Source: Maribacter caenipelagi (GTDB taxonomy: Bacteria > Bacteroidota > Bacteroidia > Flavobacteriales > Flavobacteriaceae). Taken from it: a stretch of 64,000 nt of DNA. The DNA lies in contig NZ_SNZW01000015.1 of NCBI RefSeq assembly GCF_004364175.1, forward strand, positions 134,326-198,325, written 5' to 3'. Made by a program: the position numbers and the translations under genes. The first letter of the stretch is position 1; each line of letters starts with the position of its first letter. Below are positions 1-64,000 of the stretch, piece by piece. Under the pieces are notes generated by a model. It was given only the letters and a program-made list of their open reading frames with translations. It was not told where the DNA came from and did not search any database.

Positions 1-223
1 CATTTCTGATTTTTTGGTTTATTGAAATCATTTTGTCCTCTTCTTTCCTTGGTGCCAAATTCATTTCTTTCAACTCGTAATCATCAATCAATCCAGATAC
101 TTTTAGCGAACCCCAAGCTCCATCTATATCGGCTGTATTGGGAATGACAAGATGGTATGTCCAAGCACCGTTTCCACTTTTATAAATTAATTCAAGCTCT
201 TGATTATCGATAATTTTCTTCAT
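1..223 (-). CDS. DUF1905-like protein, 3' end outside the window
   Basis: The reading frame starts at the ATG at 221-223 and runs open to the window edge, giving 74 codons. The visible part has an N-terminal MKKIIDNQEL, then a tryptophan-containing strand (GNGAWTYHLVIPN), a glycine-valine strand (GSLKVSGLIDDYE) and a basic stretch ending in NQKIRN. This pattern resembles the small beta-barrel family DUF1905, whose function is not established. No signal peptide is seen, so it is probably cytoplasmic. The family assignment rests on pattern only. It lies outside the left att repeat, in the older, decayed accessory material. Confidence 0.5.
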   Translation of the reverse strand, partial: MKKIIDNQELELIYKSGNGAWTYHLVIPNTADIDGAWGSLKVSGLIDDYELKEMNLAPRKEEDKMISINQKIRN

Positions 224-858
224 TTTTTTATTTCTACATTTAAGTATTACGAGTAACAATTGACTATACTTTCCAATTTACAGTATTTTATTTTGTTGAT
301 AATTTAATTTATAGATACTCTCGTTTTAAATGACAAAGTACTATTTCATTAGTATTATGATCATGTTCAATATGATATAATAATTCTTATAGTCTCCTCT
401 AGTTAAACCATTCCTCAGCATATTCCCACTCCATTCCGTTACTCTCCATTACGGGAAAAAACCTTCGTCCCAATTCGTCTTGGACACAATCCCCGCTTTT
501 AACTTTCCATTACGCTAACTCTTCCCGATACTCTGGAAAGGAACGCTTCATTGCAAGTCAAAACCGTGAATTAAGTCCGCTTGAACTGAATTTGATATAT
601 AGTGTTTTATTCCGCTTCAACAGAATTTAAAATTTCACTACTTCAATGTATTTAACCCACTGCCCGAACCGCCACTATCACCCTTTTTTTGACGGCAAAA
701 AAACAACATTCATTCTTGCACCACGGCATAAACCAGGCTCGTACCTCCCTCTTTTTTATACGTCTTACCAAGCCTGAATATTGTAAAGTATTAAGCAACA
801 AAAAAAGGTGACAGTGACGGCTCTGTGGGAAGTAAATCAAATACCGAAAACCATGAAA
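224..858. other. Gene-poor stretch with one broken short ORF
   Basis: No convincing gene is seen in this 635-base stretch. On the minus strand 551-399 reads as a 51-codon frame starting at an ATG, with one in-frame TAA after codon 13. The part after the stop ends in GMEWEYAEEWFN. It may be the remnant of a small gene, but it is too short to be sure. The region lies directly behind the truncated integrase, so it is probably scrambled element debris. Confidence 0.35.
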
Positions 859-1617
859 TCATATCAAATCCTTTACCAGCTGAAGTCTAGTTGTGGCAAA
901 GGACTTTTCTTCTATTGCTTGAAGTTCGTCAAGTCTTAAAAAGCCTCTTTCTGTTTTATTATATTTTGATTCGAAGTTGATAAAGGGATCACGTTGTATC
1001 CATCCCAATTTTAGAGAAAGGTTGATTAATTTTCTGAAACGTGCTATATGTTTCATCACAGTATTGTTACCCATTCTCTGTTGATGGTCTTCAGGTACGT
1101 AAGACCTTAGAAATTTTTCAAATTTTATGATAAAGTCATAGTCGAGTTCACTCAAGTACATATCCGAGGACTTATAAGTTTTTAGTAGGAATTTGGAAAC
1201 ATATTTTTGTGTGGTGAAATAATTTTTTTGGGTTCCCCATTTTAACTTGCCCCTCATGTCCTCGTTATGGTAAGCAATAATATCCGTAACCGAACGATGG
1301 GCATCATCTACCCGAAGGAATCTTGCCTTAACTGCCTGTGCGGTAATTAGCTTATTTTCAGCCTTTAAATCTCGGTAGCACTGAAATAAGTGATTATAGG
1401 TCTCGTCCAAATAGCTGTTAAGTATTCTCGATTTTTGGCTAGTCCCTTTAGCTCGGTTTTTATGCACATCCCAGCCCGATATTAAAATTTTCCGTTTTAA
1501 ACTAATGACTGCCCGTTTACCATTTACGGTAATTCTAGCATAAAGTGAGGCCTGATTGTTTTTGACTCTGGAAAAATCTACCCAGAAGAGAATACTGAAT
1601 GTTGAAGATGTCTTCAC
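859..1617 (-). pseudogene. Truncated tyrosine recombinase (integrase fragment)
   Basis: The 252-residue product matches the N-terminal arm-binding and core-binding domains of the intact integrase at 22806-24053: both share KNYFTTQKY/KNYHTTERC, NNTVMKH/NNGTMKH and WIQRDPFINF/WLEKDPFINF. The similarity stops just after RLQLVKDL/TQRIKDL, and a TGA follows one codon later. The whole catalytic domain (Arg, HxxR, second His, Tyr) is therefore absent. The fragment can still fold as a DNA-binding module but cannot recombine DNA. It is placed relative to the left att repeat exactly as the intact integrase is placed relative to the tRNA, so it is probably what is left of an earlier element at the same site. 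Confidence 0.85.
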
Positions 1618-1810
1618 GATTTCGTCTTTTAATTAACATTTATTTTGTTATCAGACGAAAGTCAAATCACTTATAAAGATACATTTATTTAGTCAACGCA
1701 TTTGGATTTTTAACAAATAGGTCAACACTTTTACAGTTTTAAATTTGTTGACCGATTTGTTGACATTTCTATTAGGATTAAATGATATGTTTTGATATCC
1801 CTAAAAACGA

Positions 1811-1844
1811 AAAAACCTGATAATCATACGATTAACAGGTTTTT
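1811..1844. repeat. Hairpin between integrase fragment and left att site
   Basis: A perfect 9-bp inverted repeat (AAAAACCTG at 1811-1819, CAGGTTTTT at 1836-1844) encloses a 16-base loop. It follows the string CCCTAAAAAC, which also precedes the hairpin next to the tRNA at 24211-24220. It may be a terminator shielding the integrase promoter, or a protein-binding site near the recombination core. Confidence 0.5.
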
Positions 1845-1867
1845 GCTATAGATTGATACTATAATTT

Positions 1868-1880
1868 GTCGGGATGACAG
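1868..1880. repeat. Left attachment site (att) repeat
   Basis: The 13 bases GTCGGGATGACAG are identical to 24279-24291, which cover the 3' end of the tRNA-Pro gene including its discriminator base. Beyond base 13 the two copies differ (CATGCACC here, GATTTGAACC in the tRNA). A short exact copy of a tRNA 3' end about 22 kb away, with an integrase at the tRNA side, is the usual signature of an integrated element. Confidence 0.75.
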
Positions 1881-2110
1881 CATGCACCCTATTGTTACAA
1901 ATATTTGATTATCAGTATTTTAATTACACTTATCTAAATCAAAACCCGATATGGACACTTGATAAAAATGGTAGCTAAAGAACTTAGGTATTTTGTGTTA
2001 TTTACAGTATAAAAGTAAGAAATATTTTCATACGTTTTCATCTAATCATATGTATTTGAAAAAGCGCGATTTCGTATGGTTTATCAAACAGGCTTTGAAG
2101 CTTATATTTC

Positions 2111-2171
2111 GTGAATTCTAACAGAGTAAGGGTAAATTTGTGAATTTTCTGTAACAAAGTCAGGGTAAATT
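2111..2171. repeat. Pair of imperfect direct repeats just inside the left end
   Basis: Two units of about 31 bases follow each other. Each has GTGAATT near its start and ends in the closely matching strings TAACAGAGTAAGGGTAAATT (2119-2138) and TAACAAAGTCAGGGTAAATT (2152-2171). They lie about 240 bases inside the left att repeat. Integrases of this family bind arm-type direct repeats near the element ends, so these are candidates for such sites. That role is inferred from position only. Confidence 0.4.
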
Positions 2172-2208
2172 AAATCTGACTAACTTAAATTCATATTTAA
2201 ACTTCCTT

Positions 2209-3278
2209 CTAATTTTTGAGTATTTGAAATAATTTGACGTTAAAAAACAAATTCTCCACACCTATCTTTTGCGATTTAAGGGTGCCAATCTTTTCTAACT
2301 CTTGTAAATATTCTGCAGCGGTCTGGCGTTTGGCGATGTCCTTATCTATAAAGAACTTTACCTTGCAATAGGGCTGCTCAAAAAGTAATTCTATCAATTC
2401 CTTTGAATATACGCGCGTAGGTAGCTTCTCCATTGCCAATGCGATTGTTTCCTGCATGAGCGAATTGATGAAATTTATCTTTTGTAATGTATAGATTGCT
2501 GTTTCTTCGACTCCCTTTAGCATATACATAATCCTTCCCAATCTTGTTTTTCGGTAACTGCCCTTAAGTTTTTATAGTATTGATTTTTGTTTGCTATGAT
2601 ATATCTACTCAGATATAGAATCGGAGTATCCAACAATTCTTTATCGACCAAATAGAGAATATTCAAAATACGTCCGGTTCTTATGTTAACGTCAGGAAAT
2701 GGGTGTATAGCCTCGAATTGGTAATCCATTACCGCTAATCGCACCAAATCATCTAGACCATTCTCAGAATGCATAAAATCCTCTAAATTCTTTAACAAGT
2801 CCTTGATAATCTTTTCTCTCTCAGGTGGTGCATAAATATTTTGGCCATCACTCGTTATACGAGTACCTGTCGTTTTTTGTATTCCAGCGTTGTTTTCTTT
2901 GATAGTCTGTACAATAGAGTCAAATGTATTTGTTGAAAGTGGTCTTTTGTCAAAGCTGTTTTATCCGTCCCATAAAGCCTGTCGACATCTTAAAACCTTT
3001 TTAATTTGTGCATTGGTCGTATTGGTTTTTGTCGAAAACGCCTGATATAAATCATCTTGACTAGTTACTATATTTTCAATCTCGGAACTGTCTTTTGCTT
3101 CCTGTAAGGTAATAGCATTGACCAATATAGACTAGTTGGGAATTTCATCTGCCCTACCCTTCAATTCTGCCAAAACTCTTGTGGTAGCGATTGCCTGCTT
3201 TAAAACCTTCTTGGTTTCAAGCTCAACCGTTGGTGGTACTAAGGGTAAATTGTTATAAGGTTCTTTTGGGTTGTACAT
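2209..3278 (-). pseudogene. Fic/DOC family protein, decayed
   Basis: Fic proteins transfer AMP or similar groups onto target proteins. The frame starts at the ATG at 3278 (MYNPKEPYNNLPLVPP) and shows the Fic N-terminal domain (VLAELKGRADEIPN, LQEAKDSSEIENIVTSQDDLY), then the Fic core and a C-terminal winged-helix part (KLPTRVYSKELIELLFEQPY). There are in-frame stops after RADEIPN (near 3134) and after RQALWDG (near 2967), and frame changes between about 2967 and 2900 and again near 2525. The active-site motif reads HPFPDVNIRTGR, where the family has HPFxxGNGRxGR, so both glycines are lost. The gene is dead both in reading frame and at its catalytic loop. Confidence 0.85.
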
Positions 3279-3507
3279 GATTTCGACATATGCATATAAC
3301 TATGTCGATAACATCGACATAATGAAAATCTAGTTCAAATTTGAAGAATACAAAAAATCTTGCTAAGTTGATAAATAGTCAATTTATAGAACTATTTAAA
3401 AAAAAATCTGGCTAGGAAACTTCCAACTTATCAGTTTTACGTTTGTAAGAATTTGTCTAAAAATGTCAGATCTATTAGAATAAGCTAATAGTTGAGGGTA
3501 TAGTTCA

Positions 3508-3653
3508 AAGGAGGGATATAGTATAGCACCCCATCGGATTAAAGTGAGCATAGCAATGTTTATTGCAAACCCTTTTTTAACACAGTCTGAAACGATTTCA
3601 TAAGTGGTTCAAAAAAATCCGTTTTCAGTAGTTCACTTTGACCGTTTTTTGCA
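3508..3653. repeat. Solo IS21-like terminal repeat, copy 1
   Basis: This stretch of about 146 bases is clearly similar to 4631-4778 in the same orientation; both contain CGGATTAAAGTGAGC, AAGTGGTTCAAAAAA and GTTCACTTTGACCGTTTTTT. Read on the minus strand it begins with TG (TGCAAAAAACGG) and has internal repeats of the type GGTTCA...CCG, as IS21-family ends often do. No transposase gene is present. It joins the broken secreted-protein gene at 3654. The IS21 identity is inferred; the repeat itself is plain. Confidence 0.6.
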
Positions 3654-3893
3654 GGTATGGGAACATGGTTCCTGTTTCAAACGGTAATACCGTCCGTATA
3701 AAAAAATAAACTGTCCGTAGCGTCTGAAATGGCAGCGCATCCTTCAATAGTATTGAGTTGAACATCTGTTAATGCAACGGGTGCTCCCGAGTTAAAATCA
3801 AGCCGGGCATTTTGGCCAAAATACCAAATGGTAACCTCGTTTTGGGCAAAGAGGCTAGCATTCATTAAAAAAACAAAAAAAAAGCTTATTCAA
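3654..3893 (-). pseudogene. 5' remnant of a large secreted protein gene (type IX cargo-like)
   Basis: The preserved part reads SLFAQNEVTIWYFGQNARLD, FNSGAPVALTDVQLNTIEGC, then AAISDATDSLFFYTDGITV. This opening is typical of large flavobacterial surface proteins secreted by the type IX system. Three lesions are visible. The signal-peptide start (TTG at 3891-3893, NKLFFCFF) is out of frame with the rest across long T runs near 3870-3885. A TGA at 3677-3679 stands where NRNHVPIP then continues in frame, probably a lost tryptophan codon. The gene then ends abruptly at the IS21-like end at 3653. Only the first 70 or so residues of what is normally a very long protein remain. Confidence 0.65.
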
Positions 3894-3930
3894 ATTTGGG
3901 ATACAATTTATATTGTGTAGTGCAAGTTAT

Positions 3931-4500
3931 TTAGAAACGAAGCCCTACACCTATTTTCAAAACGTTTGCGGTTTCAAAAAAACTATTATTTTGGTTTGGA
4001 TTATCTCTCGATACATTTAGATAGTCATAAGAAACAAAAGCGAACAAATCGTTAGTTATATCGTAAGCGGCACCAAGATTCAAATTTATCGCTCCTGTAC
4101 TATCACTCCTATCCGGTGTTTGGTCACTATTAAATTTTGTACTTGAGTTAACAATCGTATAACCCAGTCCAAAAAATGGCCTAAAACCATTTAACGTCTC
4201 AGCATTTACCTCCCCGTAGGCCCTAGGTTGTAGGAGTAAAACGTTGTTCTTTATAGTAAATTGACCTAAATTATCACTACTGGCAAAAAAACCAACGTTA
4301 GCAGTTAGACCAAAGTTAAAAGCGGAAGACTCTAAAAAGCGAAATTGTAATCCCGCATCAACAATACCATTATCATTGGCCAAAAAATTATCCCCAACCG
4401 ATAGCGGGTAGGCCACAGTAACACTTAGCTTTTCATCTTGGGCATGGGTAAGAAAACCCATATTTATTATTGTTAAAAATAAAATTAGTTTTTGTTTCAT
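3931..4500 (-). CDS. Outer-membrane beta-barrel protein
   Basis: The 189-residue protein has a signal peptide (MKQKLILFLTIINMGFLTHA, cut before QDEK) and then alternating hydrophobic strands with aromatic ends, finishing in KIGVGLRF, whose terminal phenylalanine is typical of outer-membrane barrels. Strand pairs such as AFNFGLTANVGFFAS, GFRPFFGLGYTIV and LFAFVSYDYLNVS suggest an eight-stranded OmpA/OmpX-like barrel. No ligand or partner can be named. It lies between two IS21-like ends and is intact, unlike its neighbour upstream at 4785-6146 only in that no junction cuts it. It may once have been carried with them as a unit. Confidence 0.7.
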   Translation of the reverse strand: MKQKLILFLTIINMGFLTHAQDEKLSVTVAYPLSVGDNFLANDNGIVDAGLQFRFLESSAFNFGLTANVGFFASSDNLGQFTIKNNVLLLQPRAYGEVNAETLNGFRPFFGLGYTIVNSSTKFNSDQTPDRSDSTGAINLNLGAAYDITNDLFAFVSYDYLNVSRDNPNQNNSFFETANVLKIGVGLRF

Positions 4501-4630
4501 GATTTATAGTATTCTAAGTTGTTATAACTTTATTTAATTTATTTGGTTAAAGTTATAGCCCCCATTTTTATTTAAGGCAATTTTAACTGTCTTTTTAATA
4601 GTCACAAATCTCTGTTAACTCAATACGGTG

Positions 4631-4778
4631 GAAAGGACGGACATAGTGTACCAACCCCGCCGGATTAAAGTGAGCAACGCAATATTTAATGTAAATCCTT
4701 TTCTAACATGGTGTGAAACGATTTTGTAAGTGGTTCAAAAAATCCGTTTTCAGTGGTTCACTTTGACCGTTTTTTACA
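4631..4778. repeat. Solo IS21-like terminal repeat, copy 2
   Basis: This is the second copy of the repeat at 3508-3653, about 148 bases long and in the same orientation. On the minus strand it starts with TGTAAAAAACGG right after the 3' end of the lipoprotein gene at 4785-6146, seven bases past its stop codon. Same-orientation copies cannot be the two ends of one insertion sequence, so each looks like an orphan end left by separate insertions or deletions. Confidence 0.6.
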
Positions 4779-4784
4779 GGTGGT

Positions 4785-6146
4785 TTACAAATTTGAAACT
4801 TGAAAAGTCTCCAAGGCGCATTTAGAATCGAATCCATTTGCATATGCATAGTTGTAACCCCAATATTCGACTTTTTCGTAGGCACCAATACAAACAAGAC
4901 CATTATCGGTAAGCATAGGATATATGGGATACAACTTGGTTAGAATTTCTTGTTTCAATTCAAAAGTTTCGCCGTCGAACACATGTATTATTTTCTCTTT
5001 TTGTACGGATGCATAGATGTCACCATTTTCATCAAACAGATAATTCAAATATTTTTTGCCTGTAATATTACCTAAAACTGCTCCAGGAGATAAGTCATCA
5101 ATATTAAAAAAACGTCCTTCGATAGCTGTTACAAACTGTGATCTATCATTATTCCATGTAACCATAAACTCATCGATGTCATCGCCATCTAGATTTTGTT
5201 CAGAATAGGTACTGATAGTTCTTAAAAGGGAAAAATCCCAACCACTACCCGGGTCCAAATCCGGTTGAAATTCGTAAATAGAAGCGGAAGACGTACGCGG
5301 CCCTGAACTTAAAGTAAGAAGTGTTTCATCATTTAATACTTCAAAATATTCAAAGCTATGCCCCAAACCATTTTTTATGGTCTCACCAGTCACTAAATCA
5401 ACATAATCAAATGAAAAGTCATCAACAAAATATAACCTATCGCCGATAATACCGAAACTTTCGAAATCATCATTAAGTTCAGCAGTATAATGCTTATCGA
5501 TTTCATAAGTGTCCTTGTCTACAAAGAAAATAGAACCATTCAAATCCGCCGCCACTATTTTGTTTTCATAAAAGATAAACTTATCATAGTATTCATGATT
5601 TTGGCTCAATTCGCGTTTTTGAACGACTCTGTTCAATGTACCGTCATAGCGAACTAGTTGTGCCATGTCCCATATATCTAATATATGATAGATATTTTTG
5701 TCTATAGGATCTCTAGAAACTTGAAAAGGAACTCTGTTAAATTCTGGAAATAACCTAGAGTACACTTGGGCTTCACTTTCAATTAATACGATTTCATTTA
5801 GTTCTTGGGTATCAAGGCGATAATTAGCTTTGATGATATAACTGATTTTAGACACATAGGGTACATCAGTATCTATATAGCTTTTTGCAGATGAGGGTAA
5901 ACTCTCTATAAGTTCAAAATATGTTCGCTCAGAGTCATCCGTTTTGGTCTCGCGAAAGACTAAAAGGTCTTCAATAATCACATCAGCTCCCTTTGAAAGC
6001 TCCCATGTAATCTCTATGGCTTCTTTAGACGGGCTGAAAGTCGTTACGGTTAATTCTGGAGCTGTAAAATCCGAATCATCTTTAGAAGAGCAACCTGCCA
6101 ATATTAAAAATACGGCAACCAAACATGGAGCTTTATAAAATTTCAT
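4785..6146 (-). CDS. Surface lipoprotein with propeller-like repeats
   Basis: The 453-residue protein has a lipoprotein signal (MKFYKAPCLVAVFLILAGCSS, lipobox LAGC), so it is probably anchored in the outer membrane. A fibronectin-like strand pattern follows (ELTVTTFSPSKEAIEITWEL, about 34-53). The rest consists of short repeated blade-like strands (GSIFFVDKDTYEI, DRLYFVDDFSFDYVDLVTGE, GDIYASVQKEKIIHVFDGET), suggesting a beta-propeller. No catalytic residues are recognised. It is the last of three adjacent lipoprotein genes and overlaps its upstream neighbour by 14 bases, so the genes are translationally linked. Its stop codon lies 7 bases from an IS21-like junction, so the original C-terminus may have been slightly altered. 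Confidence 0.65.
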   Translation of the reverse strand: MKFYKAPCLVAVFLILAGCSSKDDSDFTAPELTVTTFSPSKEAIEITWELSKGADVIIEDLLVFRETKTDDSERTYFELIESLPSSAKSYIDTDVPYVSKISYIIKANYRLDTQELNEIVLIESEAQVYSRLFPEFNRVPFQVSRDPIDKNIYHILDIWDMAQLVRYDGTLNRVVQKRELSQNHEYYDKFIFYENKIVAADLNGSIFFVDKDTYEIDKHYTAELNDDFESFGIIGDRLYFVDDFSFDYVDLVTGETIKNGLGHSFEYFEVLNDETLLTLSSGPRTSSASIYEFQPDLDPGSGWDFSLLRTISTYSEQNLDGDDIDEFMVTWNNDRSQFVTAIEGRFFNIDDLSPGAVLGNITGKKYLNYLFDENGDIYASVQKEKIIHVFDGETFELKQEILTKLYPIYPMLTDNGLVCIGAYEKVEYWGYNYAYANGFDSKCALETFQVSNL

Positions 6147-7788
6147 CTAAAATTTCTTTTTTTAGTTTATACGTTGATTGACCTTTTCTGAAATAAATTT
6201 CATTGTTCAACTGAAAAAAATGACGCAATTCACGGGCAAAACCTAGATTATGTTCAACCCCTGAAACTGTATAGTCAGCTTCGAAATCTCTGAAACCACC
6301 TCGTGATCCATTGGACGTAATTAAAGTATTTTGATACACCATATAGATTTCATTGTCAAGGGTGTCTAAACTAAGATTGGGGTTAAGGCGATGACTTGTG
6401 TTATTATAGTTCATGTAAAGAGCCCCTTCATGCAGAAAACCACCCCAATATCCGGTTTCCCGATTAGCGAAATGCCCTGACATAGTGCCATCAACCAACT
6501 CAGACCAAGTTGAAGTAATTTCATCGAACCGCCAATCTTCTTCCACATCGTAGAGATTGTAGTTGTCATCCACGGCTTCCCCGTTTAAGACATAGAGTTT
6601 TTCTTGAAAATGCAGCATAAAAGTAGCTTGTCTATTGTCTGAAAATGGAAGTGGAATAAGCTCTTCTTCTAAGGTATTCAAGTTTATTCGTATCAATATT
6701 CTAGAGCTATCATCGGGATTCTTATAAGCATAAAGAAATCCGTCATTATTATACACCACATTATTTATATAACCAAGATAACTACTTCCAGGCACCTCCT
6801 CCCATTCTTGACTATCAGGTGTAAACTCATAGAGTGCAACCTTAGTATCGTAAAGGCCTTCATTTTTCCAAAAGTAAGCATAGGCTTTATTGTTGTGCAC
6901 TATTGGTGGATGTGTAATATACCCTGGCTCATAGTCTACAATAATACCATCATTTTTTATTTCCCAATTTCCGTTCAATATAATTTCATAGTCCGCCATT
7001 TTATAAACTACTTCGTTTATAAAAAAATCTTTATAAGGACCTGATGGATAACTTGATCTAATAGTATGTGTAACACCGCTGAAAATGCTCGATTCTTTTC
7101 CATCCACTAGTATCGATGTGAACTTACCATCAGGGTTGAAACCAGACCCTTCTAAAACCAATTCTTGGCCTGCCCAAAAGTCATCAGGCACATTCGTAAT
7201 TATTGGTTTAGTTAATTTTAATGACTCCTCTGAAACTACCTTTTGAAACTGTGCTGTCAATTCAACTACAAGATTGCTTTTAGCTAGCGCGGTTGGTATA
7301 TATACTTCCACCTCATTATGACTTGCCCTGATTACACTAGCGCTCTCACCATTAATTGAGACTTTTACAAAATCTCTATCTTTGTCAAAATTCTCGCCCT
7401 GAATAACTAAAACTTCCTGAAAAGAGATTTCTTGTTTATCGTAACCTTTAATGACAGGTTTTTTCAATATAAAAGTCTCTTCGAGAATATTTTCATTGGT
7501 TTTTAAGTCAACAATACGTACTGTTGGGTTATACCTCTCAATACTTCTTGGCACTTTGACCTTTATTTTTTTATCCGTCAAGTAGTTTATGTAAGACTCT
7601 TCATTATCAAAGAAGACTTGTAGTTTTCCCTGTTCAAAATTTTGACCGTCAATTACGATTTCTTCTTCTATTAATGCACTAGGTAAACTAGTGAATGAAG
7701 GTTTGGATATAGCGTTCGAATTTTCTTCTTTAGTACAGGATAAGAGTAATAGAACACTAACAATTATGGATAAGCTAATTTTATTCAT
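6133..7788 (-). CDS. IPT/TIG-domain lipoprotein with kelch-like C-terminal half
   Basis: The 551-residue protein starts with a lipoprotein signal (MNKISLSIIVSVLLLLSC, lipobox LLSC). The N-terminal half shows three Ig-like IPT/TIG-type repeats, each with a characteristic strand: EEEIVIDGQNFEQGKLQVFF, FQEVLVIQGENFDKDRDFVK and AGQELVLEGSGFNPDGK (about residues 40-240). The C-terminal half has kelch-like strands (KVALYEFTPDSQEWEEVPG, DEITSTWSELVDGT). Such proteins usually sit on the cell surface and bind polysaccharide or protein, but no substrate can be named. The gene lies 27 bases after the larger lipoprotein gene and overlaps the next one, so the three probably form one operon. Confidence 0.7.
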   Translation of the reverse strand: MNKISLSIIVSVLLLLSCTKEENSNAISKPSFTSLPSALIEEEIVIDGQNFEQGKLQVFFDNEESYINYLTDKKIKVKVPRSIERYNPTVRIVDLKTNENILEETFILKKPVIKGYDKQEISFQEVLVIQGENFDKDRDFVKVSINGESASVIRASHNEVEVYIPTALAKSNLVVELTAQFQKVVSEESLKLTKPIITNVPDDFWAGQELVLEGSGFNPDGKFTSILVDGKESSIFSGVTHTIRSSYPSGPYKDFFINEVVYKMADYEIILNGNWEIKNDGIIVDYEPGYITHPPIVHNNKAYAYFWKNEGLYDTKVALYEFTPDSQEWEEVPGSSYLGYINNVVYNNDGFLYAYKNPDDSSRILIRINLNTLEEELIPLPFSDNRQATFMLHFQEKLYVLNGEAVDDNYNLYDVEEDWRFDEITSTWSELVDGTMSGHFANRETGYWGGFLHEGALYMNYNNTSHRLNPNLSLDTLDNEIYMVYQNTLITSNGSRGGFRDFEADYTVSGVEHNLGFARELRHFFQLNNEIYFRKGQSTYKLKKEILDEIL

Positions 7789-7815
7789 TTTAGATGAGCT
7801 AAACGTGATTTTTGT

Positions 7816-10632
7816 TTAATAGGGGTCATTGGCAATATCATATCTAATCATTTCATAATTGTCATAACCGTATATTCCCGCACCAAGACCAAAATATAAT
7901 TTGTTATTTAAACCGTAAACAGAATGATTTATTAGTGTAAGAAGCATCGGGGTTTTCTCTGTCCATGTTCTTGTGCTAAAATCATAGGCGAAAATATACT
8001 GCTCTGGTGCCTCATTACCCCTACCCCCGCTATAGTAAAGGATATTGTTATACATATAAAGATTACTGTGATAATGAAAGGTATATAAACCTTTAGGAAA
8101 CCCTATATTTTCCCAAGAATCGTTTACCATATCGTACATCATTATATTATCATCAAGTACATCTAAAAATAAGAAACCATCTTTTTGGTAAATATTGGAT
8201 GCCATAGGACTTTGTAAGGTGTTTTTTAAAACAGGCTGATTTACAACGACATAAGTGTTTAAATTTAAATCATACTTATAGAGTATTAAATCGCTGAAAT
8301 TTTCTGGTCTTTTCATCCATAGATAGGCATATTCTCCGTAAACGGTACCCCTTACAGCGGAAAGTCCATCTAAAATAATAAGACCAACCTCCTTCCATGT
8401 TCTGGATTGCATGTTATAGACTAAAAACTTATCAAAATAAAACACATAAATATCTTCACCCACTACGGAGATAGTATAGTTAACAATGGTATAGTTACTT
8501 AAGTTTGGTATGTTGCTTTCAAAAAGACTCCAACTTAATGTTGATTGATTGAATTCATAAATGCCACCATAGGTTAATGCATACAGCTTGCCATTATGCT
8601 CAAAACTTTTACTGAATTTATTGAGCTCTGACGGCTGTTGATATTCCTCTAATTTTTCATATGGCTCAATACCGTTAATGAAACCTATAGACCTGTTCTC
8701 ATCACCATAGCTCATAATAATTTCATCATTGCCCGTTAATGGAATAAAGTACGGAAGGATAATTTGTGCCTGATTTTTCGTGGCATTTATCAAGGTACAG
8801 GAAATGCCATTTAATTTGAAACCAAATTTTGATACTTGATCTAAATTAGTCCCCTCCATGGTATATACATCCTTTCTTGTTCCGGTACCAGATTGTATTT
8901 CGGTCACGGAAACATCTCCCAAAACAAAAGAAACTTCATTAGATTCTTGCCCACCTGTTACTACTTTAATAGTATGGGTTCCAGGAAGAAGATTACTAGG
9001 AACAGGAAATGCAATACTTGTATTATACAAGGAATAATTTGAATTTCCGGAAAATGGAAACTCTTCACCATCTACATAAACTGTGCTAACATCCCTGTAG
9101 CCAAAATCCAATCCATTTAAACCAATTTGATTGCCGTGGTAATAAATATCGCTGGATATACTTTTAATTTCTGGTGAATAAATTTTAAAGTTTTTTTCCG
9201 CCACACCATAGGCGGTTGTTAATTCAATCTTTAATTCTCCTTGACCGTCAAATTCAAATTTGGGATATCTGGCTGCAGTGGCATCTAACCATTTAGTTAA
9301 TGATATTGTTAAATTGCCTTGAGAATCGATGGGCTCAAAATCATATGAATTATTTGAACATTCGGCCCTACCAATTTTTATATTTGATTTAAAACCTAAA
9401 AAATATTTGGTTTTTATGGTTATATTCTCGTCATAGAGATGATATAAGTCTTTATCTACGGATATAATTTGCGGTGGTAGCATTGTAATTTTCTCAGAAA
9501 GCTCAAACTCACCTGTTTTAACAATTAGTGTTGGGTTTTCATCTTCAAAATAAGTATCTATTACTATTTTAATTTCTGTTTTAGAGGAGTCTATAATGTG
9601 TTGTTGCCTACCCCCTACAAATACCTCTAAAGGTTTATTTTTTTGCAAAAGATAGTCACCTTTAACCGTTAAGGTATCTAAAAAGCCTGTTTCTCTATTA
9701 TCCAATTCATCTATCACAGGAATAGTACTTTGAAAATAATTTTGTTTTTCAATAGCTCTATCTAGAACCTGAATCCTTAAATCCAATAAACCCACAGGAA
9801 AATCCTCGGCTACTTTTACCTCAATCTTATCTGTGTAATTATTGTTTATGAGAACCAATTCATAATCATCAATCCAAACTTTTGAAAACTCTGAATGAAA
9901 GTTTTTCCCATAAATGAAAAAGCTTTCTCCGAGATACGCTTCCTTTGGAGAAATAGAATCAAAAACAGGTGGGGTCATAATAAAATTAGGTTCTAATGAA
10001 GTACTTGTTCCGCAGGTTTCAAGAGCAGCGCCTAATTCGGAAACTTGCATATTTGGAAGAATAACAGCTTTCACCAAACTATCTGATTCAAATATGATTT
10101 TCTGGTTGGCGCCATTTAGACTAAAACCATTTTTAATCGTTTCGGAGGAAGAACAAAAATTTTTCCCTATAAAACTGATGGTATCGTTAACAAATGCCTG
10201 CTTGGGATACCAGTCCAATAATTCAAAGTCAATTTCAACTATACTTTCAAAATTCAAGGTATCCCCGTAAAAAAATGTCCCCTTTGCATATATGTAGGGA
10301 TAAATGTCATAATTCTGTCCTCTTTCTAAGCCTGAACTAACAGTAGTTATAAAAGTAGTCTCACTCAGTTCTCCTAATACTATTTTATCATAGAATTCAT
10401 TGTTTTTCAAAACAAAAACACCATGGTCATTAACTGTTGCCCCAGAGGTACTTTCAACTAAAACCTTTGTTTCCGTAGTGATGCCATTTACCGAGTTTTC
10501 TAAAATTTTAAACGAAGAAATTTCAATTTTGTCAAGTTGGTTCGGTGGTATATCATTGTCCTCAGATTCTTCGGTACAAGCTACTATAGAAATAGTGATG
10601 ATTAGGGCAAATAAGAAGGTTTTTTTAAGCAC
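7816..10632 (-). CDS. Large multi-IPT/TIG lipoprotein with kelch-like C-terminus
   Basis: The 938-residue protein opens with a lipoprotein signal (LKKTFLFALIITISIVAC, lipobox IVAC). The codon at the start of the frame is GTG at 10630-10632; no ATG lies near, and the signal peptide begins right there. Several IPT/TIG-like modules follow, marked by VNDTISFIGKNFCSS, LGESFFIYGKNFHSEFSKVW, LDTLTVKGDYLLQ, GNQIGLNGLDFGYRDVSTVY and DVYTMEGTNLDQVSKFGF. The last 270 residues are kelch-like, with strands such as NLYMYNNILYYSGGRGN and FAYDFSTRTWTEKTPM. It is the first gene of a three-lipoprotein operon. Its function is unknown; surface binding is an inference from the architecture. Confidence 0.7.
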   Translation of the reverse strand: MLKKTFLFALIITISIVACTEESEDNDIPPNQLDKIEISSFKILENSVNGITTETKVLVESTSGATVNDHGVFVLKNNEFYDKIVLGELSETTFITTVSSGLERGQNYDIYPYIYAKGTFFYGDTLNFESIVEIDFELLDWYPKQAFVNDTISFIGKNFCSSSETIKNGFSLNGANQKIIFESDSLVKAVILPNMQVSELGAALETCGTSTSLEPNFIMTPPVFDSISPKEAYLGESFFIYGKNFHSEFSKVWIDDYELVLINNNYTDKIEVKVAEDFPVGLLDLRIQVLDRAIEKQNYFQSTIPVIDELDNRETGFLDTLTVKGDYLLQKNKPLEVFVGGRQQHIIDSSKTEIKIVIDTYFEDENPTLIVKTGEFELSEKITMLPPQIISVDKDLYHLYDENITIKTKYFLGFKSNIKIGRAECSNNSYDFEPIDSQGNLTISLTKWLDATAARYPKFEFDGQGELKIELTTAYGVAEKNFKIYSPEIKSISSDIYYHGNQIGLNGLDFGYRDVSTVYVDGEEFPFSGNSNYSLYNTSIAFPVPSNLLPGTHTIKVVTGGQESNEVSFVLGDVSVTEIQSGTGTRKDVYTMEGTNLDQVSKFGFKLNGISCTLINATKNQAQIILPYFIPLTGNDEIIMSYGDENRSIGFINGIEPYEKLEEYQQPSELNKFSKSFEHNGKLYALTYGGIYEFNQSTLSWSLFESNIPNLSNYTIVNYTISVVGEDIYVFYFDKFLVYNMQSRTWKEVGLIILDGLSAVRGTVYGEYAYLWMKRPENFSDLILYKYDLNLNTYVVVNQPVLKNTLQSPMASNIYQKDGFLFLDVLDDNIMMYDMVNDSWENIGFPKGLYTFHYHSNLYMYNNILYYSGGRGNEAPEQYIFAYDFSTRTWTEKTPMLLTLINHSVYGLNNKLYFGLGAGIYGYDNYEMIRYDIANDPY

Positions 10633-10835
10633 TTAAGTAGGATTTATCTTTCAAACTTACTGGATTTTGAAATTTTATTCTAATTACTCAGTTCAAGAGC
10701 TTAAATTTTCTTTAAAATCCCGTTCTGCTAATTATTCAATTCAATAAAAACGAATTCTTTAGCCAAATATTATGAAATATAAATCATGTATTAATAAATA
10801 ATATCAATCTTTTCAGTAACCTAAAAAATTCAAAA

Positions 10836-12092
10836 TTATCTATTTTCTAGAAATGCACTGGCCATCAGCTCCTGTTCTCCTCTGGAAATTCCAATTTCTC
10901 CTGCAATCTTTTTCCATTGCCCCACCGATCCTAGAACTTCTTTGATAATACTATCCATTTGCTCATTATTCAATCGAAAGTACTCCCCTACGCTTATGGC
11001 TAATTCCACATCCAAAGCATTGTTTTCCATATCAATATTTAATGCTAGACCATCTTTATCTATTGACGGGTTAATATCATATGCAGGAGAAAGCACCCAC
11101 CCTTTAGACGTTAGAATAAAACCATGATTCCGCAAATGGTCATCGGTATTGGAAACCGCAATATTAAATATAATCCTTCGCCATAGTTGACTTAGGTTTT
11201 CATCGATGTTAGCACCATTGTTTTGAATAAACTCTGCCATATCCAAGTAACTTGCAGGGTTATCTCGTATCGTATCTTCGTTATTACCCGTCATGGTCAT
11301 TGCGGATGAAAAGTGTATCCGCTCCTCTCTTACTCTATCAAAACGCTGCGTAAAAAACGTATGGTACTTCCCAACAACCTTTTCAATTCTTGATGGTGCC
11401 ATATCAATACCACAATTTATCGCCAATAGAAACACTAGAAATTCCCATGCTCCTTTATCTATATTGTCATTCTTGGAAGGAAACTTCGCAATCCATAAAT
11501 TTCCATGTTCATCTAAAATATTAGCCTTAGGCCTTGCACCACCTAAAGAAGATCCAGGAGCCATAAGAAGGGCCAACCATTTTTTTGTTTCTTCATTATC
11601 GGTATCATTCTCAAAATTCTTAGCTGCCTCCTGTAACTGCCGAACCGAAGACCATGGTGGTGTTGGTGAGTATTCGTTGTCATCTAAAAATGGCCCATCT
11701 GGATTTAATTTAAAGCGCAATGCTCCCATCCGACTTTCATCGTACACCCCAAGTAAAAAATCTATTTCGTATAAGGTTGATGCTCTTTCATTCTTTTCCT
11801 TTGCTTCTTGGGCCGCCCGTCTTTTCATCAAGGTTTTTCCCCAAGTATCTGGCATACTATCTAAGAAGACCCCAAAGTTCTCCTTATTATTGGGGTATTG
11901 TGGACCAGAATAGAATTGGATATCTGGATCCAATAGCAGTTGGTGTTCTGATTTTATCCAATTGCTATCGTATTCAAAACTAAATGCTTTCTTCCCTTTG
12001 GCATAATGAGCTGCGAGAACGCCAATCAACTTAGCCTCTGGCATTCCTTGCCAATGCGCATAAACGTATATGTCTAATTTTCCAGTTGCCAT
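10836..12092 (-). CDS. hipA: HipA-type Ser/Thr kinase toxin
   Basis: HipA phosphorylates translation-related proteins and slows growth unless held by HipB. The 418-residue protein has the N-terminal HipA domain (FGVFLDSMPDTWGKTLMKRR) and the kinase core: a P-loop-like SSLGGARPKA (about 182-191), the catalytic loop SNTDDHLRNHGF (about 314-325) and the metal-binding YDINPS (about 338-343). Family length is about 440, so it is full length, and all key residues are present. I chose the ATG at 12090-12092 (MATGKLD); the open frame also extends two codons to a TTG. It starts 7 bases after the hipB stop. Several hipA-like kinases act in phage defence as well as persistence, and this one sits in a defence-rich element. 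Confidence 0.9.
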   Translation of the reverse strand: MATGKLDIYVYAHWQGMPEAKLIGVLAAHYAKGKKAFSFEYDSNWIKSEHQLLLDPDIQFYSGPQYPNNKENFGVFLDSMPDTWGKTLMKRRAAQEAKEKNERASTLYEIDFLLGVYDESRMGALRFKLNPDGPFLDDNEYSPTPPWSSVRQLQEAAKNFENDTDNEETKKWLALLMAPGSSLGGARPKANILDEHGNLWIAKFPSKNDNIDKGAWEFLVFLLAINCGIDMAPSRIEKVVGKYHTFFTQRFDRVREERIHFSSAMTMTGNNEDTIRDNPASYLDMAEFIQNNGANIDENLSQLWRRIIFNIAVSNTDDHLRNHGFILTSKGWVLSPAYDINPSIDKDGLALNIDMENNALDVELAISVGEYFRLNNEQMDSIIKEVLGSVGQWKKIAGEIGISRGEQELMASAFLENR

Positions 12093-12099
12093 TTCCAAA

Positions 12100-12387
12100 T
12101 TATAACAGTTCTAAATCTTGTAGTTTTCTTCCAAATTCATCATCGGCAGCTAGTTTTAGGAAATCATCTTGTAACCCTAAAACCCGAAATACATTAAAGT
12201 AGGAACCAATACCAACGCTCGGGTCGCCTTTTTCTATAAGGTATAGTGTGCTCCTAACAATATCAGCCCTTTCAGAAACTTGAATCGTTGTAAGTTTTCT
12301 TCTCTTCCGAGCTAATTTTATGTTTTCTCCCATTCGCTCTAAAACCTTTATATGCTTGGGAAACAGCGTTTGTTTTCTTTTAGCCAT
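12100..12387 (-). CDS. hipB: HipB-type antitoxin and operon repressor
   Basis: This 95-residue Xre-type DNA-binding protein has its helix-turn-helix at about residues 20-50 (LARKRRKLTTIQVSERADIV and RSTLYLIEKGDPS). HipB proteins bind HipA and repress the shared promoter. I chose the ATG at 12385-12387 (MAKRKQT); a TTG two codons upstream is possible. It is the first gene of a two-gene operon with hipA. A perfect 16-bp inverted repeat with promoter elements lies directly upstream, which fits autoregulation. Confidence 0.9.
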   Translation of the reverse strand: MAKRKQTLFPKHIKVLERMGENIKLARKRRKLTTIQVSERADIVRSTLYLIEKGDPSVGIGSYFNVFRVLGLQDDFLKLAADDEFGRKLQDLELL

Positions 12388-12392
12388 AACCA

Positions 12393-12445
12393 AATGATTG
12401 TTATTTCATGCAAATATACCTATTTTGATTGAAATAACAATCATT
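12393..12445 (-). promoter_or_regulatory. hipBA promoter with perfect inverted-repeat operator
   Basis: The sequence AATGATTGTTATTTCA at 12393-12408 is repeated in inverted form at 12430-12445, 16 of 16 bases, with 21 bases between. On the minus strand the region holds a Bacteroidota-type promoter: TTG, 19 bases, then TATATTTG (12411-12418), fitting TTG-N19-TAnnTTTG. The -7 box lies between the two half-sites and the -33 TTG falls inside the distal one, so a repressor bound here would block transcription. The start codon at 12387 is just downstream. Confidence 0.8.
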
Positions 12446-12575
12446 ATCTTTAATACTGTGATAAAGAGCTCAATAAATACTAGGCTTTCCCCAAATCTTA
12501 CCATAACTTACCTGCGCACGGATCCTGTTGCATTTCTTTAGCGTTCCGGTAGATAAGCGTAAAGAAGAAATCCGA

Positions 12576-12590
12576 TAGGGCGCCGCCCTA
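12576..12590 (-). terminator. Short GC-rich hairpin at the end of the mobilization operon
   Basis: TAGGGC (12576-12581), a 3-base loop and GCCCTA (12585-12590) form a perfect 6-bp stem. It overlaps the TAG stop codon of the preceding minus-strand gene. No strong T run follows, so it is only a possible terminator or mRNA-stabilising end. Confidence 0.35.
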
Positions 12591-13055
12591 CATTTGATTT
12601 GGAACGCTATCCTGCCGTTTGGCCCACCTTTCAAAATCCTTATAGATTATAGGATGGTCATTAAAATACTGTCTTGCCCTACCAAAGCCTTCTACCCTAG
12701 CCTCCTTAACCGCATCCTGTATTTTCAACTCGTAATTGATAAAATAATAGCCTAGATAACCAAAAGCAATGGTGTTAATACTTAAGTAGATATAAAGCAA
12801 TGCAACTTCCCATTTAGGAGTCCATCTAGACTTTTCAATCTTCTTCAAGACTTCCTCCGTTCGTTTTTCATAGGATGTCAAGGTTCCCTTTTGCGCATTG
12901 AAGAAATCCTCTAGAAGGGACTCCAACCTTGTGGTATCCGTCTGTATTTTTTGCTTGTTAAACCGTTCTGAAAGTTCTTCCAGTTTACCGATGGAATTGT
13001 TGAACCCAACTATTTCTTGGGTAAGCACTTCCATAATTTCGTCCATTTTTGCCAT
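12588..13055 (-). CDS. Coiled-coil membrane protein of the mobilization module (DUF6730-like)
   Basis: The 155-residue protein has a long heptad-rich N-terminal part (about 1-85, with LEELSERFNKQKIQ and LESLLEDFFNAQKG) and one membrane segment (about 90-112, VALLYIYLSINTIAFGYLGY), followed by a charged C-terminus. Proteins with this architecture often follow the relaxase gene in Bacteroidota mobilizable elements. Their role is not established; anchoring the relaxosome at the membrane or contacting a coupling protein is plausible. It starts 4 bases after the relaxase gene ends, so it is in the same operon. Confidence 0.6.
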   Translation of the reverse strand: MAKMDEIMEVLTQEIVGFNNSIGKLEELSERFNKQKIQTDTTRLESLLEDFFNAQKGTLTSYEKRTEEVLKKIEKSRWTPKWEVALLYIYLSINTIAFGYLGYYFINYELKIQDAVKEARVEGFGRARQYFNDHPIIYKDFERWAKRQDSVPNQM

Positions 13056-13059
13056 AATC

Positions 13060-13929
13060 CTATAGTTCCATTCCTAATCCTATTGTTTTTTTGATGCTGA
13101 TTTTAATGACCTTCTTAGCGAGGGTCACTGCCAAGTTTGGTGCTACGCTTACGGTCTTGCCTAAAAGATCCAATGTGTTCTCCTTCACTATTCGTTGTGT
13201 AACCGCTTTATCGAATTCGATTCGTTGCGCTATTCTTCCCATCGACATGGAACGGTGTACTTCACTCCCCTTCAGATTATGTCCTTTATATTCAAAGCGG
13301 AAACCTTGCAACTGATTTGACTTGTTGATGCTGGGAATCACTTCTACCTTATTCTGTTTCATGTATTTTAGATATTGGTCAAAATCCTTGGGCTTCATTT
13401 CGGAGATTACCGTTTCATGGATTTGTTTGATTTCCTCACGTATATTTTTGACTTCATTTAACTTTTCTTGTTGCACCTCTCTAACTGTAGTCAGACCCAT
13501 TTGCTGAGCCACTTTTTCGGCTGCCTGTTGGCTTCGTTTTCCAACATAATTGTCTTTATAGGCTTTTCCATCAAACCCGATGCGATTGACATATAAATGG
13601 ATATGAATATGTACTTTGTCATGATGCACAAATGCAATCGCCTGTCGCTCCTGTAATTTCATTTCCTTGACGAATCTTAGGGTAATTTCAGCTAGCTGTT
13701 TGTCCTTTAAATCGCGACCATCTTCAATCGTGGGACTAAGCACAAAACTCAAGGTGTTCTTTTTACATCTGTGATTTTGTGCTTGTATGATGCTGAACTC
13801 TTGTGTAATCTCCTTTGGGTTATCTCCTGCGAGATGTTCTCGATAGACCACTTTTGCTTCTTTTTCGGCATCCCATCCGTAACCCATTGAAGCTCCCGTA
13901 TGTGATATCGATTTTCCCATGCCTATCAT
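13060..13929 (-). CDS. Relaxase (MobB-type mobilization nuclease)
   Basis: The relaxase nicks one strand at oriT and pilots it during transfer. The 289-residue protein starts with MGKSISHTGASMGYGWD, typical of the Bacteroidota MobB group, and has the metal-binding three-histidine motif in HHDKVHIHIHLYVNR (HIHIH at 107-111). The presumed catalytic tyrosine is in the N-terminal part (Tyr17 or Tyr29). Its start overlaps the MobC stop as ATGA. An alternative start is the ATG three codons on. It is somewhat short, with only a modest tail after the relaxase domain. Frame and motifs look intact. Confidence 0.88.
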   Translation of the reverse strand: MIGMGKSISHTGASMGYGWDAEKEAKVVYREHLAGDNPKEITQEFSIIQAQNHRCKKNTLSFVLSPTIEDGRDLKDKQLAEITLRFVKEMKLQERQAIAFVHHDKVHIHIHLYVNRIGFDGKAYKDNYVGKRSQQAAEKVAQQMGLTTVREVQQEKLNEVKNIREEIKQIHETVISEMKPKDFDQYLKYMKQNKVEVIPSINKSNQLQGFRFEYKGHNLKGSEVHRSMSMGRIAQRIEFDKAVTQRIVKENTLDLLGKTVSVAPNLAVTLAKKVIKISIKKTIGLGMEL

Positions 13930-14222
13930 TTTCTGAAATTTAAAAGATGTTGTCGTATTTCAGTTGCCAATTGAGTGACTTCATCGGCCAATTTCGGATC
14001 ACGTTTTCGGAACATATTGCCGATGAGTTTAAAATTGTTCTGATACTTGGCCAGCATTTTATACGTGGTTATCTGTTCCTCCGAAAGCCGTTCGATTATC
14101 CGGTCATTGAAAGCAGCACGACGGCAATATTCACTAATGGAAAGTCCGCTCTTGTGGGCCTTGACCCTGAGCAGTTTCTTTTCATAAATGGAACATCGAA
14201 ATTGTACGAACTCCTTTTTCAT
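13926..14222 (-). CDS. MobC-like relaxosome accessory protein
   Basis: The 98-residue protein has an N-terminal ribbon-helix-helix pattern (VQFRCSIYEKKLLRVKAHKS followed by GLSISEYCRRAAF) and a helical C-terminus. MobC proteins bind near the nick site and help the relaxase open oriT. It overlaps the relaxase gene by four bases and lies just downstream of the candidate oriT region at 14324-14378, an order usual for mobilizable elements. Confidence 0.82.
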   Translation of the reverse strand: MKKEFVQFRCSIYEKKLLRVKAHKSGLSISEYCRRAAFNDRIIERLSEEQITTYKMLAKYQNNFKLIGNMFRKRDPKLADEVTQLATEIRQHLLNFRK

Positions 14223-14323
14223 TCTTGGTTTTAATTTCTATAGCGGAACATTTTTTTAATCAATTTCAATAACAATACCCTTGATTAAATCGCAAATCAA
14301 AAACTCAATTGTTAATTCCTATC

Positions 14324-14378
14324 CTTTTGCGACCTTCGGGAGCAAAAGCAAGATTTGTCATGACAATGACACATCTTG
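14324..14378. other. Candidate origin of transfer (oriT)
   Basis: The non-coding interval upstream of mobC holds three symmetric structures in a row: a 7-bp-stem hairpin (CTTTTGC at 14324-14330, GCAAAAG at 14342-14348), a perfect 12-bp palindrome TTGTCATGACAA (14355-14366), and flanking CAAGAT (14349-14354) with ATCTTG (14373-14378) as inverted repeats. Inverted repeats next to mobC are where relaxases usually nick. No nick site can be assigned from sequence alone. Confidence 0.45.
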
Positions 14379-14493
14379 AATTCCCACTCATACGCATTAT
14401 TACGCTGTATTCCGTTTTGCTTATTTTTCTCCCTATCCACATACTTCCTAGTTTCATTTTACTATCACTAATAAGAATGTTTTTAGTAAACTA

Positions 14494-14784
14494 TTATTTT
14501 TTATTTTGAGAAAGTTGATTGTCAAATTCCCGTTCCAAATAATTATCCGATAGATTAGGTTCGCCCAATAGCCAGGCATCGATTATATCCTTGTCGAAGA
14601 ATTTCTGGCGGATGTGTTTGTTACCTCCCATGGGTATCAAACGCAATTGGGTCAGCTTATAAATCTTGCTTTTTGAGAGACCAGTATAGGCTACAAGGTC
14701 ATCTACGTTCATTACTTTCTTTTGATGGGAAAGAAGCCCCCTTATATCCTTTAGGAGTTCAATCATGTCGTTTTCAGTTTCCAT
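14494..14784 (-). CDS. Helix-turn-helix DNA-binding protein (excisionase-like)
   Basis: The 96-residue protein has a short helical N-terminus (ENDMIELLKDIRGLLSHQKK) and a MerR/excisionase-type helix-turn-helix (MNVDDLVAYTGLSKSKIYKL), followed by a wing with KHIRQKFFDKDIIDAWL. Such proteins in Bacteroidota elements act as recombination directionality factors or local regulators. I chose the ATG at 14782-14784 (METENDM); the open frame extends 31 codons upstream but that part looks non-coding. It probably bends DNA at the element ends or controls the mobilization genes. Confidence 0.7.
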   Translation of the reverse strand: METENDMIELLKDIRGLLSHQKKVMNVDDLVAYTGLSKSKIYKLTQLRLIPMGGNKHIRQKFFDKDIIDAWLLGEPNLSDNYLEREFDNQLSQNKK

Positions 14785-14904
14785 AGTTACATGCTTTAAA
14801 AAGTATCCTAAGAAGCGGATACTTGTGTTACAAATGTGCAATGCAATGTAACTGGATGAAAGCGGCTGGAAGGTCAAAAAGGGGAAGTCTACCCCTTAAA
14901 ATTT

Positions 14905-15576
14905 CTAAATATCCCCCAAGAAATCGAAAAATGAATCGATGCGATCTTCAAATTCGTGGTCTGGCGGAAACTCATTGTACTTTTTTGATAATGTTTCTGC
15001 GGAAATCAGATTTCCTTTGTGGTAGACTTTCTCGGAACGTTCAAAGGATACATAACTGATTCCGGTTTTTAGTTCCTTGAACTTCTTAAGGATGTATTTT
15101 AACTGGGGTTGGGTACAGATGAAATGCAGTGACGAATCATGATCCTGAAAATCCAATACGAATACATTATAAAAATCTTGGAAACTGGTCATGTTTTCGT
15201 CCAAGTATTCATATTGGGTCAATGATATATATATTCTTTTGAAGACACGTTTGTTGAAGTCAAGGTTCAGACCCACCAGTTTCATTCGCGGGTTGCGATT
15301 GTGTTTTTTTAATTTGTCCTTGTAGGAATTGGTTATCAAAGCCGCAAAGATGAAAACAACAAAAAGAACTATTGGAATCAGGGCAATCCATAAACTTCCA
15401 TAGTTGGCGAAAAGGTCAAACGCAACATAACCGACAAACAAGCCGAACAATATAAGTCCGAAAATCATACTGTTGTTTCCCCTTTTCATAAAAGTGGTAA
15501 AGTCATGTCCGACTCTTTCCTTCCTTTCATTAAGGGCGAACAACCAATTCGCAATAGTGTCGATTATCTTTTTCAA
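14905..15576 (-). CDS. Unknown two-TM membrane protein at the edge of the defence block
   Basis: The 223-residue protein begins at a TTG (15574-15576, MKKIIDTIANWLF); the nearest ATG lies 30 codons in and would remove the charged N-terminus. It has two membrane segments (about 36-57, MIFGLILFGLFVGYVAFDLF, and about 63-83, LWIALIPIVLFVVFIFAALI) and a cytoplasmic domain of about 135 residues with mixed strands and helices. I recognise no family. It lies between the mobilization genes and the GC-rich island next to the reverse transcriptase, so it could be an element maintenance protein. A membrane effector linked to the retron is also possible, but there is no sequence evidence for that. Confidence 0.5.
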   Translation of the reverse strand: MKKIIDTIANWLFALNERKERVGHDFTTFMKRGNNSMIFGLILFGLFVGYVAFDLFANYGSLWIALIPIVLFVVFIFAALITNSYKDKLKKHNRNPRMKLVGLNLDFNKRVFKRIYISLTQYEYLDENMTSFQDFYNVFVLDFQDHDSSLHFICTQPQLKYILKKFKELKTGISYVSFERSEKVYHKGNLISAETLSKKYNEFPPDHEFEDRIDSFFDFLGDI

Positions 15577-15664
15577 TTCAGCTAGCTCTTGATTTCAAGA
15601 TAGTTAAAAGATTTTAGACATTTTTACATTTTCGATGTGGTGGATTATTAATTGGATAGAAATA

Positions 15665-15890
15665 GCTAAGGTTTTTGTGGGTAGGGAGAAGAAAGGTCAA
15701 GCGGTCTTTCGCCGCTTGTGCTTTTGTGCGGCTACGAGGAGGTCGGAAAAACCGGAACGGAAAGACTTCTCTTGCGGACCAGCGAAGCGTGTCTGCAGGG
15801 GGAGGATTTGAGTGGAAGGGATTGCCGACTTCCGCAGGGGCTTGGCAGGATTATGAATGTGCCCGCTTCACTCGCATATTGTTTTGCCTA
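15665..15890. other. GC-rich structured island, possible non-coding RNA
   Basis: In the 339-base gap between the membrane protein and the reverse transcriptase, this stretch is strikingly GC-rich against an AT-rich background. It can form hairpins: AAGCGG (15699-15704) with CCGCTT (15712-15717), and near 15772-15797 TGCGGAC with GTCTGCA. A 92-codon plus-strand frame (15675-15953) crosses it, but its composition is dominated by Gly, Arg and Ser and it runs into the 3' end of the reverse transcriptase gene, so coding is doubtful. Nothing known is recognised. It may be a structured RNA or part of the element's replication or transfer region. Confidence 0.4.
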
Positions 15891-15915
15891 AATTCTCTTA
15901 GGCCTCAGCCATCAA

Positions 15916-16953
15916 CTAGTAAAGCTCCTTATACAAACCAGCAAGATATTTGATATAACTTCTTAATTTCATGTCAGATGGGTTCAAATAAAGACCAAAG
16001 CTAATCTTTCCCATCAGTTGGTTTAAATACAAACTCCCACTCAATTTAGCCCTTTCCATATGCGATTCCAAACCAAATTTTTTGATGTAATAAATTTCTT
16101 GTCTTATCAGTTTTCTAGTTTCTTTATCCAATTGAGGTTTGGAATTTACTATTATACCAGTTACAATTTGCCTTTGACTAGATAGCATCAACCTAGTTTT
16201 TTCTTTATTTAGTTCAAAGCCATTTTTCTCTAATAAAGCATTCACAAACTCATATAATGATTCTTCCTCAAAATCACCTGAAAAAGTCAAGTCGTCTGCA
16301 TACCTAGTATATCTCACCTTTAATTCTTTGCAGAAAATGGCAATTGAATTATCAATATCTTTTAAAATTAAATTAGAGATATATGGACTGGTTGGAGCTC
16401 CCTGAGGTAAGGTATTTTTAAGACAACATAATTTAGCTAAGTAATTTGATAACTCAATAGAATAGCCTGTTTCTATAAAAATTTTTTCAATTTGGTTGAT
16501 ATTAATAGATGGGAAAAAGTTCTTAATATCGATTGTAAAAACTTTTTTCTGGGCTTTATGGAATCTTATATTTTGTTTTAACCCTCTTTTTTTGACATAA
16601 GCTTTTGCATATACACTTGGCTCTATTTCTTCCAGTATGTTTGCAAGAATCCAATGTTGAATTGCCTTTAGATTAGGAAGAGGTTCCTTTATTTTTCGGA
16701 AATCACCATTCTTTTTCAATACCTTATGATATCTATAGTACGCCTCCGAATGTTTAGAAACTACAGCGGCTTGAATGATATAATTTTTCTCAAACCCAAC
16801 CAACTTACTTAAATGGGTTAAATTGTAGATAATAGGTAAACCATTTTCGTATATAGGCCTTGCATAATTTATACATTTAACAACGTTCTCTTCGGAGTAA
16901 CCCAAATTTTCCGCGTTAACCCTAAATTTTTTCGCATACACCTCAAAACTCAT
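15916..16953 (-). CDS. Retron reverse transcriptase
   Basis: The retron RT copies part of its cognate RNA into a branched RNA-DNA (msDNA) that controls an effector. The 345-residue protein has RT motif A (FTIDIKNFFPSI, catalytic Asp142), the LPQGAPTSPYISNL block (182-195), motif C YADD (218-221, followed by LTFSG) and the retron-typical VTG (264-266, in RQIVTGIIVN). Length and N-terminal KNGDFRKIKEP are normal for retron RTs, and no maturase or endonuclease domain is present, excluding a group II intron. A foldable RNA lies immediately upstream (16959-17107), then winged-helix and PRTase genes, all co-directional. All catalytic residues are present. Confidence 0.93.
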   Translation of the reverse strand: MSFEVYAKKFRVNAENLGYSEENVVKCINYARPIYENGLPIIYNLTHLSKLVGFEKNYIIQAAVVSKHSEAYYRYHKVLKKNGDFRKIKEPLPNLKAIQHWILANILEEIEPSVYAKAYVKKRGLKQNIRFHKAQKKVFTIDIKNFFPSININQIEKIFIETGYSIELSNYLAKLCCLKNTLPQGAPTSPYISNLILKDIDNSIAIFCKELKVRYTRYADDLTFSGDFEEESLYEFVNALLEKNGFELNKEKTRLMLSSQRQIVTGIIVNSKPQLDKETRKLIRQEIYYIKKFGLESHMERAKLSGSLYLNQLMGKISFGLYLNPSDMKLRSYIKYLAGLYKELY

Positions 16954-16958
16954 AACTA

Positions 16959-17107
16959 CTTAAATCTCAAATGGGACCCGAAGGTCCCAGTATTTTGGAA
17001 GGCCGAATCAAATGCGACGACTCTGGAGGAGTATTTGATTCGGAACTGCTCTGAAATTAAATTCCCTATACAGATGGTACGACTCGTACATCCATCGTAA
17101 ATTTAAG
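16959..17107 (-). ncRNA. Predicted retron msr-msd RNA
   Basis: The non-coding gap before the RT gene folds as expected of a retron RNA. The minus-strand 5' end CTTAAATTT (17099-17107, a1) pairs with the 3' end AGATTTAAG (16959-16967, a2) over 9 bp with one G-U pair. Between them are a hairpin at 17073-17096 (GATG/CATC outer and GTACG/CGTAC inner stem), an 11-bp perfect stem at 17003-17013 and 17033-17043 enclosing a further small hairpin, and a 7-bp stem with a TTCG-type loop at 16972-16989. The first is a likely msr stem and the long one a likely msd stem. A G beside a1 (AAGC) could be the branching residue. The exact ends are inferred. Confidence 0.7.
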
Positions 17108-17123
17108 CTTTTTTTAATTGAAT

Positions 17124-17450
17124 TCAAAAATTCAGTTCGTTTTCAGAAGGTATAAATATGGTATCAGAATTAAAGATTTCTTGGATTTTACTTGATAATT
17201 TAGGACTAACTACTTTGCCACTATGTTTGTAGTTTAATTCTTCACTTAGTTTATTTCTTACTTCCAACCCTTGTTCAGTAAGACCTAAAATGCTATCTGC
17301 AAATTCTGCATTACCATTTTTTATTTCACCTTTTATGAAGTCTTTTATTTGAAAATAACTATAGCCTAATCTACGGAATTCGTCTATATCTCCATCATTT
17401 TCAATAATGGTCAACAATAAAAACCTTACTTGATTAGATATTTCCTCCAT
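17124..17450 (-). CDS. Winged-helix protein of the retron module
   Basis: The 108-residue protein has a compact winged-helix pattern: helices around VRFLLLTIIENDGDIDEFRR and SYFQIKDFIKGEIKNGNAEF, then a wing ending in SILGLTEQGLEVRNKL, a common winged-helix signature. Type III retrons pair an RT with a PRTase-like protein and a small winged-helix protein, as I recall the retron classification, and this gene occupies that slot. It probably binds the msDNA or links it to the PRTase. It starts 6 bases after the PRTase gene ends and sits 17 bases before the predicted RNA. The fold is seen; the role is inferred. Confidence 0.7.
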   Translation of the reverse strand: MEEISNQVRFLLLTIIENDGDIDEFRRLGYSYFQIKDFIKGEIKNGNAEFADSILGLTEQGLEVRNKLSEELNYKHSGKVVSPKLSSKIQEIFNSDTIFIPSENELNF

Positions 17451-17456
17451 ATTTGT

Positions 17457-18401
17457 CTATTTATTATAGGCTTTTCTTCTAGGAAAAGGCGCTGCAAGAC
17501 TTCTTGTTTCATGCCAAAAAATAGGTAATGTATTATTCGGAGATTTATTCATAATTGAGACCAGAGCTTCTGACTTTTTATAACCTAAACTTAAATCAGT
17601 CACACATTTAATTGATTCTTCCATCATCTCCACTTTTTTAATATTCTCATTTGCCAAAGCTATCGGGTAATAGTCGCTAATACATCTTTCTCTTAAAATA
17701 GATTGAAAAACATTTACCTTATGTTTTTTTCTAATAGCTTCTACACCAATTTTTTGAGAAATAAGTGATATTAGTATTGTATTCTTGGAGTTGAATTTTT
17801 TAGTTTTAAAATATTGGCTTAGTATGTTATTCGCAGTATCTCCTGAACCAATAAAATCATCAACTAAAATTAACAAATCCTTTTTTGAATTAAAAATACT
17901 TTTAAATCGAGCATAATTTTCGGGAAAAATAAATTTATCACTATGCTCTAAATCCCTGTACTCAATCTCGACTATAGAAAGAACCCTTTCACCACTTTTG
18001 TTCTTAGGCCTAACTGCCTTAGGCTTTTTAAATATAAATTTTAAGTAAGACCAAAGCTTCTTAAGAACATTTTCACCCCTATATTCCTGTTTGGGTCGAA
18101 TCTCTAGTTCAACTAGGGGAATAATATAAATTTTTTTTGCATTGGTAAGATATGCCTTATCTACTTTGTCATATGCCTCGCTAAACAGCTTATAAATCTC
18201 GGTTATTCCAATTCTATCAAACCTATCCGAGAGTTCCAGAAAAAGGGGTCTTGTACTATCTGGTATTCTTGTAAGTCTATCAATATATTTATTATAAAGT
18301 GACGTCTTCATCTTTTTTTCTGGCTCAACCTCCCAGCCCTTACCTTCAAAAAGCTCATCCACCTTTAAAATATAGGATGCACTTAATTTTTTAAATTGCA
18401 T
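17457..18401 (-). CDS. PRTase-like effector of the retron module
   Basis: The 314-residue protein carries a phosphoribosyltransferase-type PRPP-binding motif, LLILVDDFIGSGDTANNI (about 176-193), where the two acidic residues and the following Gly-Ser-Gly-Asp-Thr loop correspond to the family signature. The rest (N-terminal helical part, then a conserved-looking EIEYRDLEHSDKFIFPENYA) does not match a biosynthetic PRTase. This class is known as an effector in type III retrons and may act on nucleotides or their glycosidic bonds. It lies directly after a Qat cassette with a 96-base gap and overlaps no gene. Whether it serves the retron alone or also replaces the missing Qat nuclease cannot be told from sequence. 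Confidence 0.75.
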   Translation of the reverse strand: MQFKKLSASYILKVDELFEGKGWEVEPEKKMKTSLYNKYIDRLTRIPDSTRPLFLELSDRFDRIGITEIYKLFSEAYDKVDKAYLTNAKKIYIIPLVELEIRPKQEYRGENVLKKLWSYLKFIFKKPKAVRPKNKSGERVLSIVEIEYRDLEHSDKFIFPENYARFKSIFNSKKDLLILVDDFIGSGDTANNILSQYFKTKKFNSKNTILISLISQKIGVEAIRKKHKVNVFQSILRERCISDYYPIALANENIKKVEMMEESIKCVTDLSLGYKKSEALVSIMNKSPNNTLPIFWHETRSLAAPFPRRKAYNK

Positions 18402-18497
18402 TCATAATACTTTTATTGCTAAACTAATATAATCATAGTTTATAATACATTCAATATGCTAGACACTTCTATCACAAATTATTTTTATAACAACTTC

Positions 18498-19820
18498 TTA
18501 GGATTGATTCATAAAGTTCCTAACCTCTTTTAACCCCCTTTTATACATATTGACATATTTTCTTATTTCGAATTCTGAAATATCCATATAACCAGATTTT
18601 TGAAAAGCTAATCTTATTTTATCTTTTTTAGAATATCTCTTAATTGCAATCTTAAATGCATTAAAATCATCATACCTATGATTTGAGCCAATAACATTCT
18701 TGACATAATTTGTAGCATCATCTTTATTTATTAAATACATAGAAGACCTTCTAATTATACACGGTACGCAATGACCACATTGTCTTTCTTTTTCACCTTT
18801 CCATTGTTGGTAGTATCCTGGCTTTGAACAAGAAAGTGTTTTGTTAATGTTTTCAGAAACAAATTTTGGCATTTTAGTTTTTGCAAACATCTCTCCTTTG
18901 GTCATAAATCTATAAGGATTAATAATCCTATTATTGATTCCTACCATTTCAAATATTTCATTTAGAGAAGATATATATTTTGGATGCGTAGTTTTTGTGC
19001 TGTGACTACCTCCTCTTGCTGGAGTTAAAGGTAAATTCAATGAAATTAATCCGTTTTCGGGGATAATCACTTCTGTCTTATCACTTGAGGAGTTCGCTAC
19101 AAGAAGAGCTAAAGAAAGAAATAGTATTGAGCGCGCTCTTTGAGTTCTTTCTCCTAAAAGAACATCATTTTTGCGAGCTTGTACAAAGAAATAATAAGGT
19201 AAAATTTCTTTATCTACTACTTCATTCTGTAATAAATTTACCAGCTCTTTTTGAGTAGTCAATTCTCCTGAATTTCCTCCCTTATGATGTGATATAGTGG
19301 CTAAGCTATTTTTATTTGACATTATATCAGAAATACCAATAAATGAGTCCATTCCTCCAGAAAATAAACAAACTTTATCAGTACGAAATTCTGATATTGT
19401 AAAACTTGGAAACGGCTTTTTACACTTTCTAAAATTTAATATCCATTTATCTCCACTTAAAAAAGAAAGTGTTCTCTCAAACTGCTGTTTAGAGCTATTC
19501 CATTTTTCTAGGTTATAGACGGGAATATTCAATTCGATATATCTGCTCCAACCATAATGCCCAAATTTTTCTCTATTTGCAGCTTGGTCTATTGCATAGG
19601 CAGCCATTGAGATATTAGCAAAGTCGATTGCTAAACTATTTGGACATAATTTAAAATTCTCTTTACTGGAAAGAAAATTAAAAATATTATGTCTAACAAT
19701 AGATTCCCTTAATTTTGAATCTTTCGGATTAGTAATAATAGAATCTAGATAAAAACAATGTTCATTAGCAATTGAATATTTATCTGATTTATTTTCTTTT
19801 AAAATAACTGATACTTTCAT
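18498..19820 (-). CDS. qatC: QatC, QueC-like ATP pyrophosphatase of the Qat defence system
   Basis: QueC turns carboxy-deazaguanine into a nitrile for queuosine; QatC proteins reuse this chemistry in phage defence. The 440-residue protein has an N-terminal extension (about 1-148), the PP-loop ATP-binding motif LFSGGMDS (152-159) and four zinc-ligand cysteines (Cys331 in CSKPGYY, and Cys348, 351 and 354 in CGHCVPC), as in QueC. It is longer than QueC (about 230), as expected for the defence branch. It starts 2 bases after the qatB stop. The usual fourth gene, a TatD nuclease, does not follow. Confidence 0.88.
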   Translation of the reverse strand: MKVSVILKENKSDKYSIANEHCFYLDSIITNPKDSKLRESIVRHNIFNFLSSKENFKLCPNSLAIDFANISMAAYAIDQAANREKFGHYGWSRYIELNIPVYNLEKWNSSKQQFERTLSFLSGDKWILNFRKCKKPFPSFTISEFRTDKVCLFSGGMDSFIGISDIMSNKNSLATISHHKGGNSGELTTQKELVNLLQNEVVDKEILPYYFFVQARKNDVLLGERTQRARSILFLSLALLVANSSSDKTEVIIPENGLISLNLPLTPARGGSHSTKTTHPKYISSLNEIFEMVGINNRIINPYRFMTKGEMFAKTKMPKFVSENINKTLSCSKPGYYQQWKGEKERQCGHCVPCIIRRSSMYLINKDDATNYVKNVIGSNHRYDDFNAFKIAIKRYSKKDKIRLAFQKSGYMDISEFEIRKYVNMYKRGLKEVRNFMNQS

Positions 19821-19822
19821 AT

Positions 19823-20641
19823 TTAGATAAGGGAATAAGCGTCTTCAAATATTTTGTTAATAATTCTGTTTTTTTTCTTCAAATTCATATTTGAAAAATT
19901 TGATTCTGAGAACTTTAAATTTACTTCAGCATCGATAAAATATTCAATTTGTGTCTCAATTCCTTTAACTTCATTAGATGATAAATCTTTTTCTTCTAAA
20001 GCCGTTGTAATTTCTATTGAAATCCTTTCAAAAATATATTTAGAAATATAAAATTCTAAATATTCAGAAATCTTATTGTCATCCAAAGCATTTATTTCAT
20101 CTGGATTATCGGTGTAATCATTATACAGCTTATTTATTGTTTCAACAGCAGCATAAGATGCAGCACTTCCTTCGTCCGTACCATCTAAATCAATAAAAAT
20201 CTCCGTAAGCTTATTTATTGAACCTTCAGCATTTAATGAAGAAATATCACCGATATTATATTTTTCTAATGTCTCTTCAAACCCTTTTTTCGAAATAGAT
20301 TCAAGAAAATCTACTAAAATTATAGCTCCCTTTTTTCCACTTTGAGCAGAATTAGCTAAACTTTTTTTTCCTCCCGAAGCCTTTCGATATTTTGATGTGA
20401 ATTTTTTAAAATTACTTTTACTTGTTTCTTTTGTAAAGGCTGTAAAGCTTCGTCTAACATCACTCCAATTCATTTTATCTGAGTGCTCCTCATCTTTTGC
20501 ATTTTCGTCACCATTTTCCTCCTGGTCATTATTATCAGAATTTGCTGCTGGAGATGGTCCATCAAAATTAGAATCACTTACCCATTCTGGAATTGGATTT
20601 GGAGTCCCTTTCGGCCCTCTATTTGGTTTGGATGTTCCCAT
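19823..20641 (-). CDS. qatB: QatB of the Qat defence system
   Basis: The 272-residue protein opens with MGTSKPNRGPKGTPNPIPEW, a Gly-Thr-Ser start and Pro-rich leader typical of QatB. A long acidic linker (about 28-58) and a helical domain follow; the helix-rich C-terminus ends in KNRIINKIFEDAYSLI. QatB has no known enzymatic motif. It lies between the ATPase (3-base gap) and the QueC-like gene (2-base gap), exactly the qatA-qatB-qatC order. If the initiator Met is removed, a free N-terminal glycine is exposed. Related QueC-like defence enzymes have been proposed to attach a deazaguanine to such a glycine (my recollection, not checked). Confidence 0.85.
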   Translation of the reverse strand: MGTSKPNRGPKGTPNPIPEWVSDSNFDGPSPAANSDNNDQEENGDENAKDEEHSDKMNWSDVRRSFTAFTKETSKSNFKKFTSKYRKASGGKKSLANSAQSGKKGAIILVDFLESISKKGFEETLEKYNIGDISSLNAEGSINKLTEIFIDLDGTDEGSAASYAAVETINKLYNDYTDNPDEINALDDNKISEYLEFYISKYIFERISIEITTALEEKDLSSNEVKGIETQIEYFIDAEVNLKFSESNFSNMNLKKKNRIINKIFEDAYSLI

Positions 20642-20644
20642 ATA

Positions 20645-22432
20645 TTATAATTTTGACTTGGCTATTTTGGACAACATAGAAATGTTAGAATTTGACCATT
20701 TGAAAATAATTTTCTTTGCTGTCGGCTCAAATGGAGTTCCATCAGTTAATAAAAGTAAATTTGGCACATTAGCAGGCATAATTATACTTTCGGAGGCATT
20801 ATCCATAAAAGCACAATATTCTGATATTAATATTGGATGTTTTTGACAAAACTTTAAAAGAAGTATGTTAAGTTTTCCTCTTTCTTTGATAACCTCTTCA
20901 ATACTAATTCTATTCGATATCTCTGAAAAAATTGACGTTATATCAGTTGATGACAGGTTTAAGCTACCCTTTAATGCTTTAGTTTGCAACGCACCTCCTT
21001 TTAGTAAGTTTTCAAGTATTTCTCTAGCTTCTAGCGAGATTCTTTTATTGGATAATAATTCAAAATTCAAATTTCCTCTTGTAAAATAAAAGTAGTTTTT
21101 AAGGTCAATCTCACCAAGCTTTGGTTCTGTGATAACCCATTTTTTCAACCACGTATCACTCATCCATACATCAAATGAACTATCAATATTTTCTTTTGCT
21201 TCATCAATATTTTCAACACTTTTAAGGACATTTTTATCTTTCTCATATGAAGCCTTCACAAGTTGGTTAAAAGATTCCGTTTTAAAATATTCCAGTAACA
21301 TCAATTTCGCAAGAACATTCTTCTTCAAGTCTATCCCTTTTGATTTAGCCATATTTAGTCTAATCATCAACATATTCAAAAATCGCTTGCATTGTCTTGG
21401 ATTGCCGCTTAATATTGAAACCAATATTGAATTTATTTGTTTAGAAAGAATTAAATCTTGTTTTAAACCTTCAGGCACAATACTTAAGTAATCGGAAATA
21501 TTTTCTGAATTTAATTTTGAAGTAATAATATCATCCGATGAATTATTAAATGCTTTATAGATTAATTCTTCGAATTCGGTAGATTTAAGATGTAATTTTG
21601 AGAAAAGAAAATTTGTATATGTTTCGAATTCAGGCTCACTCATCGACGGAATTCGAATAGGGAAATGAATCAATTTTTCAATATAATCCTTACTGACATC
21701 ATAATCAGTTGAAGGTAATTCAGGAAACTTCTTTTTGACAGCGTAATTAATTAGGCGCTCATCTGCAGATATTATAAATATACTTTTGTCTACAAAAAGA
21801 AATAATTTAATGGCTTCAAGTGTGGATATTATTGTGTCCGGATTGCATCTGTCTAAATCATCAATTAATACTATTACTCTATTGATATTCGTTTCTTTTA
21901 TCAAAGTTTCAAAATCATTATGAAACTCTCTTATTCCTTTTTCAATTATATCTTGATTTTCATCTTGTATTTCTTTTACATAATCTTCTATATTCAAATC
22001 AGATATCTCTTTTAATGCATTTGCATAGTCAAAATCCGTATTACTTGCCATATAAGTATTAAATCCTATTTGACCAGTTTTTGTCAATACCTTAAGCCAT
22101 TTAACTTTTTTAACTAAACGCCCAATATACTTTAAGGCTTTATTGTCCCAAGTTCTACTCTTAATTAATTCATCGACAAGAGTACTTAATAATGCTATTT
22201 TTGCATCTTCATAACCTTCAAATAGCCAACCATTAAATTTTATTATTAAGTTGTCCTCCTTTGTGTTTTCAATTTCAATCATCTTCATCAAACTTGATTT
22301 TCCGCTTCCCCAATCTCCATACACTCCTATAGTCGAAGGGACTAAATTGTCATTATTAATTATAAGATTAATTGAATCAGTTAAATATTTGTAATCAATT
22401 AAGTCTTGATTAGTTTCGTTATCGTTCCACAT
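20645..22432 (-). CDS. qatA: QatA, KAP-family P-loop ATPase of the Qat defence system
   Basis: The 595-residue protein has a Walker A (GDWGSGKSS, 39-47) and a Walker B (VIVLIDDLDRC, 186-196) of the KAP NTPase type, with a helical C-terminal region (about 280-595) that resembles sensor or regulatory parts of the family. KAP ATPases usually have membrane segments inserted between the two motifs; here that insert (about 95-180) is mostly hydrophilic, so the protein is probably cytoplasmic. QatA is thought to sense infection and drive the system by ATP hydrolysis. It is the first gene of the defence block. No clear promoter box is seen upstream. Confidence 0.88.
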   Translation of the reverse strand: MWNDNETNQDLIDYKYLTDSINLIINNDNLVPSTIGVYGDWGSGKSSLMKMIEIENTKEDNLIIKFNGWLFEGYEDAKIALLSTLVDELIKSRTWDNKALKYIGRLVKKVKWLKVLTKTGQIGFNTYMASNTDFDYANALKEISDLNIEDYVKEIQDENQDIIEKGIREFHNDFETLIKETNINRVIVLIDDLDRCNPDTIISTLEAIKLFLFVDKSIFIISADERLINYAVKKKFPELPSTDYDVSKDYIEKLIHFPIRIPSMSEPEFETYTNFLFSKLHLKSTEFEELIYKAFNNSSDDIITSKLNSENISDYLSIVPEGLKQDLILSKQINSILVSILSGNPRQCKRFLNMLMIRLNMAKSKGIDLKKNVLAKLMLLEYFKTESFNQLVKASYEKDKNVLKSVENIDEAKENIDSSFDVWMSDTWLKKWVITEPKLGEIDLKNYFYFTRGNLNFELLSNKRISLEAREILENLLKGGALQTKALKGSLNLSSTDITSIFSEISNRISIEEVIKERGKLNILLLKFCQKHPILISEYCAFMDNASESIIMPANVPNLLLLTDGTPFEPTAKKIIFKWSNSNISMLSKIAKSKL

Positions 22433-22805
22433 AATTTGGAATACTAATTATAAAGGGTTAGGCACAAGGTGTAGGTTAAACCTTGTTGCTATATTTCTAA
22501 AGGAATGAGGATTTCTAAAAGTAATAAAATTTAACAAGTAATCAATTACGGAAAACCGTAATAGAGTTAATAATTGTAGTAAAATCCCATTCCACACACA
22601 TTGCCTTCCCTCCTATTTTCGGTCAGTTAATAAGCGTTCCATTACCTTTTGAGAAGAAAGTTTTTAGAAAGAAAAAAATCAATGAAGATTGTAATTACTT
22701 TGCCGGCGCTAAATCTCGCTCAAAAATAAATAGGTCTCACAGACCTTTTTATTTTATGTCGTAATCAAAGCTCAAGTTAAATAACTCAAAACTTTATAGT
22801 ACAAC
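22433..22805. other. Intergenic region between integrase and Qat cassette
   Basis: This 373-base gap has no credible ORF. It contains a small inverted repeat CAAGGT/ACCTTG at 22465-22485, about 30 bases before the qatA start codon, which may be a regulatory site, and a hairpin at 22732-22746 behind the integrase gene. No Bacteroidota -7 box is obvious for qatA, though a promoter must lie here or in read-through from the integrase. Confidence 0.5.
22732..22746 (-). terminator. Probable integrase terminator
   Basis: AGGTCT (22732-22737), a 3-base loop and AGACCT (22741-22746) form a perfect 6-bp stem. On the minus strand the hairpin is followed by ATTTATTTTTG, and on the plus strand by TTTTTATTTT, so it could end transcripts from either side. 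It lies 60 bases after the integrase stop codon and would insulate the defence block from integrase transcription. Confidence 0.55.
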
Positions 22806-24053
22806 CTAAGAAACTTCCTCAGCTCTATAATTCTTATGTTTCATATGCATCATCAAATTCTGCATATCCTCCCCCACCTTCTTCTCCACAACCCTTGCAT
22901 AGATTTGAGTGGTCGAAAGTTTAGTATGCCCCAAAAGTTTTGAAACAGTCTCAATCGGCACACCATTTGATAGTGTAATGGCAGTAGCAAAGGTGTGCCG
23001 CGCTACATGAAAGGTTACCTTTTTACGAATGCCGCAGGCGGCGACAATATCTCTTAAAGTGCGGTTAATCATTTGATTGCTGTAAATAGGTAGTAACCTT
23101 CCGTTTTCAAACAGATTAACATTGTCGTTATATTTATCTATAATTTCCTTGGCCTTTGGTAACAAAGGAATCTTCAAGGGCTCGTCTGTCTTTGTTCTTT
23201 TAGTGTACAACCAATCGTTACCGTCCATGCCTTTTACCAAATGGTCGGCTTTTAATTCGCGAACGTCGATATAAGACAAGCCTGTATAACAGGCAAAAAC
23301 GAACAGGTCTTTTATACGCTGGGTACTTAGCAGTTTAAACGTGGTTTCTTCAATGAGCTGCAATTCTCTCTCTGTCAAAAACTGGCGTTCTGTTTTTTCA
23401 AATCGCAATTTGAAATTGATAAAAGGGTCTTTCTCTAACCACTCCAACTTTACGGCCAATCTTGACATCTTTTTTAGCCGCTCCATATGCTTCATAGTCC
23501 CGTTATTCGCACAACCCATTCTCGTGGCCGGCTTGTACTTTCTTATGTACTGTTCGTAATCAACAATAAATGCGTAGTTTAATTTTTTAAGAGGTATATC
23601 CTTAATACCCTTTTCTTCTTCCATGAATTCTTTGAGGCAACGTTCTGTAGTGTGGTAGTTCTTCATCGTACCTTTTCGTAGAACAGTATCCATAGAAGTA
23701 TTGTGATACGTAATCAAATCGAGTAGTGTCTTGCCCTTTTCATCTTCCCCTAAATATCTTGCTTTTATTCCCGCAGAAGTAATGTCAACTTCCTCTTGTA
23801 AAAGTTGGCGATGCGCTTCATGCAGTCCTGTAAAAACTTGGTCTAAATACTTGTTCAGCGAGATAACGTACTTAGAAAATCCTTTACCTCTTTTACGTTT
23901 TTCGTCCCAAAGGGACACCTGCAATTCCCGATTTAAACTGAATTCGGCTCTTTTACCGTCGACGGTGACCCGAGCATAGACCTTAATAGTATCTACTTTT
24001 GAAGTAAATTTTCTAATGACAAATACGACTGATAATCTACTGTTTTCTAACAT
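22806..24053 (-). CDS. Tyrosine recombinase (integrase), CTnDOT-like
   Basis: The integrase recombines element and tRNA att sites. The 415-residue protein has an arm-binding domain (about 1-110), core-binding domain (about 110-220) and a complete catalytic domain: HVARH with His349 and Arg352, His376 in LLGHTKLSTTQIYAR and nucleophile Tyr385. The first catalytic arginine is replaced by Ser260 (YTGLSYIDV), as known for the CTnDOT integrase group, which compensates with another arginine. It starts 226 bases from the att site at the tRNA, an arrangement typical of tRNA-targeting elements. The truncated integrase at 859-1617 is a relative but not a copy. Confidence 0.93.
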   Translation of the reverse strand: MLENSRLSVVFVIRKFTSKVDTIKVYARVTVDGKRAEFSLNRELQVSLWDEKRKRGKGFSKYVISLNKYLDQVFTGLHEAHRQLLQEEVDITSAGIKARYLGEDEKGKTLLDLITYHNTSMDTVLRKGTMKNYHTTERCLKEFMEEEKGIKDIPLKKLNYAFIVDYEQYIRKYKPATRMGCANNGTMKHMERLKKMSRLAVKLEWLEKDPFINFKLRFEKTERQFLTERELQLIEETTFKLLSTQRIKDLFVFACYTGLSYIDVRELKADHLVKGMDGNDWLYTKRTKTDEPLKIPLLPKAKEIIDKYNDNVNLFENGRLLPIYSNQMINRTLRDIVAACGIRKKVTFHVARHTFATAITLSNGVPIETVSKLLGHTKLSTTQIYARVVEKKVGEDMQNLMMHMKHKNYRAEEVS

Positions 24054-24225
24054 ATTACATAGCTTTAAATTAATAAAATGACGATAAAAAACACAAGGTC
24101 AATTACCTTCAAAAGCTACTTCAATGTACAAAAAATACTGTGGTGTGCAATTCCCGATTAAGACACCAACGCGGTGTTTTTATATGGTTTCATGAGGTTT
24201 CATTTGATACCCCTAAAAACATAAA

Positions 24226-24253
24226 ACGTTGCAAATCAGGTGATTTGCAACGT
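24226..24253. repeat. Long palindrome between integrase and right att site
   Basis: ACGTTGCAAATCA (24226-24238) pairs with TGATTTGCAACGT (24241-24253) over 13 bp with a 2-base centre; a real hairpin would open to a 4-base loop. It follows CCCTAAAAAC, the same string that precedes the hairpin beside the truncated integrase at 1811. A conserved string, hairpin and att order suggests a functional role in expression or recombination of the integrase family. It lacks a T run, so it is not a standard terminator. Confidence 0.55.
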
Positions 24254-24276
24254 CATGCAACTATTTGAAAATAGTT

Positions 24277-24343
<67 letters not shown>

Positions 24344-24353
<10 letters not shown>

Positions 24354-24462
24354 AAATTTAAATGGAAATTAATCTCCAAAATATTACGTAGTTTTTCAAC
24401 ACCTTAAAATGAACTGTAGTGCAGTTTATCCTGAGTGAAGTCGAAGGGCTACATCCCGAAAA
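24344..24462. repeat. Echo of the tRNA 5' end next to a dispersed-type repeat
   Basis: The 14 bases GCTACATCCCGAAA, the tRNA 5' end plus flank, occur at 24343-24356 and again at 24448-24461. The second copy is joined to TATCCTGAGTGAAGTCGAAG (24428-24447 or so), a string resembling a short repeat scattered widely in flavobacterial genomes, as I recall. It may be chance or the trace of an older rearrangement at this tRNA. Confidence 0.4.
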
Positions 24463-24526
24463 TTCTGATTGCAAAAATAGAGAAGTTTTGAAGATTAGAA
24501 TCGATCTTTTATCAAAACTTGAAATA

Positions 24527-25438
24527 CTATCTCAAAGAAATTATCCAGTCTATCATTCCCTCACCCCAATCTTTCAAATGCTCATCATGTAAACCTAATC
24601 CGAACCCGTGACCGCCTTTTGGGTAAATGTGCATCGTTGCAGAAACCCCTTTATTCTTTACTGCTTTATAGAATAACAAACTATTTTCTACCGGTACTAC
24701 GGTGTCATCTGTAGCGTGAAGTAGAAATGTAGGTGGAGTTAACTTGGTAACCTGTTTTTCATTTGAAAAATAATCAGACAATTCACTAGGTGCTTCTTCG
24801 CCTATTAAATTAGTCTTAGATCCACTATGAGTATGAGGTCCAAAAGAAATTACCGGGTAACCCAATGCCATAAAATCTGGACGTGCACTTTCTTCATCAA
24901 TATCATCAACATCTTTATAAACCTTTTCATCAAAATGCGTTCCTAAAGTGGATGCTAAATGCCCACCTGCTGAAAACCCAATAATTCCTATTTTATTAGT
25001 CTTAACATTAAACTGTTCTGCTTTACTACGAACTAGTTTAACCGCTCTTTGAGCATCTATCAGTGGCACGAACTTTTTATCGGTCTGCGAAACATCTGAT
25101 GGCAAACGATATTTTAATACTATACCTGCAATACCTTTACTGTTCAAGAATTTTGCTATATCTGTACCTTCCCAATCATAAGCTAGTATTCCATACCCTC
25201 CTCCCGGAAAAATTAAAACCGCCTCTCCGGTTGCATCTCGTTTTGATGGTAAATACACCTCAATAGTGGGTACCTGAACTTTACTGATTCGTAAAATTTC
25301 ATTTTGCTCATGGATTTCTCTTTCTGAACTCTTAACATGATTGGGAATTTTATCTTTAGGCCATAAAGGCATTATGGTATCTTGAGCAAAAATACCGTTC
25401 ACCATTAGCAACAATAACAACATTAGTTTGATTTTCAT
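24527..25438 (-). CDS. Secreted alpha/beta hydrolase, acetyl-xylan-esterase-like
   Basis: The 303-residue protein has a signal peptide (MKIKLMLLLLLMVNGIFAQ, cut before DTIM) and an alpha/beta-hydrolase core. Visible are the oxyanion strand FPGGGYGILAYDWEG (about 75-90), the nucleophile GFSAGGH (about 152-158), the acid in LLHATDDTVVP and the His in GGHGFG near the C-terminus. This pattern matches esterases that remove acetyl groups from plant or algal polysaccharides. It lies 15 bases after a D-Ala-D-Ala dipeptidase gene, transcribed together, and near xylA/xylB, which fits xylan use. The substrate is inferred. Confidence 0.8.
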   Translation of the reverse strand: MKIKLMLLLLLMVNGIFAQDTIMPLWPKDKIPNHVKSSEREIHEQNEILRISKVQVPTIEVYLPSKRDATGEAVLIFPGGGYGILAYDWEGTDIAKFLNSKGIAGIVLKYRLPSDVSQTDKKFVPLIDAQRAVKLVRSKAEQFNVKTNKIGIIGFSAGGHLASTLGTHFDEKVYKDVDDIDEESARPDFMALGYPVISFGPHTHSGSKTNLIGEEAPSELSDYFSNEKQVTKLTPPTFLLHATDDTVVPVENSLLFYKAVKNKGVSATMHIYPKGGHGFGLGLHDEHLKDWGEGMIDWIISLR

Positions 25439-25453
25439 ATCTTATAATTTATA

Positions 25454-26185
25454 CTATTCACAATCCCATTTAAAATTTGCAATCGGGTCATGCGATGCTC
25501 CTTGTAAATTATAATGCCACCATTCTGTTCTTGTTGACCAAAACCCATGTTTTTCCATAGTTTCCTTGAGTAGCTTTCTATTATCAAGAATGTCTTGAGG
25601 TAAGTCAAAATTATCGTGATAAGCACGTTTTCCGAAAAAATCAAAATCCGAAGGCATATTCAATTCCTCACCCTCTAAAGTCACCAATGTAATATCTACT
25701 GCGCCACCTTTGTTATGAATGGAGCCTTTAACAGGGTTCGCCACGTATTGCGGATTAGGGACTATTTTCCACATTTTATACTGTACTGAATTAGGTCTGT
25801 AACAATCGTAAAATTTAATTTTTACTCCGTGTTTGTTAAATTCTTCATTTGCTTTTAATAATGCCTTTACCGTTTTTGCTCTAGTGTAACATTCACCACA
25901 ATCATATACCTGCTCTTTCAAAAAGTTATTATCTGTAGCATATCTTAAGTCATACGCAAAGCCGTCGCTATAGTCTGATAATCGTACGAATGTACTATCT
26001 GCGACATCTTCCAAGCTTTTTAATACAGGTTGCTCCACTTTAGGTTCTATTATTGAATCTATTACAGTTTCTACTGCTTGTTTTGCATTAGCAGCTGTAT
26101 TTATACTTTTAGACTCGTCTTTACAACCGGTCGTAAACACAAAAATTGCCATCGCTAACAATGCCCAAACTCTATTCTTAAACAT
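25454..26185 (-). CDS. VanX-like D-Ala-D-Ala dipeptidase lipoprotein
   Basis: The 243-residue protein has a lipoprotein signal (MFKNRVWALLAMAIFVFTTGC) and an M15D peptidase domain. Zinc and catalytic residues are visible in SIHNKGGAVDITL (about 154-166, SxHxxGxAxD) and EWWHYN (near 223). Arg in YDCYRPNSVQYKMW is the substrate-binding element. In this setting it is probably a cell-wall recycling or D-Ala-D-Ala scavenging enzyme rather than vancomycin resistance, since no vanH or vanA is near. It starts upstream of the esterase gene and diverges from the GH130 gene. Confidence 0.88.
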   Translation of the reverse strand: MFKNRVWALLAMAIFVFTTGCKDESKSINTAANAKQAVETVIDSIIEPKVEQPVLKSLEDVADSTFVRLSDYSDGFAYDLRYATDNNFLKEQVYDCGECYTRAKTVKALLKANEEFNKHGVKIKFYDCYRPNSVQYKMWKIVPNPQYVANPVKGSIHNKGGAVDITLVTLEGEELNMPSDFDFFGKRAYHDNFDLPQDILDNRKLLKETMEKHGFWSTRTEWWHYNLQGASHDPIANFKWDCE

Positions 26186-26301
26186 GTTTTAATTTTATTT
26201 GTGTTTCAATATACAGATTTTTACTAGAGGTGCTTTATCTTTAAAGTAGTTTCAATTCATAATGACCAATTATCATTATCGAATGTATTTAAACAAAAAC
26301 C

Positions 26302-27426
26302 ATGAACAACCACATATTTCTATTTTTGAGCCTAGCGCTTTTAAGTTTCTCATGTAAGAATGATAAGAAGCTATTGAACAAGGATTTAGAAAAACCGGCA
26401 TCTTCATGGCTCTTGGGTTTTCAGAAAACTGAGCTTAACCCAATAATGCAACCAGATTCTACCTATACATTTTTAGATCCGATTTCTAAGAATGAAGTCC
26501 GGTGGCAAAAGGCTGATGTTTTTAATCCGGGAGCTATCGTAAAAAACGATACGGTATTTTTATTGTTTAGGGCAGAAGATAATCCGGATGCTATTTTAGG
26601 AGAAAGAACCTCTCGCATCGGGTTAGCGTTTAGTACTGACGGAATACACTTTTCAAAATATGAAAAACCTGTACTTTTTCCCGATAACGATGAATTTGCA
26701 AAGTGGGACCAACCTGGTGGTGTGGAAGACCCTAGAATTGTTGAAACACCCGAAGGCACTTACATTATGCTCTATACAAGTTGGAACAATGATGTTGCTC
26801 GACTTTCTAGTGCTACATCTAAAGATTTAAAAACATGGATAAAAGCAGGACCAGTTTTTGAAAATGCCTATGAAGGAAAATTTTTAAATGAATGGAGCAA
26901 ATCTGGTTCAATTGTTACCGAATTAGTAAATGGGCGATTAATTGCAAAAAAAATAAATGGTAAGTACCTGATGTATTGGGGAGAGCTGTTCGTTAACCTT
27001 GCTATTTCTGAAAATGGAGTTGATTGGCAGCCTAGCTTAAATGATAAAGGTGATTTATTTCATAGTTTTAAACCAACTTTAAATGAATTTGACAGCCATT
27101 TAACTGAACCAGGACCACCTGCCCTGTATACAGATGCCGGTATTCTTTTATTATACAATGGTAAAAACTTAAGTGGAGATGGTGCTACTACTAAATACCC
27201 AGAGGGTACTTATTGTGGCGGGCAAGTCTTGTTCGATAAAAATAATCCGACTAAAATGCTTCAAAGAATGGAGGTTCCTTTTATTTGCCCAAGCTTACCT
27301 CACGAAATCAGCGGACAATATAAAGCAGGTACTACCTTTATTCAAGGTTTAGTGTATTTTAATGACAAGTGGTTTTTATATTATGGAACTGCCGACTCTA
27401 TGGTTGGTTTGGCAATTAAAGAGTAA
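26302..27426 (+). CDS. Glycoside hydrolase family 130-like lipoprotein
   Basis: The 374-residue protein has a lipoprotein signal (MNNHIFLFLSLALLSFSC) and a five-bladed propeller pattern with the GH130 landmark GGVEDPRIV (about 150). Other conserved elements are FNPGAIVKNDTVFLLFRAED and ERTSRIGLAFSTDG. GH130 enzymes are phosphorylases or hydrolases of beta-mannosides and related sugars. This lipoprotein form would act at the periplasm or cell surface, where hydrolysis is likelier than phosphorolysis. Specificity cannot be read here. It is a single plus-strand gene between two minus-strand groups. Confidence 0.75.
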   Translation: MNNHIFLFLSLALLSFSCKNDKKLLNKDLEKPASSWLLGFQKTELNPIMQPDSTYTFLDPISKNEVRWQKADVFNPGAIVKNDTVFLLFRAEDNPDAILGERTSRIGLAFSTDGIHFSKYEKPVLFPDNDEFAKWDQPGGVEDPRIVETPEGTYIMLYTSWNNDVARLSSATSKDLKTWIKAGPVFENAYEGKFLNEWSKSGSIVTELVNGRLIAKKINGKYLMYWGELFVNLAISENGVDWQPSLNDKGDLFHSFKPTLNEFDSHLTEPGPPALYTDAGILLLYNGKNLSGDGATTKYPEGTYCGGQVLFDKNNPTKMLQRMEVPFICPSLPHEISGQYKAGTTFIQGLVYFNDKWFLYYGTADSMVGLAIKE

Positions 27427-27559
27427 ACACATGAAATTTGTTTTTCCCATACCAAACATTTGTCTATCTCGATAGCCTATACGTTCAGCTTTGACTTCAA
27501 AATGTGTATTCTTTGGCAATATTTCTGAATAGATATTTCATACTATTAAAGAGAAAAAA

Positions 27560-27588
27560 AACCTCCTATTTAATTAAAAATAGAAGGT
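27560..27588 (-). terminator. Terminator of the GMC/TIM-barrel operon
   Basis: AACCTCCTATTT and AAATAGAAGGTT form an 11-bp stem with one mismatch around a short loop. On the minus strand the hairpin is followed by a run of eight T, a strong intrinsic terminator for the operon ending at 27613. Confidence 0.8.
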
Positions 27589-27612
27589 TGCATTGCACTT
27601 TTGGTTGTTGGT

Positions 27613-28434
27613 TTACTTCAAACTTTTTAAATACACTAAGCTTTTTGGTACTTGTGTAACTACGTTCTTAGATTCATCTTCTATGAACATGTATTCTATG
27701 CCTAATTTTTTAGCCTCGGTAACTACCCCTGCAATATCTATTTGCCCGGTACCTAAAACAACATTGGTATCATCATCTTCGTGACCGGTATTATTACCTT
27801 CAATACCTTTTTCCATATCCTTTAAGTGTAAAAGGGTAAATTTCTTCGGATATTTTTTCATTAATGCCAACGGATCAGCACCACCATGTTGCGCCCAGAA
27901 CACATCTAATTCAAAAGTAAAGTCTGTTGCATTTTTAGCCATGTAATCAAATAAGGTACCATTTTTATAAGGCCTAAATTCATACCCGTGTGGATGATAC
28001 GCCAATACGAGTCCGTTATTCTTCAAAATCTTTCCTGCTTTATTGAACACTTCTGTCGCGTGTTTTGTTTCTTCTAGATCCCATTTGTTATCATCGTGAG
28101 GCACCCATGCACACATTACATATTTAGCTCCAAAATCTTTGGCATTTTTAATGACTTTTTCAACATCATTCTCCAAGTCACTAAACCCGGCACCTACGCT
28201 AACCATCTCTAAATCATTCTCTGCTAGTAAGGTTTTAAAATCATTCAATGGCATATCATAGGTTTCACCACCTTCAATCTTCGTTATTCCCCATTCATTA
28301 ATCAATCCTAGGGTGTTAGAAACATCCATGTTAAATTGATTTCGAAGGCTATATAACTGTAAACCTACTTCTTGAGCCTGTGCTAAAAAACCACTACCCA
28401 AAAGGACAGTGGTGATAATTACTTTTTTAATCAT
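27613..28434 (-). CDS. Exported sugar isomerase/epimerase-type TIM barrel
   Basis: The 273-residue protein has a signal peptide (MIKKVIITTVLLGSGFLAQA, cut before QEVG) and an AP-endonuclease-2-like TIM barrel. Metal-ligand segments are visible: KIEGGETYD, LAYHPHGYEF, ELDVFWAQHGG and LHLKDMEKG, and a final FIEDES. Signal-bearing members next to GMC dehydrogenases have been linked to 3-keto-glycoside cleavage (lyase or hydratase type). It lies 11 bases after the dehydrogenase small subunit gene, so it shares the operon. The exact reaction is inferred. Confidence 0.75.
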   Translation of the reverse strand: MIKKVIITTVLLGSGFLAQAQEVGLQLYSLRNQFNMDVSNTLGLINEWGITKIEGGETYDMPLNDFKTLLAENDLEMVSVGAGFSDLENDVEKVIKNAKDFGAKYVMCAWVPHDDNKWDLEETKHATEVFNKAGKILKNNGLVLAYHPHGYEFRPYKNGTLFDYMAKNATDFTFELDVFWAQHGGADPLALMKKYPKKFTLLHLKDMEKGIEGNNTGHEDDDTNVVLGTGQIDIAGVVTEAKKLGIEYMFIEDESKNVVTQVPKSLVYLKSLK

Positions 28435-28445
28435 TATGATGTTGT

Positions 28446-29168
28446 TTACGTAAGTAAATTTCCTTCGTCATCCCATTCTGCCATAACGTTACGCTGGCTT
28501 TGGTCTACACATTTTGCAATCCATTCTGGGTCATAAGCAACACCGTGTTGGTCTAGTACATCTTGCGGTACGCCATCCCAAACATTAGGTGAATTTCCTT
28601 TATATCCTAAATCGGCAATACCTACTTTAGAAGTATAATAACCTGTTACGGTTAAACCGCGCATAGTATAGAAAAACTGAATTTCTAAAGGTTGTTCGCT
28701 TAACGGTTTCTCTGTATCATGCCAGCAAATTTCATCGCAAATCTGCTTTTTCTGCTCTAAAGTAGCAGACTTAAATTCGGCACCAAATTCAGTATTGCTC
28801 TTATGATCTAACCACATTAAGCCACCTAATAGTGTTGGAGCCATTTCTGGAATATCTTTACCCATAAATTCTACAAGCGCCGGTACTTCTGCCTCTATAG
28901 GACCACCATGTGGCTCTTTTGGCGGAAGTATTACAACACTTAAAGCTGCAATAGTTTCCATCTCATGAGCATTGAACAATTTTTCTGCATTTAGCTTTTC
29001 TATGCGCTCTAGTTCAGCCGGTGTTCTACCGAAATATTTTTCGCTACTGGCTGCAATATCTTGATCTACAGATTCGCCATTTTCAGTCTTACAAGAATTG
29101 AAGACCAGCCCAGAAGTTGCCGCAGCACCACCGAGTATTAAAGTTTGTAAACTCTTTCTTCTATCCAT
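28446..29168 (-). CDS. Gluconate 2-dehydrogenase subunit 3-like protein
   Basis: The 240-residue protein starts with a twin-arginine-like signal (MDRRKSLQTLILGGAAATSG) ending at a lipobox-type cysteine (FNSC). The body matches the small subunit of membrane FAD dehydrogenases (HEMETIAALSVVILPPKEPH, then VPALVEFMGKDIPEMAPTLL). This subunit helps fold, export and anchor the large GMC subunit, whose gene lies 3 bases upstream. The pair would oxidise a sugar in the periplasm. No cytochrome c subunit gene is seen nearby, so the electron acceptor must be elsewhere. Confidence 0.82.
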   Translation of the reverse strand: MDRRKSLQTLILGGAAATSGLVFNSCKTENGESVDQDIAASSEKYFGRTPAELERIEKLNAEKLFNAHEMETIAALSVVILPPKEPHGGPIEAEVPALVEFMGKDIPEMAPTLLGGLMWLDHKSNTEFGAEFKSATLEQKKQICDEICWHDTEKPLSEQPLEIQFFYTMRGLTVTGYYTSKVGIADLGYKGNSPNVWDGVPQDVLDQHGVAYDPEWIAKCVDQSQRNVMAEWDDEGNLLT

Positions 29169-29171
29169 GAT

Positions 29172-30893
29172 CTAAATATTTTGTGCCTTTAATTGTTCAA
29201 TGATATAATCAGATGCTCTCCACGATAGCGCCATAATCGTCCAAGTACAGTTTTTATCTGCTTGAGACACAAAAACCCCTGCGTCTACAATAAATACGTT
29301 ATCTGCATCATGTAACTGTTGAAACTTATTAGTAACAGATGTTTTTGGGTCATCTCCCATTCTTGTTGTACCTACCTCGTGAATAATCTCACCTGGTTTG
29401 TTCAATCCGTAATCTTTATCCTTACCTGGCTTGTCCCCTAAGTAATGGCCACCCATGTTATGAATAATCTCTTCAAAGGTGTCTTGCATATGTTTCGCCT
29501 GATTTACCTCGTATTCTGAGTGCTTATAGTTAAACTTCAAAACAGGAATACCAAATTGATCTACCGTTGTAGGGTCAATTTCACAGTAATTGTCTTTGTA
29601 AGCGATTGCTTCTCCACGACCGCCAAAACCTATTACGGCACCGTAGTATTTCTTTACATCGTCACGCAGGCTATCGCCATATCCTCCAGATTTTAATCCG
29701 AAGTATTGGTTCATAGCATTTGGATTCCAACCAAAACCGTAATTAGGCTGCCCCATACCGCCCCAAACTTCAATATGATAACCTCTAGGGAAGTTCAATT
29801 TAGAATTATCGCCCCACCAAGGTGAATAAACATGCATACCACCAACACCATCTTCATTATATGAAGTCTTTCTATTCAATAAACCTGGTATAACTCCCGA
29901 TGCACTTGAACCTGTTGAATCGTGTAAATATCTACCAACAAGGTTACTACTATTACCTAATCCATTAGGGTGTTGCTTACTCTTAGAGTTTAAAAGTATA
30001 CGTGCAGAACTACATGCAGATGCAGCCAATACTACCACTTTACCTCTAAGCGTATATTCTTTTCTATCTTCTTTGTTGATGTAAGACACACCTGTAGCCT
30101 TACCTTCTTCATTGGTAAGAACCTCGCGTACCATTGAATTCACAAACAATTTTACTTGACCGCCACTCTTTTGAGCCGGAAAAATCAAGCAACTACCTGC
30201 TGAGAAATCGGCATATATTTGACATGATCTACCACATTGTCCACAATAAAAACAAACTCCGCGATCTTCGTTGATTCTTTTGGTCAACATAGAAAGCCTA
30301 CCTGGTATCACCGGTATATTTGACTTTTTTGCGCCGTTGATGTAAAATAATTCGTGCAGTCTTGGTTTCGGGGGAGGAAGAAAGAATCCGTCAGGATCGT
30401 TTTCTCTACCTTCATTGGTGCCAAATACACCAATTAACTTGTCTAATTTATCATAATAAGGCTTAACATCTTCGTATCCTATTGGCCAGTCATCTCCATG
30501 GCCATCACGGGTCTTCCCTTTAAAATCTTTAGGTCCGAAACGTAATGAAATACGTCCCCAGTGATTGGTTCGTCCTCCGAGCATTCTTGCGCGCCACCAT
30601 TTAAATTCAGTTCCTTCTGCATGCGTATATGGCTCTCCTTCCACTTCCCAATCTCCCCATGACATATCCCATTCGCCAAAAGCTCTTGTTGTACCAGCTC
30701 CCCTTCTTGGAGAATCATATGGCTGTTTTAATTGTGTCATGGTCTTTGGATCAGCTGGGTCAAAAAAAGGACCCGCTTCTACAACAGCTACATTTAAACC
30801 TGCATCTGCCAATTGTTTGGTAGCCATACCACCACCAGCTCCTGAACCTACGATGATAACATCAAAGATTTCTGAGGATTCTTTTATCTGCAT
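29172..30893 (-). CDS. GMC-family FAD-dependent sugar dehydrogenase, large subunit
   Basis: The 573-residue protein has the FAD dinucleotide motif VIIVGSGAGGGMATKQLADA (about 12-31), the GMC signature region GGRTNHWGRISLR and a C-terminal HEVGTTRMGDDP segment with the catalytic His region. A cysteine cluster, CFYCGQCGRSC (about 221-231), resembles the iron-sulphur binding site of the FAD glucose dehydrogenase group. With its small subunit it probably oxidises the C3 hydroxyl of glycosides, giving 3-keto sugars for the TIM-barrel partner. No signal peptide is seen, so export would depend on the small subunit's twin-arginine signal. Confidence 0.85.
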   Translation of the reverse strand: MQIKESSEIFDVIIVGSGAGGGMATKQLADAGLNVAVVEAGPFFDPADPKTMTQLKQPYDSPRRGAGTTRAFGEWDMSWGDWEVEGEPYTHAEGTEFKWWRARMLGGRTNHWGRISLRFGPKDFKGKTRDGHGDDWPIGYEDVKPYYDKLDKLIGVFGTNEGRENDPDGFFLPPPKPRLHELFYINGAKKSNIPVIPGRLSMLTKRINEDRGVCFYCGQCGRSCQIYADFSAGSCLIFPAQKSGGQVKLFVNSMVREVLTNEEGKATGVSYINKEDRKEYTLRGKVVVLAASACSSARILLNSKSKQHPNGLGNSSNLVGRYLHDSTGSSASGVIPGLLNRKTSYNEDGVGGMHVYSPWWGDNSKLNFPRGYHIEVWGGMGQPNYGFGWNPNAMNQYFGLKSGGYGDSLRDDVKKYYGAVIGFGGRGEAIAYKDNYCEIDPTTVDQFGIPVLKFNYKHSEYEVNQAKHMQDTFEEIIHNMGGHYLGDKPGKDKDYGLNKPGEIIHEVGTTRMGDDPKTSVTNKFQQLHDADNVFIVDAGVFVSQADKNCTWTIMALSWRASDYIIEQLKAQNI

Positions 30894-31024
30894 AATTTGA
30901 AATTAGTTATTGATTACAATTTAACTATTTAATAAAATAAGAACCTGTGTTTTTAGCTGAATAACCATCGTTACTGGACGGACGGATATTTTTTAAGCAC
31001 ATTGGTCCTTTTTAGACAATTTTG

Positions 31025-32404
31025 TTATTCGCTTACAAAGGTAGAAGCAGGTAAACCAACGGCATTGAATAAAGTACCTATATCTGTACTTCTAAACGCA
31101 TATCGTACCCCTGTTGGATTTTTTACTTCTTTTGAGCTTAATACCACTTGTTCATTCTTTAATTTTGCCTTCGCAGGAAACCATTTTCCCGCAGCATTAG
31201 AAACTTCAAAAAGTGTTATTTTCTTTCCTTTAGAATATAATCCGTCAGCGTTGCTGAACTTCACTATTAACTGATTGCCATCTTTTGTAAAAGAATCGTA
31301 TAGCGGACCATATACTTCTGTATCTTCTAATAAACCATAGTGATTTTTAAGCGCAATATTGGCTAACCGTAAGCCTACATCTTGCTTGTTTAAAGGGTGA
31401 ATATCTTCGATAGTACAGATATCACTCGTCATTGCCATGGCTGTATTTTCTAGTGACATTGCCCTTCGTTGCTGATCTCGAACTATACCGCCAGCAAATT
31501 CTTGATCATAATTAAATGGCGCTATTTGAACATAATAAAATGGAAAGTCATCTTTCCATTCTGCTCGCCAAGAAGTAATCATTTTGGTAAAAAGCTTTTG
31601 GTAGCTTTCGGCATTCGCAGTATTTGATTCTCCTTGATACCAAATCGTGCCGCCTATTTTAAACTTCGTCAACGGGGCTACCATACCGTTATACAAAGAT
31701 GACTTCTCTACCGTTACCCATTTGTTAGGCTCTATTTTTTCATGTGCTTCTACCAATTCAGGGTGTGCTTCAAAAACAGACTCTGGTGTCCACACTTCGG
31801 AACTTGATGCTCCCCAAGCGTTATCTATTAATCCGATAGGAATATTCAATTCTTTTTGAAGCTTTCTAGCAAAGAAATAAGCAACTGCGCTAAAATCTTG
31901 CATAGTTTCAGGTGAACAAGGTACCCAAGTACCTGCCACATCTTCTTGCGGATATTTTGCTGTTCTCTTCGCTACCGTAAAAAGTCGAATTTTTGGGTAG
32001 TTAGCATTTTCAACTTCAACATCTCTGTTGTCTATTTTACTGTTTGCACTCCATTCCATATTGCTTTGCCCAGAACAAAGCCATACCTCGCCTATTAAAA
32101 CATCTTTCAAGGCAATTTCGTTAATTTTTCCCTTAAAGATTATTTTAAACGGTCCGCCTGCTTCAGGTGTTTTTACGGTAAGCTCCCATTTTGCATCATT
32201 ACCTGTTTTAACCTTAACGGTTTTATCGTTCCAACTTGTATAAATGGAGAATTCTTCATTTGGTTCTGCCCAGCCATATAGCAATACATCACTCTCACGT
32301 TGCAAGACCATATCATTTGAGAAAATTTTTGGTAAAGTAATTTCAGCCTTAGCAAAAGTGGTTACCAACAGGCACAACATCATCAGGGTAAAACGTAAGT
32401 TCAT
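31025..32404 (-). CDS. Sialate O-acetylesterase-like carbohydrate esterase
   Basis: The 459-residue protein has a signal peptide (MNLRFTLMMLCLLVTTFAKA) and a SGNH hydrolase core with the nucleophile in CSGQSNMEW (about 112-120), the second block GGTIWYQGESNT and the catalytic Asp-His in DIHPLNKQ (about 345). A beta-sandwich part surrounds it. Such esterases remove acetyl groups from sialic acid or from hemicellulose; near xylA and xylB the second is more likely. It is followed by a divergent Gfo/Idh gene. Substrate remains open. Confidence 0.85.
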   Translation of the reverse strand: MNLRFTLMMLCLLVTTFAKAEITLPKIFSNDMVLQRESDVLLYGWAEPNEEFSIYTSWNDKTVKVKTGNDAKWELTVKTPEAGGPFKIIFKGKINEIALKDVLIGEVWLCSGQSNMEWSANSKIDNRDVEVENANYPKIRLFTVAKRTAKYPQEDVAGTWVPCSPETMQDFSAVAYFFARKLQKELNIPIGLIDNAWGASSSEVWTPESVFEAHPELVEAHEKIEPNKWVTVEKSSLYNGMVAPLTKFKIGGTIWYQGESNTANAESYQKLFTKMITSWRAEWKDDFPFYYVQIAPFNYDQEFAGGIVRDQQRRAMSLENTAMAMTSDICTIEDIHPLNKQDVGLRLANIALKNHYGLLEDTEVYGPLYDSFTKDGNQLIVKFSNADGLYSKGKKITLFEVSNAAGKWFPAKAKLKNEQVVLSSKEVKNPTGVRYAFRSTDIGTLFNAVGLPASTFVSE

Positions 32405-32548
32405 TGTATTTGATAAAATTTTGATTTAAATATACCTAAATATGCTAAACATTGACAAATTCTTAATCATTGAATATTATTTTTATAGGATTTGTTATAT
32501 TGACTCTTATAATTTTGATATTCGTAAGCTAATAAAAATCAACTCGTC

Positions 32549-33922
32549 ATGTCTAACCAACCAACATTACTAAAGCGCCGAAATTTTATTAAAGCTGCCT
32601 CGGCATCATTACTACTTACTTCATTTAACTCATACGGATTTGAGTTTTTCGGGAACGAAAAGCCAAAAAAAGTAGCACTTATTGGGACTGGCTGGTATGG
32701 TACCGGCGATTTATTGCGTCTTATTCAGGTAGCAAATGTAGAAGTGGTCTCACTTTGCGATGTTGATACAAATCAATTAAATACCGCGGCACAATTAGTT
32801 TCTGAGCGACAAAAAAACGGTAAAAAACCAAAACTATTTACCGATTACAGAATCATGTTAAAAAAAGAGAAATTAGATATTGTACTTATAGGCACACCTG
32901 ATCATTGGCATGCATTAACCTGTATTGAAGCGCTAAAATCTGGAGCCCACGTATATGTTCAAAAACCTATTAGCGTTGATGTTATCGAAGGTGAGGCTAT
33001 GGTCACTGCCGCTAAAAAATACAACAGAGTGGTTCAAGTGGGTACACAGCGAAAAAGTACGCCGCATCTCGTAGCAGCTAAAAAACAAATTATTGATACC
33101 GATTTGCTTGGAACTATTGGTCATGTTGATATGAGTTGCTATTACCATATGCGTGCCAATGGAAATCCGCAAGAACAAGACGTACCTGATTTCTTTGATT
33201 ATGACATGTGGACAGGTCCTGCGCCTATGAGACCTTACGATGGTTTACCTCATAAAAGATGGTGGCGTACGTTTCGAGAATATGGAAACGGAATTACGGG
33301 CGATATGTGTGTTCACATGCTAGATACCGTTCGTTGGATGCTTGACTTAGGATGGCCAAAGCGTATTAGTTCTGAAGGTGGAATTTTTGTTCAGAAGAAT
33401 GGAAAGTCGAACATATCAGACACGCAATCTGCCATATTCGAGTATGATGATCATAACTGTAATTGGCAGCATAGAACATGGGGTAATCCAGATGATACTG
33501 ATTACCCTTGGGCTTTTAAAATCTATGGAGAAAAAGGTGTTTTAAAGGGTGATGTGATGAAGGCTGAATTTATACCAGTAGATGGTGGTGAAACTATTCG
33601 ATTTGACGTAGTTTATGAAAAAGAGAAATACCCTGAAGATTTATCTGAAAAAGATATTGAGTTACATGCTGCACCCGCTACAAGAAGACATATGACAGAT
33701 TTTTTGAATGCCATACAAAACAATACCAAACCTGTAGCTGATATTGAAAATGGACATATTTCTACCGCTAGTTGTATTTTGGCAAATTTATCGATGGATT
33801 TAAAAAGACCTTTAGTGTATGATCCACAAAGTAAAACAGTCATAAACGACCCCGAAGCTACTGCATTATTACAACGCAATTATCGTGGGAAATGGGAACA
33901 CCCACACCCAGATACGGTATAG
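32549..33922 (+). CDS. Exported Gfo/Idh/MocA-family oxidoreductase
   Basis: The 457-residue protein has a twin-arginine signal (KRRNFIKAASASLLLTSF) and a Rossmann NAD(P) domain (KVALIGTGWYGTGDLLRLIQ, about 40-59) with the family's lysine in HVYVQKPISVD. The C-terminal half has the substrate-binding pattern (GDMCVHMLDTVRWMLDLG). Exported members of this family bind their cofactor tightly and act on sugars or keto-glycosides, which fits the GMC operon upstream. A possible -7 box TAATTTTG lies at 32510-32517, with no well-spaced -33. Confidence 0.85.
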   Translation: MSNQPTLLKRRNFIKAASASLLLTSFNSYGFEFFGNEKPKKVALIGTGWYGTGDLLRLIQVANVEVVSLCDVDTNQLNTAAQLVSERQKNGKKPKLFTDYRIMLKKEKLDIVLIGTPDHWHALTCIEALKSGAHVYVQKPISVDVIEGEAMVTAAKKYNRVVQVGTQRKSTPHLVAAKKQIIDTDLLGTIGHVDMSCYYHMRANGNPQEQDVPDFFDYDMWTGPAPMRPYDGLPHKRWWRTFREYGNGITGDMCVHMLDTVRWMLDLGWPKRISSEGGIFVQKNGKSNISDTQSAIFEYDDHNCNWQHRTWGNPDDTDYPWAFKIYGEKGVLKGDVMKAEFIPVDGGETIRFDVVYEKEKYPEDLSEKDIELHAAPATRRHMTDFLNAIQNNTKPVADIENGHISTASCILANLSMDLKRPLVYDPQSKTVINDPEATALLQRNYRGKWEHPHPDTV

Positions 33923-33923
33923 A

Positions 33924-34940
33924 TTATTGTAATTTTTTGGTAGAGTCTCTTACCAGTAAACTAGTTTTTACAATCTTAGTTTCGTAAGGCAAACCAGGGT
34001 TTTTAATTCTATTGATCAATAATTTAGCAGTTTGCTCGCCAATATACTTACCATGCTGACTTACCATAGTCAATGATGGTGTTACGTATTTAGATAACTG
34101 TCCGTTTGTAAAACCAATTATTGAAATATCATTTGGTACGTTATATCCTCTTGCCTTGACAACTTCTAAGACTTGAACGGCAATTAATTCATCGATACCT
34201 ATAATACCATCTATGGTTTTATAATTCAGCAAAAAAGACATCAATAAATCTAAATCATCTTTTATGGTAAGATTGATAATTAACTTAGGATCAAACGGAA
34301 TACCTAATTCTTTTAACGCTTTTTTATATCCTAAAAGTCTTAATTTACCTACGCTTGAACTAGATATAGGATTAACAACCGCTATATTTTTACAACCTAT
34401 ATTTATTAAATGTTTGGTTATTTTATAACCTGCCTCTAAATCGTCAACAACGACCTTATCGCATTGTACATTTTCTGAAACCCTATCAAAAAGTACTACA
34501 GGAATATCATTATTAATAACATCTATCAGTGCTTCGTGCGTGTCTTCGTTCTGACTTTCTTCTGCCAACGACATAATAACACCATCTACCGTACCCGCGT
34601 CAAAGAACTCAAGTGTTTTCGTTTCTTTGGCACTAGACTCGTTGCTAATGCAACTTATGATATTATAGCCACTTTCATTTGCTACTTTTTCAATACCATA
34701 TAACACCTGAACAAAAAAGTAATTTAAAATATTGGGTACGATTACACCAATGGTCTTGGTGCTCTTATTCAATAAGTTAAGTGCTAACCTGTTTGGCTTA
34801 TAATGCTTCTCTTTAGCGTATGCCTGAATCTTTATCTTTAGGTCATTACTAATTTCGTGACTATCATTTATCGCTTTAGAAACGGTAGAGATAGAAACAC
34901 CAAAATGCCCGGCAATATCTTTTAGAGTTACTTTTTTCAT
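33924..34940 (-). CDS. LacI-family transcriptional regulator
   Basis: The 338-residue protein has the LacI helix-turn-helix (VTLKDIAGHFGVSISTVSKA, about 4-23), hinge helix (NRLALNLLNKSTKTIGVIVP) and a periplasmic-binding-protein-like sensor domain. Length is usual for the family. It ends 2 bases from the converging Gfo/Idh gene and lies downstream of xylA, so it is the likely regulator of the xylose genes. A pair of inverted repeats near the xylB promoter is a candidate target. Confidence 0.9.
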   Translation of the reverse strand: MKKVTLKDIAGHFGVSISTVSKAINDSHEISNDLKIKIQAYAKEKHYKPNRLALNLLNKSTKTIGVIVPNILNYFFVQVLYGIEKVANESGYNIISCISNESSAKETKTLEFFDAGTVDGVIMSLAEESQNEDTHEALIDVINNDIPVVLFDRVSENVQCDKVVVDDLEAGYKITKHLINIGCKNIAVVNPISSSSVGKLRLLGYKKALKELGIPFDPKLIINLTIKDDLDLLMSFLLNYKTIDGIIGIDELIAVQVLEVVKARGYNVPNDISIIGFTNGQLSKYVTPSLTMVSQHGKYIGEQTAKLLINRIKNPGLPYETKIVKTSLLVRDSTKKLQ

Positions 34941-34996
34941 AATTAATACTGCAAAAGAACAGATTTAAATTGACATATAAATTATTCGTAAAAGCA

Positions 34997-35029
34997 AACT
35001 GTCCCTAATGGTAAGACCAAGGGACAGTT
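34997..35029 (-). terminator. Hairpin between xylA and the LacI gene
   Basis: AACTGTCCCT (34997-35006) and AGGGACAGTT (35020-35029) pair perfectly over 10 bp. It lies after the xylA stop codon. On the minus strand a weak T-rich stretch follows, so it probably ends the xyl transcript, perhaps partially, letting some continue into the regulator gene. Confidence 0.65.
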
Positions 35030-35096
35030 ATTTTCATAATTTACAAATTGCATAACCTAACCAACAATGAATATTGGTTATAGTGGGCTGCTTTAT

Positions 35097-36413
35097 TTAA
35101 ATGTATTGATTGATGATGTTCTCAAACAATTCTTGCTTACCACTCTGTAATTCTAACTCGCCATTTTCTTTGGCGATATTGTAAAGATCTTTCATATCTA
35201 ACTTACCGTTTTCAAAATCTTTTCCTTTACCAGAATCAAAAGAACTATATCTATTTTCACGTAACTTGTTATATGAAGATGATTCGATAATTTTATCTGC
35301 AGTTATCAAAGCTCTTGCAAAGGTGTCTGCACCACCAATATGTGCGTGGAACACGTCTTCTAAGTCCGTACTATTTCTTCTAATTTTGGCATCAAAGTTC
35401 ACTCCGCCACCTTGTAATCCTCCAGCGGCCAAGAATACCAACATTGCTTCTGTTGTTTCTTGAATGTTGTTCGGGAATTGATCTGTATCCCAGCCATTTT
35501 GATAATCTCCACGGTTCGCATCCATACTACCTAACATACCAGCTTTTGCAGCTACTGCAATTTCATGCTGAAAAGTATGCTGTGCCAACGTTGCATGGTT
35601 AACCTCAATATTCATTTTAAAATCGTTCTCTAAACCGTATTCTTTCAAAAACCCAATTGCCGTAGCACAATCAAAATCATACTGATGCTTCATTGGCTCC
35701 ATTGGTTTTGGCTCAATAAAAAAGTTACCCTTAAACCCTTGAGCACGTGCATAATCTCTTGCCATAGTCAAGAACTGCCCCATGTGATCGACTTCGCGAC
35801 CTAAATCGGTATTCAATAAAGACATATAACCTTCTCTACCTCCCCAGAAAACATAATTCTCACCACCTAAGGCTATGGTTGCATCTAATGCCAATTTTAT
35901 TTGACCACCTGCTCTTGCTACAACATTAAAATCTGGGTTGGTAGCGGCACCGTTCATATACCTTGGGTTTGAAAAACAGTTGGCAGTACCCCACAACAAT
36001 TTCTTACCAGATTCTTTTTGCTTCTCTTTTAAATAATCGGTAATCGTTGCCAATCTTTTTTCAGATTCTGCAAACGTTGCCCCCTCTTGAATTAAATCGA
36101 AATCATGAAAACAGTAATAATCAAATCCTATTTTATCAAAAAATTCAAAAGCAGCATCTGCCTTGTCTTTTGCTGCTTGAATGGCATCTGAAGATTTATC
36201 CCATTCAAAACTCTGCGTACCTGGACCAAATGGATCTGAACCTTGACCACAGAACGTATGCCAGTAAGCCGTTGAAAACTTAAAGTGATCACGCATGGTT
36301 TTACCCGCCACTACTTGATCCGGATTGTAATATTTAAAAGCTAAAGGATTGTCAGATTCCTTTCCTTCAAATTTAATTTTGTCTATTCCTTTAAAATATT
36401 CCTTGTTTGCCAT
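35097..36413 (-). CDS. xylA: Xylose isomerase
   Basis: XylA interconverts D-xylose and D-xylulose in the cytoplasm. The 438-residue protein has the family landmarks: [12 protein letters not shown] (catalytic His and Asp), [37 protein letters not shown] and the metal-ligand [17 protein letters not shown]. Length matches the class II enzymes of about 440 residues. It starts 10 bases after xylB, so the two are one operon. No lesion is seen. Confidence 0.97.
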
Positions 36414-36423
36414 TATGTTGATT

Positions 36424-37911
36424 TTATAAGTTGTTCAATATTAATTCTAATTCATTTTTCCAAGTTGCATAAGCTTCTTGGTATGCCGATTTATCTTTCT
36501 TCGGATTGAAAGTCATTACGTAATCATTATCTAAAATTGCCTTGCCGAATGCCTCAAAGTCACCTTTATAAAGATTCGCAGCTCTTGCCGCACCAATTGC
36601 CCCAGTAGTATCATAAATTTCAATGTCATACCCTATTAAGGTTGCCACAGTATTCGAAAATATTTCTGAACGAAAAAGATTGTCGTTACCTGCACGCATA
36701 ACATTCACTTTTATACCGTCTGACTCCATAATTTCCATACCATAAACGAATGAAAAAGCTATACCTTCTAAAGCTGCACGGCACAGATGTCCTTTTCCGT
36801 GATTATTGAGATTAAGATTTACAATTCTAGTTCCAACTTCTTTACTTTTCAGCATTCTTTCCGCACCATTACCAAACGGAATTATAGCTACACCGTCTGA
36901 ACCAACCGGAACCTCATTTGCCAATGTATTCATCTCGTCATAAGAGGCAACATCAAGGTTATTCAACAACCACCGATATTGTATACCTGCACCATTAATG
37001 CAAAGAAGTTTACCAATTCTGGCTGGTTTTCCAGGGGAATAATTTACGTGTGCAAAGTTGTTTACACGAGAGCTTTCTTTTACCGAAAGGTTATCGGTAA
37101 CGGCATATACTACACCAGATGTACCACCAGTTGCCGCTACTTCACCAGGGTTAAAAACATTTAATGTCAAAGCATTGTTTGGCTGATCACCTGCTCTATA
37201 TAATATGGGTGTACCGGTTGATAATCCGCTTTCTGATGCTCCTTTTTCATCTACTTTAGACTGTACTGAAAAAGTATCCACGATATCGGGAATCATTTCT
37301 TTGTCTAATCCGTATTGATCTAATACCAAATCAGCAATTGCATCTTTTTTGAAATCCCAAAAAATGCCTTCTGATAAACCAGATACGGTTGTATTTACCA
37401 CTCCCGATAATTTATAAGCAATGTAATCGCCCGGAAGCATCATTTTATATATCTTGGCATAAGTTTCGGGCTCATTTTCTTTGACCCATTTTAGCTTAGA
37501 TGCCGTGAAATTTGAAGGTGAATTTAGTAGATGGGTATCACATATTTCTGCCCCTATTTCTTCATAGGCTTTTTGACCAATGCCTACTGCCCTACTATCG
37601 CACCAAATTATAGATTTTCTTAAAGGATTTCCTTCTTTATCAATTAGCACTAGACCGTGCATTTGATATGATATTCCGATACCTGAAATATCGGTCTTAC
37701 TAATACTTTCTTGTACGCATAATTTCTCAATACCGCTACAGACATAACGCCACCAATCTTCTGGACTTTGCTCAGCCCAGCCATTCTTTACAGCTTCCAT
37801 AGACATTTCTGCCTCAGGTTCTGTAACTACCCCAACGCTCTTACCGGTTGAAGCATTTACCAAAGCAATCTTAATAGATGAACTTCCGATATCTAATCCT
37901 AAATGGTACAT
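36424..37911 (-). CDS. xylB: Xylulokinase
   Basis: XylB phosphorylates D-xylulose to xylulose 5-phosphate for the pentose phosphate pathway. The 495-residue protein has the FGGY kinase N-terminal signature ([19 protein letters not shown]), the substrate segment [12 protein letters not shown], a second ATPase motif ([19 protein letters not shown]) and [20 protein letters not shown] in the C-terminal domain. It is the first gene of the operon with xylA. A Bacteroidota-type promoter and inverted repeats lie directly upstream. Confidence 0.95.
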
Positions 37912-37923
37912 AAATAGTATAAA

Positions 37924-38004
37924 TTGGTTTGCTGTAATAAGTTAAACCAAAAATAGTTACTATACCGACCATTCAATATTTACGTCACGAAATATTATCG
38001 TAAA
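37924..38004 (-). promoter_or_regulatory. xylB promoter with candidate LacI-type operators
   Basis: On the minus strand TTG (37974-37976), 18 bases and TATTTTTG (37948-37955) fit the Bacteroidota promoter. Two inverted repeats surround it: TTGGTTT/AAACCAA (37924-37930 and 37944-37950), overlapping the -7 box, and TTTACG/CGTAAA (37979-37984 and 37999-38004) just upstream of the -33. Either could be bound by the nearby LacI protein. Confidence 0.5.
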
Positions 38005-38145
38005 CATATTTTATCCTACCTAAATTATAATAATAAAAAAATATAATTTACTTTATATCAGTTACTTATGAGTATTTTTAAAAATAATATTTCTTCGAAA
38101 AGGTTTTCGTACTAGCCTTAGAATCAATACGTAAGCAGCTTATTT

Positions 38146-38796
38146 TTAATACTGTTCTAACTGATTTTGAAGTTGTTCTATTTTAGAAAGCGCCTCTGAT
38201 TTTGAATTTACATCTAGCTTTAAATAGATATTCTGAATATGAAAATTGACCGCGCTTGGCGTTACAAATAACTTTTTAGCAATCATTTTATAGGTTGCGC
38301 CTTGACATAGAAAGTCAACTATTTGATTTTCTCTTTCAGAGAAGAAAGCAAAGGTCTTTCTGTGAAAATTGCTAATGATTTTCTTAACGATATCATTGCT
38401 CATAGCTGCACCTTCTTTTTCCATACTACGTAAGGCGTGCTCTAATTTATCTAAGGTCAATGGCTTAGTCAAATAACCGTTCGCACCTTTCTTAAAGGCA
38501 TTTTTTATAACGTCGAAATCATTGATTTCGCTAAACATTATAATCTTCACTTCCCAGTCTTTCTTTTTAAATAATTTAATGGCATCTACTCCATTCATAT
38601 CATCTAAATCAATTTCTGAAAGTACAATTTGAGGTTTAGTAAACTTGTAATCTTTAATGGCATCTTTGGCAGATGTATAGCTGCCTACTACTTCATAGCC
38701 ATCTATATCTTCAAAATGATTTTTGTACACAGAGTGTAATGAACTATCTTTTTCTAATACTATTATTCTAATGCTTGAATTTTTCATAATCTCCAT
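38146..38796 (-). CDS. LuxR-type response regulator with altered phosphoacceptor
   Basis: The 216-residue protein has a receiver domain (about 8-125) and a C-terminal LuxR helix-turn-helix (AFFSERENQIVDFLCQGATY, then IAKKLFVTPSAVNFHIQNIY). In the receiver the usual phospho-accepting Asp is replaced: VLSEIDLDDMNG has Glu where the family has VLSDI. Other receiver residues (EKD, S in MFSE, K in YLTKPL) are kept. It may act constitutively or by another signal. I chose the ATG at 38794-38796 (MEIMKNSS); 38787 is another choice and the frame extends to 38859. No partner kinase is adjacent. Confidence 0.8.
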   Translation of the reverse strand: MEIMKNSSIRIIVLEKDSSLHSVYKNHFEDIDGYEVVGSYTSAKDAIKDYKFTKPQIVLSEIDLDDMNGVDAIKLFKKKDWEVKIIMFSEINDFDVIKNAFKKGANGYLTKPLTLDKLEHALRSMEKEGAAMSNDIVKKIISNFHRKTFAFFSERENQIVDFLCQGATYKMIAKKLFVTPSAVNFHIQNIYLKLDVNSKSEALSKIEQLQNQLEQY

Positions 38797-39471
38797 AGTT
38801 TTTGAAGCTATCGTTCTAAATACTGAACAATAACTAAAGTTAGTTTTGAGTAATTTCAAGTACCTTTTGCAAGGTTTGAATAACTAAACAACAGACATGT
38901 AGTATGAACCATTAGCGTATGCTATATGTTCACTTTTACATACAAAATGACAAATAATGCCCTGAAAAACGATCAAGATATTTAGATCGTACTTCGCAAT
39001 TGTTCAGTAATAATTAAATCAAATACGGACGGATTACCGCTAGTGAGTCAATTCTGAAAACTGAGGCGTTTGCCAAACTTTGGACTAATGAGATTTCGAA
39101 GCTCTAAAATGATAGAAATCTTGTGTAGAAAAAAATGTGTTTTGAAACCGGAATTTAGTAGGTAAAATTCATTCATGGTTGTGGGGGGGATTTGGGGTTA
39201 TACAATTGGGTTTGAATCTTATTGGTGATCGAAATATATATATTAATACAATATACCCGTTAAAAACATCAGATTTTTCGTTCAAATACCATCTTTTTAT
39301 AAAAAATAAGGTAATTCGTCGATAGTTAACATAAAGTTAAAACCGAGAATCACCACAATTGTAAACCAAAAAATAAAGGAGGGGACCCAGTTATCCCCCC
39401 GGACAACACCCCTCCTTATTTTGACAATTCAAATCAACCATATAACCGTAAAGGTTTATAGATTTTAAATA
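38797..39471. other. Long intergenic region, no gene seen
   Basis: This 675-base gap between the response regulator and the PorP-like gene has no convincing ORF on either strand. It holds a small hairpin ACGATC/GATCGT at 38969-38990, a G-rich patch near 39183-39197 and the terminator hairpin at 39371-39420. The promoter of the response regulator should lie in the first part. Confidence 0.6.
39371..39420 (-). terminator. GC-rich terminator after the PorP-like operon
   Basis: GGAGGGG (39378-39384) and CCCCTCC (39409-39415), extended by A/T pairs on both sides (AATAA/TTATT, with a bulge), form a long stem over a 24-base loop. It lies 51 bases after the stop of the minus-strand gene at 39472 and is flanked by A and T runs, so it probably ends that operon. 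Confidence 0.7.
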
Positions 39472-41256
39472 TTACTCTCTACTTATATCATCATCTTCAA
39501 AAGTATTAGATGCAGTAGCCGTAGTTTCGTTTACCTGCATGATCCATTTCTCTTGATTGTATTTTCCATTTAAATTTGTACTGGCTGCCATTTGAGCATC
39601 GTTCTTATAATCGTAATCTGCTAAGTACACATAATACAGACCATTTTCTTTATTGTAAAATTGTTTTGGATTTAAACCCTTCTGACGTAAATCTTTCATA
39701 AACGCATTCATATACTTTGTTTGACTGTATACATTAGCAATTACATAGTATCCAGAATTCATATCAATAACATCAGAATCTACCAACATCTTTACCGGTA
39801 ACTCTTTAAAATTATCTCTTGTAGACGGTAATTCCTTAAAGTTAGCTCTTCTTGAAGCTTTTTCTGCTGCAGCTGTGGAAGTAGCTGTCGATACCGACGC
39901 TGTTGCAAATGCATCTGCAGGCTCTGTGATAAAGTCAATTGCATCATCATTTAAATCATTAGACGCATAAGATGTGTTTTCCTCTACGCTAAAGTCTTGT
40001 AAAGAGCTCTTGATCGTTGTGTCGATATCATTACGTAACATTCTAACAATTAATTCAAATCGTTCTTCAAATGCTGCTATTCTCTCGATTTCTATAGAGT
40101 CTTGACGTAGAATCAACTCATCTAATATAATTTTATTCTCATATGCTAAACTACTTTCCGAAGCCGTTGAAGCTGTATTCGAAGATGCATCTTGTCTTTT
40201 GCGACCTGATTTTCTAGCGTTATCGCGTTCTTCGATTAGATGAGCTATCTGCTCTTCATAATTACGTACTATGTTATCTATTTGATTGTCTGATGAATTA
40301 TCTGCTACCGATATCGCCAAATCATCATCTTTAAATTTATATGCTAACGTTATTTCATGATTCCAACCTAGATTTGCATCTTCACTTGATAAGTCTTTCT
40401 CCATTAAATACCCTAAAGACATCTTTTCACTTAAGTTAAAACCAACACCTGCAGCTACTCCATACTCCTCATCGACCGTTGCCTGCAACCATCCGTAATT
40501 CGGCATGTCTAATAATAACGACCCAAAGTAATACAGGCTACCGTCATAATTCTGACCCACTTGTGCCATTGGCATTAAACGAGCATCTGTAAAAAGACCT
40601 CTCGAATGCTCAAATGAATGTGTATACTGTACCGATGCCTTCACACTTTTGGTAGACAATTCGGTTAAAAATTCGTTCGTTGTTTGATTGTATTTAAAAA
40701 GATCTTCTGCGTAGAACCCGAAATCGAACTTACCTAATGATAAGTTCATACCTGGTTGTATGGCAATTTTACTCTCTTTTCTTGCATCTGCCAATTTTGG
40801 ATCGTCTTCACCAACGACAATCCTGTTTTTGTCTAAACCTTGATTAAAATAGGTAACGTTCGTACCAAAGGTTAGCACAGATTTTTCTCCTAATCTTACT
40901 GCCGATGCGTAGTTGGCATTGAATCCGAATTCCTGTACAACACCAGACCATTGGCTGTAAACACCAATACCTACTGCAGTATGATCATTTAATTTGTTGC
41001 TAAACCCTAGAAAATAGTTTTGACTATTATCATCGAAGGTTGCATATTGATTTCTATGTAAAATGTTTAAATATGATTTGTTCTCACGTACCAAAGAGAA
41101 CGTTGGGTTTATAAAAAACCTGTTGAAGAATAATTGGTTGTGGTACGTACTACTTGATCCTAAATTTGCATTGGTTTCTTGACCTTTTACTGTTTGGACA
41201 AGAGCCAATAAGAATAAAGCAATAAGAAAACTATTGATTTTATAAGGACTTTCCAT
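39472..41256 (-). CDS. PorP/SprF-like protein with SPOR-like C-terminus
   Basis: PorP/SprF proteins are outer-membrane barrels linked to type IX secretion and gliding adhesins. The 594-residue protein has a signal peptide (MESPYKINSFLIALFLLALV; mature part from about QETN), then the family barrel (HNQLFFNRFFINPTFSLVRE, FLGFSNKLNDHTAVGIGVYS, ARLGEKSVLTFGTNVTYF). After about residue 290 comes a low-complexity linker rich in Ser, Ala and acidic residues, and then a SPOR-like end (YYVIANVYSQTKYMNAFMKD, then GLYYVYLADYDYKNDA). SPOR domains bind peptidoglycan lacking side chains. Family members are usually about 300 residues, so this is a fusion. I chose the ATG at 41254-41256. Confidence 0.8.
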   Translation of the reverse strand: MESPYKINSFLIALFLLALVQTVKGQETNANLGSSSTYHNQLFFNRFFINPTFSLVRENKSYLNILHRNQYATFDDNSQNYFLGFSNKLNDHTAVGIGVYSQWSGVVQEFGFNANYASAVRLGEKSVLTFGTNVTYFNQGLDKNRIVVGEDDPKLADARKESKIAIQPGMNLSLGKFDFGFYAEDLFKYNQTTNEFLTELSTKSVKASVQYTHSFEHSRGLFTDARLMPMAQVGQNYDGSLYYFGSLLLDMPNYGWLQATVDEEYGVAAGVGFNLSEKMSLGYLMEKDLSSEDANLGWNHEITLAYKFKDDDLAISVADNSSDNQIDNIVRNYEEQIAHLIEERDNARKSGRKRQDASSNTASTASESSLAYENKIILDELILRQDSIEIERIAAFEERFELIVRMLRNDIDTTIKSSLQDFSVEENTSYASNDLNDDAIDFITEPADAFATASVSTATSTAAAEKASRRANFKELPSTRDNFKELPVKMLVDSDVIDMNSGYYVIANVYSQTKYMNAFMKDLRQKGLNPKQFYNKENGLYYVYLADYDYKNDAQMAASTNLNGKYNQEKWIMQVNETTATASNTFEDDDISRE

Positions 41257-41321
41257 AACGATTGATTTTGTGATTAGAATTGAATTTGTCAAATGAATTG
41301 GGGGAAATGAATAATGGGTGG

Positions 41322-42548
41322 TTATTCATCTTCGAAAACAGAACTTGAATACTGCGTTCGTCTATCTGAGTTAAAGGCTTCTAAGAAGCGATCGTCTCTA
41401 TCTTTATCATTTATAGGCTTATCACTTAAATTGAAAGCTACATTTTGTGTATGCTTACCTTGTGCCATTCGGTTAGATACTACATAACCAGAACCATCGC
41501 TTTGTAAAAGATTTACAGAGTACTCATCATATGAACTATTAATGGTGTTACCCATGTTTACGGCAAGACCAACACTACGTTGCCCTACTTCTACCATATA
41601 GACATCTAAACCACCATAACCTTCTCTACCGTCTGATGCAAATACCAAACTACCGTTTGAGATAGGATTTGGTAGTACGTCGTTTTTTGCCGTATTTACT
41701 TTTAAACCCAGGTTTTTAGCTTGACCCAACATTCCGTTTTTTTGAATTGTGGCTACATATATATCATACTCACCAAAAGTACCTGGCATGTTAGATGCAA
41801 AAAATAATCGACTACCATCTGGTGAAATTGCTGGATGCTTTGCAGAATAATCACCAGGGCATACAGCTACTTCAGTAATTTTTTTCCACTCACCACCAAC
41901 TTTATCGGCTTTGTAAATTTTATGTATTTCCTTCTTTTTTGAGAACATACCCGTTGTAGGTTTTCGGTATGTTGTTTTACTGTAATATGCAGTATTACCA
42001 CCATTTGTCAATGCTACCGGTGGGGCATACTCACCAGTAGTTTTTACCGGAACAGCATTGTTCGATGCAAACTCTTTAGTAGTACCTTGACTATCCCAAG
42101 GTAAAAAATTTCTTCTATTATTAGAGGTAAGACGAGATGGCACAACTGCACGTGTCATTTTGTAATCGTCTTTAACTAACTCCGTCCAGTTTTCATCTGC
42201 TAACTCATTCTGAACTTCTTTACCTAATTGAGAAACGGCATGGTCAAATCTTTTCTGATAGCTTCTTTTTAATGTTCCATCTTCAGAAATTTCCATCAAT
42301 CTACCATACCAGTATAATGCATTTGCATATTTTTTGGTCAGGAAATTGGCATTACCTAAATCTTCAAAGATTTCTGCATCAGAAAAACCAAGCGTCTTTA
42401 GCTTATTATAATTCTCTGTACGGTTGGTTACTTCTTCAACCTTTCTTTGCTGAAAACTTTTACCGTTGTCATTGTAGGCCAAATCTTGGCCATAACCCAT
42501 GGTTGCCATGCAAGCAAACAAAAGGCTGATTTTAATTGAATTGTTCAT
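41322..42548 (-). CDS. PD40/WD40-like periplasmic protein paired with the PorP-like barrel
   Basis: The 408-residue protein has a signal peptide (MNNSIKISLLFACMATMGYG) and a TPR-like helical part (about 45-110, DAEIFEDLGNANFLTKKYAN). A TolB-like propeller with PD40 repeats follows (HPAISPDGSRLFFASNMPGT, PISNGSLVFASDGREGYGGL). Similar proteins with an OmpA domain (PorE-like) accompany PorP/SprF in type IX systems; here the OmpA domain is missing. It starts 66 bases upstream of the barrel gene and is in the same operon. Together they may build an anchor spanning outer membrane and peptidoglycan. Confidence 0.78.
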   Translation of the reverse strand: MNNSIKISLLFACMATMGYGQDLAYNDNGKSFQQRKVEEVTNRTENYNKLKTLGFSDAEIFEDLGNANFLTKKYANALYWYGRLMEISEDGTLKRSYQKRFDHAVSQLGKEVQNELADENWTELVKDDYKMTRAVVPSRLTSNNRRNFLPWDSQGTTKEFASNNAVPVKTTGEYAPPVALTNGGNTAYYSKTTYRKPTTGMFSKKKEIHKIYKADKVGGEWKKITEVAVCPGDYSAKHPAISPDGSRLFFASNMPGTFGEYDIYVATIQKNGMLGQAKNLGLKVNTAKNDVLPNPISNGSLVFASDGREGYGGLDVYMVEVGQRSVGLAVNMGNTINSSYDEYSVNLLQSDGSGYVVSNRMAQGKHTQNVAFNLSDKPINDKDRDDRFLEAFNSDRRTQYSSSVFEDE

Positions 42549-42703
42549 GTTACTAGATTTTGGGGATTAATACTCCAAAGGTCTTGTAACTCATTCAATT
42601 GATTATTAATAAAAATTCATAGGTTTTCAAAAATTTGATAAACTATCAAATCGAAAAAAGTTCATAATTATATAATAATCAGGTATTTAAAAAAAATATT
42701 GAC

Positions 42704-42847
42704 TTATTTTCTAACCTGTTTATTTTTTCTTTTGTCTGAAATGTAGGTATAACCTAAATATGCCAATTGTAAGCCTACAGCTGCCATTTTCAATTTTCTA
42801 CTTCTTACTAATAATTTCGCTACTCCAAATAGTGGTGATAATCCCAT
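42704..42847 (-). CDS. Small hydrophobic-basic protein, 47 residues
   Basis: The frame starts at the ATG at 42845-42847 and reads MGLSPLFGVAKLLVRSRKLK, then MAAVGLQLAYLGYTYISDKR and KNKQVRK. It has one possible membrane helix (about 21-36) between basic ends. I believe similar short proteins occur in other flavobacteria, though I cannot check. It is too short for usual gene callers. It diverges from the PA2169-like gene and sits behind the PD40 gene start. Its function is unknown. Confidence 0.6.
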   Translation of the reverse strand: MGLSPLFGVAKLLVRSRKLKMAAVGLQLAYLGYTYISDKRKNKQVRK

Positions 42848-43085
42848 AGTCTTCTTTTTATTGTTCAAGCCCAAAATAGTATTAATGCTTATTTAAGCTT
42901 AACTCTATCCATAGAAAATATATTCTAAAAACTACAAGCAACATTAATGATTCCGGTAGTTTACAAATTATTGAATAGAGCAAAAGTACTATTTTTTATA
43001 GCTAAGCTTACTTGTATAATGCCTGTATCTTAGTGATAGAAAATTTATTTAATCAAAGGCATAACAGCCTTATAAAATTTAAAAT

Positions 43086-43538
43086 ATGAATACTGATATA
43101 GCAAAAATTGAGGACCATTTAAAAGACTTGGTAAGTAAAAATGAAGATGCCATTAAAGGATTTGAAAAAGCTTCTGAAAATTCTAAACAAGTAGGAATTA
43201 AAAGTTACTTTGAGAAAAAAATTGTCGATCGCATGCAGTTCTTAAGAGAACTTAGAGCATCGGTACCAGAACTAGATTTAGGTAGCGTAGAAATTGAAGG
43301 TAGTGCAGCAGGTACTTTACATAGAACTTGGATGGATGTTAAAGCCTTTTTCGCAGAAGATAATGATGAAGCAATGCTAGAAGAAGCTGTTAGAGGTGAT
43401 AAAGCTGCAATTAATGATTATGATAAAGCATTGGCAGAAACTATGATGCCACACCGCTTAAAAGAAATTATAAGAGCACAAAAAGAATTTTTACAAAATG
43501 ATTTAGAAACTACTGAAATCTTAGAACATCACAAATAA
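43086..43538 (+). CDS. PA2169-family four-helix-bundle protein (DUF2383)
   Basis: The 150-residue protein is fully helical and hydrophilic and shows the family pattern: DLVSKNEDAIKGFEKASENS, then KKIVDRMQFLRELRASVPEL, a GSAAGTLHRTWMDVKAFF centre and EEAVRGDKAAINDYDKAL. Members are ferritin-like bundles, often induced by stress, with no proven activity. There is no signal peptide. It stands alone on the plus strand and is closed by a strong bidirectional terminator. Confidence 0.88.
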   Translation: MNTDIAKIEDHLKDLVSKNEDAIKGFEKASENSKQVGIKSYFEKKIVDRMQFLRELRASVPELDLGSVEIEGSAAGTLHRTWMDVKAFFAEDNDEAMLEEAVRGDKAAINDYDKALAETMMPHRLKEIIRAQKEFLQNDLETTEILEHHK

Positions 43539-43556
43539 TATAATCTCCTATAAAGT

Positions 43557-43587
43557 TAAAAGCCCTTGCAATTGCAAGGGCTTTTTT
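43557..43587. terminator. Bidirectional terminator
   Basis: AAAGCCCTTGCAA and TTGCAAGGGCTTT form a perfect stem flanked by A and T runs on both sides. It lies between the convergent genes ending at 43538 and 43595 and serves both. Confidence 0.92.
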
Positions 43588-43594
43588 ATGCTTG

Positions 43595-43897
43595 TTAATA
43601 AGCCTTCATTTTATCTTTGCGCTTTTTTAGTTGGCGTTCTAATTCGCTAACCGACTCGATAACCGATTCTTCAAAATTTTGATTACTGGCTTCTGCAAAA
43701 ATTCGTGGTCCTGGTAGACTTAAACGTATGTTACAAATCATACCTGTTTCATCTGATGCAGTATTTTCTTGTTTCAAGAATACGTCTGCTCGAATAATGT
43801 CATCAAACTTTTTGTGAAGCTTATTTAATTTTTCTTCTGCAAAACTTTCTAATCTTTGACTAGCGGTTACGCCGTCATATTCATATATAATATCCAT
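43595..43897 (-). CDS. hpf: Ribosome-associated / hibernation promoting factor (short HPF)
   Basis: HPF/RaiA binds the 30S subunit in the decoding area and shuts down or dimerises ribosomes in stationary phase. The 100-residue protein has the family's beta-alpha-beta-beta-beta-alpha pattern: MDIIYEYDGVTASQRLESFA, FDDIIRADVFLKQ, CNIRLSLPGPRIFAEASN and a final helix with SELERQLKKRKDKM. It has only the N-terminal domain, as in short HPF. It fits the neighbouring stress-type genes. Confidence 0.88.
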   Translation of the reverse strand: MDIIYEYDGVTASQRLESFAEEKLNKLHKKFDDIIRADVFLKQENTASDETGMICNIRLSLPGPRIFAEASNQNFEESVIESVSELERQLKKRKDKMKAY

Positions 43898-43917
43898 AAT
43901 TTTCTTTTTATATAATA

Positions 43918-43952
43918 ATCGAGATAAACCTTAAAATGAGGTTCATCTCGAT
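43918..43952 (-). terminator. Terminator hairpin after the VOC gene
   Basis: ATCGAGAT and ATCTCGAT (43918-43925 and 43945-43952), extended inward by AACCT/AGGTT, form a 13-bp stem with a one-base mismatch. It follows the stop codon of the minus-strand VOC gene by 42 bases, with an AT-rich stretch beyond. Confidence 0.7.
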
Positions 43953-43994
43953 AGTTCTTACTTAATTTTTATTATTAGTTCATTTATAAATAAT

Positions 43995-44393
43995 TTACTT
44001 ATCTACGTTTACCATCCATCCGATACCGAAACTATCTGTACATCTACCAAAATGACCCCATTCTCGTTCTCTAAACTCGTGATGTACTTGACCGCCACTC
44101 GATAATTCTTTGAATAATTGTTTTCCTTCATCCAAATCATATAAATCAACACTCATATTAATTTGGTTACCATTGTTCAATGGTGTATCTGGCGAGGCAT
44201 CGTATGCCATAAAGTGTACGCCTTTACCTTTTAACTCTGCGTGCTGTAATTTTTGACGGAATGATGACGGGACATCAATTTTCTTTTCCTCGTACGTTTG
44301 TCTATTTTTTATTTCTGCGTTGAACAGATATGCGTAGAAGTTCAATGCTTCTTGACAGTTACCGTTAAAGGCTAAATATGCTTGTATTTTCAT
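43995..44393 (-). CDS. VOC-family (PhnB-like) protein
   Basis: The 132-residue protein has the PhnB-type vicinal oxygen chelate fold: MKIQAYLAFNGNCQEALNFY at the start, KLQHAELKGKGVHFMAYDAS in the middle and a C-terminal GRCTDSFGIGWMVNV. Members resemble glyoxalase and bleomycin-binding proteins, but the PhnB branch has no proven activity. No operon partner is evident. Confidence 0.85.
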   Translation of the reverse strand: MKIQAYLAFNGNCQEALNFYAYLFNAEIKNRQTYEEKKIDVPSSFRQKLQHAELKGKGVHFMAYDASPDTPLNNGNQINMSVDLYDLDEGKQLFKELSSGGQVHHEFREREWGHFGRCTDSFGIGWMVNVDK

Positions 44394-44495
44394 GATATAT
44401 TGTTTTTATACAATTTACCCAATACGCTAAATTCCCCTTGTCTTAAAACACTTAGTTATTGATGCATTTCGCAATCCGAAATTATCCAGACGAAA

Positions 44496-45983
44496 TTATT
44501 CAAGTACTATTTTAGTATCATCGATAAACTGAAAAAATGATAGCTTCTCATTAGAACCCGTAAATATTAAATTTGTAGATAGTTCGAAAAGGTGCGCTTC
44601 GGTTTCAAAAAAGTGCATCATGTAACCAGCTGTGTTTACAAAGGCTACATACTCCCCTATTTCTGGCAATCTCGGCAATCTTGTTTTACGTTTTAAAAGC
44701 ACATCTCTTTCTAAACAATAGGCTCCGGTAAAAAATAAATCAACAGATTCGTCTTCCTCTACTTCTGAATTATACATCATATAGGGATCCAAAAGAAAAT
44801 CGGCGCTAGAACTCATCATCTGGCTCATATTCATTTCTAAGCCAACTAGCCATTGACCTTTGGCATCCTTTTTTCTATGGATGACCTTCGCAACCGTCAT
44901 ACCTACTTGGTCCAGTAAAGAACGCCCTGGTTCAATGCGGATTTCAATATTATTCTGAAGTAACAATGATGCAACCGACAAGCCGGATTCTTCATCCATA
45001 AAGTCTAATACTTCTTTTAGAAAAGTGCCTTTATTTATTTTATTGAAAAACGGATAGGTATTTAACCTACCTCTTAGTTCACCATTTTCTAGTCTAAAAC
45101 CAAGACCATTATTGTTAAACGTAATATCATTGCTTTGATCAGTAACTGCTTTCTTTAAATTTTCATTGAAACTCGACCACTCTTCTTCATCTTCTAAATA
45201 GTTCATTAGAATTCCGCCACCTATATCGATAAAAGATACCTCATGACCTTTGTCTTTTAAAGCTGCCGCAATATGTATACTCGAAATTAAACTAACGCTT
45301 CGTTGGTGAGTTGAATACCCATCTAAATGAAAATGTAATCCTGTTACTTCTAATAGATTGAACGCTTTATTCTCACCGACATAAGAACCTATAAAATCAA
45401 TGACCTCATCTACGTCAAAGCCAAATCGACTGTATAATTTTTCTCCGTTAACGCTAAATCCGCTAATGCGGAAACCTACATTCGCTTTTTTACCTATTCT
45501 TATAGCAACGGCTTGGGTTAACCTACACTCATCTTCATTATCTAAAATAATTGGCACACCTGTTTGTATTGCCAACTCAATTTGCGCCTCGGTTTTTATG
45601 GCCGCTGTCAATACTAAATTTTCGCTATTTCCACCTAATGATAAAGATTGCTCCAATTCTTTAAAACTTGCAGTATCTACACCTATACCCGATGCAAATG
45701 CCTGCTTGACCAAGCCTTTTGATTTGTTTGCTTTTCTAGCATAGAAAATTCTATATTTTAATCCGTATGATTCAAAAACCTGTTTGTAGCTCTCGCAATT
45801 TTGATTAAAAGATGGTAAATGATGTATGTTTATTGGTGAACCATATCGTTCAACTAAACCTCTTACCACTGTTTGATCATTGAACAGTTCATGCATCCAA
45901 TTCGAAGTAATCGGTGTTAATTCATTCTTTGGTTTTCCTTTATAGTACATTTTCTGTTCTATCATAGTTTTCTGTTCTTCCAT
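44496..45983 (-). CDS. PLP-dependent decarboxylase-like enzyme (Y4yA/DapDC fold)
   Basis: The 495-residue protein has the type III PLP fold of diaminopimelate/ornithine decarboxylases. The PLP lysine is in FYARKANKSKG (about 80-90), a Gly-rich phosphate loop in FIDIGGGILMN, and the acidic region in IEPGRSLLDQ. The C-terminal barrel ends with EIGEYVAFVNTAGYMMHFFE. It resembles the Y4yA group, which lies in small amino-acid-derived biosynthetic clusters. The start overlaps the FAD gene by 44 bases from the first ATG, or 26 from the next (MIEQKMYY). It is the last of three coupled genes. Confidence 0.82.
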   Translation of the reverse strand: MEEQKTMIEQKMYYKGKPKNELTPITSNWMHELFNDQTVVRGLVERYGSPINIHHLPSFNQNCESYKQVFESYGLKYRIFYARKANKSKGLVKQAFASGIGVDTASFKELEQSLSLGGNSENLVLTAAIKTEAQIELAIQTGVPIILDNEDECRLTQAVAIRIGKKANVGFRISGFSVNGEKLYSRFGFDVDEVIDFIGSYVGENKAFNLLEVTGLHFHLDGYSTHQRSVSLISSIHIAAALKDKGHEVSFIDIGGGILMNYLEDEEEWSSFNENLKKAVTDQSNDITFNNNGLGFRLENGELRGRLNTYPFFNKINKGTFLKEVLDFMDEESGLSVASLLLQNNIEIRIEPGRSLLDQVGMTVAKVIHRKKDAKGQWLVGLEMNMSQMMSSSADFLLDPYMMYNSEVEEDESVDLFFTGAYCLERDVLLKRKTRLPRLPEIGEYVAFVNTAGYMMHFFETEAHLFELSTNLIFTGSNEKLSFFQFIDDTKIVLE

Positions 45984-47757
45984 CTCTTTTTAAAATTGCA
46001 GTGCACGTTTCTTTTGCCCAATCTGTTGCAAAATCATTTCTAGTTCTTGATAATGTATCATTATCGCAGGTAATACCTTCTGTTGGTGTGCCATAAAAAG
46101 TAATATTGTTATTTACGATTCCTGTTTTTGAAACCGGATTTCCCTTGGAATTTATCTCTAGACAGCCCGGTATATACCTTGTATTCGTAATATTCTCATA
46201 CTCACGTATGAGTCCGTTTTTATGTAAATTTTGATATAATTCGTTTTCGAAACCATTTTGTTTGGCTCGTGATATAGTGGCGTTTATCAGGTAATTTATT
46301 TCAGTTGCCTGCCCACTTTCAATCTCTAAAGTAAAATTATCATTGACGTCATTTGGTGCAATACGTGCCGATTTTGTATACGAGAAATCTAAAATTCCTG
46401 CTTTGCACAACGCTAACATTTTTTGCATGTTCTTAACTGGTGGACCGTAAGATAATCTATTGAAGAGTCCGAAATAATAGGTATCGAACTCTTTATGTGA
46501 TTCTGCATCTAGACCTCCAAAACTATATATTTCATTGAAAATGGGACTTATTTTTCGCCACATAGCGACTGCAGCCATAAACGGACTATTATCTTCGCCC
46601 AGTTTTGCTTCATCTATTAAAATCTCGACATAAACTTGTTGTACCATAGACGATAAAATAGGCTCATCTTTGAACGGATTAACAATAGCTTCCCAATTAA
46701 AAACAGGACTCTCAGGATAATCTTCGTGAAAATATTGAACCTGATTTTCCATTACCGTAAAGTCATCATCGCAGTAAAATTTATGTCCGTTATTATTGAA
46801 CAAAACACTATAAAATGCGTAGTAAAATTCCTTTTTTATCAATGGTAAAAGGGTGCTATTAAAACTAATTGGTTTTTTAGATTTCAAGTTTTGAACTACT
46901 TCGTCTGTAAAAAACTGAAGTGCTAATTCTGAAATTGGTGATCCATTTCTGGGTACCATGGGCAACCCAGTTCTTGAAAAAGGATATATTTTATAGGGCT
47001 CTTTTTCTGAAGTAATATATTTTAAAATTCCTTTATCATTCTTTTTAAAGATACCTCCTCTACCCTCGGTTAAAGCTAAAATTGCATCAATAGCGGTTAG
47101 TCCAAATCCTTTGACAGCCACTTGTGACTTAGGTGTTACCAAACTCAATTTTTCGTTCGTCGGATAAATAAAATCTATCTTTTTTTCAAGACTTATAGTA
47201 TTGTTTATCTGAGATTTAAATGAAACATGACCAGTGGTGAACAATACCTTTTGGCATACTACATTAAACTCGTTACCTAAATCTTTGTACTTACCTGAAA
47301 CATGGTAATCACCATTATTTTTATAAACATTTATTACCGAACCAATGTGTGTAACTACTTTAATATTCTTTGGTAAACTTTCAATGACAGATTCAAAACA
47401 GTGGATTAGATATTGACCAACAGTTTTTCTGGGAGCATAGTCTCCAGGTCCAGCATTAGGTATATCATTTTGCTTTAGCCATGAGATAAAATCTTTCGGA
47501 TTTTTTACAATAGGTAAGGGTTCTCTTAATGTCCAACTATTAATATTCCTATTCGCATAATTCATAATTAAAAAATCAGGTTGATCTGTACGGTATACAT
47601 CACCTGCCGCAAAAAAACGTGTTGTGTTGAATAGATGAATCTCTATAGATTGAAAAATAGAAGCTTCATGTAAAAATGCAGCCAATCGTTCAAAACCATA
47701 AAAACCCTTAGGTCCAAAACCTATAATTCCTATTTTGTATGCTGTATCGCAGTTCAT
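45940..47757 (-). CDS. FAD/NAD(P)-binding protein of a small biosynthetic cluster
   Basis: The 605-residue protein starts with a dinucleotide-binding motif (YKIGIIGFGPKGFYGFERLA) and has a second Gly-rich element (QVAVKGFGLTAIDAILALTE, about 226-245), both of the NAD_binding_9-type FAD family. It is probably a flavin oxidoreductase or monooxygenase on amino-acid-like substrates. I chose the ATG at 47755-47757 (MNCDTAYK), 8 bases after the upstream stop; a GTG five codons earlier would overlap that gene. It lies between two PLP enzyme genes and shares their operon. Confidence 0.8.
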   Translation of the reverse strand: MNCDTAYKIGIIGFGPKGFYGFERLAAFLHEASIFQSIEIHLFNTTRFFAAGDVYRTDQPDFLIMNYANRNINSWTLREPLPIVKNPKDFISWLKQNDIPNAGPGDYAPRKTVGQYLIHCFESVIESLPKNIKVVTHIGSVINVYKNNGDYHVSGKYKDLGNEFNVVCQKVLFTTGHVSFKSQINNTISLEKKIDFIYPTNEKLSLVTPKSQVAVKGFGLTAIDAILALTEGRGGIFKKNDKGILKYITSEKEPYKIYPFSRTGLPMVPRNGSPISELALQFFTDEVVQNLKSKKPISFNSTLLPLIKKEFYYAFYSVLFNNNGHKFYCDDDFTVMENQVQYFHEDYPESPVFNWEAIVNPFKDEPILSSMVQQVYVEILIDEAKLGEDNSPFMAAVAMWRKISPIFNEIYSFGGLDAESHKEFDTYYFGLFNRLSYGPPVKNMQKMLALCKAGILDFSYTKSARIAPNDVNDNFTLEIESGQATEINYLINATISRAKQNGFENELYQNLHKNGLIREYENITNTRYIPGCLEINSKGNPVSKTGIVNNNITFYGTPTEGITCDNDTLSRTRNDFATDWAKETCTAILKRDGRTENYDRTENVL

Positions 47758-47765
47758 AAACTTAC

Positions 47766-48770
47766 TTACCACCCACCAATCGGTGTAAAGGCGTTTCTAC
47801 TTTCTGGAAGTTTCTTCAACAACCACTCTTTGTTATAAATAGTATCTAAATAACGTTCACCGCGATCACATAAAAACAGTGCACAATTACTACCTTCTTC
47901 GATATGCTTACTATATTTTTTTACCGCACTGATCATGCCACCTGAAGAACCTCCACATAAAATAGATTCGCTTTCTAATAATGACCAACATCCTCTAGCA
48001 CAATCAACATCATCAACATACATGTGGTCGTGAATTCTATCGGTATCTAAAAATTGTGACGGTACGCCTGCCCCATGGCCAGGAATTAATCTTTTCAATG
48101 GCGGACCACCAAAAAGCACACTGCCAACGGCATCTACCGCAATAATTTTAGTATCAAGATTGTTTTCATAAATATAATCTGCACAGCCCATTAAAGTTCC
48201 GCATGTACTGGTTGCCACAAATAGGTAATCTAACTTTCCTTGTAGAGAGTCCATCATCTCTGTCATCGTTTTATGATGCGTTAATGGATTGTCTTGATTA
48301 CCATATTGGTTCGACCAAAAACTATTAGGGATACTGATTAACAGATTTTGCACACGTTCTAATCTTGCCGCTAGAAAACCACCATCCTTTTTTGGTTCTG
48401 TAATTTTTTCTATGCGAGCACCATATGTTTTTAGAATTTTTTCAGTGTGCGAATTCAATTTCGGATCTACTACTACAATCAATTTAAGACCATAATACAA
48501 GCATGCCTGCGCCAAGCCAACCGCCATATTACCTGAGCTTGATTCCACTACCGTATCTCCTTTTTTAATTCTACCATTGGCAAGTGCTTGTTGTACTATA
48601 AAAAGTGACGTTCTATCTTTTATGCTTCCGCCAGGGTTTGCTGCTTCTAACTTTCCAAAAAGGTTAAATTTATTTTGTTTGAAAATTCTATTTAGTTGTA
48701 CCAAAGGCGTATCGCCTATGGTATGTATAATGGATTCAGAAACAGTGTCTGAAATATGTTGCGTGATCAT
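47766..48770 (-). CDS. Cysteine-synthase-like PLP enzyme (SbnA-like)
   Basis: The 334-residue protein has the type II PLP fold of O-acetylserine sulfhydrylases: the PLP lysine in NPGGSIKDRTS (about 46-56), the asparagine loop VESSSGNMAVGLAQ and the phosphate loop TSTCGTLMGC. It differs from housekeeping CysK and resembles SbnA, which makes diaminopropionate precursors for siderophores. With the FAD protein and the decarboxylase-like enzyme it probably builds an amino-acid-derived small molecule. It is the first gene of this operon. Confidence 0.82.
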   Translation of the reverse strand: MITQHISDTVSESIIHTIGDTPLVQLNRIFKQNKFNLFGKLEAANPGGSIKDRTSLFIVQQALANGRIKKGDTVVESSSGNMAVGLAQACLYYGLKLIVVVDPKLNSHTEKILKTYGARIEKITEPKKDGGFLAARLERVQNLLISIPNSFWSNQYGNQDNPLTHHKTMTEMMDSLQGKLDYLFVATSTCGTLMGCADYIYENNLDTKIIAVDAVGSVLFGGPPLKRLIPGHGAGVPSQFLDTDRIHDHMYVDDVDCARGCWSLLESESILCGGSSGGMISAVKKYSKHIEEGSNCALFLCDRGERYLDTIYNKEWLLKKLPESRNAFTPIGGW

Positions 48771-49104
48771 CGTCTAATATTTTTAACTAAAATGCCCAGA
48801 AATAAGCATTATGTAATTATGCATGTTAAAAGTACTTAGGTCAACAGTAAAGGAATATCACAATAGAATTTTTAAATAGCTCTTTTCGTTTTACGCTCTA
48901 GAATATGCTCTAATAAGGCGACTGAAAGAACGAACTACCACTTACTAAAACCGATTCTCGAAAATAAAAACTGCGCTTTTATGATTTTATAACGTTGGAT
49001 TAAAAAGTAGGAAAAATAAAAATTTGATAATTTATGATTCATTGCTCCGTTTTACTCTAAAAAAATTCCTAATTTCAAGGGACTCAAATAAATAGGATAA
49101 ACGA
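48771..49104. other. Divergent intergenic region, no gene seen
   Basis: This 334-base gap separates the minus-strand PLP/FAD cluster from the plus-strand molybdenum enzyme genes and must hold both promoters. I see no ORF and no clear TAnnTTTG box on either strand, and no strong inverted repeat. Confidence 0.5.
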
Positions 49105-49569
49105 ATGGCAAATTTCAGTTTAAAAGTAAATGGAAAAACTCAAGAAGTAGATGTAGATCCCACTACACCAATACTTTGGGTATTACGAGATAATTTAAAA
49201 TTGGTAGGTACAAAATTTGGTTGTGGTATTGCACAATGTGGTGCTTGTACCGTTCACTTAGGCGATAATGCTGTACGCTCTTGCCAACTGCCGGTTTCTG
49301 CCGTTGGAGAGCAATCAATTACAACAATTGAGGGACTTTCTGAAAACGGAGACCATCCGGTTCAAAAGGCTTGGTTAGAAGAAGATGTCTACCAATGTGG
49401 CTATTGTCAAGCAGGTCAAATTATGAATGCTAGTGCATTTTTAAAACGAAACCCTAACCCTACAGATACAGAAATTGAAGATGCTATGAACGGTAATATC
49501 TGTCGTTGTGGCACATATACGCGAATTAAGAAAGCAATTAAAAATGCTTCAAGTATTTCTAACGCGTAA
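49105..49569 (+). CDS. 2Fe-2S subunit of a molybdenum hydroxylase (IorA-like)
   Basis: The 154-residue protein has the two [2Fe-2S] sites of xanthine-oxidase-family small subunits. The plant-type site is [14 protein letters not shown] (about 45-58) with the fourth Cys in RSCQLP. The second uses [10 protein letters not shown] and [11 protein letters not shown]. It passes electrons from the molybdenum subunit encoded 48 bases downstream. There is no export signal, so it must travel with the large subunit. Confidence 0.93.
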
Positions 49570-49617
49570 ACACTTTGCCCCACAGTTTTGGGATATTAAC
49601 CTTCAAAAAAAACACAG

Positions 49618-51822
49618 ATGACACTTATTAAAACAACATATAATAGACGTTCTTTCTTAAAAAGCGGTTCGCTTGCCGGTGGTGGTATGATTTTAGGATT
49701 CAGTTGGCTAGCATCATGCAAGCCCACCCCAGAGCAGGTAAGCAACATACCAAAAGAATGGTTCGATATTAATAGCTTTCTTAAAATTGGAGATAATGGT
49801 ATGGTAACTATTATGTCGCCTAACCCAGAAATTGGACAGAATGTAAAAACCTCTATGCCCATGATCGTGGCAGATGAATTAGATGTCGATTGGAAAAATG
49901 TAATCGTTGAACAAGCGCCTTTAAATACCGATATTTTTCAAAGACAATTGGCAGGTGGTAGTCAATCTATTCGTGTTGGTTGGTCAGGCTTAAGAATGGC
50001 AGGTGCTACTGCTAGACATATGCTAGTTGCCGCAGCTGCAGATGCTTGGCAGGTTGATGCATCTGAAATTACAGTTGATGCCGGTGTTATAAGTCACGCC
50101 GCATCAAATAACTCAGCCGGATTTGGGGATATGGCTTCGAAAGCAGCAACGATGCCAGTTCCTGAAGAAGTGAAACTTAAAGAAACAAATGATTTTGATA
50201 TTATTGGAACTGATAGACTAAATGTTGACGGTCCAAATATTATAACCGGAAAGCCTTTATTCGGAATTGATATTCAAGAAGAAGGAATGATGATTGCCAT
50301 GATCGTACACCCTCCTGCGTTTGGCATGACTTTTAAATCTATGAATGCCGATGCTGTAAAATCTATGCCAGGTATTAAAGATGTTTTTCCTATTGATGTA
50401 TATAAAGATGAAACGGAAAAACAATGGTCTGATGCAGGTGGTATCGATAAACTAGTTGCTATTGTTGGCGAGAGTACTTGGCAATGTATGCAGGCTAAAA
50501 AAGCTTTAAATGTAGAGTGGGAAGAATCTTCGGCTTTAGAAAGTACAGAAGGTCATAATGTAGCATTGACAAAGTTATTGAACACTTCTTCTAAACAACC
50601 TGCTCGTAAAGATGGTAATGTAGCTAGTGCTTTTAAAAAAGCGGATAAAGTTATAGAACGCACATACAGCGCTCCTTTTTTAGCACACAATACGATGGAA
50701 CCGATGAACTTTTATGCAGATGTTACTGCTGAAAGAGCTTTATTCAACGGACCAATACAAACTCCTGAATTTTTAGAAAAGACCTTGGCTTCGAGATTAG
50801 GTATGCCAGTGGAGAAAATAGATATTAAAATGAGCCGTATGGGTGGCGGATTTGGTCGTCGTCTGTATGGAACTTTCGGTGTGGAAGCTGCAGTAATTTC
50901 TCAACACATGCAAGCACCAATTAAATTGGTGTACACCCGTGAAGATGATATGACCCAAGGTACCTACCGCCCAACTTATAAAGTAAAATATAAAGCAGGT
51001 TTAGATAAGGAAGGTAATTTAATTGCATGGCACGTTAAAGGTGCGGGATCTAATGATGATTTACTTTTTGAAAATAGATTTCCGGCAGGAGCAGTAGATA
51101 ATTACCTAGCTGAAAAATTCAGTCTAGAAACAAATGTTACTACAGGTGCATGGCGTGCACCACGTTCTAATTTTATTGCCGGTGCAGAACAAGCATTCTT
51201 AGATGAAGTTGCCGAAGCTGCTGGTAAAGATCCGATAGAATTTAGATTAGAATTATTTGATAGGGCTTTTAAAAACCCTGTTGGTGAACCAGAAAATAAT
51301 GACTACGACCCTGTTCGTTATGCAGGTGTACTTAAATTAGTGAGAGAAAAATCTGGTTGGGACGGAAGTGAGAAAAACGGTGCTGCAAGGGGTGTTTCTG
51401 CTTACTACTGCCACAACTCTTATGTTGCACAAGTTTTAGATATGTCTACCGATACAAAGTCACCAACGGTTAATAAAGTATGGTGTGCGGTAGATTGCGG
51501 AATTGTCATAAACCCAATGGCTGCTAAAAATCAAATTGAAGGCGGAATCATTGATGGCATCGGTCACGCTACCTATAGCGAAATGACTTTTGAAGATGGT
51601 AAACCTCAACATAAAAATTTTGATACGTATCGCTTAATACGACACAAAGAAGCACCGAAAGAAATTGAAAGCTTTTTCGTGGATAATGGAATAGACCCAA
51701 CCGGATTGGGAGAGCCATCTTTGCCTCCTATTATCGGAGCTTTGGCAAATGCCCTATATAAAGCTACAGGTCAAAGACATTATAATCAACCATTTATTAC
51801 TGAAAAATCGGTAATTGGCTAA
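49618..51822 (+). CDS. Molybdopterin-binding subunit of an exported hydroxylase (IorB-like)
   Basis: The 734-residue protein has a twin-arginine signal (NRRSFLKSGSLAGGGMILGF) with a following cysteine (ASC), so it is periplasmic or lipid-anchored. Molybdenum-cofactor binding segments are visible: QLAGGSQSIRVGWSGLRMAG, MSRMGGGFGRRLYG (about 405-418), TGAWRAPRSNFIAG and a final GLGEPSLPPIIGALANAL with the catalytic Glu. It resembles isoquinoline 1-oxidoreductase beta subunits or related aldehyde dehydrogenases, which oxidise heterocycles or aldehydes. Substrate unknown. The electron acceptor, usually a cytochrome, is not nearby. Confidence 0.9.
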   Translation: MTLIKTTYNRRSFLKSGSLAGGGMILGFSWLASCKPTPEQVSNIPKEWFDINSFLKIGDNGMVTIMSPNPEIGQNVKTSMPMIVADELDVDWKNVIVEQAPLNTDIFQRQLAGGSQSIRVGWSGLRMAGATARHMLVAAAADAWQVDASEITVDAGVISHAASNNSAGFGDMASKAATMPVPEEVKLKETNDFDIIGTDRLNVDGPNIITGKPLFGIDIQEEGMMIAMIVHPPAFGMTFKSMNADAVKSMPGIKDVFPIDVYKDETEKQWSDAGGIDKLVAIVGESTWQCMQAKKALNVEWEESSALESTEGHNVALTKLLNTSSKQPARKDGNVASAFKKADKVIERTYSAPFLAHNTMEPMNFYADVTAERALFNGPIQTPEFLEKTLASRLGMPVEKIDIKMSRMGGGFGRRLYGTFGVEAAVISQHMQAPIKLVYTREDDMTQGTYRPTYKVKYKAGLDKEGNLIAWHVKGAGSNDDLLFENRFPAGAVDNYLAEKFSLETNVTTGAWRAPRSNFIAGAEQAFLDEVAEAAGKDPIEFRLELFDRAFKNPVGEPENNDYDPVRYAGVLKLVREKSGWDGSEKNGAARGVSAYYCHNSYVAQVLDMSTDTKSPTVNKVWCAVDCGIVINPMAAKNQIEGGIIDGIGHATYSEMTFEDGKPQHKNFDTYRLIRHKEAPKEIESFFVDNGIDPTGLGEPSLPPIIGALANALYKATGQRHYNQPFITEKSVIG

Positions 51823-51845
51823 TGCCCTTATGCTATTGTAAAACG

Positions 51846-51876
51846 AAAACGCCGAAATATAAGATTTCGGCGTTTT
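51846..51876 (+). terminator. Terminator between convergent genes
   Basis: AAACGCCGAAAT and ATTTCGGCGTTT form a 12-bp perfect stem with a 5-base loop and a T run after it. It follows the IorB-like stop by 24 bases and probably also serves the minus-strand gene ending at 51892. Confidence 0.9.
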
Positions 51877-51891
51877 TTTTCTACTAGTTGA

Positions 51892-52770
51892 TTATATTTT
51901 GAACTTTAATACTGCTCTAAAATAACTTCTAGAGTCATTATCAATGGTGAGTAATGTATTATTTTTTCCGTCTTTTAGTTTATTGCTCAAACTGAAATTA
52001 TAAGCGGCACGAACATCTAATTGCAAATGATCCGTAAAATGATACTCGTATTGTAGACCACCGTTGATTAAAGACATATTTATTATTTCTGCATATTCCT
52101 CACCGTTTACCAATGCCCCGTTTTGTATGTTAGAAGTGAACCCATCTAATTGCGTGAATAGCTTAAGGCGATGTTTATCAGAAAGGTGATATTGTAAATT
52201 AGTTTTTGGTATACCTATATTATATGACCAATCAGGTCTAAATTTTTTGTAATAGCTTATAAAGGGTAAAGGAAAAACATACCCCCTATTTTGTGAGTAT
52301 GATAATCCAACAATTAAACGAGATAGCCTACCTATATCATTTTCAAAACTTTTAATGAACACAACGTCTCCTGAAAAAACAAAGTCATTGGCATTTAAAC
52401 TTTTGGCAGTTAGGTTAGTACTAATCCCTGGTTGAAATCGTACTCCCAATCGCCATTCATTTTTTAAAGGTTTTGTGTACCCAAAAGTAAAATCCAATAA
52501 TTTAAAATCATTTAATAAATCTCTATCAAAAGGAAGCTCATCATTTTTAAAACGTAGATGTACGTTACTATAATCTATTCCTAAGAGTAAATATTCACCT
52601 TCCTTTTTAAGTTTTAATGGGTAATTGACTAAAAATCGTGATCGCGTATACTCAACATCTGAACCTTTATTGGGGATGAATGTAAAATCTAAACGAGTTA
52701 AATCATTTAATTGTGCATGCCCGGCAAAACTTATAATTAAAAGAAAAAATATAAGGAATATAAATCGCAT
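51892..52770 (-). CDS. Outer-membrane beta-barrel protein (DUF6268-like)
   Basis: The 292-residue protein has a signal peptide (MRFIFLIFFLLIISFAGHA, mature from QLND) and alternating strands ending in FRAVLKFKI. The pattern (TRLDFTFIPNKGSDVEYTRS, then FLVNYPLKLKKEGEYLLLGI) resembles DUF6268, a barrel family of unknown function. It is a single gene on the minus strand. Confidence 0.75.
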   Translation of the reverse strand: MRFIFLIFFLLIISFAGHAQLNDLTRLDFTFIPNKGSDVEYTRSRFLVNYPLKLKKEGEYLLLGIDYSNVHLRFKNDELPFDRDLLNDFKLLDFTFGYTKPLKNEWRLGVRFQPGISTNLTAKSLNANDFVFSGDVVFIKSFENDIGRLSRLIVGLSYSQNRGYVFPLPFISYYKKFRPDWSYNIGIPKTNLQYHLSDKHRLKLFTQLDGFTSNIQNGALVNGEEYAEIINMSLINGGLQYEYHFTDHLQLDVRAAYNFSLSNKLKDGKNNTLLTIDNDSRSYFRAVLKFKI

Positions 52771-52878
52771 TTATTATTGATTGCATCTGTGGTAAAGAAT
52801 GATAATGCAAGATCCTTAATATTATTGTACTGACTTAGTGCTATTAAGTTTAAAACTATCTTAAATAAAAATTGCTTT

Positions 52879-54354
52879 CTATAATTCAAGAATTTTAGAA
52901 ACCTTCTCTAATTCTTTTTCAAACAAAACCTTGGATACTTCTTTTTTGTAAAAAGGGACCATTATATTCAATTGTTCTTTTCCTTTTTCAGACGTTGTTA
53001 ATTCTGGAAATGCCTTTTCAAGTACATCTAACATAATCTTCACCGATGTTGATGCACCAGGCGATGCCCCTAGCAAGCAGGTAATTCTACCATCTTTACT
53101 ACTTACTAGCTGTGTGCCAAATTCCAACGAACCGCCTTCAAACTCATCTTTCTTAATCGTTTGTACTCGTTGACCGGCTACCATTATCTCCCAGTCTTCG
53201 TTTTTGGCATCTTTAAGAAATACTCTTAACGAGTCCATTCTATCTTCAAAGCTCATAGCTACCTGTTCCACCAAATATTTTGTTAGCGGTAAATTGTGCC
53301 AAAACACACCCCACATTGATGGTATATTTTCAAAATTGATAGATTTCAATAAATCTAAATAAGAACCTTCTTTTAAAAACTTAGGGCTAAACCCTGCAAA
53401 CGGACCGAACAACAATTCTTTTTTTCCGTTGATAAAGCGCGTATCTAAATGAGGTACGGACATAGGTGGATCACCAATACCTGCTTTGCTATATACCTTA
53501 GCATTATGTTGGTTGGTTATATCTGGATTTTTACATACCAACCACTCCCCGCTTACCGGGAAACCACCATAACCATCCTTTTCATCAATCTCTACTTTTT
53601 GTAATAATAACAAACTACCACCGCCAGCACCTATAAAAACATGCTCTGAATCTACAGTACCTTTCTTCCCCGTTGTAAGATTTTCCATTTTTACCAACCA
53701 GTCTACATCATGATCAGGGTCAATATCTTCAACCTCGGTATTGAACAATACCTTAGTATCATACTTCTTTTCTAGAATATCGAATAATTGCGCTGTTAAC
53801 GAACCATAATTCATTTCTGTTCCCCTATCTATTCTAGAAGCTGCCATTACCTCATCTTCAGTTCTACCATGCATCATCAAAGGAAACCACTCTTGCATCT
53901 TTTCAGCCTCTCTGGTAAACTCGATAGTATCGAACATAAAGTGCTCTTTATAAGCTTCAAATCGTTTTTCAAGATAGTCGGCATTGTCTTTCCCTTTTAC
54001 CCAACTGTGATGGGGCACGGGAGTAATAAATGATTTAGGATCTTTAATTAATCCTTCAGCCACTAAAAATGACCAATATTGTTTAGAGGTTTCAAATTGC
54101 GTACAAATGTCTATCGCCTTTTTTATATTCACATGCCCTTCTTCATCTTCGGGTGTGTAATTAAGCTCGCATAAGGCAGAATGACCTGTACCAGCATTGT
54201 TCCAAGCGGCTGAGCTTTCTTGTGCTACTTTATCTAATCGTTCAACGATCAGTACATTAAGATCTGGCTTTAACTGTTTTACCAATAAGGCTAACGTAGC
54301 ACTCATGATACCTGCGCCTACACAAATAAGGTCGTACTCTTTTCTCAATTCCAT
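52879..54354 (-). CDS. mqo: Malate:quinone oxidoreductase
   Basis: Mqo oxidises malate to oxaloacetate and reduces quinone at the membrane, a TCA cycle step. The 491-residue protein has the FAD motif DLICVGAGIMSATLALLV (about 8-25), then ESSAAWNNAGTGHSALCELN and the typical YTPE, FIGAGGGSLLLLQK and KLLGASPGAST-like end (CLLGASPGASTSVKI). Length matches the family. It lies alone, opposed to a small membrane-protein gene. Confidence 0.96.
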   Translation of the reverse strand: MELRKEYDLICVGAGIMSATLALLVKQLKPDLNVLIVERLDKVAQESSAAWNNAGTGHSALCELNYTPEDEEGHVNIKKAIDICTQFETSKQYWSFLVAEGLIKDPKSFITPVPHHSWVKGKDNADYLEKRFEAYKEHFMFDTIEFTREAEKMQEWFPLMMHGRTEDEVMAASRIDRGTEMNYGSLTAQLFDILEKKYDTKVLFNTEVEDIDPDHDVDWLVKMENLTTGKKGTVDSEHVFIGAGGGSLLLLQKVEIDEKDGYGGFPVSGEWLVCKNPDITNQHNAKVYSKAGIGDPPMSVPHLDTRFINGKKELLFGPFAGFSPKFLKEGSYLDLLKSINFENIPSMWGVFWHNLPLTKYLVEQVAMSFEDRMDSLRVFLKDAKNEDWEIMVAGQRVQTIKKDEFEGGSLEFGTQLVSSKDGRITCLLGASPGASTSVKIMLDVLEKAFPELTTSEKGKEQLNIMVPFYKKEVSKVLFEKELEKVSKILEL

Positions 54355-54445
54355 TATCTCTACATTTATACTTCTAAGTTGGTAACAATTTGTAACAAAA
54401 TTTTATTTAACCGACCAATTAGTTATTAATCTAAAATAAATATAA

Positions 54446-54856
54446 TTGAATACAAAAATAATAATGACTTTAAGCTCCTTGTTTTCAGCAATTATGGGGC
54501 TAACTATTTCTTTTTTACCTAATGAAATAATTGACTATCTAGACATTGAATCAAATATTATAACAATACTCTTCATAAAAATCTTGGGTGCATTGTATAT
54601 GGCGTTTGGAATTTTAAATTGGATGGCGAGAGGAACATTATTTGGAGGAATATACAATAGACCAATTACTATGGGGAATTTAATGCATTTTGGTGTTGGG
54701 GCAATTGCATTAATAAAAATCGCCGCTAACAGTGCTAATTATTCAGAAATCATTATTCCTCTAACAGTTATTTATATAATATTTGCGCTATTTTACCTGT
54801 ACATTTTTAAAACCAGCCCTGCCATTGTAAAAAGCAAAAATAATTCCCAACAATAG
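54446..54856 (+). CDS. Small four-TM membrane protein, unknown
   Basis: The 136-residue protein has about four membrane segments: MTLSSLFSAIMGLTISFLP, ITILFIKILGALYMAFGILN, MGNLMHFGVGAIALIKIAAN and IIPLTVIYIIFALFYLYIF. The frame starts at a TTG (54446-54448, MNTKIIMTLSS), which looks natural for this type of protein; the first ATG is six codons on. I recognise no function. Confidence 0.7.
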   Translation: MNTKIIMTLSSLFSAIMGLTISFLPNEIIDYLDIESNIITILFIKILGALYMAFGILNWMARGTLFGGIYNRPITMGNLMHFGVGAIALIKIAANSANYSEIIIPLTVIYIIFALFYLYIFKTSPAIVKSKNNSQQ

Positions 54857-54951
54857 GGTGTTTTTAAGACCTGAGTCTAAAATTCAAGTAAAATTTTTAA
54901 GTAGTAAACGAGTATTACCAATACGTAAAAATCAAAATACCAATACTTAAC

Positions 54952-56277
54952 CTAGTCCATCACAAACTTAAATCCTGCGGTGATAATACTAGAGCTAAAA
55001 GTGGTGTCTCTATCATATTTGTAGAATTTTAGGTCAATGCTTTTAAGCCCGAGTTTCCATATATGCATTTTTGTAAAAATATCTGTATACGAAACGCCCA
55101 TACCAAATTGGTTTGCCGAATATTTAGATAAATCATAGTCAGAGGTATAAAACGTATCAGTAGAAAGTGCTTCTTCATAACCAAAGAAGTAATCTGCGGC
55201 GGTCTGCTGATAATATCTGTACGATGGATATATGGTAAACTTATCTGTAAGCTTAATTGGCACCTCTACACTTGCCGTATGGGAATTAATTCCCCAATCA
55301 TCGTAGTAATAACGATAGAAGCTTCTTACAACCACTGTTTCGTTAATATACCAGTTTAAACGACCGCCAGCAGCAACCTTAAATCTGGTATCCGGTAATT
55401 GCTCTATGGCATCTGCCAATTGAAAATTATCTATAAACGAATCTGCGACATCGCTGAAATAAACCCTTTGAAACGGAGTAGACAACAAGCCATCTTGCTG
55501 TATAAAATCTAATGCCAAGGAACCCTGGAGGTTTTTGCTCAGAATTTGAGAAAATCCGAATCCTACGGAATAAGAATTTCTTGATTCATCAGAAAACTCG
55601 TTGAATATGGGATTGTAATTTGTATTGCCCGTAATTGTTTTATTGCTAAAAAAGCCATTAGCTAAACCATTTGCTCCACTCGCGAAAGGTCTTAATTCTT
55701 GAGGGTAAATAGCGGTCCAATTATCTAAATAAACATTGGCATTTACACTGACTTCTGTATTCTTTTCATTGAATAACTTTGTTAATCCACCACCGAAACC
55801 TAAAGAGGTATAATCATATTCTCTGGATACGGATACTTTACCTGAAACTATTGTATTTCTATCATCTGAACTATGACTATAAGAACCAGATAAACTTGCC
55901 CAAGTATCTGAACTAGAAGCACCAGAACTTGCTACAAAAGGATCTGCCGGCTCGCCACCATCAAAAGGGTCTACATTACTTGAAGAAGCAGAAGTATATG
56001 CCGAAATACCCGCATCTATGGTAAGAACATCATCATCGTTTAAAGGTATTGCAACTACGAAGGTACCTGTAAAATCGGTTAACTCTTCTGTTCCTAAACC
56101 ACCACTTACAGCCGCATTGTCGCCATCTTGAGAATAATAACTTGTCAAAAAATCTACTTCAGTAGTTTCTAAAACACGCTTTTTATAGGTCTTTACAGAA
56201 TCTTGCGATTGTTGCGCAAAACTTATGGAAGACATAAGTATGGCTATAATTAAAAATAATATTTTACTATTTTTCAT
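54952..56277 (-). CDS. DUF3570 outer-membrane barrel protein
   Basis: The 441-residue protein has a signal peptide (MKNSKILFLIIAILMSSISFA) and begins the mature part with TTEVDFLTSYYSQDGDNAAV, a DUF3570 hallmark. Acidic patches follow (VDPFDGGEPADPF), then many barrel strands ending in ITAGFKFVMD. DUF3570 genes regularly follow DUF4266 and ApbE genes, as here (24 bases and 4-base overlap upstream). The role is unknown; a flavin-dependent envelope redox process is possible. Confidence 0.8.
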   Translation of the reverse strand: MKNSKILFLIIAILMSSISFAQQSQDSVKTYKKRVLETTEVDFLTSYYSQDGDNAAVSGGLGTEELTDFTGTFVVAIPLNDDDVLTIDAGISAYTSASSSNVDPFDGGEPADPFVASSGASSSDTWASLSGSYSHSSDDRNTIVSGKVSVSREYDYTSLGFGGGLTKLFNEKNTEVSVNANVYLDNWTAIYPQELRPFASGANGLANGFFSNKTITGNTNYNPIFNEFSDESRNSYSVGFGFSQILSKNLQGSLALDFIQQDGLLSTPFQRVYFSDVADSFIDNFQLADAIEQLPDTRFKVAAGGRLNWYINETVVVRSFYRYYYDDWGINSHTASVEVPIKLTDKFTIYPSYRYYQQTAADYFFGYEEALSTDTFYTSDYDLSKYSANQFGMGVSYTDIFTKMHIWKLGLKSIDLKFYKYDRDTTFSSSIITAGFKFVMD

Positions 56278-56300
56278 CTTTTGTACTATTCAATCCTATA

Positions 56301-56513
56301 TTAATTACAGCCGCAGCCTCCTCCAGTTTTACCTCCGTTTGCGCCAACTGCCGCTTCTCTATACGAATGCATGGTCGTTAGATTTCGGTCTGCCTTTTTA
56401 TCTTGCAAAACCATATCTGGATCATTAATATTTATTTTCTCATACTCCTTCAACACTGTACAGCTACTAAATGAACCAGCTATCAGAGTAAATATTAAAA
56501 ACTTCTTCATCAT
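56301..56513 (-). CDS. DUF4266 lipoprotein
   Basis: The 70-residue protein has a lipoprotein signal (MMKKFLIFTLIAGSFSSC). The mature part carries the family's conserved VLKEYEKININDPDMVLQ and a C-terminus of Gly and Cys (GGKTGGGCGCN). It overlaps the ApbE gene stop by four bases and precedes the DUF3570 gene. It may bind a metal or cofactor through its Cys-Gly-Cys end; no function is proven. Confidence 0.85.
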   Translation of the reverse strand: MMKKFLIFTLIAGSFSSCTVLKEYEKININDPDMVLQDKKADRNLTTMHSYREAAVGANGGKTGGGCGCN

Positions 56514-57490
56514 GATTTCTCTATTTCTATATTCTTTGATGTTATAATATTTCCTTTATCGTCTATGATAATACATTCAACTTGTGGCAACTGTTCTATT
56601 CTATTTAAACCAACCTCTATACCCATTACAAATACAGATGTTGCCAAGGCATCTGCCAATTCCGCTTTGTGAGCAAATACAGTAACACTAATAATGCCCG
56701 TTGCCGGATAACCACTTCTAGGGTCAATTATATGGCTGTACCGGATATTATTAAAGTTTACATACTTCTCATAATTGCCCGATGTTACCACCGCCCCATT
56801 ATGTATTGGTAATAATGCGAATACTTTATTCTTATTCATCGGGTTGGTAATGGCAACCTTCCATTCTGTGCCATCAGGCTGTTTTCCCCATGTATTCATA
56901 TCGCCCGATGCATTTATGATACCTGATACCACGCCTTTAGATTTTAACAGCTCTTTTGCTTTATCTGCGGCATACCCTTTACCAATGGCTCCGAAACCAA
57001 TTTTCATTCCTTCTAACTTTAGAAAGACCGTATGGTACTCTTTATCCAATATGATATTCTGATATCCAACTTTAGCCACAGATGCCCTTATGGCATCTTC
57101 TGAAGGCATATCAGTCATGCTACCATCGAACTTCCAAATTTTGTCCATAGAGGCATAACTAATATCAAAAGCCCCATCTGTCAGCTTAGAAATACCTATT
57201 GTCCGTTGTATTAAATTGAACAATTCAATATCAACTTGTACTGGCTTAATACCGGCATTTCTGTTAATTTCTGATGTCTGCGAGTTTGAATCCCATGAAG
57301 AAATTAGTTTCTCAATTCTTGTTATTTCACTGATAGCCAAATTAATATACTCATCGCCTTCAACAGGATCTTTAGCCACTACAGTAATATCGAAACGGCT
57401 ACCCATTAATTCAAGGGTACGCTTATAAGGCTCTTGACCATACAGTTGACCAACAGAAAATATTAATAATATGAGAAGTAGTTTCTTCAA
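56510..57490 (-). CDS. apbE: FAD:protein FMN transferase
   Basis: ApbE moves FMN from FAD onto a threonine of target proteins outside the cytoplasm. The 326-residue protein has a signal peptide (MKKLLLILLIFSVGQLYG) and the family motifs: MGSRFDITVVAKDP, FGAIGKGYAADKAKELLKSK, INASGDMNTWG and HIIDPRSGYPATG with the metal-binding Asp. No flavinylation target motif was noticed in the neighbouring proteins. It lies 1 base after the thioredoxin gene and overlaps the DUF4266 gene. Confidence 0.95.
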   Translation of the reverse strand: MKKLLLILLIFSVGQLYGQEPYKRTLELMGSRFDITVVAKDPVEGDEYINLAISEITRIEKLISSWDSNSQTSEINRNAGIKPVQVDIELFNLIQRTIGISKLTDGAFDISYASMDKIWKFDGSMTDMPSEDAIRASVAKVGYQNIILDKEYHTVFLKLEGMKIGFGAIGKGYAADKAKELLKSKGVVSGIINASGDMNTWGKQPDGTEWKVAITNPMNKNKVFALLPIHNGAVVTSGNYEKYVNFNNIRYSHIIDPRSGYPATGIISVTVFAHKAELADALATSVFVMGIEVGLNRIEQLPQVECIIIDDKGNIITSKNIEIEKS

Positions 57491-57491
57491 T

Positions 57492-57932
57492 CTATTTTAT
57501 AAATGAATTTAATTCTTCGATATACTCTTTCGGAGTCAATTTCTTGTAACTAGTTTCACCATAAACTTTACCATGGGCATTCATAACTACTACAAAAGGA
57601 AAAATTCCTTGTCTGTTATAACTTTCAGCCAATGCTTTGTTCTTGTTCAATTGTTCTTCTGGCAATGCATTATTCTTTCTACGAGGAAAATCTGCCTGCA
57701 ACATTACATAATGCTCTTCAGCATAGCTTTTAAACTCATCTGTAGACCATATTGCCCTGTCTAATTTTATGCATGGCGCACACCAATCTGAACCTTGAAA
57801 TACAAGTACAATTGGTAAATTATTTGTTCTAGCAAGATTTTTGGCTATTGTAAAATCTGTATTCCAGTCTTGTGCATTTATTGAACCAACACTAATCACT
57901 GTAAATAACAGAAACACTAAATATTTTTTCAT
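57492..57932 (-). CDS. Exported thioredoxin-like protein
   Basis: The 146-residue protein has a signal peptide (MKKYLVFLLFTVISVGSINA) and a thioredoxin fold with the active site SDWCAPCIKL (about 51-60), and a cis-proline region in GIFPFVVVM. It probably reduces or oxidises disulfides in the envelope, serving the ApbE or metal-efflux system. It is the first of four tightly linked genes and lies 75 bases after the RND adaptor gene. Confidence 0.9.
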   Translation of the reverse strand: MKKYLVFLLFTVISVGSINAQDWNTDFTIAKNLARTNNLPIVLVFQGSDWCAPCIKLDRAIWSTDEFKSYAEEHYVMLQADFPRRKNNALPEEQLNKNKALAESYNRQGIFPFVVVMNAHGKVYGETSYKKLTPKEYIEELNSFIK

Positions 57933-58007
57933 ATCTATTAATTAAATAGACTCATACTAAGTCAATTACTGTACCAATATCTTTATTTATTCTCTACTTT
58001 CTTAATG

Positions 58008-59150
58008 CTACTCTCCTATCAGGCTAAACGCACCTTTTGTTAAAAATTGTGCATCTTGTTGAAAAGATGACAAATTATTAAACGAGGTTCTATTTTTATA
58101 ACTCCCTAAAATCTCGACTGGTAATTGCTTAAAATAATAAATACCCTCCTTTTTTTCGTCTAAAACCAACACATATGACTCGTTATCAACCACTGCAATA
58201 GCATCTGAAGGCAGCGATATTTGTTTTGATGTGTCTGTTATTATATTCGCCTCTACGAACATACCCGTAAGAAAATTAGCTTCGTCTTCATTTGCTATAT
58301 GTGCGTGAACCTTTATCGTTCTATTTTCCCCTATTGAGGTACCTACCAAATGGACTTCTGCCATATATACCTCTTTTGATGCTTCTGGTATTTTAAATTC
58401 TACTACCTGATCTTTTTTGACCTTCATAATATCTTTTTCAAAAACTGAAAGTTCTAGATGAATATGATCATTATTAATAATCTCAATAATAGAAGTTGCG
58501 GGAGAAACATAGGTTCCTTTTGAAACATTTACACTCGTTATACTGCCGGCAATAGGCGCAAAAATGGTAGCTACAGAACTTATATTTCCTTTTTCTACCT
58601 GCTCAGGTGATATATTCAACATGATTAATTGCTTTCGAAGTCCGTTGTACTTTGCTACCGCTGTTCTATAATCGCTCTCTGCTTTTAAAAAGCTTTTCTT
58701 CGATGTTATGTTTTCGGCTACCATTGTTTGCTGACGTTCGTACTCTGCCTTTAAATAACCCAACTGCCCATTCACCTCCATATACTGCTGTTGTAAGGAT
58801 ACGAACTCCGGATTTTCTATTGTTACCAACAACTGTCCTTTACGTACTTTATCTCCTATTAACAAAGGTGTGGTTTTAATATAGCCACCCATAGTTGCAT
58901 TAACCACCGCTCTATTTTCTGGTGGTACGTCTATCATACCCGAAGTGTTTATCATAACTGGAAAATCACTTTCAGTCATACCAGCAATCTCCATTTTATT
59001 CTGATCGAATTGTGCTTGCGTAATTTGAATGCGATTATCTTTTTGTATTTCAGATGCACCATTCTCACTTGATTTATTATCTGTATCTCCACAACTTGAA
59101 ATTATGGTGAACATTAAAAGTGTTATTATTTTGAATATATATTTTTGCAT
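58008..59150 (-). CDS. RND efflux periplasmic adaptor lipoprotein (HlyD/CusB-like)
   Basis: The 380-residue protein has a lipoprotein signal (KIITLLMFTIISSC) and the adaptor layout: barrel-sandwich halves (VNATMGGYIKTTPLLIGDKV and SVATIFAPIAGSITSVNVSK), a helical hairpin (about 125-180) and a beta-barrel (HIHLELSVFEKDIMKVKKDQ). It links the inner-membrane pump to the outer-membrane channel. It follows the RND gene by 11 bases. Metals are not visible in the sequence. Confidence 0.9.
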   Translation of the reverse strand: MQKYIFKIITLLMFTIISSCGDTDNKSSENGASEIQKDNRIQITQAQFDQNKMEIAGMTESDFPVMINTSGMIDVPPENRAVVNATMGGYIKTTPLLIGDKVRKGQLLVTIENPEFVSLQQQYMEVNGQLGYLKAEYERQQTMVAENITSKKSFLKAESDYRTAVAKYNGLRKQLIMLNISPEQVEKGNISSVATIFAPIAGSITSVNVSKGTYVSPATSIIEIINNDHIHLELSVFEKDIMKVKKDQVVEFKIPEASKEVYMAEVHLVGTSIGENRTIKVHAHIANEDEANFLTGMFVEANIITDTSKQISLPSDAIAVVDNESYVLVLDEKKEGIYYFKQLPVEILGSYKNRTSFNNLSSFQQDAQFLTKGAFSLIGE

Positions 59151-59161
59151 GATGCCCTTAT

Positions 59162-62100
59162 TTATAATGTTAAGAAATTAATGTCTGTAGCGGTTTCGTT
59201 ATACGCTTTTAACTTGTCTAGATAGCCCAATTTAATATCATAGGCACTTTCTAAACTTTGTATATATTGATAGAAATCAATTTCACCATTTCTGAAGCTG
59301 ATGTTCGCGGTCTTCAATATTTCATCGGATAGCTCAGCACCTTCATTCTCATAGTAATTCAGTGAGTTTTGAATTTGCACGATTTGTTGTGCTAAAATTT
59401 CTTGCTTCGATTTTATCTGGATTTTATATGCGACGGACTCAGCTACCGCTCTTTCTTTGGCAATTTTAGACGCCTTTATTCTAGAGGTATTTCCACTGAA
59501 TATTAGCGGAATTTTTAACCCTAATTGATAGCCAAAAAGATTATCGTTCAATTCTGAGTTGGATCCTTGAAAATAGGCTAAACTGATATCTGGCAATAGC
59601 TGCTGCTTTTCTAGTTTACGCTCTGCAGCCATTAATTGCATATTATTTTCATAATACACGGACTCAGGAGAAGCATCTACATTTAGATCTTGAATGTCAA
59701 TTTTCAAGTTCATTTCTTCAGAAATAATTAAACTATCTTCTACCTGAATTAATTGCAACAAATTGGCATACGCAGCGGATTTTTGTTGAATAGCTTGCTG
59801 ATAGTCCAGATTGATTTGTCGCTGTTTAGAAGCTGCCGTTATTTTCTCCAAATAATTGGTTTCCCCCAGTTCAAACCTTCGCGCTGCTACTTGTGAAAAA
59901 TTGGCATACAAACTATCTAGCCTTTTATAGACCCTAACTTTTTCTCGTGTAATTTGATACTCGTAATAACCTCTGGTAACATCTCTTTTTATTGCCTTAC
60001 GTTGAATATCATATTCACTTTGCACCAATGTAGTCTTCACCTTATAGAGTTTCTTTTCAGAAAAATAAGCAGTCGGAAAACGAAAATCTTGCTGTACGCC
60101 AAATACCTTTAAAGGTACATTGTTGATGGCTAGATTATTTTCATCATATTCATAATACACATGTGTTTTATTGAACATAAATGCACTATTGATCAATGCT
60201 TCAGATTCATCAACCTTTAGTCGACCTGCTTTTAAACCCATGTTATTCTCAATAGCTAGGGGAATTAATTCATCAAGATTTTGACTATTTGATTCTTGTG
60301 CCGAAGCCCCAATAGATAGAAGCAATGCTATAAATGCAATACCATTTTGTAAAGTTGTTTTTGGTATTGGTTTTCTTGAGATTTCATGTTTATCGAATAT
60401 GGAATATAACACTGGTAATACTACCAAGGTCAATATAGTTGCCGTAAACAGACCACCTATAACCACTGTGGCCAAAGGTCGCTGAACTTCTGCCCCTGCA
60501 TTGGTAGATATTGCCATTGGCAAGAAACCAAGTGCTGCAGCCGATGCTGTTAATAATACCGCTCGCAAGCGGTCTTTTGTGCCTTGTTTTATTAAATCAT
60601 CTAAACTATCAAAAGAATACTTTTTCAACTCTTTAAAATGTTCTATCAACACAATTCCATTTAATACTGCGATACCGAACAATGCTATGAAACCTACCCC
60701 TGCAGATATACTGAACGGTAAGCCTCGCATCCATAATAACAGCACACCACCAACTGCTGCCAGCGGAATTGCAGAATATATCATAAGGGCTTCTTTTACC
60801 GATTTAAATGCAAAATATAGTAATACAAAAATGAGCACTAATGCTATAGGTACCGCAACTAAAAGCCGGTCTCGGGCACTTTGTAAGTTTTCAAATTGAC
60901 CGCCGTAAGTTATCGTATAACCTACTGGTAATTTCACGTTCTCATTTATTAATTTTTGGACATCATCTACAACCGATTGTAAATCACGATTACGGACATT
61001 TATACCTACTACCGTGCGTCTTTTAGTATCATCTCTAGAAATTTTTGCAGCACCTTTTTTATAACTGATATCTGCCAGCTCGCTTAACGGAATCTTTCCT
61101 CCATTAGGCAAATCAACATACAGGTTTTTAAGGTCGTCAATATCTTGTCGTTTAGCTTTATCTAAACGCACGACTAAATCGAACCGCTTTTCACTTTCAA
61201 AAACATTACCTGCCGTTTTACCCGCAAAACCCATAGAAACCATATCGTTCAGTTCTTGAATATTTAATCCGAAGCGGGCAATTTTAGCTCGGTCATAATC
61301 AACACTCATTTCGGGCAAACCCGCTATTTTCTCTACACTAATATCTGCAGCACCTTCAACATCTTTAATCAATGCTCCGATTTCATTTCCTTTTTTAGCT
61401 AAAACGTCTAAATCAGGACCGAAGATTTTTATAGCAATATCTGCACGAACACCTGTAATCAGTTCATTAAAACGCATTTCTATGGGCTGTGTGAACTCTA
61501 CTTCCATCCCCGGTATAATCGATAATGCCTCTTTGAATTTATCTGCAAGCTCATCTTTAGATTTTGCACTTGTCCACTCCCCTTTTGGCGCTAATTTTAT
61601 GATGACATCACTTTCTTCCATAGACATAGGATCGGTCGGTACTTCGGCAGCTCCTATTCTAGTCACCACTTGTTGTACCTCTGGAAAATTATCGAGTAAA
61701 ATCTTCTCTATCTCGGTAGTAATCTCTACCGTTTTACTTAATGAGGTTCCAGTTTTTAATACGGGTTGAATAACAAAATCACCTTCATCTAAAGTTGGTA
61801 CAAACTCGCCGCCCATAGTCGTATATAAAATTGCTGCGCCTATAAGTAGTATTGCTGCAATACCTAAAACCAATTTCTTGCTTTGTAATGCCCAGTTTAT
61901 TAGGGGTTCATACTTCTTATTCAACCATTTCATTAAACGAACAGATATGTTTTTGTCCGAAGCTTTTAATGGTTTTAAGAATATCGATGCAGCCACTGGT
62001 ACATAGGTAAAACACAAAATCATCGCTCCAATTAATGCGAAACTAAAAGTCAAAGCCATAGGCTTAAACATTTTACCCTCTACCCCGCTTAAAGAAAGTA

Positions 62101-63499
62101 TTGGAATAAAAACGATTAATATAATCAACTGTCCGAAAATAGCAGAATTCATCATTTTAGATGCTCCGCCAAAAGTGATTTCATCTTTTAACCGCTGCTG
62201 TTCTATTTTGGGCGCCCCGTTTATCTCGTGCTGTTTTCTTGTGATTTCAAAGGCTATAAATTCAACAATAATTACCGCACCATCTATAATAATACCGAAA
62301 TCTATAGCACCTAAACTCATTAAATTAGCATCAACCCCAAATAGGTACATAAGCGATAATGCAAATAACAAACACAGGGGAATTACAGACGCGACTACCA
62401 AACCTGATCGAAAATTACCGAGCAGTAATACCACTACAAAAATAACAATTAAACATCCTAAAATTAGGTTCTCGCTGACCGTAAAAGTTGTTTTGGCAAT
62501 AAGTTCGCTTCGTTCTAAAAACGGATTAATATAAACTCCCTTTGGTAACGAAGTTGAAATTTCGGCAACGCGTTCTTTTACCGCTTCAATCACTTTTTTA
62601 GAGTTCGCATCTTTCAGCATCATCACCTGACCCAATACCTTCTCGCCTTCACCATTACCAGTAATAGCACCAAAACGAACCGCGCTACCAAAATCAACCA
62701 TAGCGACATCTTTTATATAAATTGGTAGTCCGCCTTTTGTGGTAATAACAATATTTCGAATATCCTCAAGTGATGAGACCAATCCTTCGCCGCGAATGAA
62801 GAAAGCCTGATTTACCTTTTCTATATAACCACCACCCGAAACACTATTATTAGTTTCTAATGCTTTAAAAACATCACTGGCAGTAATATTCATTGCATTT
62901 AACTTCTGCGTATTTATGGCGACCTCATATTGTTTTAAAAATCCGCCCCAGGTATTTACCTCAACCACTCCGGGTATTCCCGATAATTGACGTTTTACGA
63001 TCCAATCTTGTATGGTTCTTAATTCGGTAGTCGTATACTCATTTTTGAATTCTGGTTCTACTTCTAAAACGTATTGATAAATTTCACCCAACCCAGTTGT
63101 TATCGGTCCCATTTGTGGCGTACCAAAACCTGCCGGTATTTTCTCTGAAGCAGAAGCAATTTTCTCGGCAATAAGCTGCCTAGGTAAATACGTACCTAAA
63201 TCATCTTCAAAAACAATAGTAACAACGGACAAACCAAACTTAGATACCGAACGAATTTCTTTGACTCCTGGTAAGTTTGCCATTTCAAGTTCAACCGGAT
63301 ATGTGATAAATTGCTCCATATCTTGTGTAGATAAATTACGCGACGTTGTAATTACCTGAACCTGATTATTGGTGACATCTGGCACAGCCCCAATAGGTAT
63401 TTGTGAAAGTGCAAATAGACCGTACCCAATAATAAATACGGTAAACAAAAGAATAACAAGCTTATTCTTTAAACTGAAATTAATGATATGTGATAGCAT
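59162..63499 (-). CDS. Heavy-metal RND pump fused to a TolC-like domain (CusA/CzcA family)
   Basis: The 1445-residue protein has an N-terminal RND pump (about 1-1030) with 12 membrane segments and the proton-relay motif AIDFGIIIDGAVIIVEF, whose Asp, Asp and Glu spacing matches CzcA. After about 1040 a second hydrophobic stretch (IAFIALLLSIGASAQ) looks like an internal signal peptide. It is followed by a TolC/CzcC-like outer-membrane factor (NLDELIPLAIENNMGLKAGR, then QQLLPDISLAYFQGSN) running to the end. The fusion is known in Bacteroidota but must be split or span both membranes. With the adaptor it exports a metal such as copper or zinc. Confidence 0.92.
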   Translation of the reverse strand: MLSHIINFSLKNKLVILLFTVFIIGYGLFALSQIPIGAVPDVTNNQVQVITTSRNLSTQDMEQFITYPVELEMANLPGVKEIRSVSKFGLSVVTIVFEDDLGTYLPRQLIAEKIASASEKIPAGFGTPQMGPITTGLGEIYQYVLEVEPEFKNEYTTTELRTIQDWIVKRQLSGIPGVVEVNTWGGFLKQYEVAINTQKLNAMNITASDVFKALETNNSVSGGGYIEKVNQAFFIRGEGLVSSLEDIRNIVITTKGGLPIYIKDVAMVDFGSAVRFGAITGNGEGEKVLGQVMMLKDANSKKVIEAVKERVAEISTSLPKGVYINPFLERSELIAKTTFTVSENLILGCLIVIFVVVLLLGNFRSGLVVASVIPLCLLFALSLMYLFGVDANLMSLGAIDFGIIIDGAVIIVEFIAFEITRKQHEINGAPKIEQQRLKDEITFGGASKMMNSAIFGQLIILIVFIPILSLSGVEGKMFKPMALTFSFALIGAMILCFTYVPVAASIFLKPLKASDKNISVRLMKWLNKKYEPLINWALQSKKLVLGIAAILLIGAAILYTTMGGEFVPTLDEGDFVIQPVLKTGTSLSKTVEITTEIEKILLDNFPEVQQVVTRIGAAEVPTDPMSMEESDVIIKLAPKGEWTSAKSKDELADKFKEALSIIPGMEVEFTQPIEMRFNELITGVRADIAIKIFGPDLDVLAKKGNEIGALIKDVEGAADISVEKIAGLPEMSVDYDRAKIARFGLNIQELNDMVSMGFAGKTAGNVFESEKRFDLVVRLDKAKRQDIDDLKNLYVDLPNGGKIPLSELADISYKKGAAKISRDDTKRRTVVGINVRNRDLQSVVDDVQKLINENVKLPVGYTITYGGQFENLQSARDRLLVAVPIALVLIFVLLYFAFKSVKEALMIYSAIPLAAVGGVLLLWMRGLPFSISAGVGFIALFGIAVLNGIVLIEHFKELKKYSFDSLDDLIKQGTKDRLRAVLLTASAAALGFLPMAISTNAGAEVQRPLATVVIGGLFTATILTLVVLPVLYSIFDKHEISRKPIPKTTLQNGIAFIALLLSIGASAQESNSQNLDELIPLAIENNMGLKAGRLKVDESEALINSAFMFNKTHVYYEYDENNLAINNVPLKVFGVQQDFRFPTAYFSEKKLYKVKTTLVQSEYDIQRKAIKRDVTRGYYEYQITREKVRVYKRLDSLYANFSQVAARRFELGETNYLEKITAASKQRQINLDYQQAIQQKSAAYANLLQLIQVEDSLIISEEMNLKIDIQDLNVDASPESVYYENNMQLMAAERKLEKQQLLPDISLAYFQGSNSELNDNLFGYQLGLKIPLIFSGNTSRIKASKIAKERAVAESVAYKIQIKSKQEILAQQIVQIQNSLNYYENEGAELSDEILKTANISFRNGEIDFYQYIQSLESAYDIKLGYLDKLKAYNETATDINFLTL

Positions 63500-63577
63500 C
63501 TTTTCAAATAAATCAATGTTAAGCGCTCAAATTCATAACTATGAATCTGAACTAAAAAAAATAAAAAATCGATTGTA

Positions 63578-63979
63578 TTACGAAATGCGGGGCGGTTGTA
63601 AAATGCCTTGTGAGTGTAACGAAGAAGATGGTGCTTGGTAATAGAAATTGCCGTCTGAAAAATCTGAAAATTCTACTTCGTTTAATTCTGACTTATAGGT
63701 GTTGAAAATTACGTCTGCAACACAAGTATGAGATGTTCCATTATGATTAAAAGGTAACTTTTCGTGATCTTTCTTTTCTTCTTGATGTTCTCGTTGATGG
63801 TCTGCTTTTAACTCACCATAATGTTTAGAAAGAAAAACAATGACATTATCCCCATATTGTTCATTATGAAATTTGGCGTGCTCAATTAATTCATCTAGCT
63901 GAACAATATCATCATAATGAACACCAAAGCTTTGTAGCATGATGAGCGATGATAACAATATGGAAAACAGTTTGTTCAC
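63578..63979 (-). CDS. His-rich exported protein upstream of the RND pump
   Basis: The 133-residue protein starts at a GTG (63977-63979) with a signal peptide (MNKLFSILLSSLIMLQSFGV). The mature part has many histidines and acidic residues (HYDDIVQLDELIEHAKFHNE, ADHQREHQEEKKDHEKL, NHNGTSHTC), as expected for a periplasmic metal binder. It lies 78 bases before the RND gene and is co-directional. I recognise no named family; a metal-sensing or chaperone role is inferred from its position and histidines. Confidence 0.7.
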   Translation of the reverse strand: MNKLFSILLSSLIMLQSFGVHYDDIVQLDELIEHAKFHNEQYGDNVIVFLSKHYGELKADHQREHQEEKKDHEKLPFNHNGTSHTCVADVIFNTYKSELNEVEFSDFSDGNFYYQAPSSSLHSQGILQPPRIS

Positions 63980-64000
63980 GTTAGTAAAATTAATAAAATT

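Follow-up and report, generated by a model that had tools for sequence, protein, structure and literature searches.

A QatABC defence locus without QatD and a neighbouring type III-A retron on an island of Maribacter caenipelagi

The window, a stretch of 64,000 nucleotides from Maribacter caenipelagi, carries QatA, QatB and QatC genes followed by a PRTase-like gene, a winged-helix gene, a foldable RNA and a retron reverse transcriptase (RT) gene, all on the minus strand between positions 15916 and 22432. The reading I favour, with a probability of about 0.85, is that two separate anti-phage modules ride here on a mobilizable island: a QatABC system from a clade in which qatD was most likely lost a single time, and an independent type III-A retron. 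A sequence-only reading of this DNA had described six genes on one strand, and all six were found in their places, with matching PADLOC models.

The qatA gene (20645..22432, minus strand) encodes a KAP-family P-loop NTPase of 595 amino acids (PADLOC QatA, 3.9e-125; Pfam KAP_NTPase, 5.3e-44), qatB (19823..20641, minus strand) a protein of 272 amino acids whose N-terminal MGTS is kept in the alignment (PADLOC QatB, 7.4e-30), and qatC (18498..19820, minus strand) a QueC-like protein of 440 amino acids (PADLOC QatC, 1.5e-102). With the NCBIfam models, QatC alone lies above the cut-off (397 vs 280 bits); QatA (470 vs 600 bits) and QatB (86 vs 100 bits) fall below theirs and are therefore divergent members. 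Alignments revealed the SGGxDS loop and four invariant Cys residues in QatC, and a profile including this QatC matches the solved QatC chains 9vlk and 9zee. No TatD gene follows qatC in the window, and a sequence scan gave a spacer of 96 bases (18402..18497, minus strand) before the PRTase gene, so that the claimed absence of QatD and the claimed gap before the retron were both borne out. A terminator-like site was looked for on the minus strand of this spacer and none was found, while one weak promoter-like match (9/12) is present. The short gap and the common strand allow co-transcription of both modules.

Is the lack of qatD common among QatABC loci? Among the loci listed, qatD lies immediately behind qatC in 87 of 93 distinct QatABC loci; one of the remaining six runs off its contig, and five have no qatD (the window, L069, L083, L084 and L085), each with at least 7 kb of sequence left after qatC. 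The genome-contig scan covered the best 80 of 247 confirmed loci and thus leans to near relatives. Dropped before counting were L067 and L120, in which no QatA was found, and L103, whose QatA match lies 6.8 kb away on the opposite strand and which stays in the tree as a long branch; L120 and L103 start at a contig edge. The divergent QatC-like L075-L077, with neither QatA nor QatB, were also dropped (three taken from seven sub-cut-off proteins above 50 bits), as were the duplicates L106, L107, L108, L262 and L303. The QatA match is short or split in six of the counted loci. A plasmid search for QatC gave 115 records, all below 60% identity, and none of the 76 QatC pattern matches on viral contigs was confirmed.

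The four closest QatC relatives of the window among the loci listed (57-70% identical) are all QatD-less. In a tree made by a quick method and rooted for drawing only, the five QatD-less loci form one clade (SH-aLRT 100) grouped with qatD-bearing loci, and a single loss of qatD is the simplest account. Besides the window they comprise records named Allomuricauda, Flavobacterium and Aquimarina and one genome from a different order within the same class. The qatABC reading frames are open in all five, with a QatA of 594-596 amino acids, and the MGTS start of QatB and the catalytic loop and Cys positions of QatC are kept. For each Qat gene, all ten pairs of the five loci gave a pN of 0.185-0.36 and a pS of 0.66-0.81; since silent changes are near saturation, only the direction was used and no ratio. 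The qatABC proteins of the five loci are under constraint at replacement sites.

Clade-specific positions were sought as possible marks of a lost QatD contact. At six positions in QatA, QatB and QatC, all five loci depart from a residue shared by at least 80% of 79 QatD-bearing loci. Five of these changes are mild; the exception is position 16 in the N-terminal tail of QatB, which is Leu in 67 of the 79 QatD-bearing loci and Pro in 5/5 QatD-less loci. The clade QatA also has a 10-residue gap after residue 137 and several gaps of 3-4 residues.

A distant QatD was sought with the Pfam TatD model in the window genome, a check that the sequence-only reading had proposed, and, in four clade genomes and two control genomes, with an alignment of QatD. 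PF01026 found two places over the whole window genome, C1:775263 and C4:344166. The former is a full-length TatD that scores 81 bits with the QatD profile; the latter is absent from the QatD-profile matches and adjoins a gene read by eye as UbiA-like. In the two control genomes, the real QatDs scored 363-370 bits and the second TatDs 85-95 bits, and in whole-genome searches of four of the five clade genomes (L085 being the one outside) the TatD matches scored only 41-89 bits. No QatD was found in the window genome beyond the 81-bit TatD. The TatD of one qatD-bearing locus (L141) scores 90 bits, while the other qatD-bearing loci score at least 235, so that bits alone cannot separate every QatD from other TatDs.

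The neighbouring retron appears to be complete and of type III-A, as had been claimed for a type III-like one: RT, PRTase, winged-helix protein and structured RNA are all present. The PRTase-like protein (17457..18401, minus strand; 314 amino acids) has a DDFIGSGDT loop, seen by alignment, and matches PADLOC PRTase_III-A (1.6e-64) and Pfam PRTase-CE (1.6e-19). The winged-helix protein (17124..17450, minus strand; 108 amino acids) matches PADLOC WH_III-A (4.7e-22). For the RT (15916..16953, minus strand; 345 amino acids; also aligned), RT_III-A was the best of 65 PADLOC families (3.3e-140); it has YADD and VTG motifs and, at the NAxxH place, NIRFH. The PRTase model had matches in 101 of 198 genomes, with E < 1e-27 in five including the window genome; the remaining matches, of 18-30 bits, are taken for ordinary PRTases. 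A plasmid search for the PRTase gave two of 72,556 records, both partial.

The 170 bases between the winged-helix and RT genes (16954..17123, minus strand) are a putative retron ncRNA with an outer stem, a long hairpin and a short GC hairpin before the RT gene. The foldable RNA noted earlier in front of the RT proved more stable (-45 kcal/mol, z -3.3) than all of its shuffles (0/200 as stable). It shares blocks with three related retrons, which are short and weak taken alone, and a plain alignment of the four gave seven consensus pairs, one with a two-sided change. No Rfam family matched at threshold. A motif pattern matched once at the ncRNA and is weak support for it, since it also occurs in 26 of 100 shuffles and hits 33 of 306 loci, many of them not at retrons.

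The extra DNA that holds both modules, at a tRNA-Pro gene, measures about 45 kb, and the modules lie in it between integrase and mobilization genes. The tyrosine integrase of the island (22806..24053, minus strand; Pfam Phage_integrase, 9e-17) is near tRNA-Pro(ggg) (24279..24353, minus strand), where the edge of the extra DNA falls at about 24275-24279. On the other side are a relaxase gene (13060-13929, minus strand; Pfam Relaxase, 3.4e-29) and a gene for a NikA-like mobilization protein (13926-14222, minus strand; 1.7e-20). A search of the window for a repeat of the tRNA 3′ end that could mark an attachment site matched the tRNA alone and gave no clear pair.

Has the retron taken the place of QatD? 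Its genes begin 96 bases behind qatC, on the same strand and at the usual place of qatD, and retrons are reported in PMC12548924 to have swapped effectors. It had been suggested that the PRTase is a new Qat effector, and on such a hybrid reading the PRTase and winged-helix protein would have replaced QatD and made Qat and retron one system. The survey speaks against it. Among the loci listed and within the stretches examined, a retron lies behind qatC in one of the five QatD-less loci, the window, while the 87 that bear qatD show none; in one count, 22 of 90 loci have less than 5 kb after qatC, where a more distant retron would be missed. The neighbour count set as a check thus gave the QatABC and III-A retron pairing in 1 of 93 listed loci, with no recurrent linkage. 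Downstream of qatC the other four loci differ: one has opposite-strand genes only, another a 268-amino-acid gene and a DUF3644/PDC-S19 gene, another opposite-strand genes and then genes read by eye as transfer genes, and L069 pieces read as transposase. No Qat genes were found within the stretch examined near related RTs at 11 genomic or 80 viral-contig loci (80 of 215). Like its relatives in loci free of Qat, the retron comes with an RNA, an RT and the usual partner genes of its own. If the loss of qatD predates the split of the five loci, the retron did not drive it. Replacement of QatD by the retron is therefore extremely unlikely, and the retron is probably an independent neighbour. An early composite confined to this lineage, in which a newly acquired retron is co-transcribed and coupled with the QatD-less Qat and msDNA sensing or the PRTase replaces the QatD function, has just as slight a chance.

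A remnant of Qat had also been suggested, and a deletion of qatD might have left qatABC non-functional. The absence of qatD from the genome search and the apparent transposase pieces behind qatC of L069 would fit such decay, but the same gene set is kept in five loci with open frames, kept motifs and constraint, which makes it very unlikely. It is slightly less improbable, though still a small chance, that the QatD-less Qat recruits a housekeeping TatD nuclease from elsewhere in the chromosome. A full-length TatD-family gene stands at C1:775263, and TatD-like matches of 80-89 bits, one or more per genome, occur in all four clade genomes that were searched. However, TatD is present in 14 of 14 control genomes, so that its presence is uninformative, and QatBC was active against one phage without QatD in PMC13279940. 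The reading of two separate modules has its own weak side: the QatD-less loci are few, five among those listed, and the L085 genome lies outside the distant-QatD search.

The claim that Qat requires QatD is not supported by published work. In PMC13279940, defence against phage lambda-vir is reported to stay complete in an operon without qatA and qatD, whereas loss of both genes brings back susceptibility to certain other phages. A naturally QatD-less Qat is in line with this sufficiency of QatB-QatC against some phages. On this reading QatC would use ATP to place a 7-deazaguanine group onto the N-terminal glycine of QatB (MGTS), the QatBC complex would provide defence which QatA, the KAP NTPase, may widen or regulate, and the QatD nuclease would not be required for defence by QatABC. 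The retron RT, for its part, would copy part of the ncRNA into msDNA, and the retron complex may hold a PRTase/winged-helix toxin silent until phage interference frees it. The gene content, the lack of a QatD match, the single clade, the kept motifs and the constraint were observed directly, while the loss of qatD as the direction of change, the independence of the modules and all of their biochemistry are inferred. Deletion experiments show that QatB-QatC can dispense with QatD when facing some phages. A clade that has persisted in nature without QatD over a long divergence adds evolutionary evidence for QatABC as a complete system, and offers a ready comparison for finding the phages against which QatD is needed. 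Loci of this kind could be overlooked or wrongly labelled by surveys and tools that require the full set of four Qat genes.

Compared with qatABCD, the window keeps the normal order and strand of QatA, QatB and QatC, with the MGTS of QatB and the SGGxDS and four Cys of QatC; it differs in having no QatD, and the clade QatA is shorter (594-596 amino acids, where QatD-bearing loci have a median of 622). The retron has the same three genes as type III-A retrons such as Retron-Bpu1 and Retron-Ppe1 in PMC12548924. Its gene order is that of L078 and L079, with a structured RNA between the winged-helix and RT genes; no defining feature differs, and only the Qat neighbour is unusual. Retron-Sda1, in the same source, has a III-A1-like RT beside HipA/DUF3037, and the window likewise has a III-A-type RT by another defence module. 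However, Retron-Sda1 has no PRTase or winged-helix genes, while the window retron has both, so nothing has been replaced here.

The sequence-only reading had described a Qat trio joined to a retron with a foldable RNA in front of its reverse transcriptase (RT), and this was borne out. At 15916-22432 on the minus strand, qatA, qatB and qatC are followed by a type III-A retron set, under names matching PADLOC, Pfam and NCBIfam models; QatA and QatB do not reach the NCBIfam cut-offs. The QatB N-terminus has the conserved start MGTS. In QatC the SGGxDS loop is retained, as are four cysteines that are invariant across the alignments made here. The retron set consists of a PRTase, a winged-helix (WH) protein, a 170-base spacer found to be structured by folding, and an RT with YADD and VTG in the RT alignment, which I take to be retron RT motifs. 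Thus, gene order, model matches, kept motifs and the structured spacer support the original observation. Behind the RT lies a G+C-rich stretch (15640-15900; 50% vs 35% for the window), single-copy in the genome, with a 21-base hairpin at 15698-15718.

The reported lack of QatD, the TatD-family nuclease usually encoded fourth, also held. The Pfam TatD model has two matches in the whole genome, one being a full-length TatD-family gene and the other adjoining a gene that looks UbiA-like by eye. With a profile built from 12 QatDs, the full-length gene scored 81 bits and the second place was not listed, while in two control genomes true QatDs scored 363-370 bits and their second TatDs 85-95. On these scores, QatD is absent rather than displaced, as far as the assembly (99.99% complete by the tool's estimate) shows.

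Is this common among Qat loci? QatC was searched for in overlapping genome sets of the phylum (395 genomes, 13 over the family cut-off), class (395, seven at E <= 1e-60), order (226, four matches) and family (397, five matches), all including this genome, and of the genus (36, a match only in this one); the best 80 of 247 loci were taken from a genome-contig scan. Locus surroundings were annotated with profiles built from the loci themselves. Removal of duplicates (the QatC of L303 is identical to that of L089 from Aquaticitalea lipolytica) and of loci without all three genes gave 93 distinct QatABC loci (90, less L103, plus 4). In this set, drawn in part from the best 80 of 247, qatD directly follows qatC in 87 loci, one contig (L129) stops 118 bases past qatC, and qatD is missing in five: the window, L083 (Allomuricauda MAG), L084 (Flavobacterium MAG), L085 (Aquimarina) and L069 (genome G359, of the same class and a different order). 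The qatC-qatD gaps in the 90-locus set range from -40 to +27 bases, except for larger overlaps in L102 and L125 that hinge on start codon choice. In the same set, the four QatC loci nearest to the window are the other QatD-less ones (57-70% identity); the next, L086, has 48% identity and carries qatD. L067:8359-11106 (genome G070) has QatC, QatD and a QatB without the usual N-terminus in the ORF found, with no QatA match in the preceding 8 kb, and is possibly a decaying system. L075, L076 and L077 encode diverged QatC-like proteins, most of them of larger size (452-587 aa), and neither QatA nor QatB was matched next to them; they may be a QueC-like branch of their own.

A 'quick' tree of QatA, QatB and QatC (1342 columns; 35 rows, the 36 nearest of 90 less one short row) unites the five QatD-less loci as a single clade (SH-aLRT 100), which together with four qatD-bearing rows makes up a starred group of nine. 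L103 and L113 are long rows, L103 because its QatA match lies outside the operon. The tree is rooted for drawing only and does not distinguish loss from gain of qatD; a single loss in the ancestor of the five is the simplest account, because all other assessable loci carry qatD. Is the window's trio then a Qat remnant beside a complete retron, as had been proposed? The qatABC frames are open in all five loci (QatA 594-596 aa), and across all ten pairs and all three genes replacement changes amount to 0.185-0.36 per site vs 0.66-0.81 silent changes, which are near saturation. This is what purifying selection would leave, and the decayed-Qat explanation was rejected. Residue 16 in the N-terminal tail of QatB (window gene 19823-20641) is Pro in 5/5 QatD-less and Leu in 67/79 QatD-bearing loci.

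The other proposal, a hybrid in which the PRTase substitutes for QatD, was rejected as well, on the neighbours present within the sequence available. The five loci all differ in what lies behind qatC: the III-A retron in the window; an empty same strand over L083's remaining 7.2 kb; a gene of 268 aa plus a DUF3644/PDC-S19 candidate defence gene in L084:4480-6451; opposite-strand genes and then, by my reading, transfer genes in L085; and, also by my reading, transposase pieces in L069. The pairing does not recur: it was found once among the 93 loci (drawn in part from the best 80 of 247), in the window, and no III-A-type PRTase, WH or RT matches were found near the others within 9 kb or the stretch available, which after qatC was under 5 kb in 22 loci of the 90-locus set. 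Conversely, with roughly 4-20 kb of sequence per locus, no Qat genes lie near related RTs in 11 genomic loci or 80 viral-contig loci (best 80 of 215), and the III-A PRTase is present in 9/11 and 5/80 of them, respectively. Since the retron was not found at other QatABC loci in the stretches covered and its relatives occur without Qat, it would be a self-standing module, met once beside QatABC. L163-L166 and L168, on viral contigs (IMG/VR), hold III-A-like PRTase and RT sets, the best RT being 46% identical to the window's. L265, a locus free of Qat genes, has a TatD-family gene (1958-2719, 135 bits) roughly 6 kb away from a III-A-type retron.

The six-gene block is flanked by an integrase gene adjoining tRNA-Pro and by a relaxase/NikA-like pair. 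In three relatives (G427, G412, G420), about 58-71 bases past tRNA-Pro comes sequence that here is placed some 20.5 kb ahead of where the window begins; this genome thus has about 44.7 kb of extra DNA. The fourth relative compared, G395, has a different element at tRNA-Pro; the element at this tRNA-Pro in a same-genus genome (L281:18277-19500) has an integrase 52% identical and, by eye, metal-transport-like genes, marking the site as an integration hot spot. The Qat genes of L085 are also accompanied by an integrase match. Qat and the retron are probably modular cargo of a mobile element, which explains their pairing with no need of a joint function. Beside the island's mobilization genes is a HipA-like kinase gene with a small HTH (HipB-like) gene (10836-12393, minus strand). 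A second integrase-like ORF (859-1617, minus strand; 252 aa), with arm and SAM-like domains matched and the catalytic domain unmatched, suggests a broken or tandem element.

In the accessible portions of the literature searched, which included few subscription papers, no QatD-less Qat clade or Qat-retron pair was found. The available text of one survey only lists the two systems, Qat and retrons (PMC10121019), and that on one Tenacibaculum genome gives qatA-qatD and a lone retron RT with adjacency unmentioned (PMC10013915). Type III retron effectors are described as PRTase/WH in PMC12548924, where Retron-Bpu1 gave no defence in the panel and transformation of Retron-Ppe1 into E. coli was not achieved. 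In a 2026 study (PMC13279940), the proposed role of QatC is to deazaguanylate the N-terminus of QatB, chemistry also proposed in PMC13329287, and mutation of QatB Gly2 abolished defence. In the same study, loss of QatA and QatD restored susceptibility to some phages, and QatBC by itself was sufficient against phage lambda-vir.
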